This document shows positions 1 to 64,000 of a stretch of DNA of 64,000 nucleotides, piece by piece. A model generated the notes under the pieces. That model saw only the letters and a program-made list of their open reading frames with translations. It had not been told where the DNA came from and searched no databases. A program made the translations under genes and the position numbers. The stretch lies in assembly GCF_963678975.1 (NCBI RefSeq), contig NC_089274.1, positions 25,085,053-25,149,052 on the forward strand. The letters are read 5' to 3'. How positions within the stretch are numbered: the stretch's first letter is position 1; each line of letters opens with the position of its first letter. Source of the DNA: Dysidea avara (Eukaryota; Porifera; Demospongiae; Dictyoceratida; Dysideidae).

Positions 1-2254
1 TTTACTAGAGAGTATAGCTAACTGCAATACTGCAAAAAGGGTAAAAACTAAAAACTAGACTGAGGAGTTAATGATAAAATTCACGTTACCAAAAGAATCT
101 TCTTTACTCCATGCAACCTGACAATATCTACCATAAGCAGCTGAGTACTTATAAAATTGCAATGATAATTATTAAAGGTAAAGCTGTCACAATAGTTTTC
201 ACTACAAAGTATCCCAACTGACACGTTTGGTAGTCACTGAATAGCCGGTGCAACAAGGAATCAGTCAACTAAAAAATATTGTAGTCAGATACTCAGATTG
301 CATAATGGAAAATTCTTTTGCAAACGTGAACTAACTCCTCTAGGGTAACTGCAACCCCCTATACATTATTAGCTTTTAATCGATAAAATTCCTAATCGAT
401 AAAATTCCAGGTAGTAAAAAATACAATTTTAAATGTTATTTACTGACAATTTACTTATTGTATGTACCAAAAAGAGCATAATATCAATATTGCTGGCAGT
501 ACAGATGGAAGTAGTTAACAGCATTGGTGACAACTGCATGTCACGTACTGCCTTCAGATATAGCTGTAACGGATGTACACTATATACTTCATTGTGTTAC
601 TGTAATTTATGTTGCTACTTATTTAGTTGGGAATGTATGGCAGTAAAGTATGATTTTCTGATGTAAACATTTAGCTAGTTGAGAACATAATTCTCATGAT
701 GCCTAGTCATGATTTGCTGATGAATGTGATGATCAAACAAGGCATTACAAATGGCAGTAACAAAATGTTTGTTAAGATGACAAAGTTGGATTTACAGTGC
801 GATGTAGCCAGTTCACATCATTTGTTTACAATACAGTACATATGCCACATGTCAATACTTGCACTTATCCACAGCTGCAATTTCATTAATTAAATTTCAA
901 TCTTCTCAAGTGATGTTGAAGGATCTGTGCTAGATAACGCTGAAATATGTACTTGAGTATAAATGTCTTGCATGCATAAATGTTTATACATTTGAAGTGG
1001 TGGATAGCATGATACACAATTTGTAGGTATGCTGCCACAGCTGCTACCAATGATCAGTGACAACTCTTTGTCAGTTGCACTGCATGGATGGATAGCGCTA
1101 TTATCACCTGCATCTTCACACTGTCTTATATAACGTATTGCATAAGTGGACATGAGAGCTTGACCATGTGTACAGTTAAGGCTAATTCGTTGGTTATGAT
1201 AACTAACTGTTTGATATAATGTGGTTTCCCTTACCTCATTATGATAGTTATGATAGCTAACTGTTTGATATAATATGGTTTCTTTCATCTGCAACCAGCA
1301 TAAATCCATATTGCATCTCCTTACGTAACTCCACATGCAGTCAATACACATAAGTATTAGGTTGTTCACTCCCAAATAGACATAAGCATAAATTATAATA
1401 CTGCTTAATTGCAATGATTTGCTGCTAGTAAATGAGTTATACCTGTAACCAATCAGCCAGTTAGTCTAGCATTACAAAGTATTTAAATGAACCATTAGCT
1501 AACTGATTGATATTTATTACCTGCAAACCAGACTAATATTGCAATGTACATGCATTATAGAGTTACAGCTTATTGGCTTTAATTGTTATAGGAATGTACT
1601 ATAGCTATTCATCAAAGGGGTTCACTATTATACTGTTTTAGCCACACAGACAAGAGTCATGGGTGGTAGTGCATGAGTTTCTAAGAGTAGATATTATGTA
1701 ACGTTGTAGCTGGGCAGTTGTAACCAGTATTATATAATAACATTACATAATATCTAGTCATAGAAACTCATGCTGAAGCCGTTACCATGGATGGCTCTTT
1801 GTGTTGCTGTCTTTTGTGCCAGCCCTGCATGGAAACAACCATACATAGCTTTGACCTTCTATTATCACAACACCCTCACATTGTCTTATGTAACATATTG
1901 CATAAGCATGCAGTCACGCCACTGTGAGGACGATGGACAATAACTAGTTACATATAAGGTCATTCAGTATGAGTATACTGTTGTATCTCTTTACATAATT
2001 CCACGTGCAGCCAATTTCAAGGACATTGGTTGCACCTCAAAACCACATAGTCGTATTTACAACCAAACCGGAAGTGACGGCCAACACGGTCACGACTCCC
2101 TAAAACGATGTTGTACTTGCAAGGGCGGATCCAGAGGAGTTCCACTCTGACGTATGACAGTAAAAATCACTCCTTAACATAGCTTCAAAATTGGATCTAC
2201 CATTTTTGATGCTGCAGCATGAGGATATCGGCTCGATCGGTATTACGATTTTAC
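1..2254. repeat. Array unit A1, first part of a large segmental repeat
   Basis: This block is almost base-for-base the same as 16,138-18,375, with only scattered substitutions and small indels, so it is a recent duplicate. It starts with the phrase tttactagagagtatagc, which also opens the units at 9,892 and 21,113. Its open frames (433-666 +, 890-1414 -) recur in the second copy with frame-breaking indels, so I do not call them genes. Internally it has short direct repeats (1,195-1,290) and a hairpin at 1,672-1,772. The unit is cut at 2,265 by a 6.25 kb insertion and resumes at 8,519. Confidence 0.85.
1672..1772. repeat. Hairpin repeat inside unit A
   Basis: Inverted arms reading catgagtttctaagagtag at the left and ctagtcatagaaactcatg at the right, with inner arms agatattatgtaa and ttacataatatct. 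The same hairpin recurs at about 14,991-15,067 and 17,790-17,892 inside the other array units, so it predates the duplications. It is probably an old miniature inverted-repeat element; no target duplication is obvious. Confidence 0.6.
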
Positions 2255-2264
2255 GCGATTTTAC

Positions 2265-2994
2265 GGCTATCGTTTTGTTCACTAATGTTGAGTCCATAAG
2301 CGCCTCAGGCGCTTTTATAAAAATAATTAATCAGAGATTACGGTGCGCCTATGAAGATCGATATTACGAGACACACAGGCACAAGCTTGGACACAAGAGA
2401 GAAGATATACTCAACTCTCAGGATGTGAGGTATGTTACTTTTTTGTACGAAACGTGTACTGCACGGTACTTTACCCTGGGTGCATTATTTGAATGCTGTG
2501 ACAGGAATTAAAGTCATAGTTTAACTTGCACAATATGCCTTGGCTTACAGGTGTGGTCAACTTAGAGGTTTGGGTAAAAGAAGTGTTGTAATGTCTATGA
2601 GTTTGGCACAATAGAGCAGGCAATGATTCTTAAGGTCATCAATGGCACGTACACACTTTAATGTTATCATGCTAGCTATATACATACGCCGCACTCTGGG
2701 TGATTCCAATTGACGTGCCACAAGATGAGTATTTGGAGATACAAAGTAGTTAGAGGATAAATTACCTGCAGTATTCTAACTTTTGCGTGTGTCTTTGTGG
2801 AGGGTGCTAAACCATAAATGGTAGTTGGAAGTCTTCCAATTGCCCTAAGCAGCCTCTGTGGTGTGTGAAGCCTTTTTCTCTTTGTCATTAAGTTGAGTAG
2901 TATCTGGTACAGTTCAAACCTCATGCACTCTTGTATTCGTACACTACTCAGCTTATATTATTGTGTAGTAGAAAGCAATGTGATGAACAGCAGC
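2265..2994. repeat. Left inverted arm of the 6.25 kb element
   Basis: About 730 bp that reappear, reverse complemented and diverged, at 7,317-8,518. Landmarks include the cgcctcaggcgc palindrome near 2,301, the run caatgattcttaaggtcatc ending near 2,640 (matched at 8,139-8,158), and gcttatattattgtgtagta at 2,951 (matched near 7,340). Divergence between the arms indicates the element is not very young. Confidence 0.75.
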
Positions 2995-5900
2995 CATTTG
3001 TGTTTCTAATTACAAGCATGCATATGTATTTACAAATTAATGTGACTAAAAGCATGGAGTATGTATATCATAATTATAATCTATGTTAAAAGCTGCATTT
3101 GGAATTTATTGAATTGGTTATAAGTTCTTTAGTGATAGACAGGTTAGCTGAATGTTGTATTTTTGTTGTTGCAGTTTTGTTACAATAGAGTTTAAACACA
3201 TGGGCTATAAATGCTGCATGCTTTGAGGATATCGTGAGTGGGTGTTACAGTTAAAGCAGTGCTACATGTGTGTACGCATAAGGGGACATGTCAAGAGATG
3301 AGGCAAAATCGAGCGCTGTATTTGCCTCGAGACACACTCAAGTGCTGTATTTTTTGTACATACAAGCATATGTGGTACTTTAAATTGTACTTGTACTTCC
3401 TGTTCTTGCTTGGAGCGTATGCCCTAATCGTTTCAATTTTTGGTGATCAGCAATGTAAACAGCGGTGTTCATGTGTGCATGTATACGTACGTACAGTATA
3501 CCCTCTAATGTGCTGAGAACATTATTATTATTATTATAGGCTTTACAGCACAACATACAAGGGAGTACGAACTAAGTCAACATACAGTGCAGTATGTATG
3601 AAAGTAAATGTGTTGAGGGTCTGGCAGAAATTACTTTTGCCAGCCTTAATTAATTTCAGTAAATTAACAAACTAGTCTGAAGAAAAGAAAATAATGATTT
3701 GATTAGTTACGTACTCAACTTGAACGATACACTTTTTGTTCTTCATTCAGGTCGTCAAACATGAACCTCATGTTCCAAAAGAAAATTACTTTTAATGCTG
3801 AAATAAATACTGCAAGTGCTCAGATATTGTTTAGAATGTTGGTATTGAAATTAAGGTCACAAGATCCATGTTAGCCAGCTCATGTGATACATTTGTTACC
3901 TAACAATAACATCACGAAGGCTGTGGAGTTTGATTTGTGAAATTTTAATGTGCTTTGACATGAGTACTTCTATATGACATGTTGATCATTACTGTTACTT
4001 GTAAAAATAGTGAAATTCCTTCTCCCTAGTGGATCTATAAGGAGTATTATCCTCAGTGGTGTCACCATTGTACGGAACTGTCTTCACGTACATACTGCAA
4101 ATTAGTTTATAGTATTCTGTTTTATTTCATCAAAATTAGGATTTTACCGTCGATTACTATTGACAGTTTCAAACACATTATCTGTTTTGTGTCTCGAGTG
4201 TTTGGTTGTACAGTATGGCTGTTTGTAACAGCATGTGTTTGCATGCACTGGTAATGAAAAACGGCTTTGCCAGTTATGATGCAGTTACATTATTGTATGT
4301 GTACATATATTGTTCGCAGTATGATGTTAGCTGACCTTCACTCTGGTAAACTACACAGATTCATCGTGAAGTTGATGTGAGTGATAGGGTAAGTACAGGG
4401 TCATAGTACAGGTCATTATAATGGTGTGAATATAGTTAGTGAGTGGGCAATATTACACTCCATTCCCAGTTTAGTAACACTCAGTAAGTCTGACTTTCGC
4501 CAAAACATTACAAAGGGCAACTTGCACAGTGAAATCTCTCACCCTAATTTTATGAATACCACACACTAGATCAATTAAAGCTCAAAAAATGTCAGGATGG
4601 TTAGCTCATCAACTTACAAAGTCTTATTAGGAAACAATGTCGATTATGCATGTGTTCAGGTTTGACTGTATCAGGAGCTCATGATCATAAGCGCCACAAG
4701 GCACATGTGATATTCACACATTATTATAAACATGCTGCCATGTGACCACTACTCTATTATACACTCTACTCCATAGCCTATACATGACCACTGGATGAAG
4801 TGACACAGCCGTGAGCAGTAATGATGCTAGCAGACTGACCGCTCCTCCTCCCAAGAGTACATTTATGAAATTGTATTTAGGTACACTTTACTGAGGGATG
4901 AAGTTTAGTTGTTTTAGTTACATCATTTCTTTATACAATTATCTTGAGATACATTATTATTTTGATGGTTACAGGATTGTTGTTCTTAATTCCTTTCTGG
5001 TCTGGCTTACACAGAAGATGTTACCTACACATGGACATAACTTATATCATAGACCATAGGGTATGGAGTAAGCACTAAACTAAACTGAGTTACTTGCAAA
5101 GTGTTAAAGATGATTTCAAGTGTATGAAGGCTCTTGCTAATGGACACCATGTACTGTGTGTGGTACATGAAGCTGGGCTCAAAAACTTTATAGGGAAAAC
5201 AAAAAAGCTACAACTTGAAAGGACCAGTTGCAGTACAAAAAAAGCTGGATTATCAGTAGATAACATGCATATCCTGTAAGCGGTATATTATGTACAGACC
5301 TTGTGGTTATCATCAAGACACTTCCTATGTAGACCTAGAGAAATATTTAATGGGAATTGTAAGCATTATTATATAACATGAAGTGTGAGCTGCTTCATTT
5401 GTAACTTCTGCATAATTATAGACTTGATCACAGTAACCTGTTCATAAATTAGGTTGACTCGTTGAGGTCCAGTAGTTATAGTCTGTGTATGTGTCATATG
5501 GTAGTGTCTGCTATTGACACCCAGCAACTTGATGTAGTAAACTAAATCTGTAAACATATTGGAATATAATTAGGGGATAGGTCGTGTAATGTACCCTCTA
5601 GTACTTTAGTTAACCAGTCCCTTGACTTATCACATGCAATAATAACTTTTAATAGTAACAAATAAAACTGATAACACAACCACATGACAACTAACTAATA
5701 GATACTATATATACAAGTGGTAACCATTAATGATGTCATACAAAACCTAATAACTACAACATGATTAAGTAATAAAAGTCTTGAGTTCAGTACAGGTCAC
5801 ATGTTACACAAGACCTAATGTGGACACAACTACTGTACACTATCATATCACATAAATATCGCACACACACACAAAGCAAAGTCTTTGGCTACTGTGCTAG

Positions 5901-6382
5901 CACAGTCATCCCTACCTGGTGACTCAGAGCAGGGACATCTGTGGAAGTTTTCAGTATGTAATTATTACAAACGAAAGACGTCATCCCTGGTTCCAAGTAG
6001 ATGGTATTATGGTTGTAAGTACAAAATCCATCTGCAATGATGAAATAAATAATATTATGTATCTAGATATCTACAATGCTTAGCTTCCAATAGGCACATT
6101 TTATTATGGGGATCTGGTGGTGAATAATCCCTGTGTGGGAACTATATTGGGAGTTGTGTTTTCAGGGGTATGATTGTATTGGTAGAGGCTTGTAAAGGGA
6201 CATTCTAAAACTGTACACTATCAACTGTACACTATCAAGAGACTGAATGTTCAGTGCCCTTTATACGGAGGTCCTTTTAGAGAGGTTCCACTGTAGTTGC
6301 TTATACTTCATAACACCTCACTTAGAAGCCATGTGTTTAATAAGACTACTTTGATATAGTGGCCACCTCCGAACATAGCTAC
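2995..6382. other. Interior of the foldback element, no gene seen
   Basis: AT-rich sequence between the arms. The small open frames (for example 3,238-3,516 + and 5,094-5,279 +) show no domain, no convincing start context and no codon signal. I see nothing that I can name here. Confidence 0.5.
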
Positions 6383-6566
6383 CGTATGCAAGGAAATTTT
6401 GATGTAAGAAAAACTTGACGAATTCACACTTCAGCAGATTTGACGAATAAAATATTGACGAAAATCAAGAAATTGTAGACAAAATCTGTACTTTTAAAGG
6501 TGCTTATAAACATATGAATTTGTCGATTCATCAAATTTTTCTGACATCAAAATTTATTTGCATACG
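6383..6566. mobile_element. Miniature inverted-repeat element (184 bp)
   Basis: Ends are cgtatgcaaggaaattttga and the near-complement tcaaaatttatttgcatacg. The inner arms (cttgacgaattc and the diverged complement gtcgattcatcaa) extend the hairpin. It lies inside the foldback element. I cannot assign a superfamily. Confidence 0.6.
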
Positions 6567-6750
6567 TTAATGTGTATGGGACATACTGCTCCATTGCTGA
6601 GGCCATAATATATCCCTAGCCACATGGCCCTATTAGTGAGGTTCATTCAATGCATGCCAACTGTATTTAATTAAGGTAACACCCAGCACATTTTAGCCAG
6701 CATTTCTTTAATACTTCTTTCAAAAGTAATAATTGTTTATGGTGCTACAG

Positions 6751-6798
6751 TACCATATATAGCATTACCATATATAGCATTACCATATATAGCATTAC
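6751..6798. repeat. Three tandem copies of a 15-bp unit
   Basis: The unit taccatatatagcat is repeated three times without change. It is a simple minisatellite inside the foldback element. Confidence 0.9.
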
Positions 6799-7565
6799 AA
6801 CATACAGATAGTTTACATAAGTTAGTGCAAAAACATTAGGGAATGGAATTATTATAATCAGTTCCTAGCATATTTTAATCTTGGAAGATAGTAGACAATA
6901 AGTGACCCGCTGAGCAAAAAATTGACTTGTCTGCATTTTCTTGAATTTCTGACTTTTTTAGTTGGAAAACCAATGGGCTGTTAGTTTCAGCATTATCCGG
7001 TAAGTAATTTCGGAGTTGTAGCAATAGACATCAAGAAGAGCAAAACAATCGACTTGTACAGAAATTTACAGGCACTTTGTTTAATCGATCACAAGTCTTG
7101 AGTACAATAGGCTATAGAGTTGGGACTTGTGTCATTCTATTCACCATGAACTGGGGCATTCATCAAGGTACAGTTGTATACATCAATGCTATTAAGCAAG
7201 AAGCTTAGAAACAGCAATGATAAAGTTATGTTATACCGCAACGTAATCAAATGCACATAACTCATGCTTGTTTCATGGGAGAAAAAAACAACAAATTATT
7301 CTTACTCTCGGTGACTGCTGCTCATCATATTGCTTTCTATTACACAATAATATAAGCTGAGTAGTGTATGAATGCAAGTGTGTATGAGGTTTGAACTGTA
7401 CCAGATACTACCCAACTCAATGACAAAGAAAAAAAAGTGCTGTGGCCACACACACCACAGAGACTGTTTAGGGAAATTGGAAGACTTCCAACAACTATTT
7501 ACCTCCTTAAAAGACTAGCGCAAATGTTAGAATGCTGCAGGTAATTTATCCTGACTACTTTGTAT

Positions 7566-8054
7566 TAGGGTTAAGACAATAACTTTTGGATACTGCTTTA
7601 CTGCACCAAAGCTTCATTACCATGGATACTAACAAGTTAAACCAGTTGCACAAGTATAGTCACTCCTTGTGGGAGCTGCCATTTACATATTTTTTGGTTA
7701 GTTATACAGTGAAACCCCTGTGTATTAATACCGAACAAAAGTGTCCAGATTATCAAGGTGTCCTGATTTTCCAAGTCAGATTGCATGCAAACGGACATTT
7801 TGAGACCATTACCATTCATCCAGGTTATACAGGTGTACTCATTTTCAAGTGTCCTGATTAACAGGTTCCACTGTATGTTTAAACAATGGTTGTACTGGAG
7901 CTATAATGAAGTGTGCGAGTTTGTACTACAGTGTACAGTACCCCTAATTACCATCAGCTGTGTGCATTAATTGTTGACATGACATTTGTAACAAAGCTTT
8001 GGTAACATTTTCAAGAGTTTCGGAGGATTTATCTGTACATTCGTTCCAACCCTA
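7566..8054. mobile_element. hAT-like miniature element (489 bp), nested
   Basis: Short inverted ends tagggtt and aaccta-type (aaccc-ta) are flanked by the 8-bp sequences ctttgtat (7,558-7,565) and cattgtat (8,055-8,062). An 8-bp duplication is typical of hAT elements; assignment is inference. It interrupts the right arm of the foldback element and itself contains the pogo-like element at 7,707-7,873. Confidence 0.6.
7707..7873. mobile_element. pogo/Tc1-like miniature element copy 1
   Basis: Ends cagtgaaacccctgtg and aacaggttccactg, flanked by TA on each side as expected for Tc1/mariner/pogo elements. The same family (consensus end cagtggaacctcagttatcc) occurs at least seven more times in the window. 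Confidence 0.7.
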
Positions 8055-8518
8055 CATTGTATCTTCAAAAACTCATCTTGCAGCACATCAATTGGAATCA
8101 CCAATGTGTGACATATGTACATATAAAATTAAAGTGATGACCTTAAGAATCATTGCCTGCTCTATTATGCCAAACTCAGACATTACAACACTTCCCTTAG
8201 CCAAGCCTCTAAGTTGATCACACCTGTATAAGCCAAGGCAGATTGTGCAAGTTAAACCATGACTACAAAGGGTCTGTCACAGTATAGAGTATATTTAAAT
8301 AATGCCCCCAGGGTAAATTACCGTGTAGTACACGTTTCGTACAAAAAAGAAACGTACCTCACATCCTGAAAGTTGAATATATCTTCTCTTTTGTGTCCAA
8401 GCTTGTGTCTGTGTGTCTCGTATTATCGATCTTTATAGGCGCACATTAATATCTGATTATTTTTATAAAAGCACCTGAGGCGCTTATGGACTCAACATGG
8501 GTGAACAAAACGATAGCC

Positions 8519-8723
8519 GAGGATATCGCGGCTCGATCGGTTTTACGATTTTACAATCCACCGATAATTATTTTCAGAGGCGCTAACTAATTTCATTGGG
8601 AGGTCAGAATTAGTTATTTATTTATTTTTGACTTTACAGCATAAAGAATTTTAAAATAACAAATGCAGGTGATTTGAGCAGCATGTAGCTAATGCTCAGT
8701 GAACGTAATTTTGATTAGGACTT
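8519..8723. repeat. Array unit A1, resumption after insertion
   Basis: Matches 18,341-18,470 of unit A2 (aatccaccgataattatttt and following), confirming that the foldback element was inserted into an existing unit. Confidence 0.7.
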
Positions 8724-9653
8724 TTAATATAAGTTACGTTGTAGAAACCCTCTTACAGAGTTAGCCTTAGCTGTTATCATGTTAATATGTTCAGTCCAGT
8801 TTAAATGCTTGTCAATAATCACACCCAGATATTTTGCATGATTAACGAAGGGTATTTGGCAATTTCTCAAATAGTCACAGTAATCAGATGAAATGTAGTT
8901 GACTTTGTTCGTAATTCTTAGAAATTCAGATTTGTTTGGGTTAAATGACATTTGCCAGTCTATAGACCACTTCATCATTGTATTCAAATCATTCTGAAGA
9001 GTAACAACTTCCTGTTTATTCAAAATGCTACGGTTGATTAAGGTGTCATCAGCATGATAATCAAACTTTAGATGTAAGGTTTTGAGTAATGTTGTTGATA
9101 TAGCAAAGGAATAATAAAGGGCCAAATACTGAACCCTGTGGAACTCCAGAAATCACTGTAGTTGGATCACTATATTCGCCATTTACAACTACTTGTCAGT
9201 TGAGATCTACCAGTAAGCAAATCCTCTATCCACTTGAGGGTATATCCACGAATACCATAGTGAGAAAGTTCACAACTTAATCTCTTTAATGGTACGGTGT
9301 CAAAGGCTTTTGACATATCTAAAAAAATTGCATCAATTTGGCCCAAATGATTTAAAGTTTCCACAAAGTCGTTGATATAGTGCCAATTAACTGAGTCTTG
9401 CATGATCTTCCACTTCTAAAACCGTGTTGCTGGTCAATAAAGATGTCATGTCTATTAAGATGTGAGTGGATATTAGTTGAGATAATATGCTCAAGTGCTT
9501 TGCATACAACACATGCAAGTGATAGTTTACTGGTAATTTTGTAGGTGTGAATGTCAACAATAATCTCTCCACGTTATAAATGGATAGTGTATAGGTCATA
9601 AGATATGGCATTCTTTGAATCCCATAATTTGTGTGATTACTGGGAAGGGGCAA
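8724..9653 (-). mobile_element. LINE fragment, decayed reverse transcriptase
   Basis: Minus-strand frames give reverse transcriptase pieces in order. 9,387-9,653 holds the region before motif A, in several frames. 9,170-9,403 holds motif A (residues reading AIFLDMSKAFDTVPL). 8,724-9,125 holds a damaged motif C (YHADDT in place of the usual YADDT) and the thumb-side block AKYLGVIIDKHLNW. Frames shift at about 9,130-9,180 and 9,390-9,550. Both the 5' half and the 3' end are missing. It is a dead non-LTR retrotransposon, Jockey/CR1-like by motif style (inference). Confidence 0.85.
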
Positions 9654-9891
9654 CTGTTGCCCCTCTCATTGACAATGTATGGGAAAATTGCAACTTCAAA
9701 ATGTCATATCTCATGACTTATATATGCTATCCTTTTAAAACTTAGAGAGGTGACTTAAGACATTGACACCTACAAATAATGTAAAATTTAGGTTGCTAGG
9801 GGCAACAGTCAATCTTTTCATTATTATGAATTTGTACGACCCACGTGGGCTCTGCTAATCAAATATAATAATAATAATTAACTCGCTTAGA
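9654..9891. other. End of unit A1
   Basis: Non-coding. The last about 90 bases, ending in ctctgctaatcaaatataat and a short AAT-rich run, are repeated at 21,060-21,112, just before the next B unit. This marks the A/B junction in both halves of the array. Confidence 0.6.
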
Positions 9892-11147
9892 TTTTACTAG
9901 AGAGTATACCACACTGCACTGAAAAAGGTAGCTAAGGGTTATCCTTTGTAAAATCTAAAGAACTAATGTACCAGCACTAGACTGAGGAGTTGAGTCACGT
10001 TACTATTTACTAGCTAAATGCAATTTCCTTTACTCAGTGCAATACAATCTGCAGCTGACTGCCATATCCTAGTTAAACTACCATAACCAGCTGCATACAG
10101 TAGACCCTCAGTTATCCGACCCTGGTTTTATCTGTACCCGATAATTGGAAATAACTGCTGGTTTTATTAGAGTATTTGAGTACAAGTGTATGCTATATTT
10201 GAGTATTTCAACAGAGCTCTGAATGTATGGACTTCAGTTATCCAAAAAATTCACTTATCCGAACACTTTTTCCATTGCCTGAGATGCATTGGGGTTCAGA
10301 TAACTGAGGCTCCACTGTACTTATAAGAGGAGTTAATTCACATTACCAATAGGAATTTCCTTTACTTTATGCAACCTGCAGCTGATCATGACTCCAGCTA
10401 ATAATTATAATTATCCCATGCAGTTATTGTATTACTTTCTGTTGTAGTTAACTGATTCCTTGTGGCACTGGCTATTAAGTGACCATCAAATGTGTCAATT
10501 GGAATGCTTTGTAGTGAAAATTATTGTGACACCTTTATCTTTAATATTTAGGGTGGGACCAGAATGTGGGCAGTAAAGTATGATTTGCTGATGATGTAGC
10601 TACTATTTTAGCTAGTTGCAACATAATTCTCATAATTCTCATGTTTCAACATAATCCATCATAGCTGTTACTACAAACCACTCTATGACTCTTTGTCATA
10701 GCTGTTACATCAAATCTGTTGACTATCGGACTATTAAGTTGTGCCCCAAGACCTCTGTTGCTTGTAACAGAGTTGCTGTTGGAAATCCCAAACCTGGCTA
10801 CATGCCTAATACTCTGTATACCCTATCAAAATAGTTGTATCAATTTTTGGATTGCGCTAGTGCTGTTTTAGGTAGTCGTAGCCAAACCATAACCCAATGT
10901 TTTACTATAACTGTTACTGAAATCTACACTTTATAGAGTTCTTTGGCTTTAGATAAGTACCCCCATATAGGTTGTTTGTTATATTATACATTGTATACAT
11001 ATGGTTGCATTACATTACATATTTTATAATACACAATTTGCAGGCATGCCATCATAGCTGTTACTACAAACCACTCTATGACTCTTTGTCAGTTACACTG
11101 GGCACTACTGGTGTAGCTATATAGTGGAGAATTGATGATCTGAACTA
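9892..11147. repeat. Array unit B1, first part
   Basis: Starts attttactagagagtatacc and runs closely parallel to 21,113-21,840, including a shared pogo-like element. The stretch from about 10,600 is also similar to unit A. No open frame of note. Confidence 0.75.
10098..10317. mobile_element. pogo/Tc1-like miniature element copy 2
   Basis: Ends cagtagaccctcagttatcc and ataactgaggctccactg with TA on both sides. The same insertion is present at the matching place in unit B2 (21,296-21,512), so it predates the duplication. Confidence 0.75.
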
Positions 11148-11320
11148 ATATGTGACCCAGTCTGAGAAAACCGGTCTTATCGCCCACGTCAGCGGATTCG
11201 ATTTTTCACCCAGGACACACAGCCACATGAATAAACCATCTAATTCCACATTAAAATCAGCTAGACTTGAGTGGTCTGGTTTTGCTGGCTGCTTTTCCCG
11301 AACCCAGTGGCGATCCATAC

Positions 11321-11445
11321 GTAGTCTAGCGTGGCCAGACCGCTATTTTCGCGCAGGGGCTTATCGATTGAAGATTATGCGGGCGCTTATAATCTTCAAT
11401 CGATAAGCCCCTGCGCGAAAATAGCGATCTGGCCACGCGAGACTA
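11321..11445. mobile_element. Near-perfect hairpin element (125 bp)
   Basis: Arms read tagtctagcgtggccagacc and the near-complement gatctggccacgcgagacta, with long inner complementarity around cgcgcaggggcttatcgatt. It is flanked by atccatac (11,313-11,320) and atccgtac (11,446-11,453), an 8-bp target duplication with one change. A diverged relative is at 24,628-24,729. Confidence 0.8.
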
Positions 11446-12279
11446 ATCCGTACTTGTGGTGTGGGGCCTTAATGGAGCTCTGGTCAACCTAGGAATGACT
11501 GTATGTGGCTGTACAGCTCTGTGGTGTTGAATAATTGCCTCTGCTGTGAATTTCCTTTCATTTTATCCAGTTTTGAGACCTCAATGGCTCAAAACTTGGC
11601 CTAATTCATCTCTTGGCCTTCCTTTTCAATTTTTGAAGCGATCTGGCCACGCGAGACTAATCCGTACTTGTGGTGTGGGGCCTTAATGGAGCTCTGGTCA
11701 ACCTAGGAATGACTGTATGTGGCTGTACAGCTCTGTGGTGTTGAATAATTGCCTCTGCTGTGAATTTCCTTTCATTTTATCCAGTTTTGAGACCTCAATG
11801 GCTCAAAACTTGGCCTAATTCATCTCTTGGCCTTCCTTTTCAATTTTTGAAGCGATCTGGCCACGCGAGACTAATCCGTACTTGTGGTGTGGGGCCTTAA
11901 TGGAGCTCTGGTCAACCTAGGAATGACTGTATGTGGCTGTACAGCTCTGTGGTGTTGAATAATTGCCTCTGCTGTGAATTTCCTTTCATTTTATCCAGTT
12001 TTGAGACCTCAATGGCTCAAAACTTGGCCTAATTCATCTCTTGGCCTTCCTTTTCAATTTTTGAAGCGATCTGGCCACGCGAGACTAATCCGTACTTGTG
12101 GTGTGGGGCCTTAATGGAGCTCTGGTCAACCTAGGAATGACTGTATGTGGCTGTACAGCTCTGTGGTGTTGATTAATTGCCTCTACTGTGAATTTCCTTT
12201 CATTTTATCCAGTTTTGAGACCTCAATGGCTCAAAACTTGGCCTAATTCATCTCTTGGCCTTCCTTTTCAATTTTTGAA
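11424..12279. repeat. Four tandem 214-bp repeats
   Basis: Copies start at 11,424, 11,638, 11,852 and 12,066, each opening gcgatctggccacgcgagac. They are virtually identical; copy 4 has a couple of substitutions (gattaattgcctctactg). Each unit begins with the right arm of the hairpin element plus its target duplication, so amplification began after the hairpin inserted. No spacer variation is present, so this is not a CRISPR array. Confidence 0.95.
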
Positions 12280-12566
12280 CACCATCTTTCCCGCCTTCCA
12301 GGGCCCCCGCCTCCCACCCAATTTGCAGCTCGCCTGATACAGTCAACCTAGGTTTAACAACTATCTAAAATGGTGGGAAACTTAGTTGTTGGCTACTTGC
12401 ACAGTGGATGTTCTGGAAGGTAAGAAATTGGTGTAAAATGTGTGAAAATTTGGTACACATAGCTTCAACCATTGGCGAGCTACAACACACTAAACACTTA
12501 AAACTGGCATTTCTCGATACTTTTAAATAGGTGATAAGCCGGGTTTTGTCAGACTGGGTCACATAT

Positions 12567-13185
12567 GGGGGAGGGGTGTTATAGTATGTAATAATCAAAC
12601 ATCCATTGATTTATATTCAGTAAATTACTCTAATAAAGCATACACTTGTTGACAATACTATAATTGAGCAGTCAGTTTGGTGTTAAATGTTCGGATAATT
12701 GGGTTCAGATAATTGACTGATTCTCCACTGTATAGGCAACCTCCCTTGTTTTAGTACTTTCTATTTCTATAATCCCTCATAGAAGGTAGTGGTTGTAGCT
12801 ACCAGTTAAATGTTACAGGGTAAACTCATTAACTGGCCAGTTATTCCAGTTAACAGCTATTTTTTGCATGATTGAATGACTATAATTATAATCTCTAAGA
12901 TTGTTTGTTCAAAAATGTACATTTTGGGTACTCTTCTCATGTATCACACTTCTGACATTTGTAGTAGGATTCTGCTATAATCACTTTGTGCCCATTACTT
13001 TGGCCACTATAGGCTAGGGACAATCTGAAAAACTGTACCAAAAATTTTAAGGGAACATAACTTATTATTACATGCTAGCTAGGTGCAGCACAAAAATTGC
13101 AAGAAATATCAGTTAGCTGGATAATCGACAGTTATGATCTGCTCAGTAAGCGGATATGATATTCTGTCCAGTTCCACAACTCTAA
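12567..13185. other. Non-coding stretch of unit B1
   Basis: AT-rich. Contains a half-copy of a pogo-like element near 12,690-12,735 (ataattgactgattctccac) and nothing else that I recognise. Confidence 0.4.
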
Positions 13186-13290
13186 CCTGAAATATACATA
13201 TATACTAGTGGACAATATTAATCTCTATTTTAGTCTATACCCATGACTGAATTAGGGATGAATAGTAATGTCCACTAATATACCTTCAGG
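13186..13290. mobile_element. Short hairpin element (105 bp)
   Basis: Ends cctgaaatatacatatatac and ccactaatataccttcagg are inverted copies, with tactagtggaca against tgtccacta. A miniature inverted-repeat element of unknown family. Confidence 0.6.
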
Positions 13291-13387
13291 TGTAGGGGGA
13301 CCTCACTTGTTTCACTACTTTTTATTCCTTTGATCCCTAAACAAACTTAAAATTTTAATATTTCCTTTTGTTTACTTAATTATGACT

Positions 13388-14480
13388 GGACAGACTGTTG
13401 AACCCGTGCATTCTAGAAAGATAGGCACCAGAATTAATGATTTTGTCTGAATGCATGCCCCCAAATATTAATTTGAAAAGTGGAGAGTGGCCATTACACT
13501 TCGTTATTCAGCTATGTTCAACCTGTTACATAGCATTACAAATGAAAGAAGCGCCTCTGCAATCAATTCAGTTTAGGGACCCGTCGATTATGCTGGCATA
13601 ATAATGGGCATAATAGGTGCCTGAAAGCATTGAGCATAATGCTAGCATAATAGGCAGAAAAGTTGTGCAATACTATAAATTTTTGCTTATATCAAAATAC
13701 ATATCCCACAAAAAGATCGATATACTCTAATAGAACAGTCAGTAACTCCAATAAAATTATCAGGTAGCGGACTGTTCTATTAGAGTATATCGATCTTTTC
13801 TGTGACTTGCATTTCGACAAGCAAGGATTTACAGTCTGTGCTTCAACCACTTACTGCTTTCCCATAAAGTGCAAAGTTATTAGAAAAACATGGGAACTGA
13901 GGTAAAAATATTGAGCATAATTTGAGCATAATAGGTAAATATTGAGCATTAATTTAAGCATAATAGGTAAATTTTTGGGCAGTGCAGCATAGCATAATAG
14001 GTAAATTAATGAGCATAATCGGCGGGTACTACAAAAAACTATGGACAATTTCTGTTATAAATGTATAGGGAAGCCATCAAAGCACCCCGCCACAATTGAC
14101 ATCTTACACTGTCAGCAAAGATAATTAAGTAACACACAAAGAGGCAAAGGTAATCCATGAAGCATGCAGTCTGCATGTGTACTGTGGTATGCCAAAAGGC
14201 ACCTGTCGGGCTGAAGTGATATCTAGCAGTGAAAAAATCATCAGTAGCCTTAGCCGTTATTGAGTATGCTTGTCTGAAGGCATCAGGCAATTAGTTAGAC
14301 AGTCAGCAGAAAATTCCACCGAATACAAAAGAATTGTGACTTATAGTAAGCGTTTTGCATCATACTGAGGGCACTTTTGGGCTTGGTTATGCCTAACCAA
14401 TACTGCCAAAACACCACGTATTGTGAAGCTGGTTTCTGGTCAATATTTTGTTGTGAAAAGTTGCAAACTTCCGTGATCCC
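13388..14480. repeat. Dispersed repeat family R2, copy 1 (interrupted)
   Basis: Shares phrases with 30,485-31,110: agctatgttcaacctgttac, tatggacaatttc, ggtatgccaaaaggcacct, gtctgaaggcatca. The match is split by the insertion at 13,574-14,031. Its 3' part resembles the conserved module also present at 44,925-45,060 and 50,155-50,315. Confidence 0.7.
13574..14031. mobile_element. TIR element built from a 'gcataataggt' motif
   Basis: Ends tagggacccgtcgattatgc and gcataatcggcgggtacta are inverted copies. The body repeats the phrase agcataataggtaaat several times. It matches the element at 50,316-51,237 (taggcctgcgcctattatgc), which has a clean 8-bp target duplication. No clear duplication is seen here. 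A palindromic segment at about 13,713-13,800 (gatcgatatactctaatag) is nested within. Confidence 0.7.
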
Positions 14481-16136
14481 TATATACAGTACTATCTAAT
14501 ATACAGCACTACCATACTTTTTGATCATCTTCACATTATATTGCATAAGTGGTCATGAGAAATGTGTATAGTGTTAAGGTCATTTCTTTGGTTATGATAA
14601 CCAATCGTTTGATTATGGTTTCTTTCATCTGTGTTTGTGGCATCCAGCATAAATCCAAATGTTGCATCTCCTTACATTACTCCACATGCAGTCAATGCAC
14701 AAATAGGTTGAAATCATGTTTACTCTCAAATTGTAGTAGTGCTTAATTAAAAAAATATGTCATACCTCTAGCCAATTAACTAAATAGTCTAGCATTAATA
14801 AAATTGAACTAATTGCTTGATATTATTGCCTGCAAACTGGACTGTTATTTCAACGTACATTATAGAGTAAGAGTTATACAGCTTATTGGCTTTTATTGCT
14901 ATAGGAATGTACTTTAGCTACCTATAAAAAGGGGTTCACTATTGTAGCCAAGCAGTACAGTGCACACAAAGAGTCATGGGTGGTAACAGCACGAGTTTCT
15001 AAAAGTAGATATTATGTAATGTTTTGTAGCTAGTATTATATAATAATATCTAATCTTAGAAACTCATGCATGCTGTTACCACTAGTGATGTCTCATTGTG
15101 TTGCCACGACTCTTTGTGTTTCTACACTGCTTGACAACAACCACAAATAGCTTTGATCTACAGCACCCTCATATTATCTTATGTAACATATTGCATAAGC
15201 AGTCATTCCACAGTATGAAAACTGAATGTAGGTCCATCCTTTGTGTTGCGCTGCATGGCAACAACCACACATAGCTTTGATCTTCTATTATCACAAACAC
15301 CTTCACATTGTCTTATGTAACATATTGCATAAGCAGTCATGCCACACTGACAGCCATGGCTCGCCACGGCCATAAGTAGTCATGCCATAAGCAGTCACAC
15401 CATAAGCAGTCATGCCACAGCCATGGTATTTTCAGTGATACTGAAAAATGTGGGTTCATCTCTTTGTGTTTGTGGCATCTAGCATAAATGTATATTGTTG
15501 TGTCTCCTTACATAATTCCATGTGCAGTTAACTTTTGGTTGCACAAAACTATCTAAACCAGAATTCACCGACACAGTCCTAACAGGATAATAACCATAAA
15601 ATGATGGTATATCTACAGGGGCGGATACAGAGGGGCTCATATGATAGTAAAATCACACCTTTAAAACCATTTTCAACAAGTCTAAAAACATTACATCAGT
15701 AACTATTTTTAGCTAGAGGTACTAAATACATTGGAGGTCAAATTTGGGTAGTTTTATAATGAATGCAGGCAATTTGAGTGGTTTGAGCACTACTGGTAAT
15801 ATTAGTTTAACTTATATATGCAATAAGTAACCCAATTTAAATTTAGTGATAAACTTCACCTGTGAAGTGGACAATCAAGACAGAACCTACATTAAGATTC
15901 ACCCTTGACCTACATCAAAGACCTGTGGACAACATGTAGCTACCACAGCCAGAATTATAAAGAATGGATTACAGTTAGGCTGAATGTCATTTTTATTGGG
16001 ACATGTGACTATAGATTGTAGGGTATACAAGTATATACAATTCATCCATGCAATGTTAAAAATATAAAGTAACCATATAAGCAACTCCCATTGGGGATAT
16101 CTCTGGCCAGGGCCGGGAGGATTCAACACACCTGAA
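14481..16136. repeat. Array unit B1, last part
   Basis: Diverged version of the unit A core: compare 14,540-15,080 with 1,120-1,790, including the hairpin. The stretch 15,740-15,870 (agtgataaacttcacctg) matches 22,540-22,610 at the end of unit B2. No gene seen; the small frames here are shadows of the repeat. Confidence 0.65.
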
Positions 16137-18480
16137 TTTTACTAGAGAGTATAGCTAACTACAACACTGCAAAAAGGGTAAAAACTAAAAACTAGACTGA
16201 GAAGTTAATGATAAAATTCACGTTACCAAAAGAATCTTCTTTACTCCATGCAACCTGACAATATCTACCATAAGCAGCTGAGTACTTATAAAATTGCAAT
16301 GATAATTATTAAAGGTAAAGCTGTCACAATAGTTTTCACTACAAAGTATCCCAACTGACATGTTTGGTAGTCACTGAATAGCCGGTGCAACAAGGAATCA
16401 GTCAACTAAAAAATATTGTAGTCAGATACTCAGATTGCATAATGGAAAATTCTTTTGCAAACGTGAACTAACTCCTCTAGGGTAACTGCAACCCCCTATA
16501 CATTATTAGCTTTTAATTGATAAAATTCCAGGTAGTAAAAATACAATTTTAAATGTTATTTACTGACAATTTACTTATTGTATGTACCAAAAAGAGCATA
16601 ATATCAATATTGCTGGCAGTGCAGATGGAAGTAGTTAACAGCATTGGTGACAACTGCATGTCACGTACTGCCTTCAGATATAGCTGTAATGGATGTACAC
16701 TATATACTTCATTGTGTTACATAACTGTAATTTATGTTGCTACTTATATAGTTGGGAATGTATGTCAGTAAAGTATGATTTTCTGATGTAGATATTTAGC
16801 TAGTTGAGAACATAATTCTCATGATGCTTAGTCATGATTTGCTGATGAATGTGATGATCAAACAAGGCATTACAAAATGGCAGTAACAAAATGTTTGTTA
16901 AGATGACAAAGTTGGATTTACAGTGTGATGTAGCCAGCTCACATCATTTGTTTACAATACAGTACATATGCCACATGTCAATACTTGCACTTACCCACAG
17001 CTGCAATTTCGTTAATTAAATTTCAATCTTCTCAAGTGATGTTGAAAGATCTGTGCTAGATAACGCTGAAATATGTACTTGAGTATAAATGCATGCATAA
17101 ATGTTTATACATTTGAAGTGGTGGATAGCATGATACACAATTTGTAGGCATGCTGCCACAGCTGCTACCAATGATCAGTGACAACCCTTTGTCAGTTGCA
17201 CTGCATGGATGGATAGCGCTATTATCACCTGCATCTTCACACTGTCTTATATAACATATTGCATAAGTGGATATGCGAGCTTGACCATGTGTACAGTTAA
17301 GGCTATTTCGTTGGTTATGATAACTAACTGTTTGATATAATGTGGTTTCCCTTACCTCATTACAATTGTTATGATAGCTAACTGTTTGATATAATATGGT
17401 TTCTTCAACTGCAACCAGCATAAATCCATATTGCATCTCCTTACGTAACTCCACATGCAGTCAATACACATAAGTATTAGGTTGTTCACTCCCAAATAGA
17501 CATAAGCATAAATTATAATACTGCTTAATTGCAATGATTTGCTGCTAGTAAATGAGTTATACCTGTAACCAATCAGCCAGTTAGTCTAGCATTACAAAGT
17601 ATTTAAATGAACCATTAGCTAACTGATTGATATTTATTGCCTGCAAACCAGACTAATATTGCAATGTACATGCATTATAGAGTTACAGCTTATTGGCTTT
17701 AATTGTTATAGGAATGTACTATAGCTACTCATCAAAGGGGTTCACTATTATACTGTTTTAGCCACACAGACAAGAGTCATGGGTGGTAGTGCATGAGTTT
17801 CTAAGAGTAGATATTATGTAACGTTGTAGCTGGGCAGTTGTAACTAGTATTATATAATAACATTACATAATATCTAGTCATAGAAACTCATGCTGAAGCC
17901 GTTACCATGGATGTGTTGCTGTCTTTTGTGCCAGCCCTGCATGGAAACAACCATACATAGCTTTGACCTTCTATTATCACAACAACCTCACATTGTCTTA
18001 TGTAACATATTGCATAAGCATGCAGTCACGCCACTGTGAGGACGATGGACAGTAACTAGTTACATATAAGGTCATTCAGTATGAGTATACTGTTGTATCT
18101 CTACATAATTCCACGTGCAGCCAATTTCAAGGACATTGGTTGCACCTCAAAGCCACGTAGTCGTATTTACAACCAAACCGGAAGTGACGGACAACACGGT
18201 CACGACTCCCTAAAACGATGTTGTACCTGCAAGGGCGGATCCAGAGGAGTTCCACTCTGACGTATGACAGTAAAAATCACTCCTTAACATAGCTTCAAAA
18301 TTGGATCTACCATTTTTGATGCTGCAGCATGAGGATATCGGCTCGATCGGTATTACGATTTTACAATCCACCGGTAATTATTTTCAGAGGCGCTAACTAA
18401 TTTTATTGGGAGATCAGAAAAACAACAACAACAAATGCAAGTGATTTGAGCAGCATTTAGCTAAACGTCATTTTACCTGG
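16137..18480. repeat. Array unit A2, near-identical to A1
   Basis: 16,138-18,375 is nearly identical to 1-2,254. After 18,375 it continues as the empty site of the 6.25 kb foldback element (aatccaccggtaattatttt), matching 8,555 onward in A1. Confidence 0.85.
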
Positions 18481-18518
18481 ACAACTACTTCAGATTGTAG
18501 GCTAAGGGTATACATTCA

Positions 18519-18899
18519 ATGCTAAAAAACATTGTGATATGCAACACCAAGTGCCCATCTATCACCCTCCTAGAATTAACCTGCCCTCTGGACTCCAGTC
18601 AGCATATTCAGGCTGCCCGCGGTAGGAAGCAGAATAAAGTGGAGTATCTCCAATTGTTAGCTGAATTTGACCATCTAAACATCTCTAACTATTATGACAC
18701 AATTGAGATATCTGTCCTAGGCCATTACCAACCATCCACAGTCACGGATCTGCTGAATTTATTAACTTTTGTCCATCCTGTAGTGAAACCATCAAGGTCA
18801 GCCATCAAGAAACTTCTAGATACTGCTGCTTCTGCCAGTATGTTGGCATCCAGGAGAATATTCTTGGCGAAGGACTGTAGGGAGTGGAACCCTAATTAA
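18519..18899 (+). mobile_element. Retroelement C-terminal fragment
   Basis: A 126-residue open frame with the block LLELTCPLDSSQHIQAARGRK, residues 17-37. This resembles the 'ELTVPWE...AxxRKxxKY' block found C-terminal of reverse transcriptase in many invertebrate retroelements, thought to be nuclease-like (family knowledge from memory). Catalytic residues cannot be confirmed by eye. It lies between unit A2 and the LINE that starts near 18,990. It could be a stray piece of a separate element. Confidence 0.45.
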
Positions 18900-18989
18900 G
18901 TAACATCCATATAATTGTATTTTTTTGTATTTTCCCTTTCCATGCCCACATTAGTTTCATTTGTGATCGCATGTTGACCGAGGGCCCAC

Positions 18990-20953
18990 ATGCGTATTTA
19001 TTTGCACATATTTTCATCATTTGTGATGGTTTCTCTCTCTAATAAACATGAAGACTGGGCTGCATATTGTTCAGCAAGAAATGAAGTGAATAATAAACTG
19101 GAGTTAGCACACTCTTCCTACTGTAGAAGAATGTTTGATGATTCTTTTCTGGCAATCGCAGACAGTTTTGGAAGTACATCAAAGCCAAATGCAAAGATTC
19201 ATCAGGAATTTTTCCTTTACTTGTGAATGGTTCCATAGTATCTGATCCACAGGGAAAAGCTGCTGCTTTAAGTGATCAATTCCAGTCTGTATTTACCCTA
19301 GAGGACACATCAAACATACCTAAATTGGATGACAACAGTTTTATTACTCCTATGCCAGAAATTTCTTTTTCAACCAGTGGTATACAAACTTTGTTACATA
19401 ACCTCGACCCAAACAAGGCTCAAGGCCCCGATAAGATTGCCCCCTTTGTGTTAAAGAACTGTGCTGCAGAAATAGCTCCCATATTAGAAATTATTTTTAA
19501 ACAGTCACTAAACTCAGGGTTCTCCCTTCTGACTGGCTTACTGCAAATGTCTGTCCTGTCTTTAAGAAAGGTGACCGTAATACGCCATCTAATTATCGTC
19601 CCATTTCCTTAACATCATGTTGTTGTAAGATAACGGAACATGTAATATTTCACTCTATAATGGATCATGTTCAACATAATAACATTTTAATTGATAATCA
19701 ACATGGATTTAGGTCAGGATTTTCCTGCCAAACACAATTAATCTCACTGGTAGAAGACATATCTCATGCAATGGACAGTGGATTTCAGACAGATGTGATA
19801 CTATTGGATTTTAGTAAAGCTTTTGACACTGTCCCTCACATACGTCTCCTTATTAAGCTCAAAAATTGTACAATTGATAATTTTATTATGACTTGGATCA
19901 AATCCTGGCTTATCCAATGCACACAATCTGTTGTTGTAGATGGTACTAGTTCCTCACTGGTTTCCGTACTATCGGGTGTGCCTCAAGGGACTGTCTTGGG
20001 TCCCTTATTGTTTTTATTATACATTAACGATATTGCAAATAGAGTGTCATCTTCAATTCGTCTGATTACTGATGACTGCATCTTATACAGAGTTATCAAG
20101 TGTGAAAATGATTCTATTATCCTTCAGCGTGATCTTGATCTATTATCTCAGTGGGCAACATTTTGGCAAATGAAGTTCAATGTATCTAAGTGTGTACTAA
20201 TTCGATGCTCTCGATCACTTGATCCACTCAATATGACTACCAACTACATAATCATATTCTAGAAGTAAGAGATGAGCATTTGTATTTGGGTGTCCTGTTA
20301 CACAAATCCCTATCATGGTCTAATCATATTATTATTTAAACTTGTTGCAAAAGCATCACAATTATTCAACTTTTTAAGACGCAACTTGAGTAACTGTTCT
20401 CCCTCAGTTAAAGCCACTGCCTACCTTACTATATTTCATCCTGTTTTAGAGTATGCGGCATCATTATGGGACCCATACCAACAAAATGACATCTTATCCC
20501 TAGAAAAGGTCCAACGTAGAGCTGCTCGGTGGGCACTGTCTGACTATATAATAGACTTAGCAGTGTAACTGATATGCTAGAGATTTTGGATTGGCCGTCA
20601 CTTGAATCTAGACGAAGAATTGGTCGACCACAAACATTTTATAAAGGAATCAACAACTTATCAGGATTATCCATTCCACCATATTTCTTGCCAACTCAAC
20701 GATCCACCAGACACCACCACACTCACCACTTTATCCAACCCAGTACACGGTCCAGTTATTACCAACATTCTTTTTTTCCAAGAACAATCAAAGATTGGAG
20801 CAGCTTGCCAGTATCTGTCATAGAATCAGAAAACGTAGATACATTATCTAATTGTTTGCTGTATATCTTATGTGTATGTGTGATTTCTTTGGGGTGTTGA
20901 TCACCCTCTGGGTGCATCGGCAATTGCCGTCTGCCCAGTAACAATAAATAAAT
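18990..20953 (+). mobile_element. LINE, decayed: reverse transcriptase and 3' end
   Basis: Successive frames give ordered pieces of a non-LTR reverse transcriptase. 19,223-19,612 has the finger region (LDPNKAQGPDKIAPFVLKN). 19,660-20,262 has motif A (VILLDFSKAFDTVPH), motif B (LSGVPQGTVLGPLLFLLYIND) and a broken motif C (ITDDC in place of FADD). 20,272-20,568 and 20,574-20,900 hold the thumb and C-terminal region. At least four frame breaks make it a pseudo-element. It ends in aataaataaattt near 20,953. No endonuclease half is seen, so it is 5' truncated. Confidence 0.9.
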
Positions 20954-21112
20954 TTAAAAAAAGATTATAATAGCCAACTGGTTTATACCGACCAGGGACG
21001 GGAGGATTTAACTATAATACGTATTTGTAATTGTACTTGTAAATTAGCTTTACGCCCCAGGTGAGCTCTGCTAATCAAATATAATAACAACAATAATTAA
21101 CTCCCCTAGATT

Positions 21113-22660
21113 TTACTAGAGAGTTCAGTATACCACAATGCAAAAAGGTAAGGATTATCTTTTGTAAAAACTAAAAGAACTGAGGAATTGAGTCATGTTA
21201 CTATTTACTAGCTAAAAGGAATTTCCTTTACTCAGTGCAATGCAATCTGCAGCTGACTGCCATATCCTAGTTAAACTACCATAACCAGCTGCATACAATA
21301 GACCCTAAGTTATCCGACCCTGGTTTATCCGAAAATGGAAATTACTGCTGGCTTTATTAGAGTATTTGACTACCAAGTGTATGTTATATTCGAGTATTTC
21401 AACAGAGCTCTGAACGTATGGACTTCAGTTATCCAAAAAATTCACTGGCTTGTCTGAACACCTTTTTCATTTCCTGAGACACATTTGGGTTCGGATAACT
21501 GAGGCTCCACTGTACTTATAAGAGGAGTTAATTCACATTACCAATAGGAATTTCCTTTACTTTATGCAGTCTGCAGCTGACTCCAGCTAATATTTATAAT
21601 TATCCCATGTAGTTATTGTATTACTTTCTGTTGTAGTTAACTGATTTCTTGTGGCACTGGCTATTAAGTGACCATCAAATGTGTCAGTTGGAATGCTTTG
21701 TAGTGAAAATTATTGCGACAACTTTATCTTTAATATTTAGGCTGGGACCAGAATGTGGGCAGTAAAGTATGATTTGCTGATGATGTAGCTACTATTTTAG
21801 CTACTTGCAACATAATTCTCATGATGCCTATCATGATTTGCTGATGAATGTGATGATGTGGCCAGCTCACATAGTTTGTTTACAAATTGATTTACAACAC
21901 TTATGCCGCATGTCGAAATATGCACTTACAGACAGCTGTCTAGACTGCAATTGCATTAATTTTCAACCTTCTTAAGTGATGTTGAATTACCTGTGCTAGA
22001 AAACATCAGTTGAAATATGTACTGGAGTATAATGTCTTGCATGCATAAACGTTTATCATGATACACAATATGTAGGCATGCTGCCACAGCTGCTACCATC
22101 AGATAACCTTTTTGTCAGTGACGACTCTTTGTCAATTGCACTTCATGGGGTGGCTACCTCATAGCTTTGATTTTCTCACTTGCACCTTCACATTGTCTTA
22201 TGTAACATACTGCATAAAATAAGTGTCATGAGAGCTTGACAATGTGCATGATTAAGGTCATTTCTTTGGTTATGATAACTAATCATTTGATATGATTTCT
22301 TTCATCAGTGTTTGTGGCATCCAGCATAAAACCTATCCTTACACAACTCCGCACACAGTCAATACACATAGGTTGTAAGTAATCATGTTTACTTCCAAAA
22401 ATTTAACAGTCAGTGTTTAATGCAATAATCTTTAAGTGTGTATGCATGGGACATTAATAATTTTTAAAATAATTATTGATGCTTAATATATCTAAAACTG
22501 CTGGAGAACAAATTCAAGTTTGGGGTTAAATTTGAGTGATTCGAGCTTTCAGTAATAGCTTGTTCTTTAACTTATACAATAAGTATAATTCATGTAGTGA
22601 TAAACTTCACCTGAAATGTTTTAACACTGTAGTCAATAAGTGATCAAGGCCCTTTTAAGG
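21113..22660. repeat. Array unit B2
   Basis: Begins attttactagagagttcag and follows unit B1 closely to about 21,840, then matches the shared A/B core (compare 22,040-22,340 with 980-1,350). Ends near 22,660, about 200 bp from the stop of the first VDE-like gene. No gene within. Confidence 0.75.
21296..21512. mobile_element. pogo/Tc1-like miniature element copy 3
   Basis: Same insertion as 10,098-10,317 carried along by the duplication; ends caatagaccctaagttatcc and ataactgaggctccactg. Confidence 0.7.
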
Positions 22661-22862
22661 AGGATTTTGTGAAACCCTTAAACCTCCTCCACTCTACATG
22701 CAATTCTCTTTTCAATTCTGAAATGTTAATGTCTATCAAACTGGTTCCCTCTACTGCCATTTTATATTTTAAATTAGCTTTTACAAAATTACCTGTATAG
22801 AATAAACAAAAGTTTCATAACTAACTGTAAATGTTTGCCATAATATATAGCTAATAAGTTAA

Positions 22863-23735
22863 TTAGTTTGTCTTCAAATTCTCACAATTCATCACATCAT
22901 CTTGACAAAATTCTGATAAATCAAGACCAACAGCAGTTTTAAATGACATTGATATCTTCCCATAATCATTGGTAGGAATACTAGTATTACGTGCCATGAC
23001 AATAGCTCCCTCATAGTTCCAATTCATAGTATTCCCACAGTAATAGGCAGTTACATATGAGCCATCTTCAGCTTTATCCAGCAACCACCAAGTCTCATAG
23101 TGAAGTAATCCAGCATCATAGTATTTGAAAGAAATCTTCTGGCCAGCTGGAGCAACTGGCATTTGAAATTTCTGTGAAATAACAGCATGGCTGCCATTTG
23201 CAAGAGGTACCACATAAGAAGGAGCATATTCCCAGGAGTTGTCATTGATTGCTTGAAAATGGGTATGCTGGCATGGATAACAGTCATAAACTTTATGATA
23301 TCCACGGACTACCCACCAATAGCCATCTAGATCTTTCACAGAAAGCTGCTTCACTGGTTTCACGATTGACGTGCGACATGTGTTTGGTATCAGTGGAAGG
23401 CTTATGCAGTTGTGTTCGGTCACACATCTCATGTACTTGTCAATGGTTTTGTCATATAGAGAGAACTGACATATATTCGCGCAATTCTGCACCTGAAATT
23501 TTTGGGTGGTGTTGTCCTCGTCCCATTGATCTAAACATTTAGCATTGCACGCAATATAGTCTCGGCAAATTTTGTTGCCTTCACATTCCGTCATACTAAC
23601 CAAGCAATGTTCTGTCAGACAGGCCAGGCTAACATTCGCTGAAGCGAAGAGGGAGTCGACAGCGCCTGTTGCAGCAGATGCGTTAGCTATAAATACGAAT
23701 ACAGCGATCCATATGCCGGCGCATTTTAGGCCCAT
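22863..23735 (-). CDS. Secreted violaxanthin de-epoxidase-like protein, paralogue 1
   Basis: Single-exon frame of 290 residues, near the size of the plant VDE Cys-rich plus lipocalin part. Residues 1-21 are a signal peptide (hydrophobic core WIAVFVFIANA, cleavage likely near ASA). The Cys-rich domain (39-120) has C39, C44, C51, C57, C63, C67, C85, C89, C104 and C110; the steps 5, 7, 6, 6, 4 equal those I recall for plant VDE. The lipocalin-like domain (about 130-275) has DLDGYW at 135-140, YDCYPC at 150-155, LHYETWW at 211-217, AYYCG at 230-234 and NYEGAIVMAR at 240-249. These line up with DFNGKW, FDAFDC, LHYQDDW, VYYRG and GYGGAVVYTR of VDE. Catalytic Asp177 is at best Glu214; Trp179 and Tyr198 equivalents remain. 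The C-terminal Glu-rich region of VDE is absent. Four N-glycosylation sequons (N34, N75, N180, N250) suit an extracellular protein. Ligand or substrate is unknown; a carotenoid is only a guess. Confidence 0.9.
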   Translation of the reverse strand: MGLKCAGIWIAVFVFIANASAATGAVDSLFASANVSLACLTEHCLVSMTECEGNKICRDYIACNAKCLDQWDEDNTTQKFQVQNCANICQFSLYDKTIDKYMRCVTEHNCISLPLIPNTCRTSIVKPVKQLSVKDLDGYWWVVRGYHKVYDCYPCQHTHFQAINDNSWEYAPSYVVPLANGSHAVISQKFQMPVAPAGQKISFKYYDAGLLHYETWWLLDKAEDGSYVTAYYCGNTMNWNYEGAIVMARNTSIPTNDYGKISMSFKTAVGLDLSEFCQDDVMNCENLKTN

Positions 23736-23830
23736 AGTTAGCTAATTGTCAGCAAACAAGTCTAAACGCTTAGTTACGCGTAGCTATTTTGGTTCTTTCA
23801 GAGATAAGTGACTGCAGTGTGAACGCATTT

Positions 23831-23840
23831 GTATATATAC
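23831..23840 (-). promoter_or_regulatory. Putative TATA box of VDE-like gene 1
   Basis: The minus-strand sequence gtatatatac lies about 96-105 bp upstream of the ATG. The second paralogue has a TATA-like palindrome at a similar distance, which supports a shared core promoter layout. No experimental start site is known. Confidence 0.45.
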
Positions 23841-24252
23841 GTATAACGGCTACCCTCATTGCATCTCATTATACAATACTATTACATAACTGTACGTAAA
23901 TGATAATTATTAAGAATCCCGAACCAACAATCATGTGACACTAATCACTTGATACATGCATCACATGATTGTGGGATATCGAGGTGCAGGATTTGATTGT
24001 GGAAGCTTATACTCCGCCCATGCATTACTCTTGTCTGTGAGTTTTGTGTAGTTTATAGTTTGCGCAGCTTTAATTTGTTGCTAGGTATATAGTCTGGCGC
24101 GTACTCCAGAATTTTTCTTCTGCGCTAAAAAAATTGTTTTCGTTGTCACGGTCGTCGGTCTCGTCGTCGGTTTAGCGACTCAGCAACGATAGCTATTTAC
24201 AAAAGCAAATGAACACATGAATATACAAAACAGAAGTTTACTACCGAAGAAA
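23841..24252. other. Upstream region of VDE-like gene 1
   Basis: Contains an inverted pair around 23,924-23,968 (caatcatgtgac... / ...gcatcacatgattg). No coding signal. It ends at a miniature element at 24,253. Confidence 0.4.
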
Positions 24253-24594
24253 GGCCACTCCAAATAAATTCTCTGTTTCCCGTCCTGGACTGACTCAGGT
24301 ATATTTGCATGCGGGCGGGCGGTCTTCCATTCAGTATAAAATTCGTAGCTTTTCAAGCCATTATTTACCTGGCACAACCATAAAAAGCTGCATAGCATAA
24401 AATTAATTAAGCTTGTACCTTTCTTTTTATGCTGTAAAAACGCAAACGTGATAACACTGCTGACACGTGAGCTAACATTGTTACAAAGATGGCTTTTACT
24501 GAGCCTTGAAAATAACGGAATAATGGAATATTTAGAGTTGACGGTAGCCAGATGCTGATGGTGGACAGGAACAGGGAATTTATTTGGAGTGGCC
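24253..24594. mobile_element. 'ggccactccaa' TIR element, copy 1
   Basis: Ends ggccactccaaataaattct and gaatttatttggagtggcc are inverted copies. The inner block holds the GC-rich phrase gcatgcgggcgggcggtc. The same family lies upstream of VDE-like gene 2 in the opposite orientation (42,400-42,750). A longer relative is at 49,025-50,130. Confidence 0.75.
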
Positions 24595-24627
24595 TAATAG
24601 GTGTTGCTTCCAAGGATCGGACCAAAG

Positions 24628-24729
24628 CTAGTCTTGCGTGGCCAAACCCAACTCTCTGCATGGTGCTTATCGAGAGCTTATAATCTCTAATCGATAAGTG
24701 CCGGGGTCTGGCCATGCACGCGAGACTAT
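24628..24729. mobile_element. Hairpin element related to 11,321-11,445
   Basis: Arms tagtcttgcgtggccaaacc and ggtctggccatgcacgcgag, with inner gcttatcgagagcttataatct. Flanked by accaaag on both sides (24,621-24,627; 24,730-24,736), so the target duplication is at least 7 bp. Confidence 0.7.
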
Positions 24730-26210
24730 ACCAAAGTAGAGATGTCAAATGGATTTTTAAAAGTACGAGAAATGCATGTTTTAGCCACAGCATTTCATGT
24801 TGTACTTTGTACAGCTCAAAAAAATGCTGCAAATTCATATATAGGTTTGGGCAGTTCTCTTGACTTCTCTGATCTCTACTGAGTACCATTGGTAGCCATG
24901 GCATGAAACAAAAACAAGTGATGTATGGGTGATAATCTAATACTGGCATTCAAGTTGCATCTTGCACTGACTGCAAACCACCCTATCAATAAACTGGAAC
25001 ACTGTTCTATGATAGCGATCGACAAAACTAGCCTGATGTCATCTTTCATAAGGAAGAATCTCACTTTGGGGCCTACACACACGCCTAGCTACTCTAAGCT
25101 TAATCATGAGGAAACTCACCAAAGAGTACTTCATCCAGATGGTTAGAGATGTTCCATATTTCATGTGTGACTACTACTATATGAGGAAGATTTGGCTATC
25201 ACTTGTTTGGTGTCTGTAGATGAAAATTCATGTGTGGAGCCCAAAAATTATGCTCAAGTGATGCAGCAACAGGAAATCTCACCAATCAAACTCCCAATGC
25301 TTTTAGGTGAAGGTTTTCTCACAGAGGAAGGCTGAACTCCAGTATTGTAATAAAGGATCAAGGCTACCGAGAGTTATGACTCAATATGACTTGACTTACT
25401 GACTGACTGACTGATAAGGTGTAACAGAAAAGGGACCAAAGTAAGGAAAAAAAATCCCTCCAACCCCAGGATTCAAACTGCAGGTCACCCAATGTCTAGT
25501 TGGTAAATAACAGCAGTTGGAATATTATTTTGGAGATGTCGATTTTATCCTAACTTAAGGGGTTCAAGGGAAGCTTATGTCAAAACCCTGCAAAATTACA
25601 GAATGTTTTCTCCCTAAAAAGAGTTTCACATCCTGCAAACAGTTAGGTGTTAGATTTTTCTATTTCATTGTGATGACCTGGTCAAGGTAAATTCAGCAGA
25701 ACAAAATCAGTTTATCAACCAAAGAAATGCTTATTGCAAACATTTTAGTAGCATCTTTATTGAAAAATCAGATAAATTTCTACCCAAGCATCGTCATATG
25801 CTATAGGTGCTTCTAAAAATAATTGTCATTTTGATATAAGTATTTTAAAGCTATTACAGCTACTTCTAAAGGCTTCAGTTGCATTACTAAAGGCCTATAT
25901 AAATGGTGAGAATTAACAGTGACACATTGCTGGAGAGTGATGTGAAATATTACCACTAGGTAGCTAGACTGAAGCTGCAATTACCATCTTCCAGAGTGAC
26001 CCCAACCTCCTTAAAAGTCTGGATCCGTCCCTGTGATGTCACCTGGGAAAATTAACATAATTACATATCAGACAATTCAATGTATTTTAATGTCATTCAG
26101 CTACAGTATGAAAATGTACTGTTTGTTCAATTAGAATTTTAAAAATAAAACTGATTCTACAAAAACCTGTTAATTTTAGATGCTCAGCTGTATAGCACGT
26201 ATATCATATA
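24730..26210. other. No gene recognised
   Basis: Small open frames occur on both strands (24,407-24,949 -, 24,925-25,146 +) but overlap repeat ends and show no domain. Near 25,990-26,035 there is a half-copy of a 'ggcggatcc' type element end (ctggatccgtccctg). Confidence 0.4.
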
Positions 26211-26243
26211 GGGGGTGGGTGGGTGGGTGGGAGGGGTGGTGGG
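26211..26243 (+). repeat. G-rich tract with quadruplex potential
   Basis: The run gggggtgggtgggtgggtgg is followed by gaggggtggtggg: more than four G-triplets separated by single T or A. This fits the classical G-quadruplex pattern. It is not obviously near a promoter. Confidence 0.8.
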
Positions 26244-27280
26244 CCGCCCACGCACAAGAAGTGGTTGACAGTGAAAAAACAGTCTATAGCTAAGTATCAT
26301 ACAACTGTTTAAATATATACGTTCTTTGATATTGTATATGCATTGGTTTGCCAGTGATAGTTATAAACGGCGAAAAGAATGTAATGAATTGCCCGCCCAC
26401 GCCCACTCCCAATTTGCGCCTTCGTTAAAATGGCCTTGCTCAAAGACGATTAAATGTCTATGACATAGTTTTCTGTATAAATACTTTGGTTTGTTTGTCA
26501 TGCTGTAATATTGTGCTGCTGTGTTATGCTATAATAATATTAATGCTTATATTATTTAATGATGTTTGTTTCTATTACTTTAGTGCACGGTGGGAGGTGG
26601 AAGCGTCCATGATGATGATGATGATTGGGCAATGTGCAAATAAGGTGAGTGTATGCTTTGTAAAAAGAAGCCCACGTAGCTGTGCAGGGCTCATCTTCTG
26701 TACAGATCAGCTTCTGTATAGTCTTTCATTATTTTATTTTTCCCGAGGGTAGCCAACGCCCACGCAAAACACAGAAATGGTGTACCAGAGGGGTTGCCAA
26801 CGCCCACGCAAAGCACCCAACTGGCGTGTACGAGACTCCCAATTTTATGTATTTTTAAAAGCATTTAGTGATATTGCTAACTAGTAACTACCTGTACAGT
26901 TGTTGATCTACATCTTGTTCTAGTTATTCATGATCGATCATTGTCTACTTTGTTAAACTCACTTTCTCCATTATTTTTACATGATTTTGGATTTAGGATT
27001 TGGTTTCTAATATATTTGTGTATTTCTGATTGGATTTCTCACATAGCATACAAGAGTCCCAAGGCATTGGCTACCCCTCGCTTTTTACCAAAAGCCAGTT
27101 CATCTCTAGTTGACAAAGATAGTGTGAACATCTAATTATGATATTACAATCTAAATTAAATTCTTGATCACAGATATACATTTCCCTTGTTGCTATATGT
27201 GGCACACCACAAAATTAACCAATGTAAACAACCATTACCATACCTTGTAGTGTTTTATTTTTGTGTGAATATGTAGTGAA
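26244..27280. other. No firm gene; possible stray exons
   Basis: Two phrases with GCCCACGCA (26,768 and 26,808 regions) form a short direct repeat. An open tail at 27,045-27,135 preceded by a splice-acceptor-like tttctcacatag could be an exon, but I could not join it in frame to an upstream exon. Otherwise nothing is recognised. Confidence 0.3.
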
Positions 27281-27318
27281 GTGTGTGTGTGTAGTGTGTG
27301 TGTGTGTGTGTGTGTGTG

Positions 27319-27368
<50 letters not shown>

Positions 27369-27405
27369 TGTGTGTGTGTGTGTGTGTGTGTAGTGTGTGT
27401 GTGTG

Positions 27406-27443
<38 letters not shown>

Positions 27444-27537
27444 TGTGTGTGTGTGTGTGTAGTGTGTGTGTAGTGTGTGTGTGTGTGTGTAGTGTGTGTG
27501 TGTAGTGTGTGTGTGTAGTGTGTGTGTGTAGTGTGTG
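27281..27537. repeat. Compound (GT)n / GTA microsatellite
   Basis: About 257 bp of alternating GT broken at intervals by an extra 'TA' (gtgtgtagtgtg), giving a two-level pattern. The open frames 27,255-27,590 - and 27,281-27,505 + are artefacts of it. Confidence 0.97.
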
Positions 27538-28572
27538 CCTGATAAAGATTTTTTTAAATTCACCAATTTAAATGTGACTGTTTTTTCCACCGGTTTATAT
27601 GTTGGAGAACTGCAAACAAATAACTTGAAATTTTTATAATGACCATTTTTTAAAATATTTATTTGATTGCATGTACAAAATACAAAGATGTATTACGTGA
27701 TCAAAAAAAAGTTATTAGCATGATGTACAAGGACTATTGACCATTGAAAAGTTGATGAATTAAACATTCAAGAATGGAATACTTCTCCATTGCAACTCGC
27801 CCACGCAATATAGCGCGCGCGTCACTAATAATTAGTGCTCAGCCAGGGTATGCGACTATTGGATTGAGATGGTGATTTTTATAAAATTATTTGTACCGTG
27901 TAAAACGTTCGTCACGAACGGTATAGCTAGCTGAAGTATTCAAGAAAGGATAGATCTAGCCTGGTATAACCTGGAATCGTTAAAAAGTTCGCACCTGGAA
28001 TGTTGGGGTGAGCCAATATTTTCATTTCCAATGGTTCTATGTGTAATGTTAAACCCCCTACTTTGTACCATGAAGAAGGCCGTATTAAGCTGTTACATTT
28101 TACGTGAAAGTAGATGTCATGCTGGCCATTCCTGCTAGAACCTGGGAAAGGTTTAAAAGTTATCTGACGCTCCATAACAGAGCCTTGAAAACCTGCTTCC
28201 AGTGTAGACGCATGTATCTTGCCAATAAATTTTTTTTTATTAAAAGTCGCTTAATTGTTGGATATGATGTGATTAAACAAGCCCTGAGTGAGTGTGTTGA
28301 TGCACTGTAATGTACATCAATTTGTAAACAATTAAACATTGCAGGGATCTCAAACTTCAACAGTCAGGTAGTGAAAGATATTGTTTTAAATATACGTTCA
28401 CTTATTGTTGTTCAGAAGTATACCAATGCTGCTGGCAGGGTGGATAACAATAATGATAGCGGTGACAACTGCATGTCACCTATTTTCAGGTATACGCCAG
28501 CTAAGTAAATGGATGAATACTACTTTATTGGGTAGTCAAGGGCATCAGAGTAAGTGCAACCAGTGAGGCCAG
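27538..28572. other. No gene recognised
   Basis: AT-rich; frames at 27,927-28,175 - and 28,104-28,310 + overlap one another and show no motif. The phrase tgctggcagg...ggtgacaactgcatgtcacc near 28,430-28,480 resembles unit A (610-545 region) and may be an old fragment of that repeat. Confidence 0.35.
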
Positions 28573-28662
28573 AGCCTCACCACTTTTTGATTGAAATAAA
28601 TAAAAAAACTTTCAAACCTTTCATACTTAATTGATGGAGTCAAATCTAAAAGTGGTGAGGCT
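28573..28662. mobile_element. Short hairpin element
   Basis: agcctcaccactttttgatt at the left is inverted at the right as aatctaaaagtggtgaggct, with a central AT-rich loop. Family unknown. Confidence 0.6.
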
Positions 28663-30188
28663 TAGCATTTATTTCATTTATTAATTGATAAAAACAACAC
28701 TTATTCATATCTGACCTGTCTTTCACTCAGGACAGCTTCATGTTCACTTTGTTTGTATTAAGCTTCTCTAAAAATAATTACTTTTATGTTTGGCTTTGAC
28801 TTTGGCTTTGTTTCTCTTTATTTAGCAATTCCAGAATTCTGTAAATTTTGCATAAAATTTTCTCCGTGAATCTTCCATTGGAGAGTTGGCACAATCAATT
28901 TGCTACTGTATGAGTGATTATCAAACAATTGGATCATTTCTAGGGTTTCTGGGGAAAGGAATATGGTGCTACAGCTAGTTTCTGCTACAAATATGTTTAT
29001 GTGGAGTTTTATGCCAATTATAAGATTATTTTGCAATATAGCCACCACAATGTTATGCTCTCTTTGCAAGAAATGACCCAGCCCATGTTTGTTATACCAA
29101 GGTGAGCATTTTTGTCCATGTAGTTTAATTAGTATGCTAAAAGTCAGCAAATTTGCACCACAAATAGCTCATCTCTTTGATGCACCATTTGGTAGCTGTC
29201 AAGGAGCTGTACAATAAGAGAAATAATAATCATAGAAGTAGCCATAACTCAACAGTTTGATTCCTTGCTTTGCATGCACATTGTATTTTTGAGTGGAGTT
29301 GACTGGTGCAGAGTAGTTACACTTCACCATATCTATGCTGTTTTGTCATCCGCAAGATGTTAAACGCATGCAACTATTTAGTGGCTTTCTATGGAGGTGA
29401 CCTTTATTCAGAGGGTCTTACAAGTATGATTATACTGTGGTCCATGTATTAAGGTATTTATAACAGAAAACAGAAGCTCAAAATGTTATTCCGAAGCTCA
29501 GGTATAAGCATTTGTTCAGTTGTGCCATTTTTGGGACTTTTTCAATGGAAAGATATGGAGAAAATCAGTTTTGCCTATTTTGAAGGATAAAATTGCTAAT
29601 AACTCCACCATCCTATGAAAGATTTTTAACAACTAAGTGTTTATGAGATCCTCAGGGAGTACTGTACAGGGCTATGCTAAATAAAAACTATTTCCATTAA
29701 TTTTAAATTCTCCCTGAATCGCTACTTATTATTTTGTAGCTATTTTGGAAACATTCCTTACAGTTTATCTCTTATTTTAAATGGTAATATTTAAGAGTTA
29801 AACTAAACAGTATAAATGATATTATAGTGTGAACGTGCTTTTTGGTCAGTACTATATAGTGTCCAGTTTCATCTCTAATATTGAACACTTGTCAAGCAGC
29901 TAGCTATAGCACCTTGCATGCAGTATAAATTGCCTACCATTAGCTCAAAAGAGTGAAGTTTCCAAATTTTTCCTGATGGAGCATATCCCAGACTTCCTAG
30001 ACTAACTTCCTTCAGAACTGAGTCATACCACTTTCGCTTTTACACTGAAGCCCCTGCAACTATATACTTATGTTGCTACTTATAGTGACAGCATAAAATA
30101 TGATTGCTGATGGAGTGGCTGTTTAGCATTTGATTAGCATGAATGTGATAACTATGTAGCCAGCTAAGCTATGTATGCAAGTGCACCT
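28663..30188. other. No gene recognised
   Basis: AT-rich; the minus frame 28,818-29,150 (110 aa) has no recognisable motif and a poor start context. Nothing else is seen. Confidence 0.4.
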
Positions 30189-30430
30189 GGAATTTTCAAC
30201 TAGAGTAGGGACTATAGCACATTGATAAAAGTAGTGAAACAAGCTGGAGTAGTGCAAGATGTTAAATCACAGTAAAACAATAAGAAGTTTTATATCCCTA
30301 CTGTGCTCAAGATACCATGCACAGTAGGGATATATCACTTCTTATTGCTTTACTGTGATATCATGCTACTCCAGCTTGTTTCAGTACTTTGTATCAATGT
30401 GCTATGGCCCCTACTCTAGTTAAAAATTCC
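30189..30430. mobile_element. Near-perfect palindrome, 242-bp hairpin element
   Basis: Ends ggaattttcaactagagtag and ctactctagttaaaaattcc; matching inner arms (caagctggagtag / ctactccagcttg; cagtagggatatatcactt against aagttttatatccctactg) run to a loop near 30,310. Related half-copies occur near 12,735-12,775, 13,292-13,345 and 57,840-57,880. High arm identity suggests recent origin. Confidence 0.85.
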
Positions 30431-30484
30431 AAATTTTTTGTGTACTTGTTTATCTGTTAACTTTTTTTTGTAAAATAAAATTGT

Positions 30485-31110
30485 TGTGACTGGTGAACCC
30501 ATGCATACCACATCAAAAGAAAGAAATGGCGCTGCACCCCAGCTATCAGTTATCATCTGAAAAGTGAAGTATCCATTATGCTTTGTTGACAGCTATGTTC
30601 AACCTGTTACACAGCATTACGAATCAAGAGCTGTTTGAAAAGTGCTGGCCTCTGCAATCAAAGTAGCCACTATGAAAAATATGGACAATTTCCGTTACGA
30701 AGGGAAGCCATCACAAATCTGCGACATTTTCTGCTGTCAACAAAGATGAATGGGACACAAAGTAGGACACTGGTATGCCAAAAGGCACCTCTCGGGCCAA
30801 AGCGATGTCAAACAGTGAAAAAATCAAGCCCATAGCCTAGTCATTGTCAAGTTACGTTTGTCTGAAGGCATCAGTCAATTAGTCAGTCAGTTACTTAGTT
30901 AGTCAGTTACTCAGTCAGTCATTTTAATAATTAAAAAAAATCTGTAACATCTTGTTGAAAGCATTTCGGGTCAATCTGAAAGCTTGTTTGGGCTTAGTTT
31001 TACCTAACCAAATACTGCCTTATCGTTGCCAGGGAAAAGTGAGGCTGATTTTTGGGTGATGTTTTTTCATTAACCACACCCACTCTTTTGTGGTCCCTAG
31101 TATGATATTC
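30485..31110. repeat. Dispersed repeat family R2, copy 2 (uninterrupted)
   Basis: Homologous to 13,388-14,480 without the insertion there. Ends in the module gcttgtttgggcttag ... tttgtggtccctag, shared with 44,925-45,060 and 50,155-50,315. The 66-residue frame at 30,635 is part of the repeat. Confidence 0.7.
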
Positions 31111-31672
31111 AGTTATGATATGATATCCAGTGATCATCACACGTAATTGGGATACTGTGTAGTGAACAATGTTGTTGCAACTTCAATGTATATCTTCTCA
31201 TAATATGGTAATTTGAAATAATTTAAGTAGCTGTTTATGTGGTAATTCAACTATATAGCCAATGCATTGCTTGGTATATGGGAAATACCTTGTGTGTTAA
31301 TGTGAACTCCCAGGGTAACTACAATCACCTACATTACTTTTTACAAAGGATTACTGTTACTCCTTTTGCAGAGTAGTAGCTAGTTACGTTTTACTAAACG
31401 TATAGGGATGTTAGCTCCCCATTCACAATCTGAAATTGCCACAGTAGAGTGTAAAAGTTGATTTATCATACAAGGTAGTCAAACCTTAATCCATTTTTTT
31501 GTATAACTAAAATTGCTTTAGCTATCTACCTGCAAAATGTACTACACTACAAAAGCTCATAGGCTGTAATCCATCATAATGAACCATATAAAATTGCCTA
31601 CACCAGGCTACATGTTGTTACCTCGTGTTATATTATGTGTTGCATTATTATATAATAGGCATGTATGTAATA
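31111..31672. other. No gene recognised
   Basis: AT-rich sequence without repeats that I recognise, except weak similarity to unit A phrases (gggtaactacaa near 31,312). Confidence 0.35.
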
Positions 31673-31773
31673 GTTGTAACATGGGCACTCAGTATTTGCC
31701 CAATATGTATGCCCAAAACCCCCAAGGGTTACGGGCATACGTATCAGGAAGATCCAAGTGCCCATGTCACAAC
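31673..31773. mobile_element. Small hairpin element with TA flanks
   Basis: Ends gttgtaacatgggcact and agtgcccatgtcacaac, flanked by TA on both sides (31,671-31,672; 31,774-31,775), with an inner inverted pair tatgcccaaaac / gttacgggcata. Tc1/mariner-type target (inference). Confidence 0.7.
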
Positions 31774-32261
31774 TAATGTGTAACACTTCATTAGTTCATT
31801 AGCAAGTACCGGGTGAGTAATCGCCCATGCCAATACGAGTGTATAACAACTGGATTCATTTTATATACATGTCTGAAAGATTTGATTATGGCTATAACAT
31901 TGTAGCTATAGTTACATTTGTTATAATGAACAGACAAGTCTTAAGGATATCATGGAAAAAGTCGAGTTGGGCAAATCTTAGGGAATTTGCATGTGTTTTA
32001 TTATTTACCATTACTGTGTAAACTTCGCTCAGTGAAGGCTGTGTATGGGAAAAAATCATACACAATCACAATGATGTATCTAATTTACATTTAAAAGAGT
32101 CAGTTAAATTACTGTTTTAGTACTACCGGGACTATAATTACAATGTATACCGAAAGCTTCATTGTAGAGTAGTTAACTGTAATGTGGGTGTGGTCCATAT
32201 TCGAAGCTTGTTTTACATAATCAAATTGTTATACACCTTGATAAATAAGATATACTTTCTG
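31774..32261. other. No gene recognised
   Basis: Short frames only (31,827-32,021 +); no motif. Confidence 0.35.
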
Positions 32262-35130
32262 CTCACCAATCAGGATTTCATTCTAGTTATTCCACACAGT
32301 ATGTGTCACTGCATGTTACTGAGAAGTGGTTGAGAGCTATTGATGCATGAGAGCAAATATATTGGTGCTGTATTTTTAGATCTAGCCCAAGGCATTTCAT
32401 ATACCGTCAACCATGAAATTTTACATTCCAAATTAAGTTATTATGGATTTCGAGGAGCATCTTACAGGGGCGGATCTAGGACTTTTTGAAAGGGGGGGCT
32501 AAGCTGGACAGGGACACAGGTATAGCTAGCCAGACATTAGAAGATACCAAGCCTTCTCACAAGGCCCCAGTGGTAAAATTCATGTAGTATCCATGTTCAA
32601 ATTAGCTATTTGGAATAATGACTAGCTACAGCCTAGGGGGTCTGGGCATGCCCCCCCCAGAAAATTTTTGAAAATTAGGCCCTCTGAAGGTGAATCTGAG
32701 TGTTTTTAGCAGTTTTTCAGTGGAATTTCAGTTTATCAAAACACTTATTTTTCCATTAAATCAAGACTGATTGCAGTATGCATTGGGTAGTTATCAACGT
32801 ATCATGCTTACATGATAATCTTTTCATTTGTAGCTACCAAGCATTTAGATATAGCTAGTATATACCACAATGCATCAGCTCCTCTTCAACAGCCTCAACT
32901 GTCTTTCTTACTGATAAAAATGATGTTGGATCCCACTGGAAGGTTGGGGGTGGGTTGTTTCACAAGCCATGAAATTGGAATAATTATGGAAAATGCTTAC
33001 CCCAGCCTCAACATCAACAGATTCAAGGCAGACTCTCTTTATGGAACATTAGACTATCATCTTCTAATGTAAAGACCATCTGGGATTCATCAACATTGGG
33101 TGACTATGAGTCAACTACACAAGTCAGTCCCCCACGCAAATTAAATACCCCTATGATCAAACCAAGCCAGTTAACAAGGGAAGCCTTTGTGGGATAATGT
33201 GTGGAAGAAACATTTATAACTAAACAGAGGCAGAAACATGTATAGCTAAGTAGTAGTGATGTTGAATGTAACAATTATTAGTATGCATGCTCCTTAGCCT
33301 AGTAACACTATGGTTAGTCTTAGCACCAATAAAGTGTACTGAAAACAGAATGCAGTGAAGGGTACTAGTAGCTATTAGCTAGCCCACTGGAAATTGTTAG
33401 CAAATTGCAATTGTATTTGCATTTATGGGGTTTCTGAATTTGCTGTTGTGATAGTCAACTTATTTCTAGATCTGCCGGGTTACGAAGACTGATCTGTAGC
33501 TAGCTACAAATACCAGCACCATAACCCACAGCATGGGGTCATATCAGAAGGTAACTGATACCGATTTTACATTCACAGACAAAAGTGCTATAGCTACCTT
33601 ATAAACTTGCAAAACTGAGACAGTTGGTAGCTAGCTACTAAAGCTGATAACTCTAACCATTTAAACCAACTAACACTAACACTTTTTGAATCACATAATA
33701 AATTCGTTTTAAAATATAAAACTACATTAATCACCTCTGATAGCCATAGTGCTATTACCTGAATAAAACAAAACCCACAATTAAAACTTTTGTAACTAAA
33801 GATGCAACCCACAATCGAAACCTTTTCTTGAAGAACTCTTGATGAAAAGGAAGCTAAACTCTCCTGGAACAGAGTTGAACAATAGGTATAGTTACATAGA
33901 CATTATTTGTGTTGGTAGTGATGCATAATTCCTGAAATAAGTCTGCTTTTGATACACAGAAGATTTAGGGTTTTATTAGCCAAGTACTAACTTAGAAAGG
34001 AAAGGAGAGGCTACAGCCCCCCCCCCCCCCCCCCCCCCTAAATCCGCCCCTGTCTTATGACTTGCTGGGTATAGATGTCTTTCAAATCAGCAGCAATGAT
34101 TTCTGTTTAGTGGTGAACTATCTGACTGGGGTCAGGTGTCACCAAGGATTTATTTAAGGCTCTTGCTTTTTGCTTTGCTGGTATATTAATGATCTGCTGA
34201 TTTTTATCGATTCAAACACTCACTTTTGGATTTGTATGCTGATGATGCTGTAACCATTCATACCTGAGAGAACTGAACTGGATTTGATAATATTTAAACA
34301 CAGTCAAGAACTGCACAGCCAACAATCCACAGCATCCAAGTCAGACTGCAAGAATGTCTCTACTAATGCTCATAGGAAGTCGAAGAAAATTTGAATAAAT
34401 CACTTAATGTTTCAGTTGGAGGCACTTTACTGGCTCAGTTTGATACCTAGTTATAGGTGACCCTGGACCTTATGCTCATCTCTAATGTCAGTAATGTGGT
34501 CTCAACAGTAAGATATTGAATTGCTTCACTATTGGTCACTGCCACCAGTGGTACTCCATGTATTTTATGCTGCTTTTGTGATGCCTTTGCTTGATTATTA
34601 TGACGTTGTTTGGTGTCCTACTACTGCTAAATTGACTGAAAGAGTACATTTTAATTTTATTAAGAAAATGTTGTCATCTATTACCTCCAGATTATCTTTT
34701 ACTTTATCAGAGCGTCAATGATACCATATCGCTATTCAAGTTTTTAAATCCATACACAAATTTTCTCCGTCATATTTACAAGATATTTTTGATACTCTAA
34801 AGATGTGACTGGTCATGTTGGCCATGATATCAATTGTCCCTTTATTCCCAGGATGTCTACCAATTTTGGGCAAAGGTCCATTTATTATTGTGGGTGTGTT
34901 CTGTGGAACAATCTACAATCAACTGTTGTGAAGGCTACTACTCTTTTACCATTTAAAAATTGTATTAGCATTAATATTAATTCTTTGTATTTGCTTTGTG
35001 TGTGTGTGTGCATGTTTATTTTTGGTGTTGTATCTATAGTTGTATTTGTGTTTTTTATTTTCTTCATTTGCTTACGGGCTCCAATAAAAATCATTATCTG
35101 GTTACCAAGTGGACCCCCTGTTAATAATTA
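32262..35130 (+). mobile_element. LINE fragment split by a DNA element
   Basis: 32,262-32,464 encodes, in shifted frames, reverse transcriptase residues up to motif A (GAVFLDLAQGISYTVNHE, a decayed 'AFDTVNH'). Motif A is followed by YYGFRGAS. The reading resumes after the insertion at 34,053 with YDLLG, then RT thumb blocks (VMPLLDYYDVVWCPTT at 34,580) and a C-terminal region to about 34,975. The 3' end lies near 35,130. Multiple stops make it dead. It is a different family from the LINE at 35.5-38.7 kb. Confidence 0.8.
32465..34052. mobile_element. 1.59 kb 'caggggcggatc' TIR element
   Basis: Ends caggggcggatctagg and aaatccgcccctg are inverted; next to the right end is a poly-C run (34,017-34,038) and next to the left end a poly-G (32,491-32,497). 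Flanked by TCTTA on both sides (32,460-32,464; 34,053-34,057). Removing the element and one TCTTA restores the reading frame of the host LINE. Small frames inside show no transposase. Half-copies of the same end occur near 2,127, 15,617 and 26,020. Confidence 0.85.
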
Positions 35131-35499
35131 TAAAATGTGCCGAATCACTTGTGAATGTACTATTATATAAGACTATAATTCTCACAATGTTTTCCAACTT
35201 ATAGAATGGCAAGGATATTGAAACGCCTTCATCTGAATGCTTCTTGCAACAAGACTCCAATTTGTGATAATAGTCACACAAGCACTAGTCTATTCTCATG
35301 ATTTCAGTCTCAGCCTTTATAAAGTAAACAGGGTAGTATACCTCATCCACTATGGTTGCTTTGATGGAAGTGGTTTGCTCTTTTGAAGTTTGGATTGGGA
35401 TTTGAGTACCGTGTAAGACAGCCGTATGGCTGATACAACACAGGGGGTGCAACTGCACAACCCCAAATAATAAACACAATACATTGTAAAATTATATGA
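35131..35499. other. No gene recognised
   Basis: Short spacer between two LINEs; only small frames with no motif. Confidence 0.4.
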
Positions 35500-38400
35500 T
35501 GTTCGGATGAGCCGCTAGTCATACATGTGGAGAGTTATATTCTAGTCATACTCTTAATATTACTACTAATGGTGATATCAACACAAACACTACTAATCAC
35601 TGTAACGTTGACAATTTGATTAGAATTACCCCACTTATTGACTCTAGCTCTCCCAAAACTCAATTAAAATTTACCAATAGTAAACTTCATGTACTTCTCT
35701 GGAATGCACGTAGCCTAAAAAAACAAATCAATGCTTTTCAGTCATTTATTATTCTAATAGTTTTGACATAATTGCAATAACAGAAACATGGCTCACTGAT
35801 CACGTTTACACGAATGAAATATTCCCATCTAGATACACTGTTGTAAGAAGAGATCATGATGGCAGAGGAGGTGGTGTGTTGCTTGCTCTTAAAGACTCGT
35901 TTAACTTGACTCAGCTCCCCTCTCCAAATGAACTTGAAATAATATCTGCTGAAGTTGACTCTAGTTTTATTGTTTGTCTCTTGTATCGTCCGCCAAACTC
36001 CTCGGACCAACACAATTTTTCAATGATATCCTATCTTACTTCATTGGACAGCACCAAGAATTTAATACTACTTGGAGATTTCAACTTACCCGATATTGAC
36101 TGGGATATCTACAGTGGTTCTTCCTCTTTGGCTGATGACCTAGCAGAATTTGCATTCAATCATAATTTAGTACAACACATCAATGGCTCCACACATTCTG
36201 CTGGGAATACTTTAGACATAGTCTTATCCAATATTAACAGTCTGTATCATGCTTATACATACTCAGTTTTACCATCCGGTCTTTCATCAGATCACTACAT
36301 AATAACTCTCCTTATTGATCATTCCTCCAACAGGCCTACAAGGGTTTACAAACAAAAATTTGATTATAACAATGCTTCCTGGGATGACATGAATGAGTTC
36401 TTCACCCAATACGACTTTGTCTTAGCACTAAACTCCAGCAACACCGAATTTATTTGGCTATTCCTTAAGACAGCAATTAACAGTGCGTTAAATCTCTTTG
36501 TACCAAAATTACCTGTTAAAGAATCTAATCAACCCAGATGGTTTAACTCAGCTATTCGTCATAAAATTAAGTGTCTCCGTACCTCCAAAAGACAATTTAC
36601 AAGACACCCTACTACCAGGAAAAGACTCAAAGTAACTAATTTACAAAACGACCTACAACAGATGATAATAGAAGCCAAGGCCAATTATGAGACCAATCTT
36701 GCACTTAGTTATGCTCACACAAACAGTAACAAAATCTTTCAGTATATTTCTAGCATCAAGGGTCGAGAAAACTTTCCAGCCAACATGACTTACAATGATG
36801 ACTGTGTATCCTCAGACTCAGATAAAGCTCAATTGTTCAACAACTACTTTTATTCTATATTCTCCACATCTGATGACGTACCAACAAATGAAACAGATTA
36901 TCAGCCCAGATCTCCCATTGTACAAGACATTGATTTCTCTAATTCTGATGTCCTTGAACTGCTCACAACCTGGATGTCAGTAAAGCATGTGGTATTGACA
37001 GCTTCAGTCAAAAAAATTTTAAGTATTGTGCCCTACCATTACTTCAAGTGATTTGCCATCTTTTTCGTACAAGTTTATCATGCAGCACCATACCCCAGGA
37101 CTGGCGCACCCACTGTGTGATTCTTATATACAAATCTGGAGATAAGACTTCTGTTTCCAACTACAGACCCATTTCACTGTTATGTATTCTCTCCAAGGTA
37201 ATGGAAAGATTAGTGTACAACAATATTATTGATCATGTACAGAAACTCTCCACTAAATGTCTATTTGGTTTTCTTCCCAAAAGATCTACATTACAACAAT
37301 TGTTGGTATTTGCTAAAAACGTTTTAGAGCCTAAATGTGAAGTTGATGTCGTGTATATGGATTTTCGAAAAGCATTCGATACTGTTTCTCACGATCGTCT
37401 TTTACAAAAACTATGGGCTGTTGGAATAACTGGAACAGTTTGGAAGTGGTTCCAAGCGTATCTGAAGCAACGATACCAACGCGTCAAGGTTGGGGACTCG
37501 TTTTCAGATCTATGTAATGTTTTATCAGGAGTTCCTCAGGGAAGTGTCCTTGGACCCTTACTGTTTGTCATTTTCATCAATGATTTACCCGAACATATTC
37601 AATTCGCAATTCCCTTTATCTTTGCAGATGACACTAAGTGTCTATGTAAGATTAGATCTTCTGATGACACTGAGAAATTACAAACAGATATCAACAATGC
37701 CTTTATCTGGAGTATTACATCAGAACTATTTTTTAATTATTCCAAATTCGTTCATCTTCGCTTCTGGGCCAAAGACTCATTAGACCATTCAATTTATAGC
37801 ATTAATGGACAGCCAATCCCTCGTTTATCACACCACAAAGATCTTGGGGTAATATTCACATGTGACTTCAACTGGACAGCCCACTATTCATCTATTTCTG
37901 CAAAAGCTTATAAAATTTTAGGTCTTATCAGGAGAACTTTTAAAACCAATTGTATGGAAGCCAAGAAAAACTTGTACATCTCATTAGTAAGATCCCAACT
38001 AATCTACTGCTCACAAATGTGGAGACCGCAATTAATAAAAGACATAACATCACTAGAACGCATACAGCGAAGAGCAACTAAGTATATTTTAAATGACTAC
38101 ACCTCTACCTATAAATCCAGACTGGAACAACTAAACCTCCTACCACTAATGTACATCTATGAAATAAATGACCTTATGTTCTTAATAAAATCATTGAAAT
38201 CGCCATCAGACAACTTTGAAATTAGAGACCATATTACCTTTACCAGTAACTCTACTAGATCAGGGACACATCACAAGCTAACCCATCCTAGAACAACATC
38301 AGCGGTACAGCGTCACTTTTACTTCAATAGAATCACACGACTTTACAACTACCTCCCAGCTATTAACATTTCATTACCAACTAACATTATCAAATGCCAA

Positions 38401-38684
38401 TTAATCCAACACTTATGGACTCATTTTTACAATAATTTCAATTCTGATCGATCCTGCACTTTTCACCTTCTTTGTCCATGTCATCGTTGCTCCAGTGTGC
38501 CTATATCTGTAAACTTCAATGAACTGTAACTATAATTCTGTAATTAACGGTAACTAAAATTGTTTATTTATTAATTTTTTTTTCACCTTGGATGTCAGCA
38601 CCTGTTGCTGGCATACCTTCAGCATGCAATTTTGATTTTACTTGCACACATGCTGTAAAGCTAAATAAATAAAATAAATAAAGG
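35500..38684 (+). mobile_element. Nearly complete LINE: APE endonuclease plus reverse transcriptase
   Basis: The endonuclease spans about 35,690-36,330: WNARS, then ITETWL, GDFNLPDIDW and SDHY, the expected Asn/Glu/Asp-Asn/Ser-Asp-His residues of APE-type nucleases. The first of these are in another frame because of an indel near 35,750. Reverse transcriptase follows at 36,970-37,900: NYRPISLLC, motif A (YMDFRKAFDTVSHD), motif B (LSGVPQGSVLGPLLFVIFIND), motif C (FADDTK) and the thumb. A single indel near 36,968 separates frames 35,876-37,051 and 37,048-38,529. The frame ends with a cysteine cluster CTFHLLCPCHRC. The 3' end is aaataaataaaataaataaa. Jockey/CR1-like by motif style. With only about two frame breaks it is one of the youngest elements here. 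Confidence 0.92.
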
Positions 38685-38890
38685 ATAGAAAAACCGGCTC
38701 TAATGGTAGGCATTAAGACCGATTTTTAAATTTTGGAAAAACGGGCTTTTTATATGCTCATTATAGATAGAGTATTAATTGCCAATCTCAGAAATATATA
38801 GTTTGTTGGGTTGGAATTAGCTACTTTGGCATACACAGTGCTTAAAAACTAGTGAAAACAATATTTCAGTGAAGACAACAATGTACTTTA

Positions 38891-38960
38891 ACTACAAAAC
38901 TAGCTACCTTAACTACAAAACTAGCTACCTTAACTACAAAACTAGCTACCTTAACTACAA
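38891..38960. repeat. Minisatellite, 21-bp unit
   Basis: The unit actacaaaactagctacctt(a) is repeated about three and a half times, encoding a repeated NYKTSYL in one frame by chance. Confidence 0.9.
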
Positions 38961-39369
38961 AACAACCTTAATTAAAAAACTGAAAAAGGAACATTTTTTT
39001 CTCCAGGGCTCCCCATGCACAATTGAATCAGGAAGCCATCTAGCAATCTGGACTATCTTGAAACTGCAGTTGCTTCTAGCTGCAAGTTTAATGAGAGTAA
39101 CTTCAGGTCTTATTGGATCTTAGCGATCTTGGTATGCTTTGTGGTGAGCAAATATGTTTCACCTACTGCACACTTCTCAATACAATGGTGCATACCCATA
39201 GGCAAGTGGCTATATCTCAAGTTGGTAAAAACTTCAAGTTAGCAACTTATAAAGGTAAACAACTAAAGTGGAGGTGCCACAATGATGCAACAATACTTAA
39301 GGTGGAGTTGTGGTTTCAATTATGACATTGTTATGCCAACTTTGAAGTGGTTTATACTTTTGAGCTGAT
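38961..39369. other. No gene recognised
   Basis: Small frames at 38,869-39,123 and 39,113-39,325 (+) without motifs. Confidence 0.35.
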
Positions 39370-39780
39370 GACACAGCCATACTGGTTCTACTAGATCTTC
39401 TGGAATCAAACTACACCACAAGACAGCCCATACCAATGCAGCTACGAACTCCTATTTTTTTCGCCTACCTTGACTATGGAACTCTTTACCAATAATTGAT
39501 CATACACAATCACTAACTGTAATAAAACAGAAATTGAAGAAATTTTTATGAAATCATTTCCTAGCTAACTTTGACAATTCACCCTGTTGTTTCCATTACC
39601 TTTGTCCCTGTTCCCGTTGTTCCAAGAAACCTGCATCTAACAATTTTAACCACTTGTAACTAAGTAATACTATGTAGATGTTAGTGTATAGTTATTTTAA
39701 ATGTATGTTAGGCTATCAGTGTAGGTCACTGGTAGACCCTCAGAATTTTATTCTATAAAGCATTATTATTATTATTATCA
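39370..39780 (+). mobile_element. LINE 3' end fragment
   Basis: In broken frames it encodes the C-terminus of a LINE of the 35.5-38.7 kb family: FFRLP..., then a final CCFHYLCPCSRCSKK block and NFNHL before the stop near 39,657. The 3' untranslated part includes ggtcactggtagaccctcag and an ATT-repeat tail (39,763-39,779). Heavily 5' truncated. Confidence 0.75.
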
Positions 39781-39850
39781 GAAAATTGCTCTGGAGCTGA
39801 AAATCGCTAACCCGAGTGAAGTATAACTATGCACTTTAAAGTAAGCACCA

Positions 39851-40192
39851 CTCAGCAGCGGCGGAGCAAGTAGTTGATATGAGGGGGGGCTGGGCTGACC
39901 CAGACTTATTTCTATAGTTTGGTAAGGTGAGACAAAAAAAAGGTCACAACCAACTGACAAGAGCTTTCCACCTCATCAGCTACCATTTTTAGCTGATAAA
40001 CTACATAAAAATCCTTACATAGCTCGCTACACACTGACTACTTTATTAGAGTGACTGCTCTATTAGAGTATCTCGATCTTTATCACGGTTTTCAGCCCCA
40101 CTCCAAGAAAGACAATTTCGGTGTGATATCATTCTGAGGGGGGGGGGGGGCTTCAGCCCCCTAGCCCCCCCCCCCTTTCCGCCGCCTATGAG
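39851..40192. mobile_element. 342-bp TIR element with poly-G and poly-C ends
   Basis: Ends ctcagcagcggcggagc and tttccgccgcctatgag; CACCA is duplicated on both sides (39,846-39,850; 40,193-40,197). Near each end are G-runs or C-runs (39,882-39,889; 40,164-40,175), similar in layout to 32,465-34,052, which also has a 5-bp duplication. It contains the tattagagtgactgctctat motif. Confidence 0.8.
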
Positions 40193-40339
40193 CACCAGTG
40201 ACTACCTTCCACCCGACAGTACGTTTTTTAAAGTTTTAAAGTATTCTACATACATTACAAGGCTTGAAAAGATTACAAAACAAAACAAAACATACTTATA
40301 TGTAACGCGCACGTTAAAACTAAGATTTTCATGATGATC

Positions 40340-40705
40340 AGCATGTGGAAAAACCCCACAGCGATTTTCATCCTCATTGGAGCTCGGACGACACTTTTTT
40401 TCCCACCAACAAATATCACTTACAATTCCTCCATACTACCTACCAACATCACGATCCACGAGACAGTACCATCCACTGCACTACATCTTACCACATGTAT
40501 CTACCACAGCACACCAAAATAGTAGCTATTTTTCAAGAACAATTAATGATTGGAACTCCTTACCAGTAGATCTTGTTGAAGTTGCAGATGCTGACATTTT
40601 TAGAACTGGACTACAATCATTATTGTAATTGTGTTACATGTATTCGGGCAAATCTGAGCACACCAGCAGGGCTGACTGCTCAGTAATAGTAATAATCATA
40701 ATCAT
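40340..40705 (+). mobile_element. LINE 3' end fragment (family of 18.99-20.95 kb)
   Basis: Frames overlap to give PPYYLPT.RSTR and FSRTINDWNSLPVDLVE, matching PPYFLPTQRSTR and FPRTIKDWSSLPVSVIE of the LINE at 20,574-20,900. The tail is gggctgactgctcagtaat followed by ATA/ATC repeats. Confidence 0.75.
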
Positions 40706-41256
40706 AATCACGACGGAACAATCCCAAGTTAAACACGAGTTGTCATTTTGTGCCAGCGTTCTATTGGGGTATATACGGAGAATTTTTTATTAAAAAATCT
40801 CGGATACTGGAATGCCTATACTAATGGCACACCCATGCATCCACCACACTGCAACTCTAAGCTCTATTTTTAAAAAAAGTAGTGCATGGTATCGCATGCG
40901 CAATACCGCTACGCCTTAATTCGCACTAAAAATACATGCAAGAAGTGTTGAAGTTTTGTAACTACAATAATTATGTTGCATGCTGTGCATATACGTAGCT
41001 AGTTAATGCCATAGCTATAAATATTATATAGGGGCGCTATATGCCCCTCTAAAACTATGCATGCATACGCATGTATAGCTATGAGTGGCGAGGGCATAGC
41101 AGTAATCAAACTTTAAAAATATACATACAACCTATATTATATATTGCTAAAAATTCACGCTATAGAAAAAAAACAACCTATTGTTAAAAATAGCTATAAA
41201 CCTAGATTACAAGCACCCTCGAGTAAACAGTCAGCAAACCGGCTTGCAGTCAGTCT
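40706..41256. other. Downstream flank of VDE-like gene 2
   Basis: AT-rich, no coding signal. No obvious AATAAA on the minus strand near the stop codon. Confidence 0.4.
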
Positions 41257-42105
41257 TCAGTTTTTTCCATTGTTGCAGTTCGTAACTTGGTTGGAGCAAA
41301 AATCTTTTAAGTCAAGGCCGACAGTGCTTTGAAATGATGCCGCTATCTTAGTATATGCACTACTGGGAAGGCTAGTACTACGTGCCATAACCATAGCTCC
41401 CTCGTAGTTCCAGTCCGCAACAGCACCACAGTAGTAGACCAGCACATATGACCCATCATCAGCTTTATCTACGACCCACCATGTAGCATTGTTGGCTGCT
41501 CCTGCAAAGTCGTACGTGAATGTAAAGCCCTTTCCAGGTGGTTCAACAGGCATTTCAATTTTCGCTGAAACAGCTTTATGGGTACCATCAACAAGGGTCA
41601 CAACAAATGATGGAGCAAACTGCCAAGTAGTGTCGCTCATTGATTCGAAATGCTGATGGACGCAGGCGTAGCAATCAAAGACTGGATGATATCCACGAAC
41701 TACCCTCCAATCACCTTGAAGGTCTTTCACAGAAAGTTGCTTTGCTGGTTTTGCACTTGCCGCTCGACATGTGCTTGGTATGGGAGGAAGCTCCATGCAA
41801 TCGTTGCTGGCAGCGCAGGTCATGAATTTGTCGGAATTATCATCAGTATAAGTGAACTGGCACTTACTCGTGCAATTTAGGACATCATATTTCCCCTTGG
41901 TGGTGTCTTCATCCCAATGAGCTATGCACTTAGCACTACATATCAAAAAATCTTGACAATTCTTTTCTTTGCATGCTACCATTTCGCTGTAGCAGTTATC
42001 GTAGAGACAAGGCAGGTTGAAACCTCCTCCTGAAGCAAAAGGTACTGCAGCTGCCGCTGATATCACAGCGGCAAAAGCAATGATCCATGCACAGCTTAGC
42101 CTCAT
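41257..42105 (-). CDS. Secreted violaxanthin de-epoxidase-like protein, paralogue 2
   Basis: Single-exon frame of 282 residues, about half identical by eye to the gene at 22,863-23,735 and on the same strand. Signal peptide 1-20 (AWIIAFAAVISAAAA). Cys-rich domain C33, C38, C45, C50, C56, C60, C78, C82, C97, C103, with the VDE-like spacing. Lipocalin-like domain: DLQGDW at 128-133, FDCYAC at 143-148, NATWW at 206-210, VYYCG at 223-227, NYEGAMVMAR at 233-242. At the position of plant VDE Asp177 this copy has Ala or Thr, so xanthophyll de-epoxidation by the plant mechanism looks unlikely (inference). The Trp and Tyr that line the plant pocket (W209, Y225) are kept. Sequons at N77 and N206 support secretion. 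A lipocalin binding role is possible; nothing here proves it. Confidence 0.9.
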   Translation of the reverse strand: MRLSCAWIIAFAAVISAAAAVPFASGGGFNLPCLYDNCYSEMVACKEKNCQDFLICSAKCIAHWDEDTTKGKYDVLNCTSKCQFTYTDDNSDKFMTCAASNDCMELPPIPSTCRAASAKPAKQLSVKDLQGDWRVVRGYHPVFDCYACVHQHFESMSDTTWQFAPSFVVTLVDGTHKAVSAKIEMPVEPPGKGFTFTYDFAGAANNATWWVVDKADDGSYVLVYYCGAVADWNYEGAMVMARSTSLPSSAYTKIAASFQSTVGLDLKDFCSNQVTNCNNGKN

Positions 42106-42204
42106 ATTTCTAGTATAGCTATATAGGTAGATTTGAACAACTCAGTATAGTGTAGTCTACAGTTTTGTCCACTAGCTCTTGAGTGTCGCACGATCGTTTT
42201 ACTG

Positions 42205-42214
42205 TTTATATAAA
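42205..42214 (-). promoter_or_regulatory. Putative TATA box of VDE-like gene 2
   Basis: tttatataaa, a palindromic TATA element about 100 bp upstream of the ATG, comparable in spacing to the one upstream of paralogue 1. Confidence 0.45.
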
Positions 42215-42399
42215 CGATGTGTTATATAATAGGGCGCATATAGTCTATATTAGTAGCTTTACGTAAACTGTGACGAAATCCTTTTTTTGGTAAGAAGATC
42301 TTCATTTTCACCCTTTTCAGTATTAGCGAGATATTTACGCCTGTCAACGCAAAGTGGTCCAGGAATACTGAAATGGTCTGGTCGGATCAGTCTCAGTTA

Positions 42400-42750
42400 G
42401 GCTACTCCAAATAAATTCTTTGTTTCCCGTCCACCGCCCGCATCTGGTTACTGCCAGCTCTAAATATTCCATTATTCCGTATTCTTCCATTATTTTCCGG
42501 TTATTCTTGCATACTGATAGGCTCAGTAAAAGCTATCTTGAAACAGTGTCAGCTCACGTGTCAGCAGTGCTATCAAGTCAGCACAAACTTCATGTTAAGG
42601 AAGGAACAAGCTTTATGCATGCTTTTATGCAGCCTTTTTGGCTGTGCCAGGCAGACTGATAATGGCTTGAAAAGCTAGCCAATCTTATAATGAAATAATG
42701 GAAATGGATTGGACCGCCCGCCCGCATGCAAATATATATTTGAAGTGGCC
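42400..42750. mobile_element. 'ggccactccaa' TIR element, copy 2
   Basis: Ends ggctactccaaataaattct and atatttgaagtggcc. The inner sequence (tcagctcacgtgtcagcagtg) is the reverse complement of part of 24,253-24,594, so this copy lies in the opposite orientation. It starts about 295 bp upstream of the second VDE-like start codon. Confidence 0.7.
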
Positions 42751-42754
42751 TTCT

Positions 42755-42862
42755 CCTGGCACTGGATGCCAGTGGACCTTCAGCATACACTAGATCTTAA
42801 CGGCTACTAGTGATTATGCTGCACATATCTTGTTGCTGTAAAGCAAAAAATAATAAAAGTGA
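42755..42862 (+). mobile_element. LINE 3' untranslated tail
   Basis: cactggatgccagtggacct...tgctgtaaagcaaaaaataa resembles the 3' tails near 38,590-38,670 and 43,285-43,395. A very short 5'-truncated copy. Confidence 0.6.
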
Positions 42863-42869
42863 ATCTGTT

Positions 42870-43393
42870 TCAACAACCCCCACAATGGATTTGACATCAG
42901 TAATTTCATTAAATTTGCAACTGGTCACACACATCTAGCTTCTGGAAACAAGCTACTCCAAACAAGATCACCTGATAATTCCACTAATAACTTTTATTTT
43001 AACCTGCTTCCTCGCATCTGGAATGCCCTTCCCGTTATCAACTATCAGGACAACCCACTCAAGATAAAGGCCAAACTTTTAGATTATCTGTGGAATCATT
43101 TCACTGCCAATTTCACCTCCAACAACACCTGCTCTTTTTCATTTCTATGTCCATGTTCAAAGTGTCCTCACCAACCTAACTTCAACTCCCTTTAACTGTT
43201 AATTTCCCCCCCCCCCCCCCCTTTAAGTAATCTAGTAAGTAAACTCAGCTTTGTAGCTAATCACTACTACAATTTAGCTTCCGGCCACTGACACAGGATG
43301 TCAGTGGACCATCAGTGTGCTGCCATATGTCCCGATTCTATCATACCAACATCTGCAACTTGTATGTATGTATGTATATGTACACTGTAAAGT

Positions 43394-43433
<40 letters not shown>

Positions 43434-43437
43434 TAGG
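42870..43437 (+). mobile_element. LINE 3' end fragment
   Basis: One frame from about 42,886 to 43,194 gives the C-terminus of the 35.5-38.7 kb family: FNLLPRIWNALPVINYQ, then CSFSFLCPCSKCPHQ and FNSL before the stop. The 3' tail has cactgacacaggatgtcagt and an ATT microsatellite (43,397-43,430). Confidence 0.8.
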
Positions 43438-43521
43438 ACCGGGTCACACATAACCAAGTAAGTTTGTTAGCGTAGTAAACAACCTGTGGCTGCTTTGTCT
43501 AACTGTGATGCTTAATAAGTA

Positions 43522-43705
43522 CAGTAGGACCTCCATTATCCAAACACCTGTATGCCAGTTTAAACATATACAGAGTTCCTTTCAACTACTCTAATGGAAC
43601 ATACACTTACTCTAATAGAACGTTCACCTAATGAAGAAATACTCTAATAGAGCAGTCACTAATAAAGAATGATAATCAAGGGTTTGGATAGTCAAGGTCC
43701 TATTG
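43522..43705. mobile_element. pogo/Tc1-like miniature element copy 4
   Basis: Ends cagtaggacctccattatcc and ggatagtcaaggtcctattg, preceded by TA. Internally it has three copies of tactctaatagarc. Confidence 0.65.
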
Positions 43706-44381
43706 CATCAGCTGCTTTTGTCACAATTGATGGTGGCCTCTCTACCTTGTCCCCATAGCCCTGATTATGCCACAAGAATGTAGATGTAGTGTCAGTTTGC
43801 AACACCATAAGAACAACTTTTAGCTTGCAAAGTAGGGCAGATTTTTTTCAAGACCATGCAAAAACATAAAGAAAACCACCCACTTAACGACCTAACATTA
43901 ATCAACATTTGTTTAAGTGGAATTCTGATGCTATACACTAAAAATATGGTATGATAACAACATAAAAGCACGTAACAGTTGACAATATACAAAAATAATT
44001 TTTCAAGTGTTTATCTTTATCCATTAATAGTAACTTGAGACAGCTATTCCATTTATTTATCTTGCTACAAAACAAGAATACATGAAACTGCTTATTCCCA
44101 CATCTGATATTCAACAAATACAGTTACATGTATAGTATAGGGAACCTCTCAGGGACATATTATTCTGAATAAAAAAAGTCTGACTAACTGATGAAATTAC
44201 TCAGCTACTGTACAAGAATGAGTAGCACAACTTAAACAACACTACATCATTTTTGCCAATGAATTTTATTCTGGCTAGTGAATGGATAGAAGTACGGCTA
44301 TTCAAGGGCTGTTTCAAGCTACCATTTCGCATAAACAAAGTAACTGTGTTATTCCACATGATCATTAATCACAGGGAAATA
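43706..44381. other. No gene recognised
   Basis: Small frames (43,792-43,992 -, 44,253-44,465 +) with no motif. Confidence 0.35.
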
Positions 44382-44549
44382 CAGTGTTATCCCACCCCCT
44401 TGGGACCAAGACATGTTCAGATAATCAAACCCCATAAATTTGTATACAGAGCTCAAATACTCTAATAGAACATACATCATAAACAAAAGAGAACTCAATT
44501 CTGCTGTTTGAATAACCAAGTGTTCAGATAATCAAGGGAGCTAGCACTG
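44382..44549. mobile_element. pogo/Tc1-like miniature element copy 5
   Basis: cagtgttatcccaccccctt to gataatcaagggagctagcactg, flanked by TA. It carries one tactctaatagaacatac motif. Confidence 0.6.
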
Positions 44550-45974
44550 TATGTCACTTCACCACAGGAAGAAGACTGATATACCATTTTACCCTGTAAG
44601 AAATGTAACAGTAAACTAACGGGTGGGATACTACGTATATAGCATAGTTTACCCCGAGATTTACTTCAGAGTAAACTAACATTTATTTGTTGGTCTAAGT
44701 TTTACATCAGAGTAACTAACAGTTACTAGTAATTGGTTTACTCTGAATTAATCACAAGCGGAGCTTATAATAAGAATTCCCTGTTCCCTGTACCATTAGA
44801 AAAAGACTATTGATACCACGCAATTGTCACCACTCACTACACCACATGCACATATGCATGCAGACACACACACAGAGTAGAAGAGTAGATATTCTGTTAA
44901 ATATTTTTTTCAAATTCCATAGCAACTTGTTGGAAACATGTTGGGTCAATCTAAAGGCTTGTTTGGGCTTAACCAATACTACCACATCATCGTTTGGGAA
45001 AGTGAGGATGGTTTTTGGATGGGCCACACCCATGCCTTTGTGGTCCCTACTATACAGTACGATAACAGTACTATCGTACTGTACAATAAGTGAGCTGACA
45101 ATCATTTCTCCAGTGTACACACCTTCTCATTGCTGCTAATTCCAATGCAATTAAAATTCAGAAGAACTGATAGACTTTAGGGCGTAGCTACATAAATACT
45201 AAAGCTTGGTAATATATGGAAGGCATACTTTAGTGTACTTCCTAGTAGGCCATGCACCCCACCCCTACCCTAAGACAATTTTGGAAAATTAGACCATTGG
45301 GGTTGAATCTGAGGGTGATTTCAGCAGCGCACTGTATACAGTACTCATTTTACTGTTGTATAAGGGTGACTGCTCTATTAGGGAAATTTTACAGAAAAGC
45401 AGGAAACGTACTATCCAGAATTTATTTAACACTAGGTCTAACATGAGGCTGACTATTAGCAAGTAGCAACTACTTCTGTCTCCCTGCTGTATTAGAGTGA
45501 CTGTTCTGTTGAATGTAAAAGAAACCGCACACGCTGCAATTCAGCAATCATGGAATATTTAGTTGTTAAAACAAATACTACATTTGACTGGTTATAGCTG
45601 AGGCTACTACAACTTTCAGCAAAGAAAATCCTGCGGCTGCTATGAGAAGACGGCTACTATGGGCTTGTGTGGCAGCAGCTCATAGTGTCTGTATGGATTC
45701 ACAAGTTACTGGCCATGTTCAATCATCCTTCAACGGTATCACTTATTTAAACTTCTCTCAAAAATGTTATTTCCTGGCTTAAAACAACTCCTTTGCCTGG
45801 TTTATGCTCCAAACATGTCTTATCAACACTTGTACCAGCATATTCAGATACAAGATGTGGCTCTTATCTGAGGGCAACTTTTATGACAATAATTCTAGGC
45901 TGTAGAGTGGCCACTATCTGGGGGCAGCTATTGCATGAGCCGTGGCTATTAACCAGTCAAATATGATGAAGGTA
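44550..45974. other. Non-coding; R2 module and repeat ends
   Basis: 44,925-45,060 is a copy of the R2 module (aggcttgtttgggctta ... ctttgtggtcccta). 44,763-44,790 (ggagcttataataagaattc) resembles the left end of the element at 55,210. Motif tactctaatag-type repeats lie at about 45,370 and 45,490. No gene seen. Confidence 0.5.
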
Positions 45975-46204
45975 CAGTGGACCCTTGGTTATCTGAAACC
46001 CGATGTGTCTCAGACAATGGTAAAAGTGTTCAGATAAATCAATTGTTTGTAAAACTGAAGTCTATACATTTATATCCAGAACTCTGTTGAAATACTCTAA
46101 TAGACATACATTTGTGCTCAAAATACTCTAATAAAGCAGTCATTACCAATTGTGGATAAACGAGGATACGGATAAATGAGGGTTGGATAACTGAGGGTCT
46201 AGTG
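45975..46204. mobile_element. pogo/Tc1-like miniature element copy 6
   Basis: cagtggacccttggttatct to ggataactgagggtctagtg with flanking TA. Contains two tactctaata motifs. Confidence 0.7.
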
Positions 46205-47051
46205 TACTTAACTATTATACAAGAATAAATAACACAGCTCAAACAACCAGTAGTGGGTTGGACAGTTTACATTTAGAATAAGTTATGTAACATTTGGTGT
46301 GGTCCAAACTCTGATCAGAAAATAGAGGAAGTTATTTGAGACATTAGCACCCATCTAGCAATGTGGATACTATTTAGTGATAGTTCAAATGGTGTGGTCA
46401 ACTTGTTCAATCAACAGTTGTTTCTTTGTTTCTAGTCTAGTGGCAGGGCATATTTATCATGTGTAATTCGATAAAGAGCATTAAAAACACCTCGTGCTTT
46501 CAAGTTTCTTCCTATAGTCAGATATAAACTATATAAAGACACATTCAGATGTATATATGGGTTAAGCAGGCTAATAGCTAGTTAGGGTTCTCAAGGTTAT
46601 ATTAGTCATTTTGCATACAGTAGTGTTAGTTACATAATGCATAACACTATTCTTTGAAATGTTGTATTGATGTCCATATGAAGATGGGCATGTGTATGTG
46701 TGTTGCATGGCTGAATATGACTTGCCCACCCAGTGCCCAGACATGGCAAAGTCTGGCTATCCCACTGCACAACAGTGTTGAAATGAAAAACAGATGTCAA
46801 TTTTTTTAGAATCAGATGTCAAAAAATTCTTTAGAATCCACTCTTTGTATTCTCATAGAACATTCATCAATTTAGAGTCTAACTTACAGTATGAGTACCC
46901 GAAAAAGAAACACCAACAGTTGGCCTAGAAATTTAGCATGGTTAACGATACAGATGTTAATAGTGTTTCTATCTAGTCTGCCTCTCTGCATAGAGAGAGG
47001 GTCTGGTCACTTTAGAGGTGTCATTAAACAGTGATGTCACAATAATGTCAG
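46205..47051. other. No gene recognised
   Basis: AT-rich; nothing that I can name. Confidence 0.35.
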
Positions 47052-47363
47052 CAGGGGCATATGGAGGGGAGTTTCCAGGGGTTTCAGGAAACCCATTTGG
47101 ATTTTACACTGTACTTGAAATTGAAACTTCAGGGTTCCGGAATCTGGAATCTGTCGTGGAACAGGACACATTTTAAACTTTTATCTTAGTTAAATAACAG
47201 TTTTTCACATGATAGCAATACTTATAGCATTGTTCTGAATTATGATTTTGGTGAAAAGATCGAGATACTCTAATAAAGCAGTCAGACAATACAAACTATT
47301 CTAATATAACAGTCACTTAGCTGTAGTGGAAATCCTTTTTCAAAATTCCTGTGTACATCCCTG
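47052..47363. mobile_element. 312-bp hAT-like miniature element, copy 1
   Basis: Starts caggggcatatggagg and ends gtgtacatccctg; flanked by ATGTCAG on both sides (47,045-47,051; 47,364-47,370). A full second copy lies inverted at 56,645-56,938. Both contain gatcgagatactctaataaa. Confidence 0.75.
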
Positions 47364-47695
47364 ATGTCAGCAAGAATGGCACATCCAACACCACATAAAG
47401 TGAGTAGTTCTTGAAAAACATCAGCAAACAGCTACAAACCAAAGATTCTTTCCATATGGCGAATTAACATAACCAAGATTTCTTTCCATATGGATTAGGC
47501 AGCATTACCAGTTTTAAAAGTGTTACACCGCAAATTTTGAATGTCAGAGTGACCAGACCCTTACTCTATAGAATGGCAGACTAGTTTCTACAGTCAATAA
47601 AACTGTTTGCAGTACACAATGTGATGACCAATAAAATGAAGGGGTAAACATGTTGAAATTCATTACAGACTTTTTCTGCCTTCAATGCTAGAGAT

Positions 47696-47806
47696 CAGAC
47701 ATGGGGCCAAGTACATGAGTATTTATAATTAAGTATACTTAAGTACAGATTTGAAAGTACTTGTACTTTACTTAAGTACTTTTAAATGTACTTGGCCCCA
47801 TGTCTG
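47696..47806. mobile_element. 111-bp hairpin element with 8-bp target duplication
   Basis: cagacatggggccaagtac and gtacttggccccatgtctg are perfect inverted ends. CTAGAGAT is duplicated on both sides (47,688-47,695; 47,807-47,814), a hAT-like signature. The centre is built of taagtacttaa repeats. Confidence 0.85.
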
Positions 47807-48391
47807 CTAGAGATACAGTTAAAAGTGCGAATCAACTTTACTGGAAATAAAAAAAAAGTTATATCATTGGAAAATCACTTTTCACATTATGTAGTGAAGC
47901 AAGGAACAAACAAATAAGCTGCTCTATCAAGATACCTTTTTACTTTTAATATACAGTGTATTGCTCTACTTAAATATCCAATATGCCGGCTTGACATTCC
48001 TCTTATATGTTCTCTTGGACCCTTTCCTACTCAACTTACAACACTTTTTCAGCTGTAAACCTTCTTGTGTCGTTTCTCCCTAACTGGACGAGTAAAATTA
48101 CATTTGGCTTTGACTTTAACTGGCCGAGTTCCTTACGCACGTGACACGCCCACTAAATCTCGATGTGTGGTATTCTGTTCATCCATCAACTAACACAGTG
48201 GCGGATTCATATTCAGCCTCGCATTTAACAGTGCCATACCTTGAACAACTGCAATCATCATCATCATCATCAACTGGCCATGGGCCTACTCACACCACCG
48301 CCAAATCTCTGCCAACATCTTAACACGCCACGTCACGTGGCACAACCAAATCCTATACCGCATACTATTACCGTTTACTTCTGTGTTTTGT
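47807..48391. other. No gene recognised
   Basis: Includes a short ATC-repeat (48,256-48,273). The frames here (48,141-48,323; 48,241-48,429) are low-complexity. Confidence 0.4.
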
Positions 48392-48788
48392 TAGTGATGG
48401 GCGATACCAGGATTTTCAGAACGATATGATATCGATACGATATTGACTAAAATTGACCGATATTGATACTTTTCGATACGATATTGTAACATTAATTTGC
48501 ACGTGTAAATTGCTAGTTTTCACATATTTTGATATTAGGTAGCTATGGCTATACACAATGGGGATTTCCTGTCCACATACACAAGAGTAACAGTAATTGG
48601 AAAATTGCTGAAGGTAATGGAAAGCTACAATTAACTATTAAATAAGCTAAAATAGACATTTTAAAATTAAATCAGATCACGTGATGTATCGTATCGAAAT
48701 ATCGAGTTTTGAAAAATATATCGATACTTTTCGATATCAGCAAAAAATCAAACGATACGATATAATATCGATATATCGCCCAACACTA
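48392..48788. mobile_element. 397-bp hAT-type miniature element
   Basis: Ends tagtgatgggcgata and tatcgcccaacacta; TGTTTTGT is duplicated exactly on both sides (48,384-48,391; 48,789-48,796). Interior rich in cgatacgatat repeats. The end sequence and 8-bp duplication are typical of hAT elements. Confidence 0.88.
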
Positions 48789-49024
48789 TGTTTTGTATGT
48801 CAAATTTTTGCTAGGTCAAAACCTCATCCAAAAAAAAAATTGCCCAGATCTGCCGGACTGAAGAAAAAGATTAGTGTGGTTCAATTGCTGTTGAATCCGT
48901 GGCCAGGACTACAAAATTTACTCACAAGGGAGCCTTACAGAAACACTCACGGTATGGCATATTATTTTCAAGAATTCTGCAATCGACGCGACTGTACTTA
49001 GTCAGTCAGTAGAAAATTCCATCA
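48789..49024. other. Spacer
   Basis: A frame from 48,681 runs across the hAT element end, so it is not a gene. Nothing else is seen. Confidence 0.4.
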
Positions 49025-50130
49025 GGCCACACCAAGTCAAACCTTAGTTTCTGGTCACCCGCCCGCATGGAAAACTGGAACCCCAGTTTATGAGGACTAT
49101 TATTAATATTACAGGCGCTTAAGTGTACGTGACCAAGGACAGTGATTTTTAAACACTGCAAAAGATCGAGATACTCTAATAGAGCAGTCACACTACCCCT
49201 AACTTTAATACTAGAATAGACAGATACTACTATAACGTTTTTGACTTGTCCTTGATTAGCTATATAGCTATTAGTAATGCTTCTGTTGCCAGTAAGTAAC
49301 TTCAGTACAGTATGTATGTAGCATTGATCACTAGCCTAATGATCAGATATACCATAGCTTAAACTTTCCTAACAATTCAGATGTGGTCCTCTAATGATTA
49401 ATCTAGTAACTCTTCTAGTGGATCTAAACTTGGACTTCCTTATCACTGATCACTGATATACTGACTAGAAATCCGGTAACATTTGGTGAGCTCAAACTTC
49501 AACTTTTCCATGATTAAATAATTGCAAGTATGGTCCTAAATTAACAAGTGCATGGCATCCCTTAGTTAAAACATTAACTTAGCTTTCCCACATGATCACT
49601 GAAAAACACTAGCCTGGAGCACTCAACAACTCAACTCAAAACTTTGACAGCTACTTTACTGAAGGTTTACTGTATAGAAGGCTGGAAACACATGCATATA
49701 TAGTTGACTAAGACTTCACATTTGAAAGAGTTTCTGGTGTGTTAATATAGTTTTGGATTATTATTAGCTAGCTAATAAATAATAATTTCCTGACATAGCT
49801 AATGAAACATTTCATTTGTAAAGCAAAAGTAGCTACATGAGCAGACCTTTCCTTAGTGTTAGCTACACATTGTTGTGCTCAGCAGTGTAGCTAGCCATCA
49901 ACAATTTTCCTGGTGCACTTTGCAGAAGCATAATTAACTACTTATGCTATAAGAATGTTGGTTGTAAACTCAATATGAAATGGGTAAATTGAGCAAAATT
50001 AATAACATTACAGTATTACTGGTGTATATGTAAGAGTCTATGATAGTCCTGAAGTCCTGATCATCCGCCCGCCCGCATCCTTTTGTTGGCTAGGGAGTGA
50101 CCAGAAACTAAGGTATGACTTGGAGTGGCC
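49025..50130. mobile_element. 1.1 kb element of the 'ggccactccaa' family
   Basis: Left end ggccacaccaagtcaaacct continues tagtttctggtcacccgccc; the right end is the inverted copy (gaccagaaactaaggtatga, then cttggagtggcc). The interior has no transposase frame. It is longer than the copies at 24,253 and 42,400. Confidence 0.7.
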
Positions 50131-50154
50131 TCAAATAAATGTTTTTTAAAATTT

Positions 50155-50315
50155 CGTAGCAACTTGTTGAAAGTGTTTCGGGTTGATCTGAAAACTTGTT
50201 TGGGCTTAATTTTACCTAACCAATACTGCCTGATCGTCGTCAGGGAAAATTGAGACTGGTTTTTTGGGTGATCCTATCCCTCGGACCACGCCTACTCCTT
50301 TGTGGTCCCTCCTAT
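50155..50315. repeat. R2 module copy, target of an insertion
   Basis: gcaacttgttgaaagtgttt...cctttgtggtccctcctat, matching 30,945-31,110 and 44,925-45,060. The last bases are the 8-bp target duplication of the next element; the continuation after 51,245 (acactactatcatagcgtat) resembles the sequence after 45,050. Confidence 0.7.
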
Positions 50316-51237
50316 TAGGCCTGCGCCTATTATGCCGGCATAATCTTGAGAATAATAGGTCACCAATTTCGTGAGAATAATTCCGGAATAATAGGATGGT
50401 TACAGGGATAATTTTAGAATAATCGGACGAACACGGGAATAATCGGTGGAATTAGGGGGCGTGTCTCTCCTTGATTACCTAGAAGAAAGAGTTAAGCTAC
50501 TACAAATGATGTAAAGCTGACAGGAGTGCTGGCTGAAAGGAACTGAAAAGCCTCTAAAAGATCGATATACTCTAATAGAACGCTCGAATACTCTAATAGA
50601 GCAGTCAGGTCGTTTCATGTTAATAATCTTTTCTTTTTTTTTACCCGGGCTTGATGGACTGCCCTTGCCTACCACCCCCAGCACATAAATGGCCTGTGCT
50701 GGACAAACCGGGACTTTCTTAGTCCACGGCAAACTGAGACTCTGCCCGAATCAGCTCCACAATTGGGGGAGTCTTAACATAGTGACCGATGGATGAGCGG
50801 GCTCCGCGGATGCATTGTATGGAGGACCGCAAGAGAGAAAAAGATAGACAGCACCTTCATGTTAATAATCTGCAGCCAGCATCAGGGATTTAACGGCATG
50901 ATTATCTGCAATTCTGAAACTTGTACATCTTATACCAGTGTATCTTCTTCAAGTCTGAGCATTATTATCTACCTAACTTAGTAGCTATAAGGTAGTTACA
51001 GCATATTATAATACACTAATAATTAAATACACTTGAATTATCACTGTGGATAGCTATTCTAAGTCTGCTAACTACTTATAGCAGCATCTTGAAAACTAAG
51101 TGACTATATACCGAATGGGAATAATTATGGAATAATAGGCTGGATACAAGAATAACAAAAAGAATAATAGGGAAATTTTTTGGGAAATTCTGGAAAGAAT
51201 AATAGGTAAAATTTTGAGCATAATAGGCTCAGGCCTA
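50316..51237. mobile_element. 922-bp hAT-like TIR element
   Basis: Ends taggcctgcgcctattatgc and gcataataggctcaggccta are inverted. CCTCCTAT is duplicated exactly on both sides (50,308-50,315; 51,238-51,245). The body repeats aataatagg and aataatcgg phrases near both ends. Frames inside (50,475-50,732 -) show no transposase. Related to 13,574-14,031. Confidence 0.85.
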
Positions 51238-51853
51238 CCTCCTATACACTACTATCATAGCGTATGATAATTTTGACTGAACTTTATTGAATAAGCATAA
51301 GTATTGTAAGCTAGCTAAGTGAAATCAATATTTTCTAGTTGACAGTGCATGGTATAAAGCTATGTAGTTGTCATATAAAGGGCACAGCATAATAATGTTG
51401 CAGTATGGCTTGAGTTGAATTTCATGGGGTCTAGCAGTGCAGCTTCCAGGAGCTGTAAGATATTAGCCTAATAAGTAATAACACTGAAAGATGAAACTGC
51501 AACCAGCAATAATCTATGTTGCAGAAATTAGCCCTCCCCCAATCGTGCTGTGCCAGTAGCTATAGCTGCAGTTGTGTCAATATCTAAAGCTGTGCATGCC
51601 TTTTACTTATAGTGCTAGCAATGATGTGGCCACATCAAGGTAACAAAATCAGACAATCAAACAGCACCATGAATTCAATGGGCAGATTTCAAAATTGGTT
51701 GAATACACTGGACTTGCACAGCATAATTGGGTTAGCAAAAACTGACCTGTTCAGCATTTGAATATTACTTTTTTTTAACAGCTAGTGGTATGCAATGGCT
51801 ATAGTAGTGCAATAGTACATGATTAGTTACTTATCACTCCAATAACTGCATTA
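51238..51853. other. No gene recognised
   Basis: AT-rich spacer. Confidence 0.35.
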
Positions 51854-52096
51854 CAGTGGAACCTCAGTTATCCGAACCCCTTTGGACCAGGGATGGTGCA
51901 TAAGTCTGAAAAGTCCATATCTCTGAAACTGTGTATAAATACCCTTAAAATAGCATAAAGAAAAATTTTAAAAACCTCAGTATTATCAACTACCCTAATA
52001 GAACAGTCACTACTCTAATAGAGCATTTGTTTCCATGGTTTGGTTAACTGAGAATCTTGATAAGTGGGGTCTAGATAACTGAGGTTCCATGCACTG
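51854..52096. mobile_element. pogo/Tc1-like miniature element copy 7
   Basis: cagtggaacctcagttatcc to ataactgaggttccatgcactg, TA on both sides. Two ctctaatagarca motifs inside. The clearest copy of the family. Confidence 0.8.
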
Positions 52097-52691
52097 TAAT
52101 TCTAATCTTGAAATAATATTTAATCTTAACCTCACAATGATCATGTATATAAATCAATTAAGCCAGTTGATGAACAGAGTATTCAAACCCTGGAGGTGAA
52201 TGAATATTCAAATAACCATTTTGGAGACAAGTGGATAACAGCTATGCTATAAGTTCCAGTATGATTTGATCACAAAACAATTACTGCTAGTAAGTTCATG
52301 CATTATTGCGTAGATGTGACAATTGCCAGAAATCAGTGGTAAAAACAGAGATAAGTATATAGCAGACTTTTCAAAGCCAGGGCAGTACATCAGAAAATAA
52401 AGCATTACAGTCTGATTGCATTTAGAAATTTGCAAACAAAATCCTACCAAACAATAATTTCCTTTTACAATCCTAAATGCAAATGGTAGTCCTTTTTTGA
52501 TCTAAAAAGTGCATACACAACATACACTATTAAAAAGTACAAAAAAAGTTTTCAACAGCTGTCATTTAACTCTATAGACGATATCACAGTATATTTATCA
52601 TGGTATGATAATATATTGTTCATATCAAGGTAAAAACTATATAAATGCACATTTATGCATATACACATAAACAGGGAATGCAATTACATCA

Positions 52692-52777
52692 TTATGAGCA
52701 TGCATTTTCTTTTTCACAATGTCCTTCGGCTTTCCTTTTTTCTTTGAACCTTCTTTTTTGGAAAGTGAACCGATAAT
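52692..52777 (-). CDS. Possible terminal exon of the GRF gene
   Basis: A splice acceptor (gcttaccaacag) is followed by an open stretch that takes the needed two bases to finish the split codon left by 56,044-56,171. It then encodes a Lys/Arg-rich tail ending in a TAA stop. A competing acceptor at about 53,957 (ctattttcag) would give a shorter end in the same phase. Either is unproven. Confidence 0.35.
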
Positions 52778-55700
52778 CTGTTGGTAAGCACACATACGTA
52801 AGTGTAACCAATAGCGTATATCCTAGGCTATGTAATAGTAACATTTCTTATATCACAATAACATCACACATAAATGTTGAATGAATAGAGATGGTATGAT
52901 TTATCATTGCAATACTTATGACAGTGATACATGCATGCACCAACACAATTTTTACTGTAATCAATACATTATGTATTGTGATATATCAGGTGATTAGTAG
53001 TATCACAGAGTTAGAAAAGATATCATCTTTCAAGAATACGTACATGCATATACACTATGCAATAAGTTATATCAAGAGTTCATAATATATACACTGAGGA
53101 GAGTATCCTACTCTCATATACCCCTGTAGAAGGGCGTATCGTGAAGTTATCACGGAACAACAAGATGTTGTGGTTTGTGATGTACGGGAAGGCGTACAAG
53201 TGCAAGAATCGTTAGCACCATTTCACACTCGCGACACTCAGGATAGCAGTATTCACGAATGGCTTAGCAAGAAACGCCTACGAAGCGGTCTTTACCCATG
53301 AAGGAACAATTGTAGTTCGGTGAGAAACGCTTAGAACTGGAGAAAATTCGGTTGCTAGCAACGTTGTTAGGAACGCGTTCAATCGATACCATATTCAACT
53401 AATGACATCATTAATTATACAAAGAAAAACAGGCGAACTCAGAAGTGCTACGTCATAACTTCACGATACGCCCTTCTACAGGGGTATATGAGAGTAGGAT
53501 ACTCTCCTCAGTATATATATTATGAACTCTTGGTTATATCCCATTATGAGTGTAATAACAATGATGTCATCTGAGTATACAGCATTTTATGGGAGTGTGC
53601 GACACTTTATGGATATTAAAAGTTTGAGTTCCTTTGTAGTGAGTTCTATAGTTCCTGTTATATAGTGTGCTCAATGTAACTTCTTAGCTACTGTAGATAG
53701 ACACTATATACACAGGCTATGAACTGTAGTGATGGATGGTTTTACAAAAAAAAAAAAAGAAAAAAAAAAAGAAAAGAAAACCAGCAGTTTCTGGAGGTAT
53801 GATTCACCTTTGTCTGGAGTTGGTGGAGTGGCATCACATGGCAGTGCAAGGGCTAAACAGTGGTGAGGATTACTCCTGAGATGGAACAGTGGAGTCAGAG
53901 GTTATTGAATGGAGTTGATTCTTCACCATACACTGCTGGGACTGATTGCCAGAGCAACTGAAAATAGACACAATTAGACTGTTTCTTGATATTTTTTAAT
54001 CCATCACAACAGTATAGTGTCATCGTGTAAAGGATTACAGCAAGTATAAGTGCTGTACTGGTGTTTTGTACTAACATATGTTAGGCTATTTGCTCCATTG
54101 GTAAACAATACCATTTGCAGTTATTATGATATCACAAACCAGTCTGAGTGGCTCGACCACATGGTGATAAATTAGTTATTACTGGATGATAACTTACCAC
54201 CACACAGTAGCAGAGCTGCCACTCTGTCTAGTTGTATGGTATAGTTATTGCCCAGCATGGCACTTTGACACTCCCATGCACAGGGAGTAAAATGACCCTT
54301 TCAGTGAAAACCCAACTAGCGTAAGTGACCTATTATTGAATGGTACCTATTATCGAACATTAAAATTACATAACATATTCGAAAGTTTACAATTATATTA
54401 TTCCGCATACTCATAAGGTATTTGTGTGGAGAATTCCAATAGTGTAGCCTATTCTTAATGAGTTTTCCATCCTTTAGAGTTTATGTGTGGACATCACAGC
54501 AGTCTTGATACTCATCACCACCGACGAAGAAATGAAGAAAAAGAACACAGGAATCGCTGTGATAGAAATACAACTCGAGCGTAACTTTGACGGCAGAATT
54601 GGCCGACTGTGTATCGTTTTCCCATGTGTGCATTATTAACATTTAATAGTGCATTATTAACATTTAATATTGCAACCATTTCTTGGCCTTTGATTTTAAA
54701 ACCTTTTCCACCAAAGATTAAACTCCCTATTACATGATACTGTATACAAACCAATACATTTCACTACTTAGAACAACTCTTATCAACAACATTACTATAT
54801 CACGAAAGGTCGCACTCGTTTTTACAGCTTGGCTGTCTTTTTTTTGCATGGATATAATTTAACACAGTGACCACCATCTACACCCATATGAAGACCCAGC
54901 TGTCCCCATCACAACTTCCATATATATGCACACTGGTGCTTCCTATAATCGTCCCATACAAAGTCTTACATTTATCACTGTATTGTGATAATTAGGGGAA
55001 ATGTACTGATACTTTCAAATCCTATATCGCCCCATCTCTATTACAATAATATTTTTTGTGATACGTAATTGTTATATATTATCAGAATTGTCATGCATGT
55101 ATGTATACTAAGATACAAACATTTCAATGCATTATTCATGAATTTGGCCTACCATATAGAGCTGCACTAAACCATTTACGCAGTTTCATGTATATAGAAA
55201 CCAAAATAGCAGAGCTTATGATAAGAATTCTCTGTTGTCCTGCCACAATGTCCTGACAAACCAAAATTGGCCAGACAATTGCCAAAATTGACTGGACATG
55301 AGATGAATGCCCAATATGTCTACTGTAGCATAGCAAATGAACATTAAAGTGGTAAGACATCACATGCCTTACTGCAGCTGTTACGTGGTTAAAGTACACC
55401 AGAGGGTTGGCAATGGTACATTTATGGTCACTCCCTTGGGTTGTAAGAATGTATACTATCTCCTGGCAACTAAGTGACTGTTATTGTTGATAGCATGCCA
55501 TCTCAGCCCTTAGGCTCCTTCTTTATGCTTTGATAGGACACTGTGTCCAGACAAATTGCATTATGGTAAGACATCTATGCAATTTGACTGGATTTTGTCT
55601 GGTGTCTGGACGTTATCATAAGCTCTAAAATAGGTTGGTTACATGTTATAACAACATAAGGCATGTGTGCCTGCACACCCAAACTCTTGACAATGATACA

Positions 55701-58700
55701 TGTAATTATGTGAAAAGTATGGTCTGCCTGTACTGAGTTAGTGTAGCAGACTGTTAAGACTGTCTAACTGCTTTTAATGCGGAAATATTGCCTGAATTCC
55801 ACATGTACCTAGTATTACTGAAAAATTAATGTGCTGGCATATTCCCCACATCCCTGATGCCAAACTAACATGTATGCAAGTAATGACAAAATGGTGCAGC
55901 AGTTACAAGTGGTGCAGCAGCCACTTGTAACTTGCAATACTAAAAATTTAATCTCCTGAATCTATCTATGTTAGTATTTTGATACATAAATTCACACAAT
56001 AGAATTTCCCTTTTCTCAAAGCAGTGATTTCATTAGCACATACCCGTCAGTTTTCGTTGGGTGTATGTAACTGTATACTCAGAACCAATTTCACTTTCCC
56101 AAATCAGAAATCTACAGCGTTCTTCTGGACAAATATAGCATGGTTTTCCTTTGTTATTTGTACTTGTTGTCCTAAAGAAATTGTGCAAACAATCTACTGT
56201 CATACATCTGTGTACACAATACATAATCAACATTAACCCATAGCATGGTAAGTTGTTTCCATTCACTATACATGTATGTAAGGCTTTGTGAGCACTAGCA
56301 GATTAAAATAGCATAATATACGTGGGACATGAAATATTTCCTCATACATGTTACTCTAATAACAAAGTAATAATTACATATACTTTATCATCAGTCCCCA
56401 ATACATAATTAATACCAAACCACTTTTATATAGTACACATTGTTACAGTATCAATGTACAACATACCTAACAGCCTCTAGTTGACAGTGGCACACCACAA
56501 ATATCTTCTTGCTCTTTGCACACCAAACTACATTTCTGTATACACATCTTTTTGATGAACACCTATAAAACTCCTTTCCTACATAGGTAGAGAAAACAAG
56601 ATGATATTTTACTGCTTCTAGAACTAGGCACCCTAGTCTACTTTAAGGAGCATATGCAGGAATTTTGAAAAGGGGTTTCCACTACAGTTAAGTGACTGTT
56701 ATATTAGAGTAGTTTATATAGCCTGACTGCTTTATTAGAGTATCTCGATCTTTTCACCAAAATTATTGTTCAGAGCAATGCTATAAGTGTTGGTATTGTG
56801 GGAGAAATTTAATTAAGACAAAGGTTTAAAATGTATCCTGTTCATGATAGATTCCAGAGTCAGGAAACCTGAAGTTTCAATTTCAAGTACGGTCTAAAAT
56901 CTAAAGGGTTTCCTGAAACCTCCCTTGGTATGCCCCTGAATTTTACACTGAAGTACCATCTCAGCTGGTTTATGGTTTGTTATTGTGTTTTCTTACAAAT
57001 CAATCTTCACTGGACAATCGCAGGACAAAGCCATTGGTCTGTACTTCATTTATACACATATACAGGAGGGACATGCCCCAAAAGATACAAGGCCAACTCT
57101 GTAGTTCTTCAATTGTTACAATGTATGTAGAGTCCATTAGGGAATATGTTCACAATGTGTTCAGAAAGTATTTTGAATCGGCATGAAGTAATCACCTCTT
57201 TACCTGTCTGGACTTTAATACAGTGTTTATACAGTCTTCATTTTCACATGTTTAACAGAACTTTTTGCTTACAAATGCAAGTGTAGACAACCTCCCTTCT
57301 TTATTTCTATGATCTCTACCCAACTAAATGCACGAATGGTGCTAGTTTTGTCCAAAGCTCCCTTGCTGTTTCCTTTTCACTTGATTCTCACTATTGATTA
57401 TATACTCAAGAGTATTGTTTTGAGGAAAAGGATGCTGTATTTTTGGCCCATTACAAAAAAACATTGATGATCCCTATTATGAGCCACTACTATGGTTGAC
57501 GAAAATTTTATCTGTTCAAAATATCCAGCTAAAGTTTACATGCTACAATAGAACTGCTTTACACGAGCATGTAACCACACAGCACATATAAACCACAGTT
57601 TATGACAGTGACATGACTCACCAAATGTACTTTTAGAGTTGATATCTTTTACTTTATCTAAGAAGGTGGGCTTCCCACAATAGCATTTATTATCATCAAG
57701 ACTGGAAAAACAACATTTCAGTATTTGTATGTAAAACTCGGCATGTGTAGATAGGTACTTGGGTACTTTGAGGCATTCTAAAGTTTACAATACTGCACAC
57801 TGTACAGTATAATAGTATATTAAAAATTTAAAAATGAAGTAGGGATCCAAGCGATAAAAAGTAGTGAAACAAGAGGTGAATAAAGATATTACAGCTTACC
57901 TCAGTGGGAAAATCCCTACTTTGGCAGCACTTCATTTTTAACTTAATAGTTTTTAATATACTAGTTTGTTCAGTTTTTTTGCTATAGCTTACAGCTATAC
58001 ACATGTGACTATTCTATTAGGGTGACTGCTGTATTGGAGTATCTTGGGCGTGTCACTATTTCATTTTTCAGTGTGTTATCATTACAAATACAGCAAGACT
58101 AATAATAAGGGCGTGTGGTCCAGGCTTGAGGTCAAATACTTTGAAAAGTATTTAAATACAAATACTCTGAAAGTATGGAATACAAAATACAAATACTTAT
58201 ATCCAGGATGTATTTCAAATACAAATACTTTTAAAAGCATTTAAATACTATTAAAATACTTCTGTACTTTGATCTGAACTACACGTTACACAACCACCCA
58301 ATAGTACAAACCTCTGTTTTAATATTGTTCTAATAAAATTTCAAGTGTACGTATGTGTACAACTGTAACATCATAATGCCAGAAAACAATTGGAGTAGAT
58401 TTCTTGCTCTTCTTAGATAACATTATGGAACTATGTTACTGGGTTTGAATGCTTGTACTTATATACTATTCAACTTCAAAGAAAAGTAAGTTCTTCATAA
58501 CACTTCCCATTCAAAGAAATTGAAAGAAGATAATTAGTATTTGACATATTTTTACAGATTAAGGTGTCAGTAAGTCAAAGAGATCATCTTCCAACCATAC
58601 AGATTAGGTCTAACAGCTTCTCTTCCAAGCAAAGTATTTGAAGTATTTGCAGAAACTATTTTAAGTTTCTACACAAAGTATTTAAGTACAAATACAAATA

Positions 58701-59123
58701 CATGTTGTTTCAAAACTTCAATTACAAATACACATACTCAAAAATAGTATTTAAATACAGCTAAATACAAGAACTCATGTATTTGACCCCAAGCCTGGTG
58801 TGGTAATCATGATTGCATAAATAGATTGTTAAGAGGAATGCTAGATCACTATTATCCGTTAATGGGCATGGAACAATTGTGAATTACAGTATCCACCAAG
58901 CATAAGCACTTTAAATAATTTTGTGGCGTCGCGTTGATACGGTAAATTAATGCCTCGATATGGTTTCACTGCATGAAGATAAAAACAGCCTGATTGAAGA
59001 TAAAAGAAAAGACAAGGTGCAGGGGGCACACACTCACATTCCGCTGGTAAGTTTGTTGTTGTGGTGTACAATGGTGGCCATGTGTTGCTTTGTTTAGCCT
59101 CCAGCCTTGTGACTGTGGTCAGA
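52692..59123 (-). CDS. Split gene with tandem GRF-type zinc fingers (partial model)
   Basis: Five minus-strand exons join with matching phases and GT-AG borders: 59,038-59,123; 58,941-58,968; 57,622-57,701; 56,467-56,578; 56,044-56,171. A possible last exon is 52,692-52,777 (basic tail rich in K/R, stop TAA), which also fits the phase. The middle exons encode two tandem GRF zinc fingers. Finger 1: CYCGKP, GKEFYRC, KRCVY and a W. Finger 2: CHCQLEAVRTTSTNNKGK, then PCYICP, RCRFLIW. GRF fingers bind nucleic acid, often ssDNA or structured DNA, in repair and topology proteins such as NEIL3, TOP3A, APE2, TTF2 and ZGRF1. No partner catalytic domain is visible, so the protein is unnamed. The first exon and promoter are not found; a candidate start atATGGCG at 59,771 does not join in phase. 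Introns contain several miniature elements. Confidence 0.7.
53073..53532. mobile_element. 460-bp element with ~80-bp inverted arms
   Basis: Ends caagagttcataatatatac and tatatattatgaactcttg; arms continue through gaggagagtatcctactctc and tgtagaagggcgtatcgtga almost perfectly. GTTATAT(C) flanks both sides (53,066-53,073; 53,533-53,540). Arm identity is very high, suggesting recent insertion. It lies in an intron or 3' flank of the GRF gene. Confidence 0.85.
53746..53780. repeat. A-rich low-complexity tract
   Basis: Poly-A with scattered G. On the minus strand it is a strong polypyrimidine run, possibly serving a splice acceptor, which I could not place. Confidence 0.8.
55210..55626. mobile_element. 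417-bp hAT-like miniature element
   Basis: cagagcttatgataa and ttatcataagctct ends; AAAATAG is duplicated on both sides (55,203-55,209; 55,627-55,633). The interior has repeated tgtcctgacaa/ttgtctgg phrases. A related end is at 44,765. Confidence 0.75.
56044..56171 (-). CDS. GRF gene exon: most of zinc finger 2
   Basis: Acceptor caatttctttag, donor gg|gtatgt. Encodes RTTSTNNKGKPCYICPEERC then RFLIWESEIGS. It supplies the Gly-Lys turn, the last two Cys and the C-terminal aromatic/Trp of a GRF finger. Starts with one base completing the Arg codon from the previous exon. Confidence 0.8.
56467..56578 (-). CDS. GRF gene exon: end of finger 1, start of finger 2
   Basis: Acceptor ctacctatgtag, donor tag|gtatgt. 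Encodes KEFYRCSSKRCVYRNVVW (end of finger 1), then KIFVVCHCQLEAV (first Cys pair of finger 2). Confidence 0.8.
56645..56938. mobile_element. hAT-like miniature element, copy 2 (inverted)
   Basis: Reverse-complement homologue of 47,052-47,363 over its length, ending tatgcccctg. It lies in the GRF-gene intron between 56,579 and 57,621. Confidence 0.75.
57622..57701 (-). CDS. GRF gene exon: start of finger 1
   Basis: Acceptor gtttttccag, donor ttg|gtgagt. Encodes LDDNKCYCGKPTFLDKVKD then INSKSTF. It holds the first Cys pair and lead-in of finger 1. Phase 2 in, phase 1 out. Confidence 0.8.
57825..57950. mobile_element. Hairpin element in GRF-gene intron
   Basis: aaaaatgaagtagggat at the left and atccctacttt...cttcattttt at the right are inverted. 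Inner part shares tagtgaaacaag with the 30,189-30,430 element. Confidence 0.6.
58121..58797. mobile_element. 677-bp 'caggcttg' TIR element
   Basis: caggcttgaggtcaaatac and gtatttgaccccaagcctg ends (small mismatches); GTGTGGT is duplicated on both sides (58,114-58,120; 58,798-58,804 region). The interior is rich in aatacaaatac repeats and unrelated unique sequence. hAT-like by its duplication size. Confidence 0.75.
58941..58968 (-). CDS. GRF gene micro-exon (28 nt)
   Basis: Acceptor ttatcttcatgcag, donor acc|gtatca (weak). Encodes LKPYRGINLP across its borders; phase 1 in, phase 2 out, exactly bridging neighbouring exons. Confidence 0.55.
59038..59123 (-). CDS. GRF gene upstream exon
   Basis: Acceptor tttttgtctgccag, donor aat|gtgagt (strong). 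The open frame encodes LTTVTRLEAKQSNTWPPLY and TTTTNLPAE, ending in phase 1. A shorter exon in another frame (from an acceptor 8-11 bases further) is also open but would not fit the next exon. Confidence 0.6.
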
Positions 59124-61350
59124 CTGGCAGACAAAAATTTGATTTTTGGTGATTTAAAAAAATTTCTACATCCAGCAGTCTGTGTTTTCTTGTTTTTAAT
59201 GCCATATCAAGGCTAGAGGAGACGGTCCGGTTGGTCAGGCCTGAGCCAGACCAATGATCTGGAGCTGGACCAACTAGCTGACCTGCTCAAACTATATTAC
59301 AAGCTCTGGACGATCATATCTACACGTACATTTTACAGAGCATGGCACGAGTAGTTACTCAGCCTAAATTACACATACAGTACTTCCAATTACCTTACAG
59401 TACAGCATAGCATTCGCATCGTTTTGTACAGAAATGATTGTACGTTCTACGTATCATGTGTCCTAACAGTTGCATCGATCACGTGTACGGCAGGTACCTT
59501 CTTTGATTCTAAACCAGCACACTTATATCACAATTCAGTCTTCATAAAATAATCATTAGCATTTCTTGGCTTGTCACTCTTGGCTTCTTTTACTGGGAGA
59601 AGGGCTGGCAGTGACAAACTAGGCACCTCATTCTGTGAAAGGAAGCTGTACACCCATACATTACATGGCGGCCATCTGGATGAGATTTTAAGTAGAAATC
59701 ACTCCTCTTCAACTACCCACTCGTCCTGTCGACAAACTCGCAGTCTCACCCCACACCGCGCCATTTTCGAATAGTGATTGGTCTCGTGACTGTCCACCAG
59801 TATATTTACATGATGATCCGTTCACTTCATTCCATACAAACCAGTATAGTATACTGCATTTTTGTAACTGCGTAGCTTTTTTATGGTAGCTGTGTGAATT
59901 CACTGTATACAGCTAGCTACCTAGCCATAAATAATAAATTAATTATAGGCTATTCTATAAGGGGGCCATGCTGTATGGGTTCCCTGTGAAATTTGGGGGA
60001 TAGTTGCAAGTTGCTAGCTAGTTTTACTTTAAATTTAGTATCAATTTTAAGGCCTTTAAAATGCAAAAATTCTGCAGCTCACCCCCAGATCCCCTTGAAT
60101 TTCTAATTGAGCCATATAGCAAGTTTCATGTTATGTCACCTGTATGTCAGGTCTACAATTAGCTACCTACCTATTATTATTACATAGTACAGAAAGTCTG
60201 AGAAGCAATAGATAGGCTTAAGTATATTTATTTAGCTAGCTAACAGTGAAATATCACTAAAATTGCATATCCTGAGTGTCTAACTTTCAAAATTTTTCTG
60301 TGGGGGCATGCCCCAGACCCCCCTAGAATGCTCGTGCTTTGTACTTCACAGAGTGTGCTTCACACACTATTCAGCAACTCTGGCAGCACCATGTATACAG
60401 TAACAATTTCAACATATACACTGTACAATGCATGGCCTGACTAACTCAATTTTCCCTCCTCCGCCCCTGCGTATTTGATGTTAATATTATTCCGTAAAGT
60501 TGATTTCGTCAAGTAAGATGTCTCTATAGTATGATTTTTAAAGACTGAATTTTAGGTGGCGCACATTACTTTTGGGAGGATCCCTACTTAAACAGTACTT
60601 TGATAAATGGCAAACTAAACAAAGAAGAAATGGGTAGCCCCACACACACACTAGCGGTGAAACAAAGGTTTAAAAAATTGAACATTTATCAGTAGACATT
60701 TGATTTAATATTTTTTTCTAACAAACATTTGTAACCAAGGTGTAAACACAATCACAAATCCTATGCGTTAAGCACTTAAATAGGCATGTAAAGTTGCCTA
60801 CATGCACATATAACTGGGGCTGGGACATGGAAATTGTGCATGTTTGGTAAATGGACCTGCACATGTACTAGTCCTACAAAGTAGTATAGATATCTTGGTT
60901 CATAACAAATAGTATGGTAAACTCATGCTTCACACGACGAGCTTAACTTTTTAAAGTAATAACTACAAAATCATTCACATTTCACACATAGTTTACCTTT
61001 CCCTGTCCATTTGAATAGGGTTGAGAGAGATATCTTGGAGCTGTAGAAAGTAACAATGGCAAACTACTACTACTGCACCTACATACAAATATTACCAACA
61101 AATCAGCACTTATTTTTACATCTCTAAAGCAGTTGATCAGCTTGTGAATGTCTGTATACTTCAGTTTACAGATGGTTTATATTTTCAAAATGGGAACACA
61201 AGTGGAATGAAAACTACTCTGTGATAAGCAAACACCACAAGAGCGACTATATACTGGCAAACAAATATCAAAGTTTTGTCTCTAAAGTACATTGCAGCCT
61301 GGATATGTGCTATATGTGCTATCAAAATTCTTATTACTCTAGCTGTTAAT
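59124..61350. other. No gene recognised
   Basis: Contains a CCAAT-like box and an ATG with good context on the minus strand near 59,771-59,800 that may be a first exon, unconnected. The rest (59,900-61,350) is AT-rich with no motif. 60,455-60,475 has an isolated ccgcccctg end like that of 34,052. Confidence 0.35.
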
Positions 61351-62512
61351 AGTGATGCACCAATACCGCTTTTCAATACATTTTAGGTAGAAAATAGCTG
61401 ATACTGATTCAACACTGATACTTTGAACAAAACCATTATTCACAAGAAACAGCCAGCATTTCCAATAAAACACATAATTTGTTAAGGTGGCGCTGAACCG
61501 ATTAAGGGCAGCCACACAAAGTTAATTGTACAGTATGTTTGTGGTAATGCGTGAACAAACGTGGAAATTCATAGACCACAGCGATGCGTCTCAGTGGACT
61601 AACAGAACAAGCACTGTCAGACCGCCCAGCTACTTTTGGTGGTACAACTAATGTTATTCGTGCTTTAAAACTATTAGCCTGTCACAACTCTGGTTTTCAC
61701 TGGCGAACGGCACCAGCTGCCATCGCGTGATTACTGTTACACGGACCGCGCCCTGATTAGCCACACCGTCTCCTTTCTTGCTAAATAACTTCAAATTATG
61801 CACCACAGACCATCAAAATTTTGTATAGGCATTGGGTAAGCAATGCTCTACAATAGTACGCTTTGAATTTTTGCGATTCAGGTTTGATGGAGTTGTTAGC
61901 CAATGTTGTAGCCCACAGGTGTGTATTTTCACTACTTTCCATGTTGTTATCAGTGAAAAGGAAAGCGTAGAATTGTTCTACAAGGTGAGAAATGGTTGGA
62001 ACCTAGCGCTGAGTTTTTCATTGGCCAAAAATTGAGTTAAAACTTGATAGTTTTATAGGCGAAAAATGAAGGTGTGTTATCTCACGAAACTTTGTAAAGT
62101 ATCACAGGCTACCACAACAGCTTTTAAGGCAAGTTTTGGGCCATCCTATAATAGCTCATTAAGCACGTGGGTTGAAACAAATTGTTTTGTGCAGCTGGAC
62201 TTAATTGGTTCAGCGCCACCTTAATCTCATTGTAGTTCGCTGGTTTTGTGGCCATCGATCAGGAGAACAATCTTCAATGAATGTTAATTCATGCCTTACT
62301 ACCCTCTTCCACTGCATAATAATGGTATTGTACTTGCTGGTTTCTTTCAAAGAATTCACGATTTATATCTATATCTGTTCTCACTCATTCTATTAAACTC
62401 GCTACATATGCCACCATATTGAAAAGCAATGACATCAGAAAAAGTATCAGAAGATAGTCCAATACTGAGAGGAAGGGGTGGGGTATCAGTATTGGTGTAT
62501 CGCACTGGCAAC
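61351..62512. mobile_element. hAT-like element, interrupted
   Basis: Ends tagtgatgcaccaatacc and ggtatcagtattggtgtatcgcactg are imperfect inverted copies; no clear target duplication. It is split by the TTAA element at 61,486-62,220. Confidence 0.55.
61486..62220. mobile_element. 735-bp TTAA-targeting element
   Basis: Ends ggtggcgctgaaccgattaa and ttaattggttcagcgccacc; flanked by TTAA on both sides (61,482-61,485; 62,221-62,224). TTAA targets are used by piggyBac and Kolobok elements. The frame 61,832-62,035 (+) is too short to be a transposase. Confidence 0.85.
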
Positions 62513-63096
62513 ACAGTAATATATTATGTCACTTATAGTAAATATTATGCTTACCGGCTTATTGACTGTCTGCTCACCTGTGCATAGAAAAAAAAAGCAT
62601 TTATGTAAGTATGCATATGTATAAATCTATACCAAGATACTTGGGGTGGCAGCATAAATGGCTGCAATGAAGAAATTTTAATGGTACTAGATACTGTCAT
62701 TGTTAACATCATTGCAGCCATTACATTTGTTTTCACAACCTAACATTTTTAGAAATTGCACCCTTTCCTTACAGCTTGGCTGTTTTGGTATATAGATCCA
62801 TGCAAAAAGCATAAAAAGGGTGCGGCCTGTAAAGCCTGGATGAAAAAAGTTGTGAAATCAAAGGTGGTGGCTATGAAATGGCTATGTTAATATTAATAAT
62901 TAATAATAATGCACAAAGCCAATATTTAAAATTTATTATTAACATCACTGCAGCCATTTCATGGCCACCACCTTCAATATCACAACTTTACAGAAAAATA
63001 CCTACTGATCCAATGCCCAAGAATCTATGCAATAACCAATTACTATATACCAGTAATTTTTTTACAATTTTGTACTTGTTTGTTCAAGGCTATGGC
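62513..63096. other. Non-coding with short repeats
   Basis: Phrases ttaacatcattgcagccatt (62,703) and ttaacatcactgcagccatt (62,939) form a direct repeat. 62,760-62,790 (accctttccttacagcttgg) resembles 54,805-54,835. No gene. Confidence 0.4.
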
Positions 63097-63288
63097 TGTA
63101 ACAAAGTTGTATTATAGTGCCTGTATTTATTTGCACTAGTGTTTTTGTAGTGATGTAACACCAACACCCATGCGCACACATGACTGTGCATACAGACTTT
63201 CATGTAACATGTAGTTAGTAGTGTTGAGTTGAGTTGTATATTTGCTGTATAACTATCCTGTGATTCACATGGTATTAAGAATATCACA
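63097..63288 (+). mobile_element. Probable 5' LTR of Gypsy-type element (start uncertain)
   Basis: Ends in ...atatcaca just before a primer-binding site; a TG start at 63,097 (tgtaacaaag) gives about 192 bp, but TG dinucleotides at 63,071 or 63,081 are possible too. The other LTR is beyond the window, so the left border cannot be fixed. Confidence 0.45.
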
Positions 63289-63289
63289 T

Positions 63290-63301
63290 TGGCGACGAGG
63301 T
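63290..63301 (+). promoter_or_regulatory. tRNA primer-binding site
   Basis: tggcgacgaggt starts with TGG, complementary to a tRNA 3' CCA end, two bases after the presumed LTR end. 'ttggcgacgagg' is a familiar phrase upstream of gag in Gypsy/Mag-lineage elements (from memory). Confidence 0.65.
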
Positions 63302-63305
63302 AAAA

Positions 63306-64000
63306 ATGGCAACACGTGGAGGAATTGGTGAATTCTCAGAAGAAGCGGCAGACTGGGAGGGCTACATAGAGAGACTTGAGAATTATTTTGTAGCACACGA
63401 AATCAGTGATGCTGCCAAGCAGAGGGCAACGTTCATTAGTCAATGTGGCGCTGCCATCTACAAACTGGTTCGAAGTTTCGTGGCGCCACAGAAGCCAAAC
63501 GAAGTGGAATACCCTACTCTAGTCAAGCGGATCAACAAACACTTTGTTCCCAAGCCCTCCGTCATTGTTCAGAGATTCAAGTTCAATACCTGCGTGAGGC
63601 AAGCTGGTGAGTCTGTATCGACATTTGTGGCACACTTGCACGCTCTTTCAGAACATTGTGAATTTGGTGACACATTAGAGGACATGCTTAGAGACCGTCT
63701 CGTCTGCGGTATAGCCAATAGCTGAATGCAGTGTGCCATGCTAGCAGAGCCAAAACTGAAGTTTGCCAGGGCTTTTGAACTCGCTCAAACCATGGAGTCT
63801 GCAGACCGGGACACACGCAAATTACAGTACAACACTTCAGTGCACTTGTTGACAGACAAATCAACAACAACTAAACCTTGTTACCGTTGTGGCGAACGAC
63901 ATCACCCATCATCTTGTCGTTTTGTGGATGCTATCTGTCATGCTTGCAAGAAGACAGGCCGTATCTCTAAGGTGTGTCGAAGTAAACAGAAAACCACAGC
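63306..64000 (+). pseudogene. Gypsy-type gag with an in-frame stop, continues past window
   Basis: 63,306-63,725 encodes 139 residues of a retrotransposon capsid (WEGYIERLENYFVAHEI; YPTLVKRINKHFVPKPS; FKFNTCVRQAGESVSTFVAH). A TGA at 63,723-63,725 interrupts it, probably a CGA-to-TGA change because the same frame then stays open to the window end. After it come zinc knuckles: CYRCGERHHPSSC (about 63,879) and CHACKKTGRISKVC, in which the usual Gly-His is Gly-Arg. The intact family packages RNA in cytoplasmic particles. Pol should follow outside the window. Confidence 0.85.

What the first reader, a model, noticed from the sequence alone, without database searches (positions are those of the whole stretch)
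22863..23735. Violaxanthin de-epoxidase-like secreted protein in an animal-like genome
The frame reproduces the cysteine spacing of plant/algal VDE (39-44-51-57-63-67 and a further C-x3-C pair) and the linear order of its lipocalin motifs, but carries a secretory signal instead of a plastid transit peptide and is surrounded by animal-style repeats. VDE is known for xanthophyll-cycle photoprotection in photosynthetic eukaryotes. An extracellular animal relative could bind or modify dietary or symbiont carotenoids. Origin may be gene transfer from an alga or an ancient, little-noticed family.
Basis: partly seen in the sequence, partly recalled or inferred. Interest (0 to 1): 0.93.

Follow-up and report, generated by a model that had tools for sequence, protein, structure and literature searches.

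The report
Secreted violaxanthin-de-epoxidase-like proteins in an animal
An animal genome carries several intact genes for apparently secreted proteins of the family that plants and algae use to remove oxygen from yellow pigments for sun protection, a family usually tied to photosynthesis, which might here process pigments from food or symbionts.

The parts
22863..23735 (-). VDE-family gene A: single open frame, 290 aa; catalytic-type residues kept (D151, Q156, E214, W216, Y232)
23673..23735 (-). Gene A, about residues 1-21: hydrophobic N-terminal stretch, secretory-signal-like (no dedicated predictor was available)
   Evidence: hydropathy; helix 7-21 in the model at low confidence
23397..23630 (-). 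Gene A, residues 36-113: Cys-rich helical domain with the ten cysteines of plant VDE
22881..23384 (-). Gene A, residues 118-285: lipocalin barrel domain; best solved match is Arabidopsis VDE 3cqn
41257..42105 (-). VDE-family gene B: single open frame, 282 aa, 51% identical to A; positions aligned to D177, Q119, Q153 and F155 are A, V, A and I

Best explanation
Genes A and B are members of an animal clade of the VDE superfamily (PF07137): apparently secreted, disulphide-rich Cys-domain plus lipocalin-barrel proteins encoded in the nuclear genome of a probably non-bilaterian animal. Shown: family identity, intact frames, predicted fold, five copies, animal genome, conservation of the residues equivalent to D114, Q119, W179 and Y198. 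Inferred, for A and its catalytic-type paralogues: the barrel holds one end of a 5,6-epoxy xanthophyll from food or symbionts (fucoxanthin, diadinoxanthin, peridinin and violaxanthin are candidates); an acid (E214, in the place of D177) protonates the epoxide; and Y232/Q156/D151 position ascorbate for reduction, or, without ascorbate, the opened epoxide rearranges as in algal VDL. The plant pH switch (H121, D117) is absent, and C152 and C233, next to the D114 and Y198 equivalents, may form a disulphide that fixes the open geometry, so activity would be constitutive in the extracellular space or endomembrane lumen. Gene B and its near-copy C on the same contig lost the acid and Q119 and are more likely pigment- or lipid-binding proteins without catalysis.
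Confidence: 0.45

Rival explanations
1. The whole animal clade consists of non-enzymatic secreted carriers of carotenoids or other small hydrophobic molecules, like crustacyanin or retinol-binding protein, with the VDE fold kept for binding.
For: Generic animal lipocalins (ApoD, bilin-binding protein, crustacyanin, RBP4) match the model well. Nine of 66 rows lack the acidic residue. Sponges bind carotenoids with secreted carotenoproteins, though the known blue one is of the unrelated ependymin family (PMC10470211, passages).
Against: Plant VDE stands above every other listed match in sequence and structure. The residues docked to ascorbate and needed for catalysis in plant VDE are among the most conserved ones (D114 and Y198 in 66 of 66), which pure binding would not require. 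Loss of Q119 occurs only where the acid is lost (8 of 8 rows without Q119), though this rests on few tree events.
Confidence: 0.33
2. The proteins are enzymes, but act on a different epoxide or lipid (for example an epoxy-fatty acid, a sterol epoxide or a symbiont metabolite) rather than on carotenoids.
For: The positions predicted to stabilise violaxanthin are variable in the clade: F155 in 19 of 66, Q153 in 41 of 66, F123 in 44 of 66.
Against: Gene A itself keeps Q153, F155, F123 and W179. The characterised members of the family named in the review, VDE and VDL, act on carotenoids (PMC13181403, section 10).
Confidence: 0.15
3. The gene belongs to an algal symbiont or food contaminant in the assembly.
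For: Filter feeders carry algae, and the Cys-rich plus lipocalin combination is described for photosynthetic eukaryotes (PMC2483416, passages).
Against: The copies lie in 50.3-Mb and 19.0-Mb contigs. C13 also carries Wnt genes. Both contigs carry COX1 copies inside nuclear sequence; the copy that I read, on C8, uses AGA at conserved Arg positions. Zero matches to the light-harvesting family in 550.8 Mb. The proteins form a clade apart from five plant VDEs on a long branch, and none of 65 relatives carries a name, algal or other.
Confidence: 0.02
4. The family entered an early animal by gene transfer from an alga and then duplicated, rather than being inherited from a pre-plastid eukaryote.
For: All five own copies are single open frames over the VDE domain. 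No relative at E <= 0.001 comes from a UniRef or nr record, so the clade looks patchy, within the limits of a search that needs shared exact words.
Against: No donor could be named: algal VDL/VDR sequences were not retrieved. The branch to plants is very long (4.2 changes per column on either side of an arbitrary root).
Confidence: 0.5

Closest known systems
Violaxanthin de-epoxidase (VDE), Arabidopsis, PF07137, PDB 3cqn/3cqr
   Same: Cys-rich domain with the same ten cysteines; lipocalin barrel; D114, C118, Q119, F123, Q153, F155, W179, Y198 equivalents all in gene A
   Different: No Glu-rich tail; Glu probably in place of D177; in A T, P and E stand at H121, D117 and R138; added Cys at 115 and 199; secretory-type N-terminus instead of a plastid transit peptide; 21-23% identity
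VDE-like proteins (VDL1, VDL2) of stramenopiles and haptophytes
   Same: Glu at 177, Y198 kept, ten cysteines, Glu-rich tail reduced or absent (as described in PMC13181403 section 10)
VDE-related proteins (VDR)
   Same: Glu at 177 and Y198, as described in PMC13181403
   Different: VDR was described in 2008 as lacking the PF07137 signature, with moved cysteines in diatoms (PMC2483416); here PF07137 is far above cut-off and the cysteines are in plant register
Crustacyanin, Sandercyanin and other animal carotenoid- or bilin-binding lipocalins
   Different: Much weaker sequence match (crustacyanin A2 E 0.012 against 3e-16 for VDE), and matches cover only the barrel (about residues 115-290)
VDE gene family listed in the Manila clam genome paper (PMC5499747, one passage)
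   Same: A VDE annotation in an animal genome
   Different: Mentioned in one sentence without sequence, residues or contamination check in the passage seen; its relation to the present clade is unknown

Membership tests
VDE superfamily (PF07137) | Profile match above the curated cut-off over the full model | tested here: met
   112.5 and 108.9 bits against 25.7; positions 3-241 and 3-240 of 242
VDE superfamily (PF07137) | Ten cysteines of the N-terminal domain | tested here: met
   All ten in A and B; 63-66 of 67 animal-type rows per position, the rest being mostly gaps
VDE superfamily (PF07137) | Lipocalin barrel like the solved VDE domain | tested here: met
VDE superfamily (PF07137) | W179, Y198, D114 and Q119 equivalents | tested here: met
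   W216, Y232, D151, Q156 in A; 65, 66, 66 and 58 of 66 rows; B lacks Q119
VDE proper (de-epoxidase of the xanthophyll cycle) | Catalytic Asp177 | tested here: not met
   Glu in A by MAFFT, or a gap at this site by phmmer and hhalign; Ala in B; Asp in 3 of 66 rows
VDE proper | C-terminal Glu-rich domain | tested here: not met
   A and B end directly after the lipocalin domain
VDE proper | pH-switch residues H121 and D117 | tested here: not met
   T and P in A, Q and A in B; D117 in 0 of 66 rows; no His at 121 among the motifs printed for 67 rows
VDE proper | Plastid transit peptide and thylakoid lumen location | tested here: inconclusive
   N-terminus is a short hydrophobic stretch and the genome has no light-harvesting match; no targeting predictor was available
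VDE proper | Ascorbate-dependent de-epoxidation of violaxanthin | not testable with these tools
   Needs an enzyme assay
VDL | Glu at 177 with Y198 kept and no Glu-rich tail | tested here: inconclusive
   Fits gene A by MAFFT register, but the one-residue gap is placed differently by phmmer and hhalign
VDL | Enlarged lipocalin domain | tested here: not met
   Model barrel domain about residues 118-285, against 'considerably larger' in diatom VDL (PMC2483416)
VDL | Groups with VDL in a tree | not tested
   No VDL sequence was retrieved
VDR | No PF07137 signature (as described in 2008, PMC2483416) | tested here: not met
   PF07137 far above cut-off

The most novel reading that the evidence does not exclude
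Animals possess their own clade of secreted VDE-family enzymes that open or remove the 5,6-epoxide of dietary xanthophylls outside any plastid. The Cys-domain/lipocalin fusion then did not need a plastid to be useful and may predate or have left the photosynthetic lineages. These genes would be the missing enzymes behind the modified fucoxanthin-type pigments of filter-feeding animals.
Probability: 0.27. Interest if true: 0.9.

Novelty: new variant of a known kind. Interest (0 to 1): 0.75.

Why it matters
VDE is the enzyme of the light-driven xanthophyll cycle. [quoted passage not shown] A 2026 review describes VDE, VDL and VDR in photosynthetic eukaryotes and calls the origin of the function an open question (PMC13181403, section 8). 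Five intact copies in an animal genome remove the premise of the first argument, and make both the origin of VDE and the enzymology of animal carotenoid conversion directly testable.

Tried and rejected
Algal contamination was considered and rejected on contig size, Wnt genes, COX1 copies and absence of light-harvesting matches. A chance cysteine pattern was rejected on the profile, fold and tree. Relatives in prokaryote genomes and viral contigs were sought with the animal alignment and a plant alignment: pattern matches in each of the four scans, 0 confirmed. Algal VDL/VDR for the tree were not obtained: the plant query gave 921 proteins, of which only the 120 best were listed, the named ones being land plants. 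Rfam (at gathering thresholds) and tRNA scans of the window found nothing. NCBIfam gave no match for A or B at E 0.01. The co-loss of the acid and Q119 looks strong by rows (57/0/1/8, Fisher 1.6e-9) but only 3 independent pairs exist on the tree (2 agree, 1 does not differ; sign test p 0.5), so it is weak evidence. Searches of the genome for 18S (RF01960), cathepsin/silicatein (PF00112), carotenoid oxygenase (PF03055), lycopene cyclase (PF05834) and further copies by protein did not complete.

Rows left out: the tree used 61 of the 65 relatives found (fragments P0052, P0054, P0055, P0186 were dropped; P0001 is the window's own protein), plus 5 own genes and 5 of the 120 listed plant-query proteins. 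Alignment A2 used 52 of the 54 relatives (P0052 and P0055 dropped) plus two window proteins.

Full report
What is there. The minus-strand frame at 22863-23735 is intact, 290 aa, and matches Pfam VDE at 112.5 bits, E 3e-32, over nearly the whole model. A second intact gene of the family lies 17.5 kb away at 41257-42105(-), 282 aa, 51% identical over 260 aligned positions. tblastn of both proteins against the window gives no further significant copy (best other E 0.47). Neither coding region is broken by an intron.

The genome. The window is G000:C3:25085053-25149052 in a 550.8-Mb assembly of 108 contigs; C3 is 50.3 Mb and C13 19.0 Mb long. PF07137 finds five genes, all open over the matched stretch without stops: A, B and C (C3:25004481, 94.7% identical to B) and a tandem pair, E and D, whose matches are about 1.1 kb apart on C13. 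About 6 kb beyond the C13 pair lie minus-strand reading frames, one with a weak WD40 match; they look like exons of a TBL2-type animal gene, from recall only. Wnt, a metazoan family by recall, gives 27 matches on C4, C13 and C15, so one VDE-bearing contig is plainly animal. Chlorophyll a/b-binding proteins: 0 matches, with the cyanobacterial control genome matched. COX1 copies lie on C3 and C13 among other large contigs, so I take them as nuclear copies. The copy on C8 that I read uses AGA where COX1 has conserved arginines and reads as a protein under code 4 apart from stops and a frame change near its start. By recall, that speaks against a bilaterian code and for a sponge, cnidarian or placozoan; cox1 followed by nad1 is demosponge-like, also by recall. 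I call the host a probably non-bilaterian animal, perhaps a sponge. This is inference; the record is unnamed.

Relatives. The database search found 55 proteins, and an alignment search 66, 65 of them not the window's own. None carries a name, and none has a UniRef or nr source; both searches reach only relatives that share exact short words with the query. Some contigs seem to hold several copies (for example four proteins whose longest contig is 7890 long). A tree of 66 animal-type rows and five plant VDEs separates the two groups with full support on a very long branch; because only these two groups were included, this says nothing about algal VDL or VDR. The own genes fall in two supported sub-clades, A/B/C/D and E, each containing database sequences that are none of the five own genes, so the duplication that separates them is older than the split from those other genomes. 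Selection: A-D dN/dS 0.12 at dS 1.4, A-B 0.29. B-C are recent (dS 0.025) with dN/dS about 1.15, too few changes to interpret.

Active site. The roles of residues are taken from PMC13181403 (sections 8, 9 and 10 read). In gene A the counterparts of D114, C118, Q119, F123, Q153, F155, W179 and Y198 are identical. D177 is replaced by E214 in the MAFFT alignments, which the review describes for VDL and VDR. phmmer and hhalign instead leave a gap at D177 and pair E214 with the residue before it. I prefer the MAFFT register, because E214 and W216 lie two apart in one predicted strand (210-221) as D177 and W179 are two apart in plant VDE, and because the column holds Glu or Asp in 57 of 66 rows; it is not settled. 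H121, D117 and R138 are T, P and E in A. Cys replaces residues 115 and 199 in 66 of 66 rows. Since D114 and Y198 are hydrogen-bonded in closed plant VDE, these neighbours could form a disulphide that fixes the site; this pair is inferred, as no coordinates could be measured. All five own proteins have 16 cysteines after residue 30. B and C have Ala at 177 and Val or Thr at 119.

Likely working. Secreted enzyme on epoxy-xanthophylls for A, D and E; non-catalytic binder for B and C. Ascorbate could be made by the animal: ALO-domain genes are on C15 (461-aa frame; TIGR01678 247.8 bits, below its cut-off of 396.8) and C3 (two exon-like pieces), with a partial match on C7. GULO in sponges and cnidarians is reported in PMC4396506 (passages and one section). 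Candidate substrates come from the animal carotenoid literature: bastaxanthins and another acetylenic sponge carotenoid are assumed to derive from algal fucoxanthin, and cleavage of epoxide rings is described for bivalves (PMC3093257, passages). Mytiloxanthin occurs in a blue sponge (PMC10470211, passages).

What is in print. Searches of the held library paired violaxanthin de-epoxidase with sponge, metazoa, Amphimedon, lipocalin/animals/horizontal gene transfer, Acanthamoeba and invertebrate, plus two mixed-term searches. In these I recognised one animal claim: a sentence in the Manila clam genome paper listing VDE among families found only in that clam of four molluscs (PMC5499747). This is a weak test of absence: I judged by titles and abstract starts and opened six papers in all; the listings were cut (20 of 22, 18 of 19, 8 of 1681, 12 of 45); the eight papers listed do not hold the VDE term, so that search tells nothing; and the figure of PMC4396506 that plots VDE and VDE-like genes across eukaryotes could not be seen. 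The 2008 paper (passages) rests its post-plastid fusion hypothesis on the absence of the domain combination outside photosynthetic eukaryotes.

Verdict. A real, intact, multi-copy, animal branch of the VDE superfamily. It is not VDE proper, because D177 and the Glu-rich tail are missing. Function and origin are open.

Noticed in passing
window 35714-38526 (+): Non-LTR retroelement: endonuclease (PF14529) and reverse transcriptase (PF00078) frames, overlapping in different frames.
   Followed up: partly
window 18501-20897 (+) and L017:7372-8388: Broken non-LTR element (reverse transcriptase E 7e-31 at 19501-20259); a close copy of its upstream frames lies near gene C.
   Followed up: partly
window 63279-63998 (+): Gag-like frame with a weak PNMA match (below its cut-off) followed by a cysteine-rich frame without a Pfam match that looks like a zinc knuckle; probably a retrotransposon cut by the window end.
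   Followed up: no
window 24508-24571 and 42424-42487: 83% complementary 64-nt arms, one upstream of gene A and one upstream of gene B, in opposite orientation: probably one dispersed repeat beside both genes.
   Followed up: no
window 23830-23839: TATATATA-like stretch about 100 bp upstream of the gene A start codon, read by eye.
   Followed up: no
G000:C8:25954946-25956247 and the other places (21 matches in all): Many copies and fragments of mitochondrial COX1 in large contigs, one nearly full length and followed by NAD1-like sequence with short hairpin repeats between.
   Followed up: partly
G000:C13:5319186-5351163 and 5498267-5499499: Cluster of Wnt matches on the contig that carries the VDE pair D/E.
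   Followed up: no
relatives P0013, P0015, P0025, P0176: A second sub-clade that lost both the acid (Lys) and Q119 (Ala), as the B/C branch did.
   Followed up: partly
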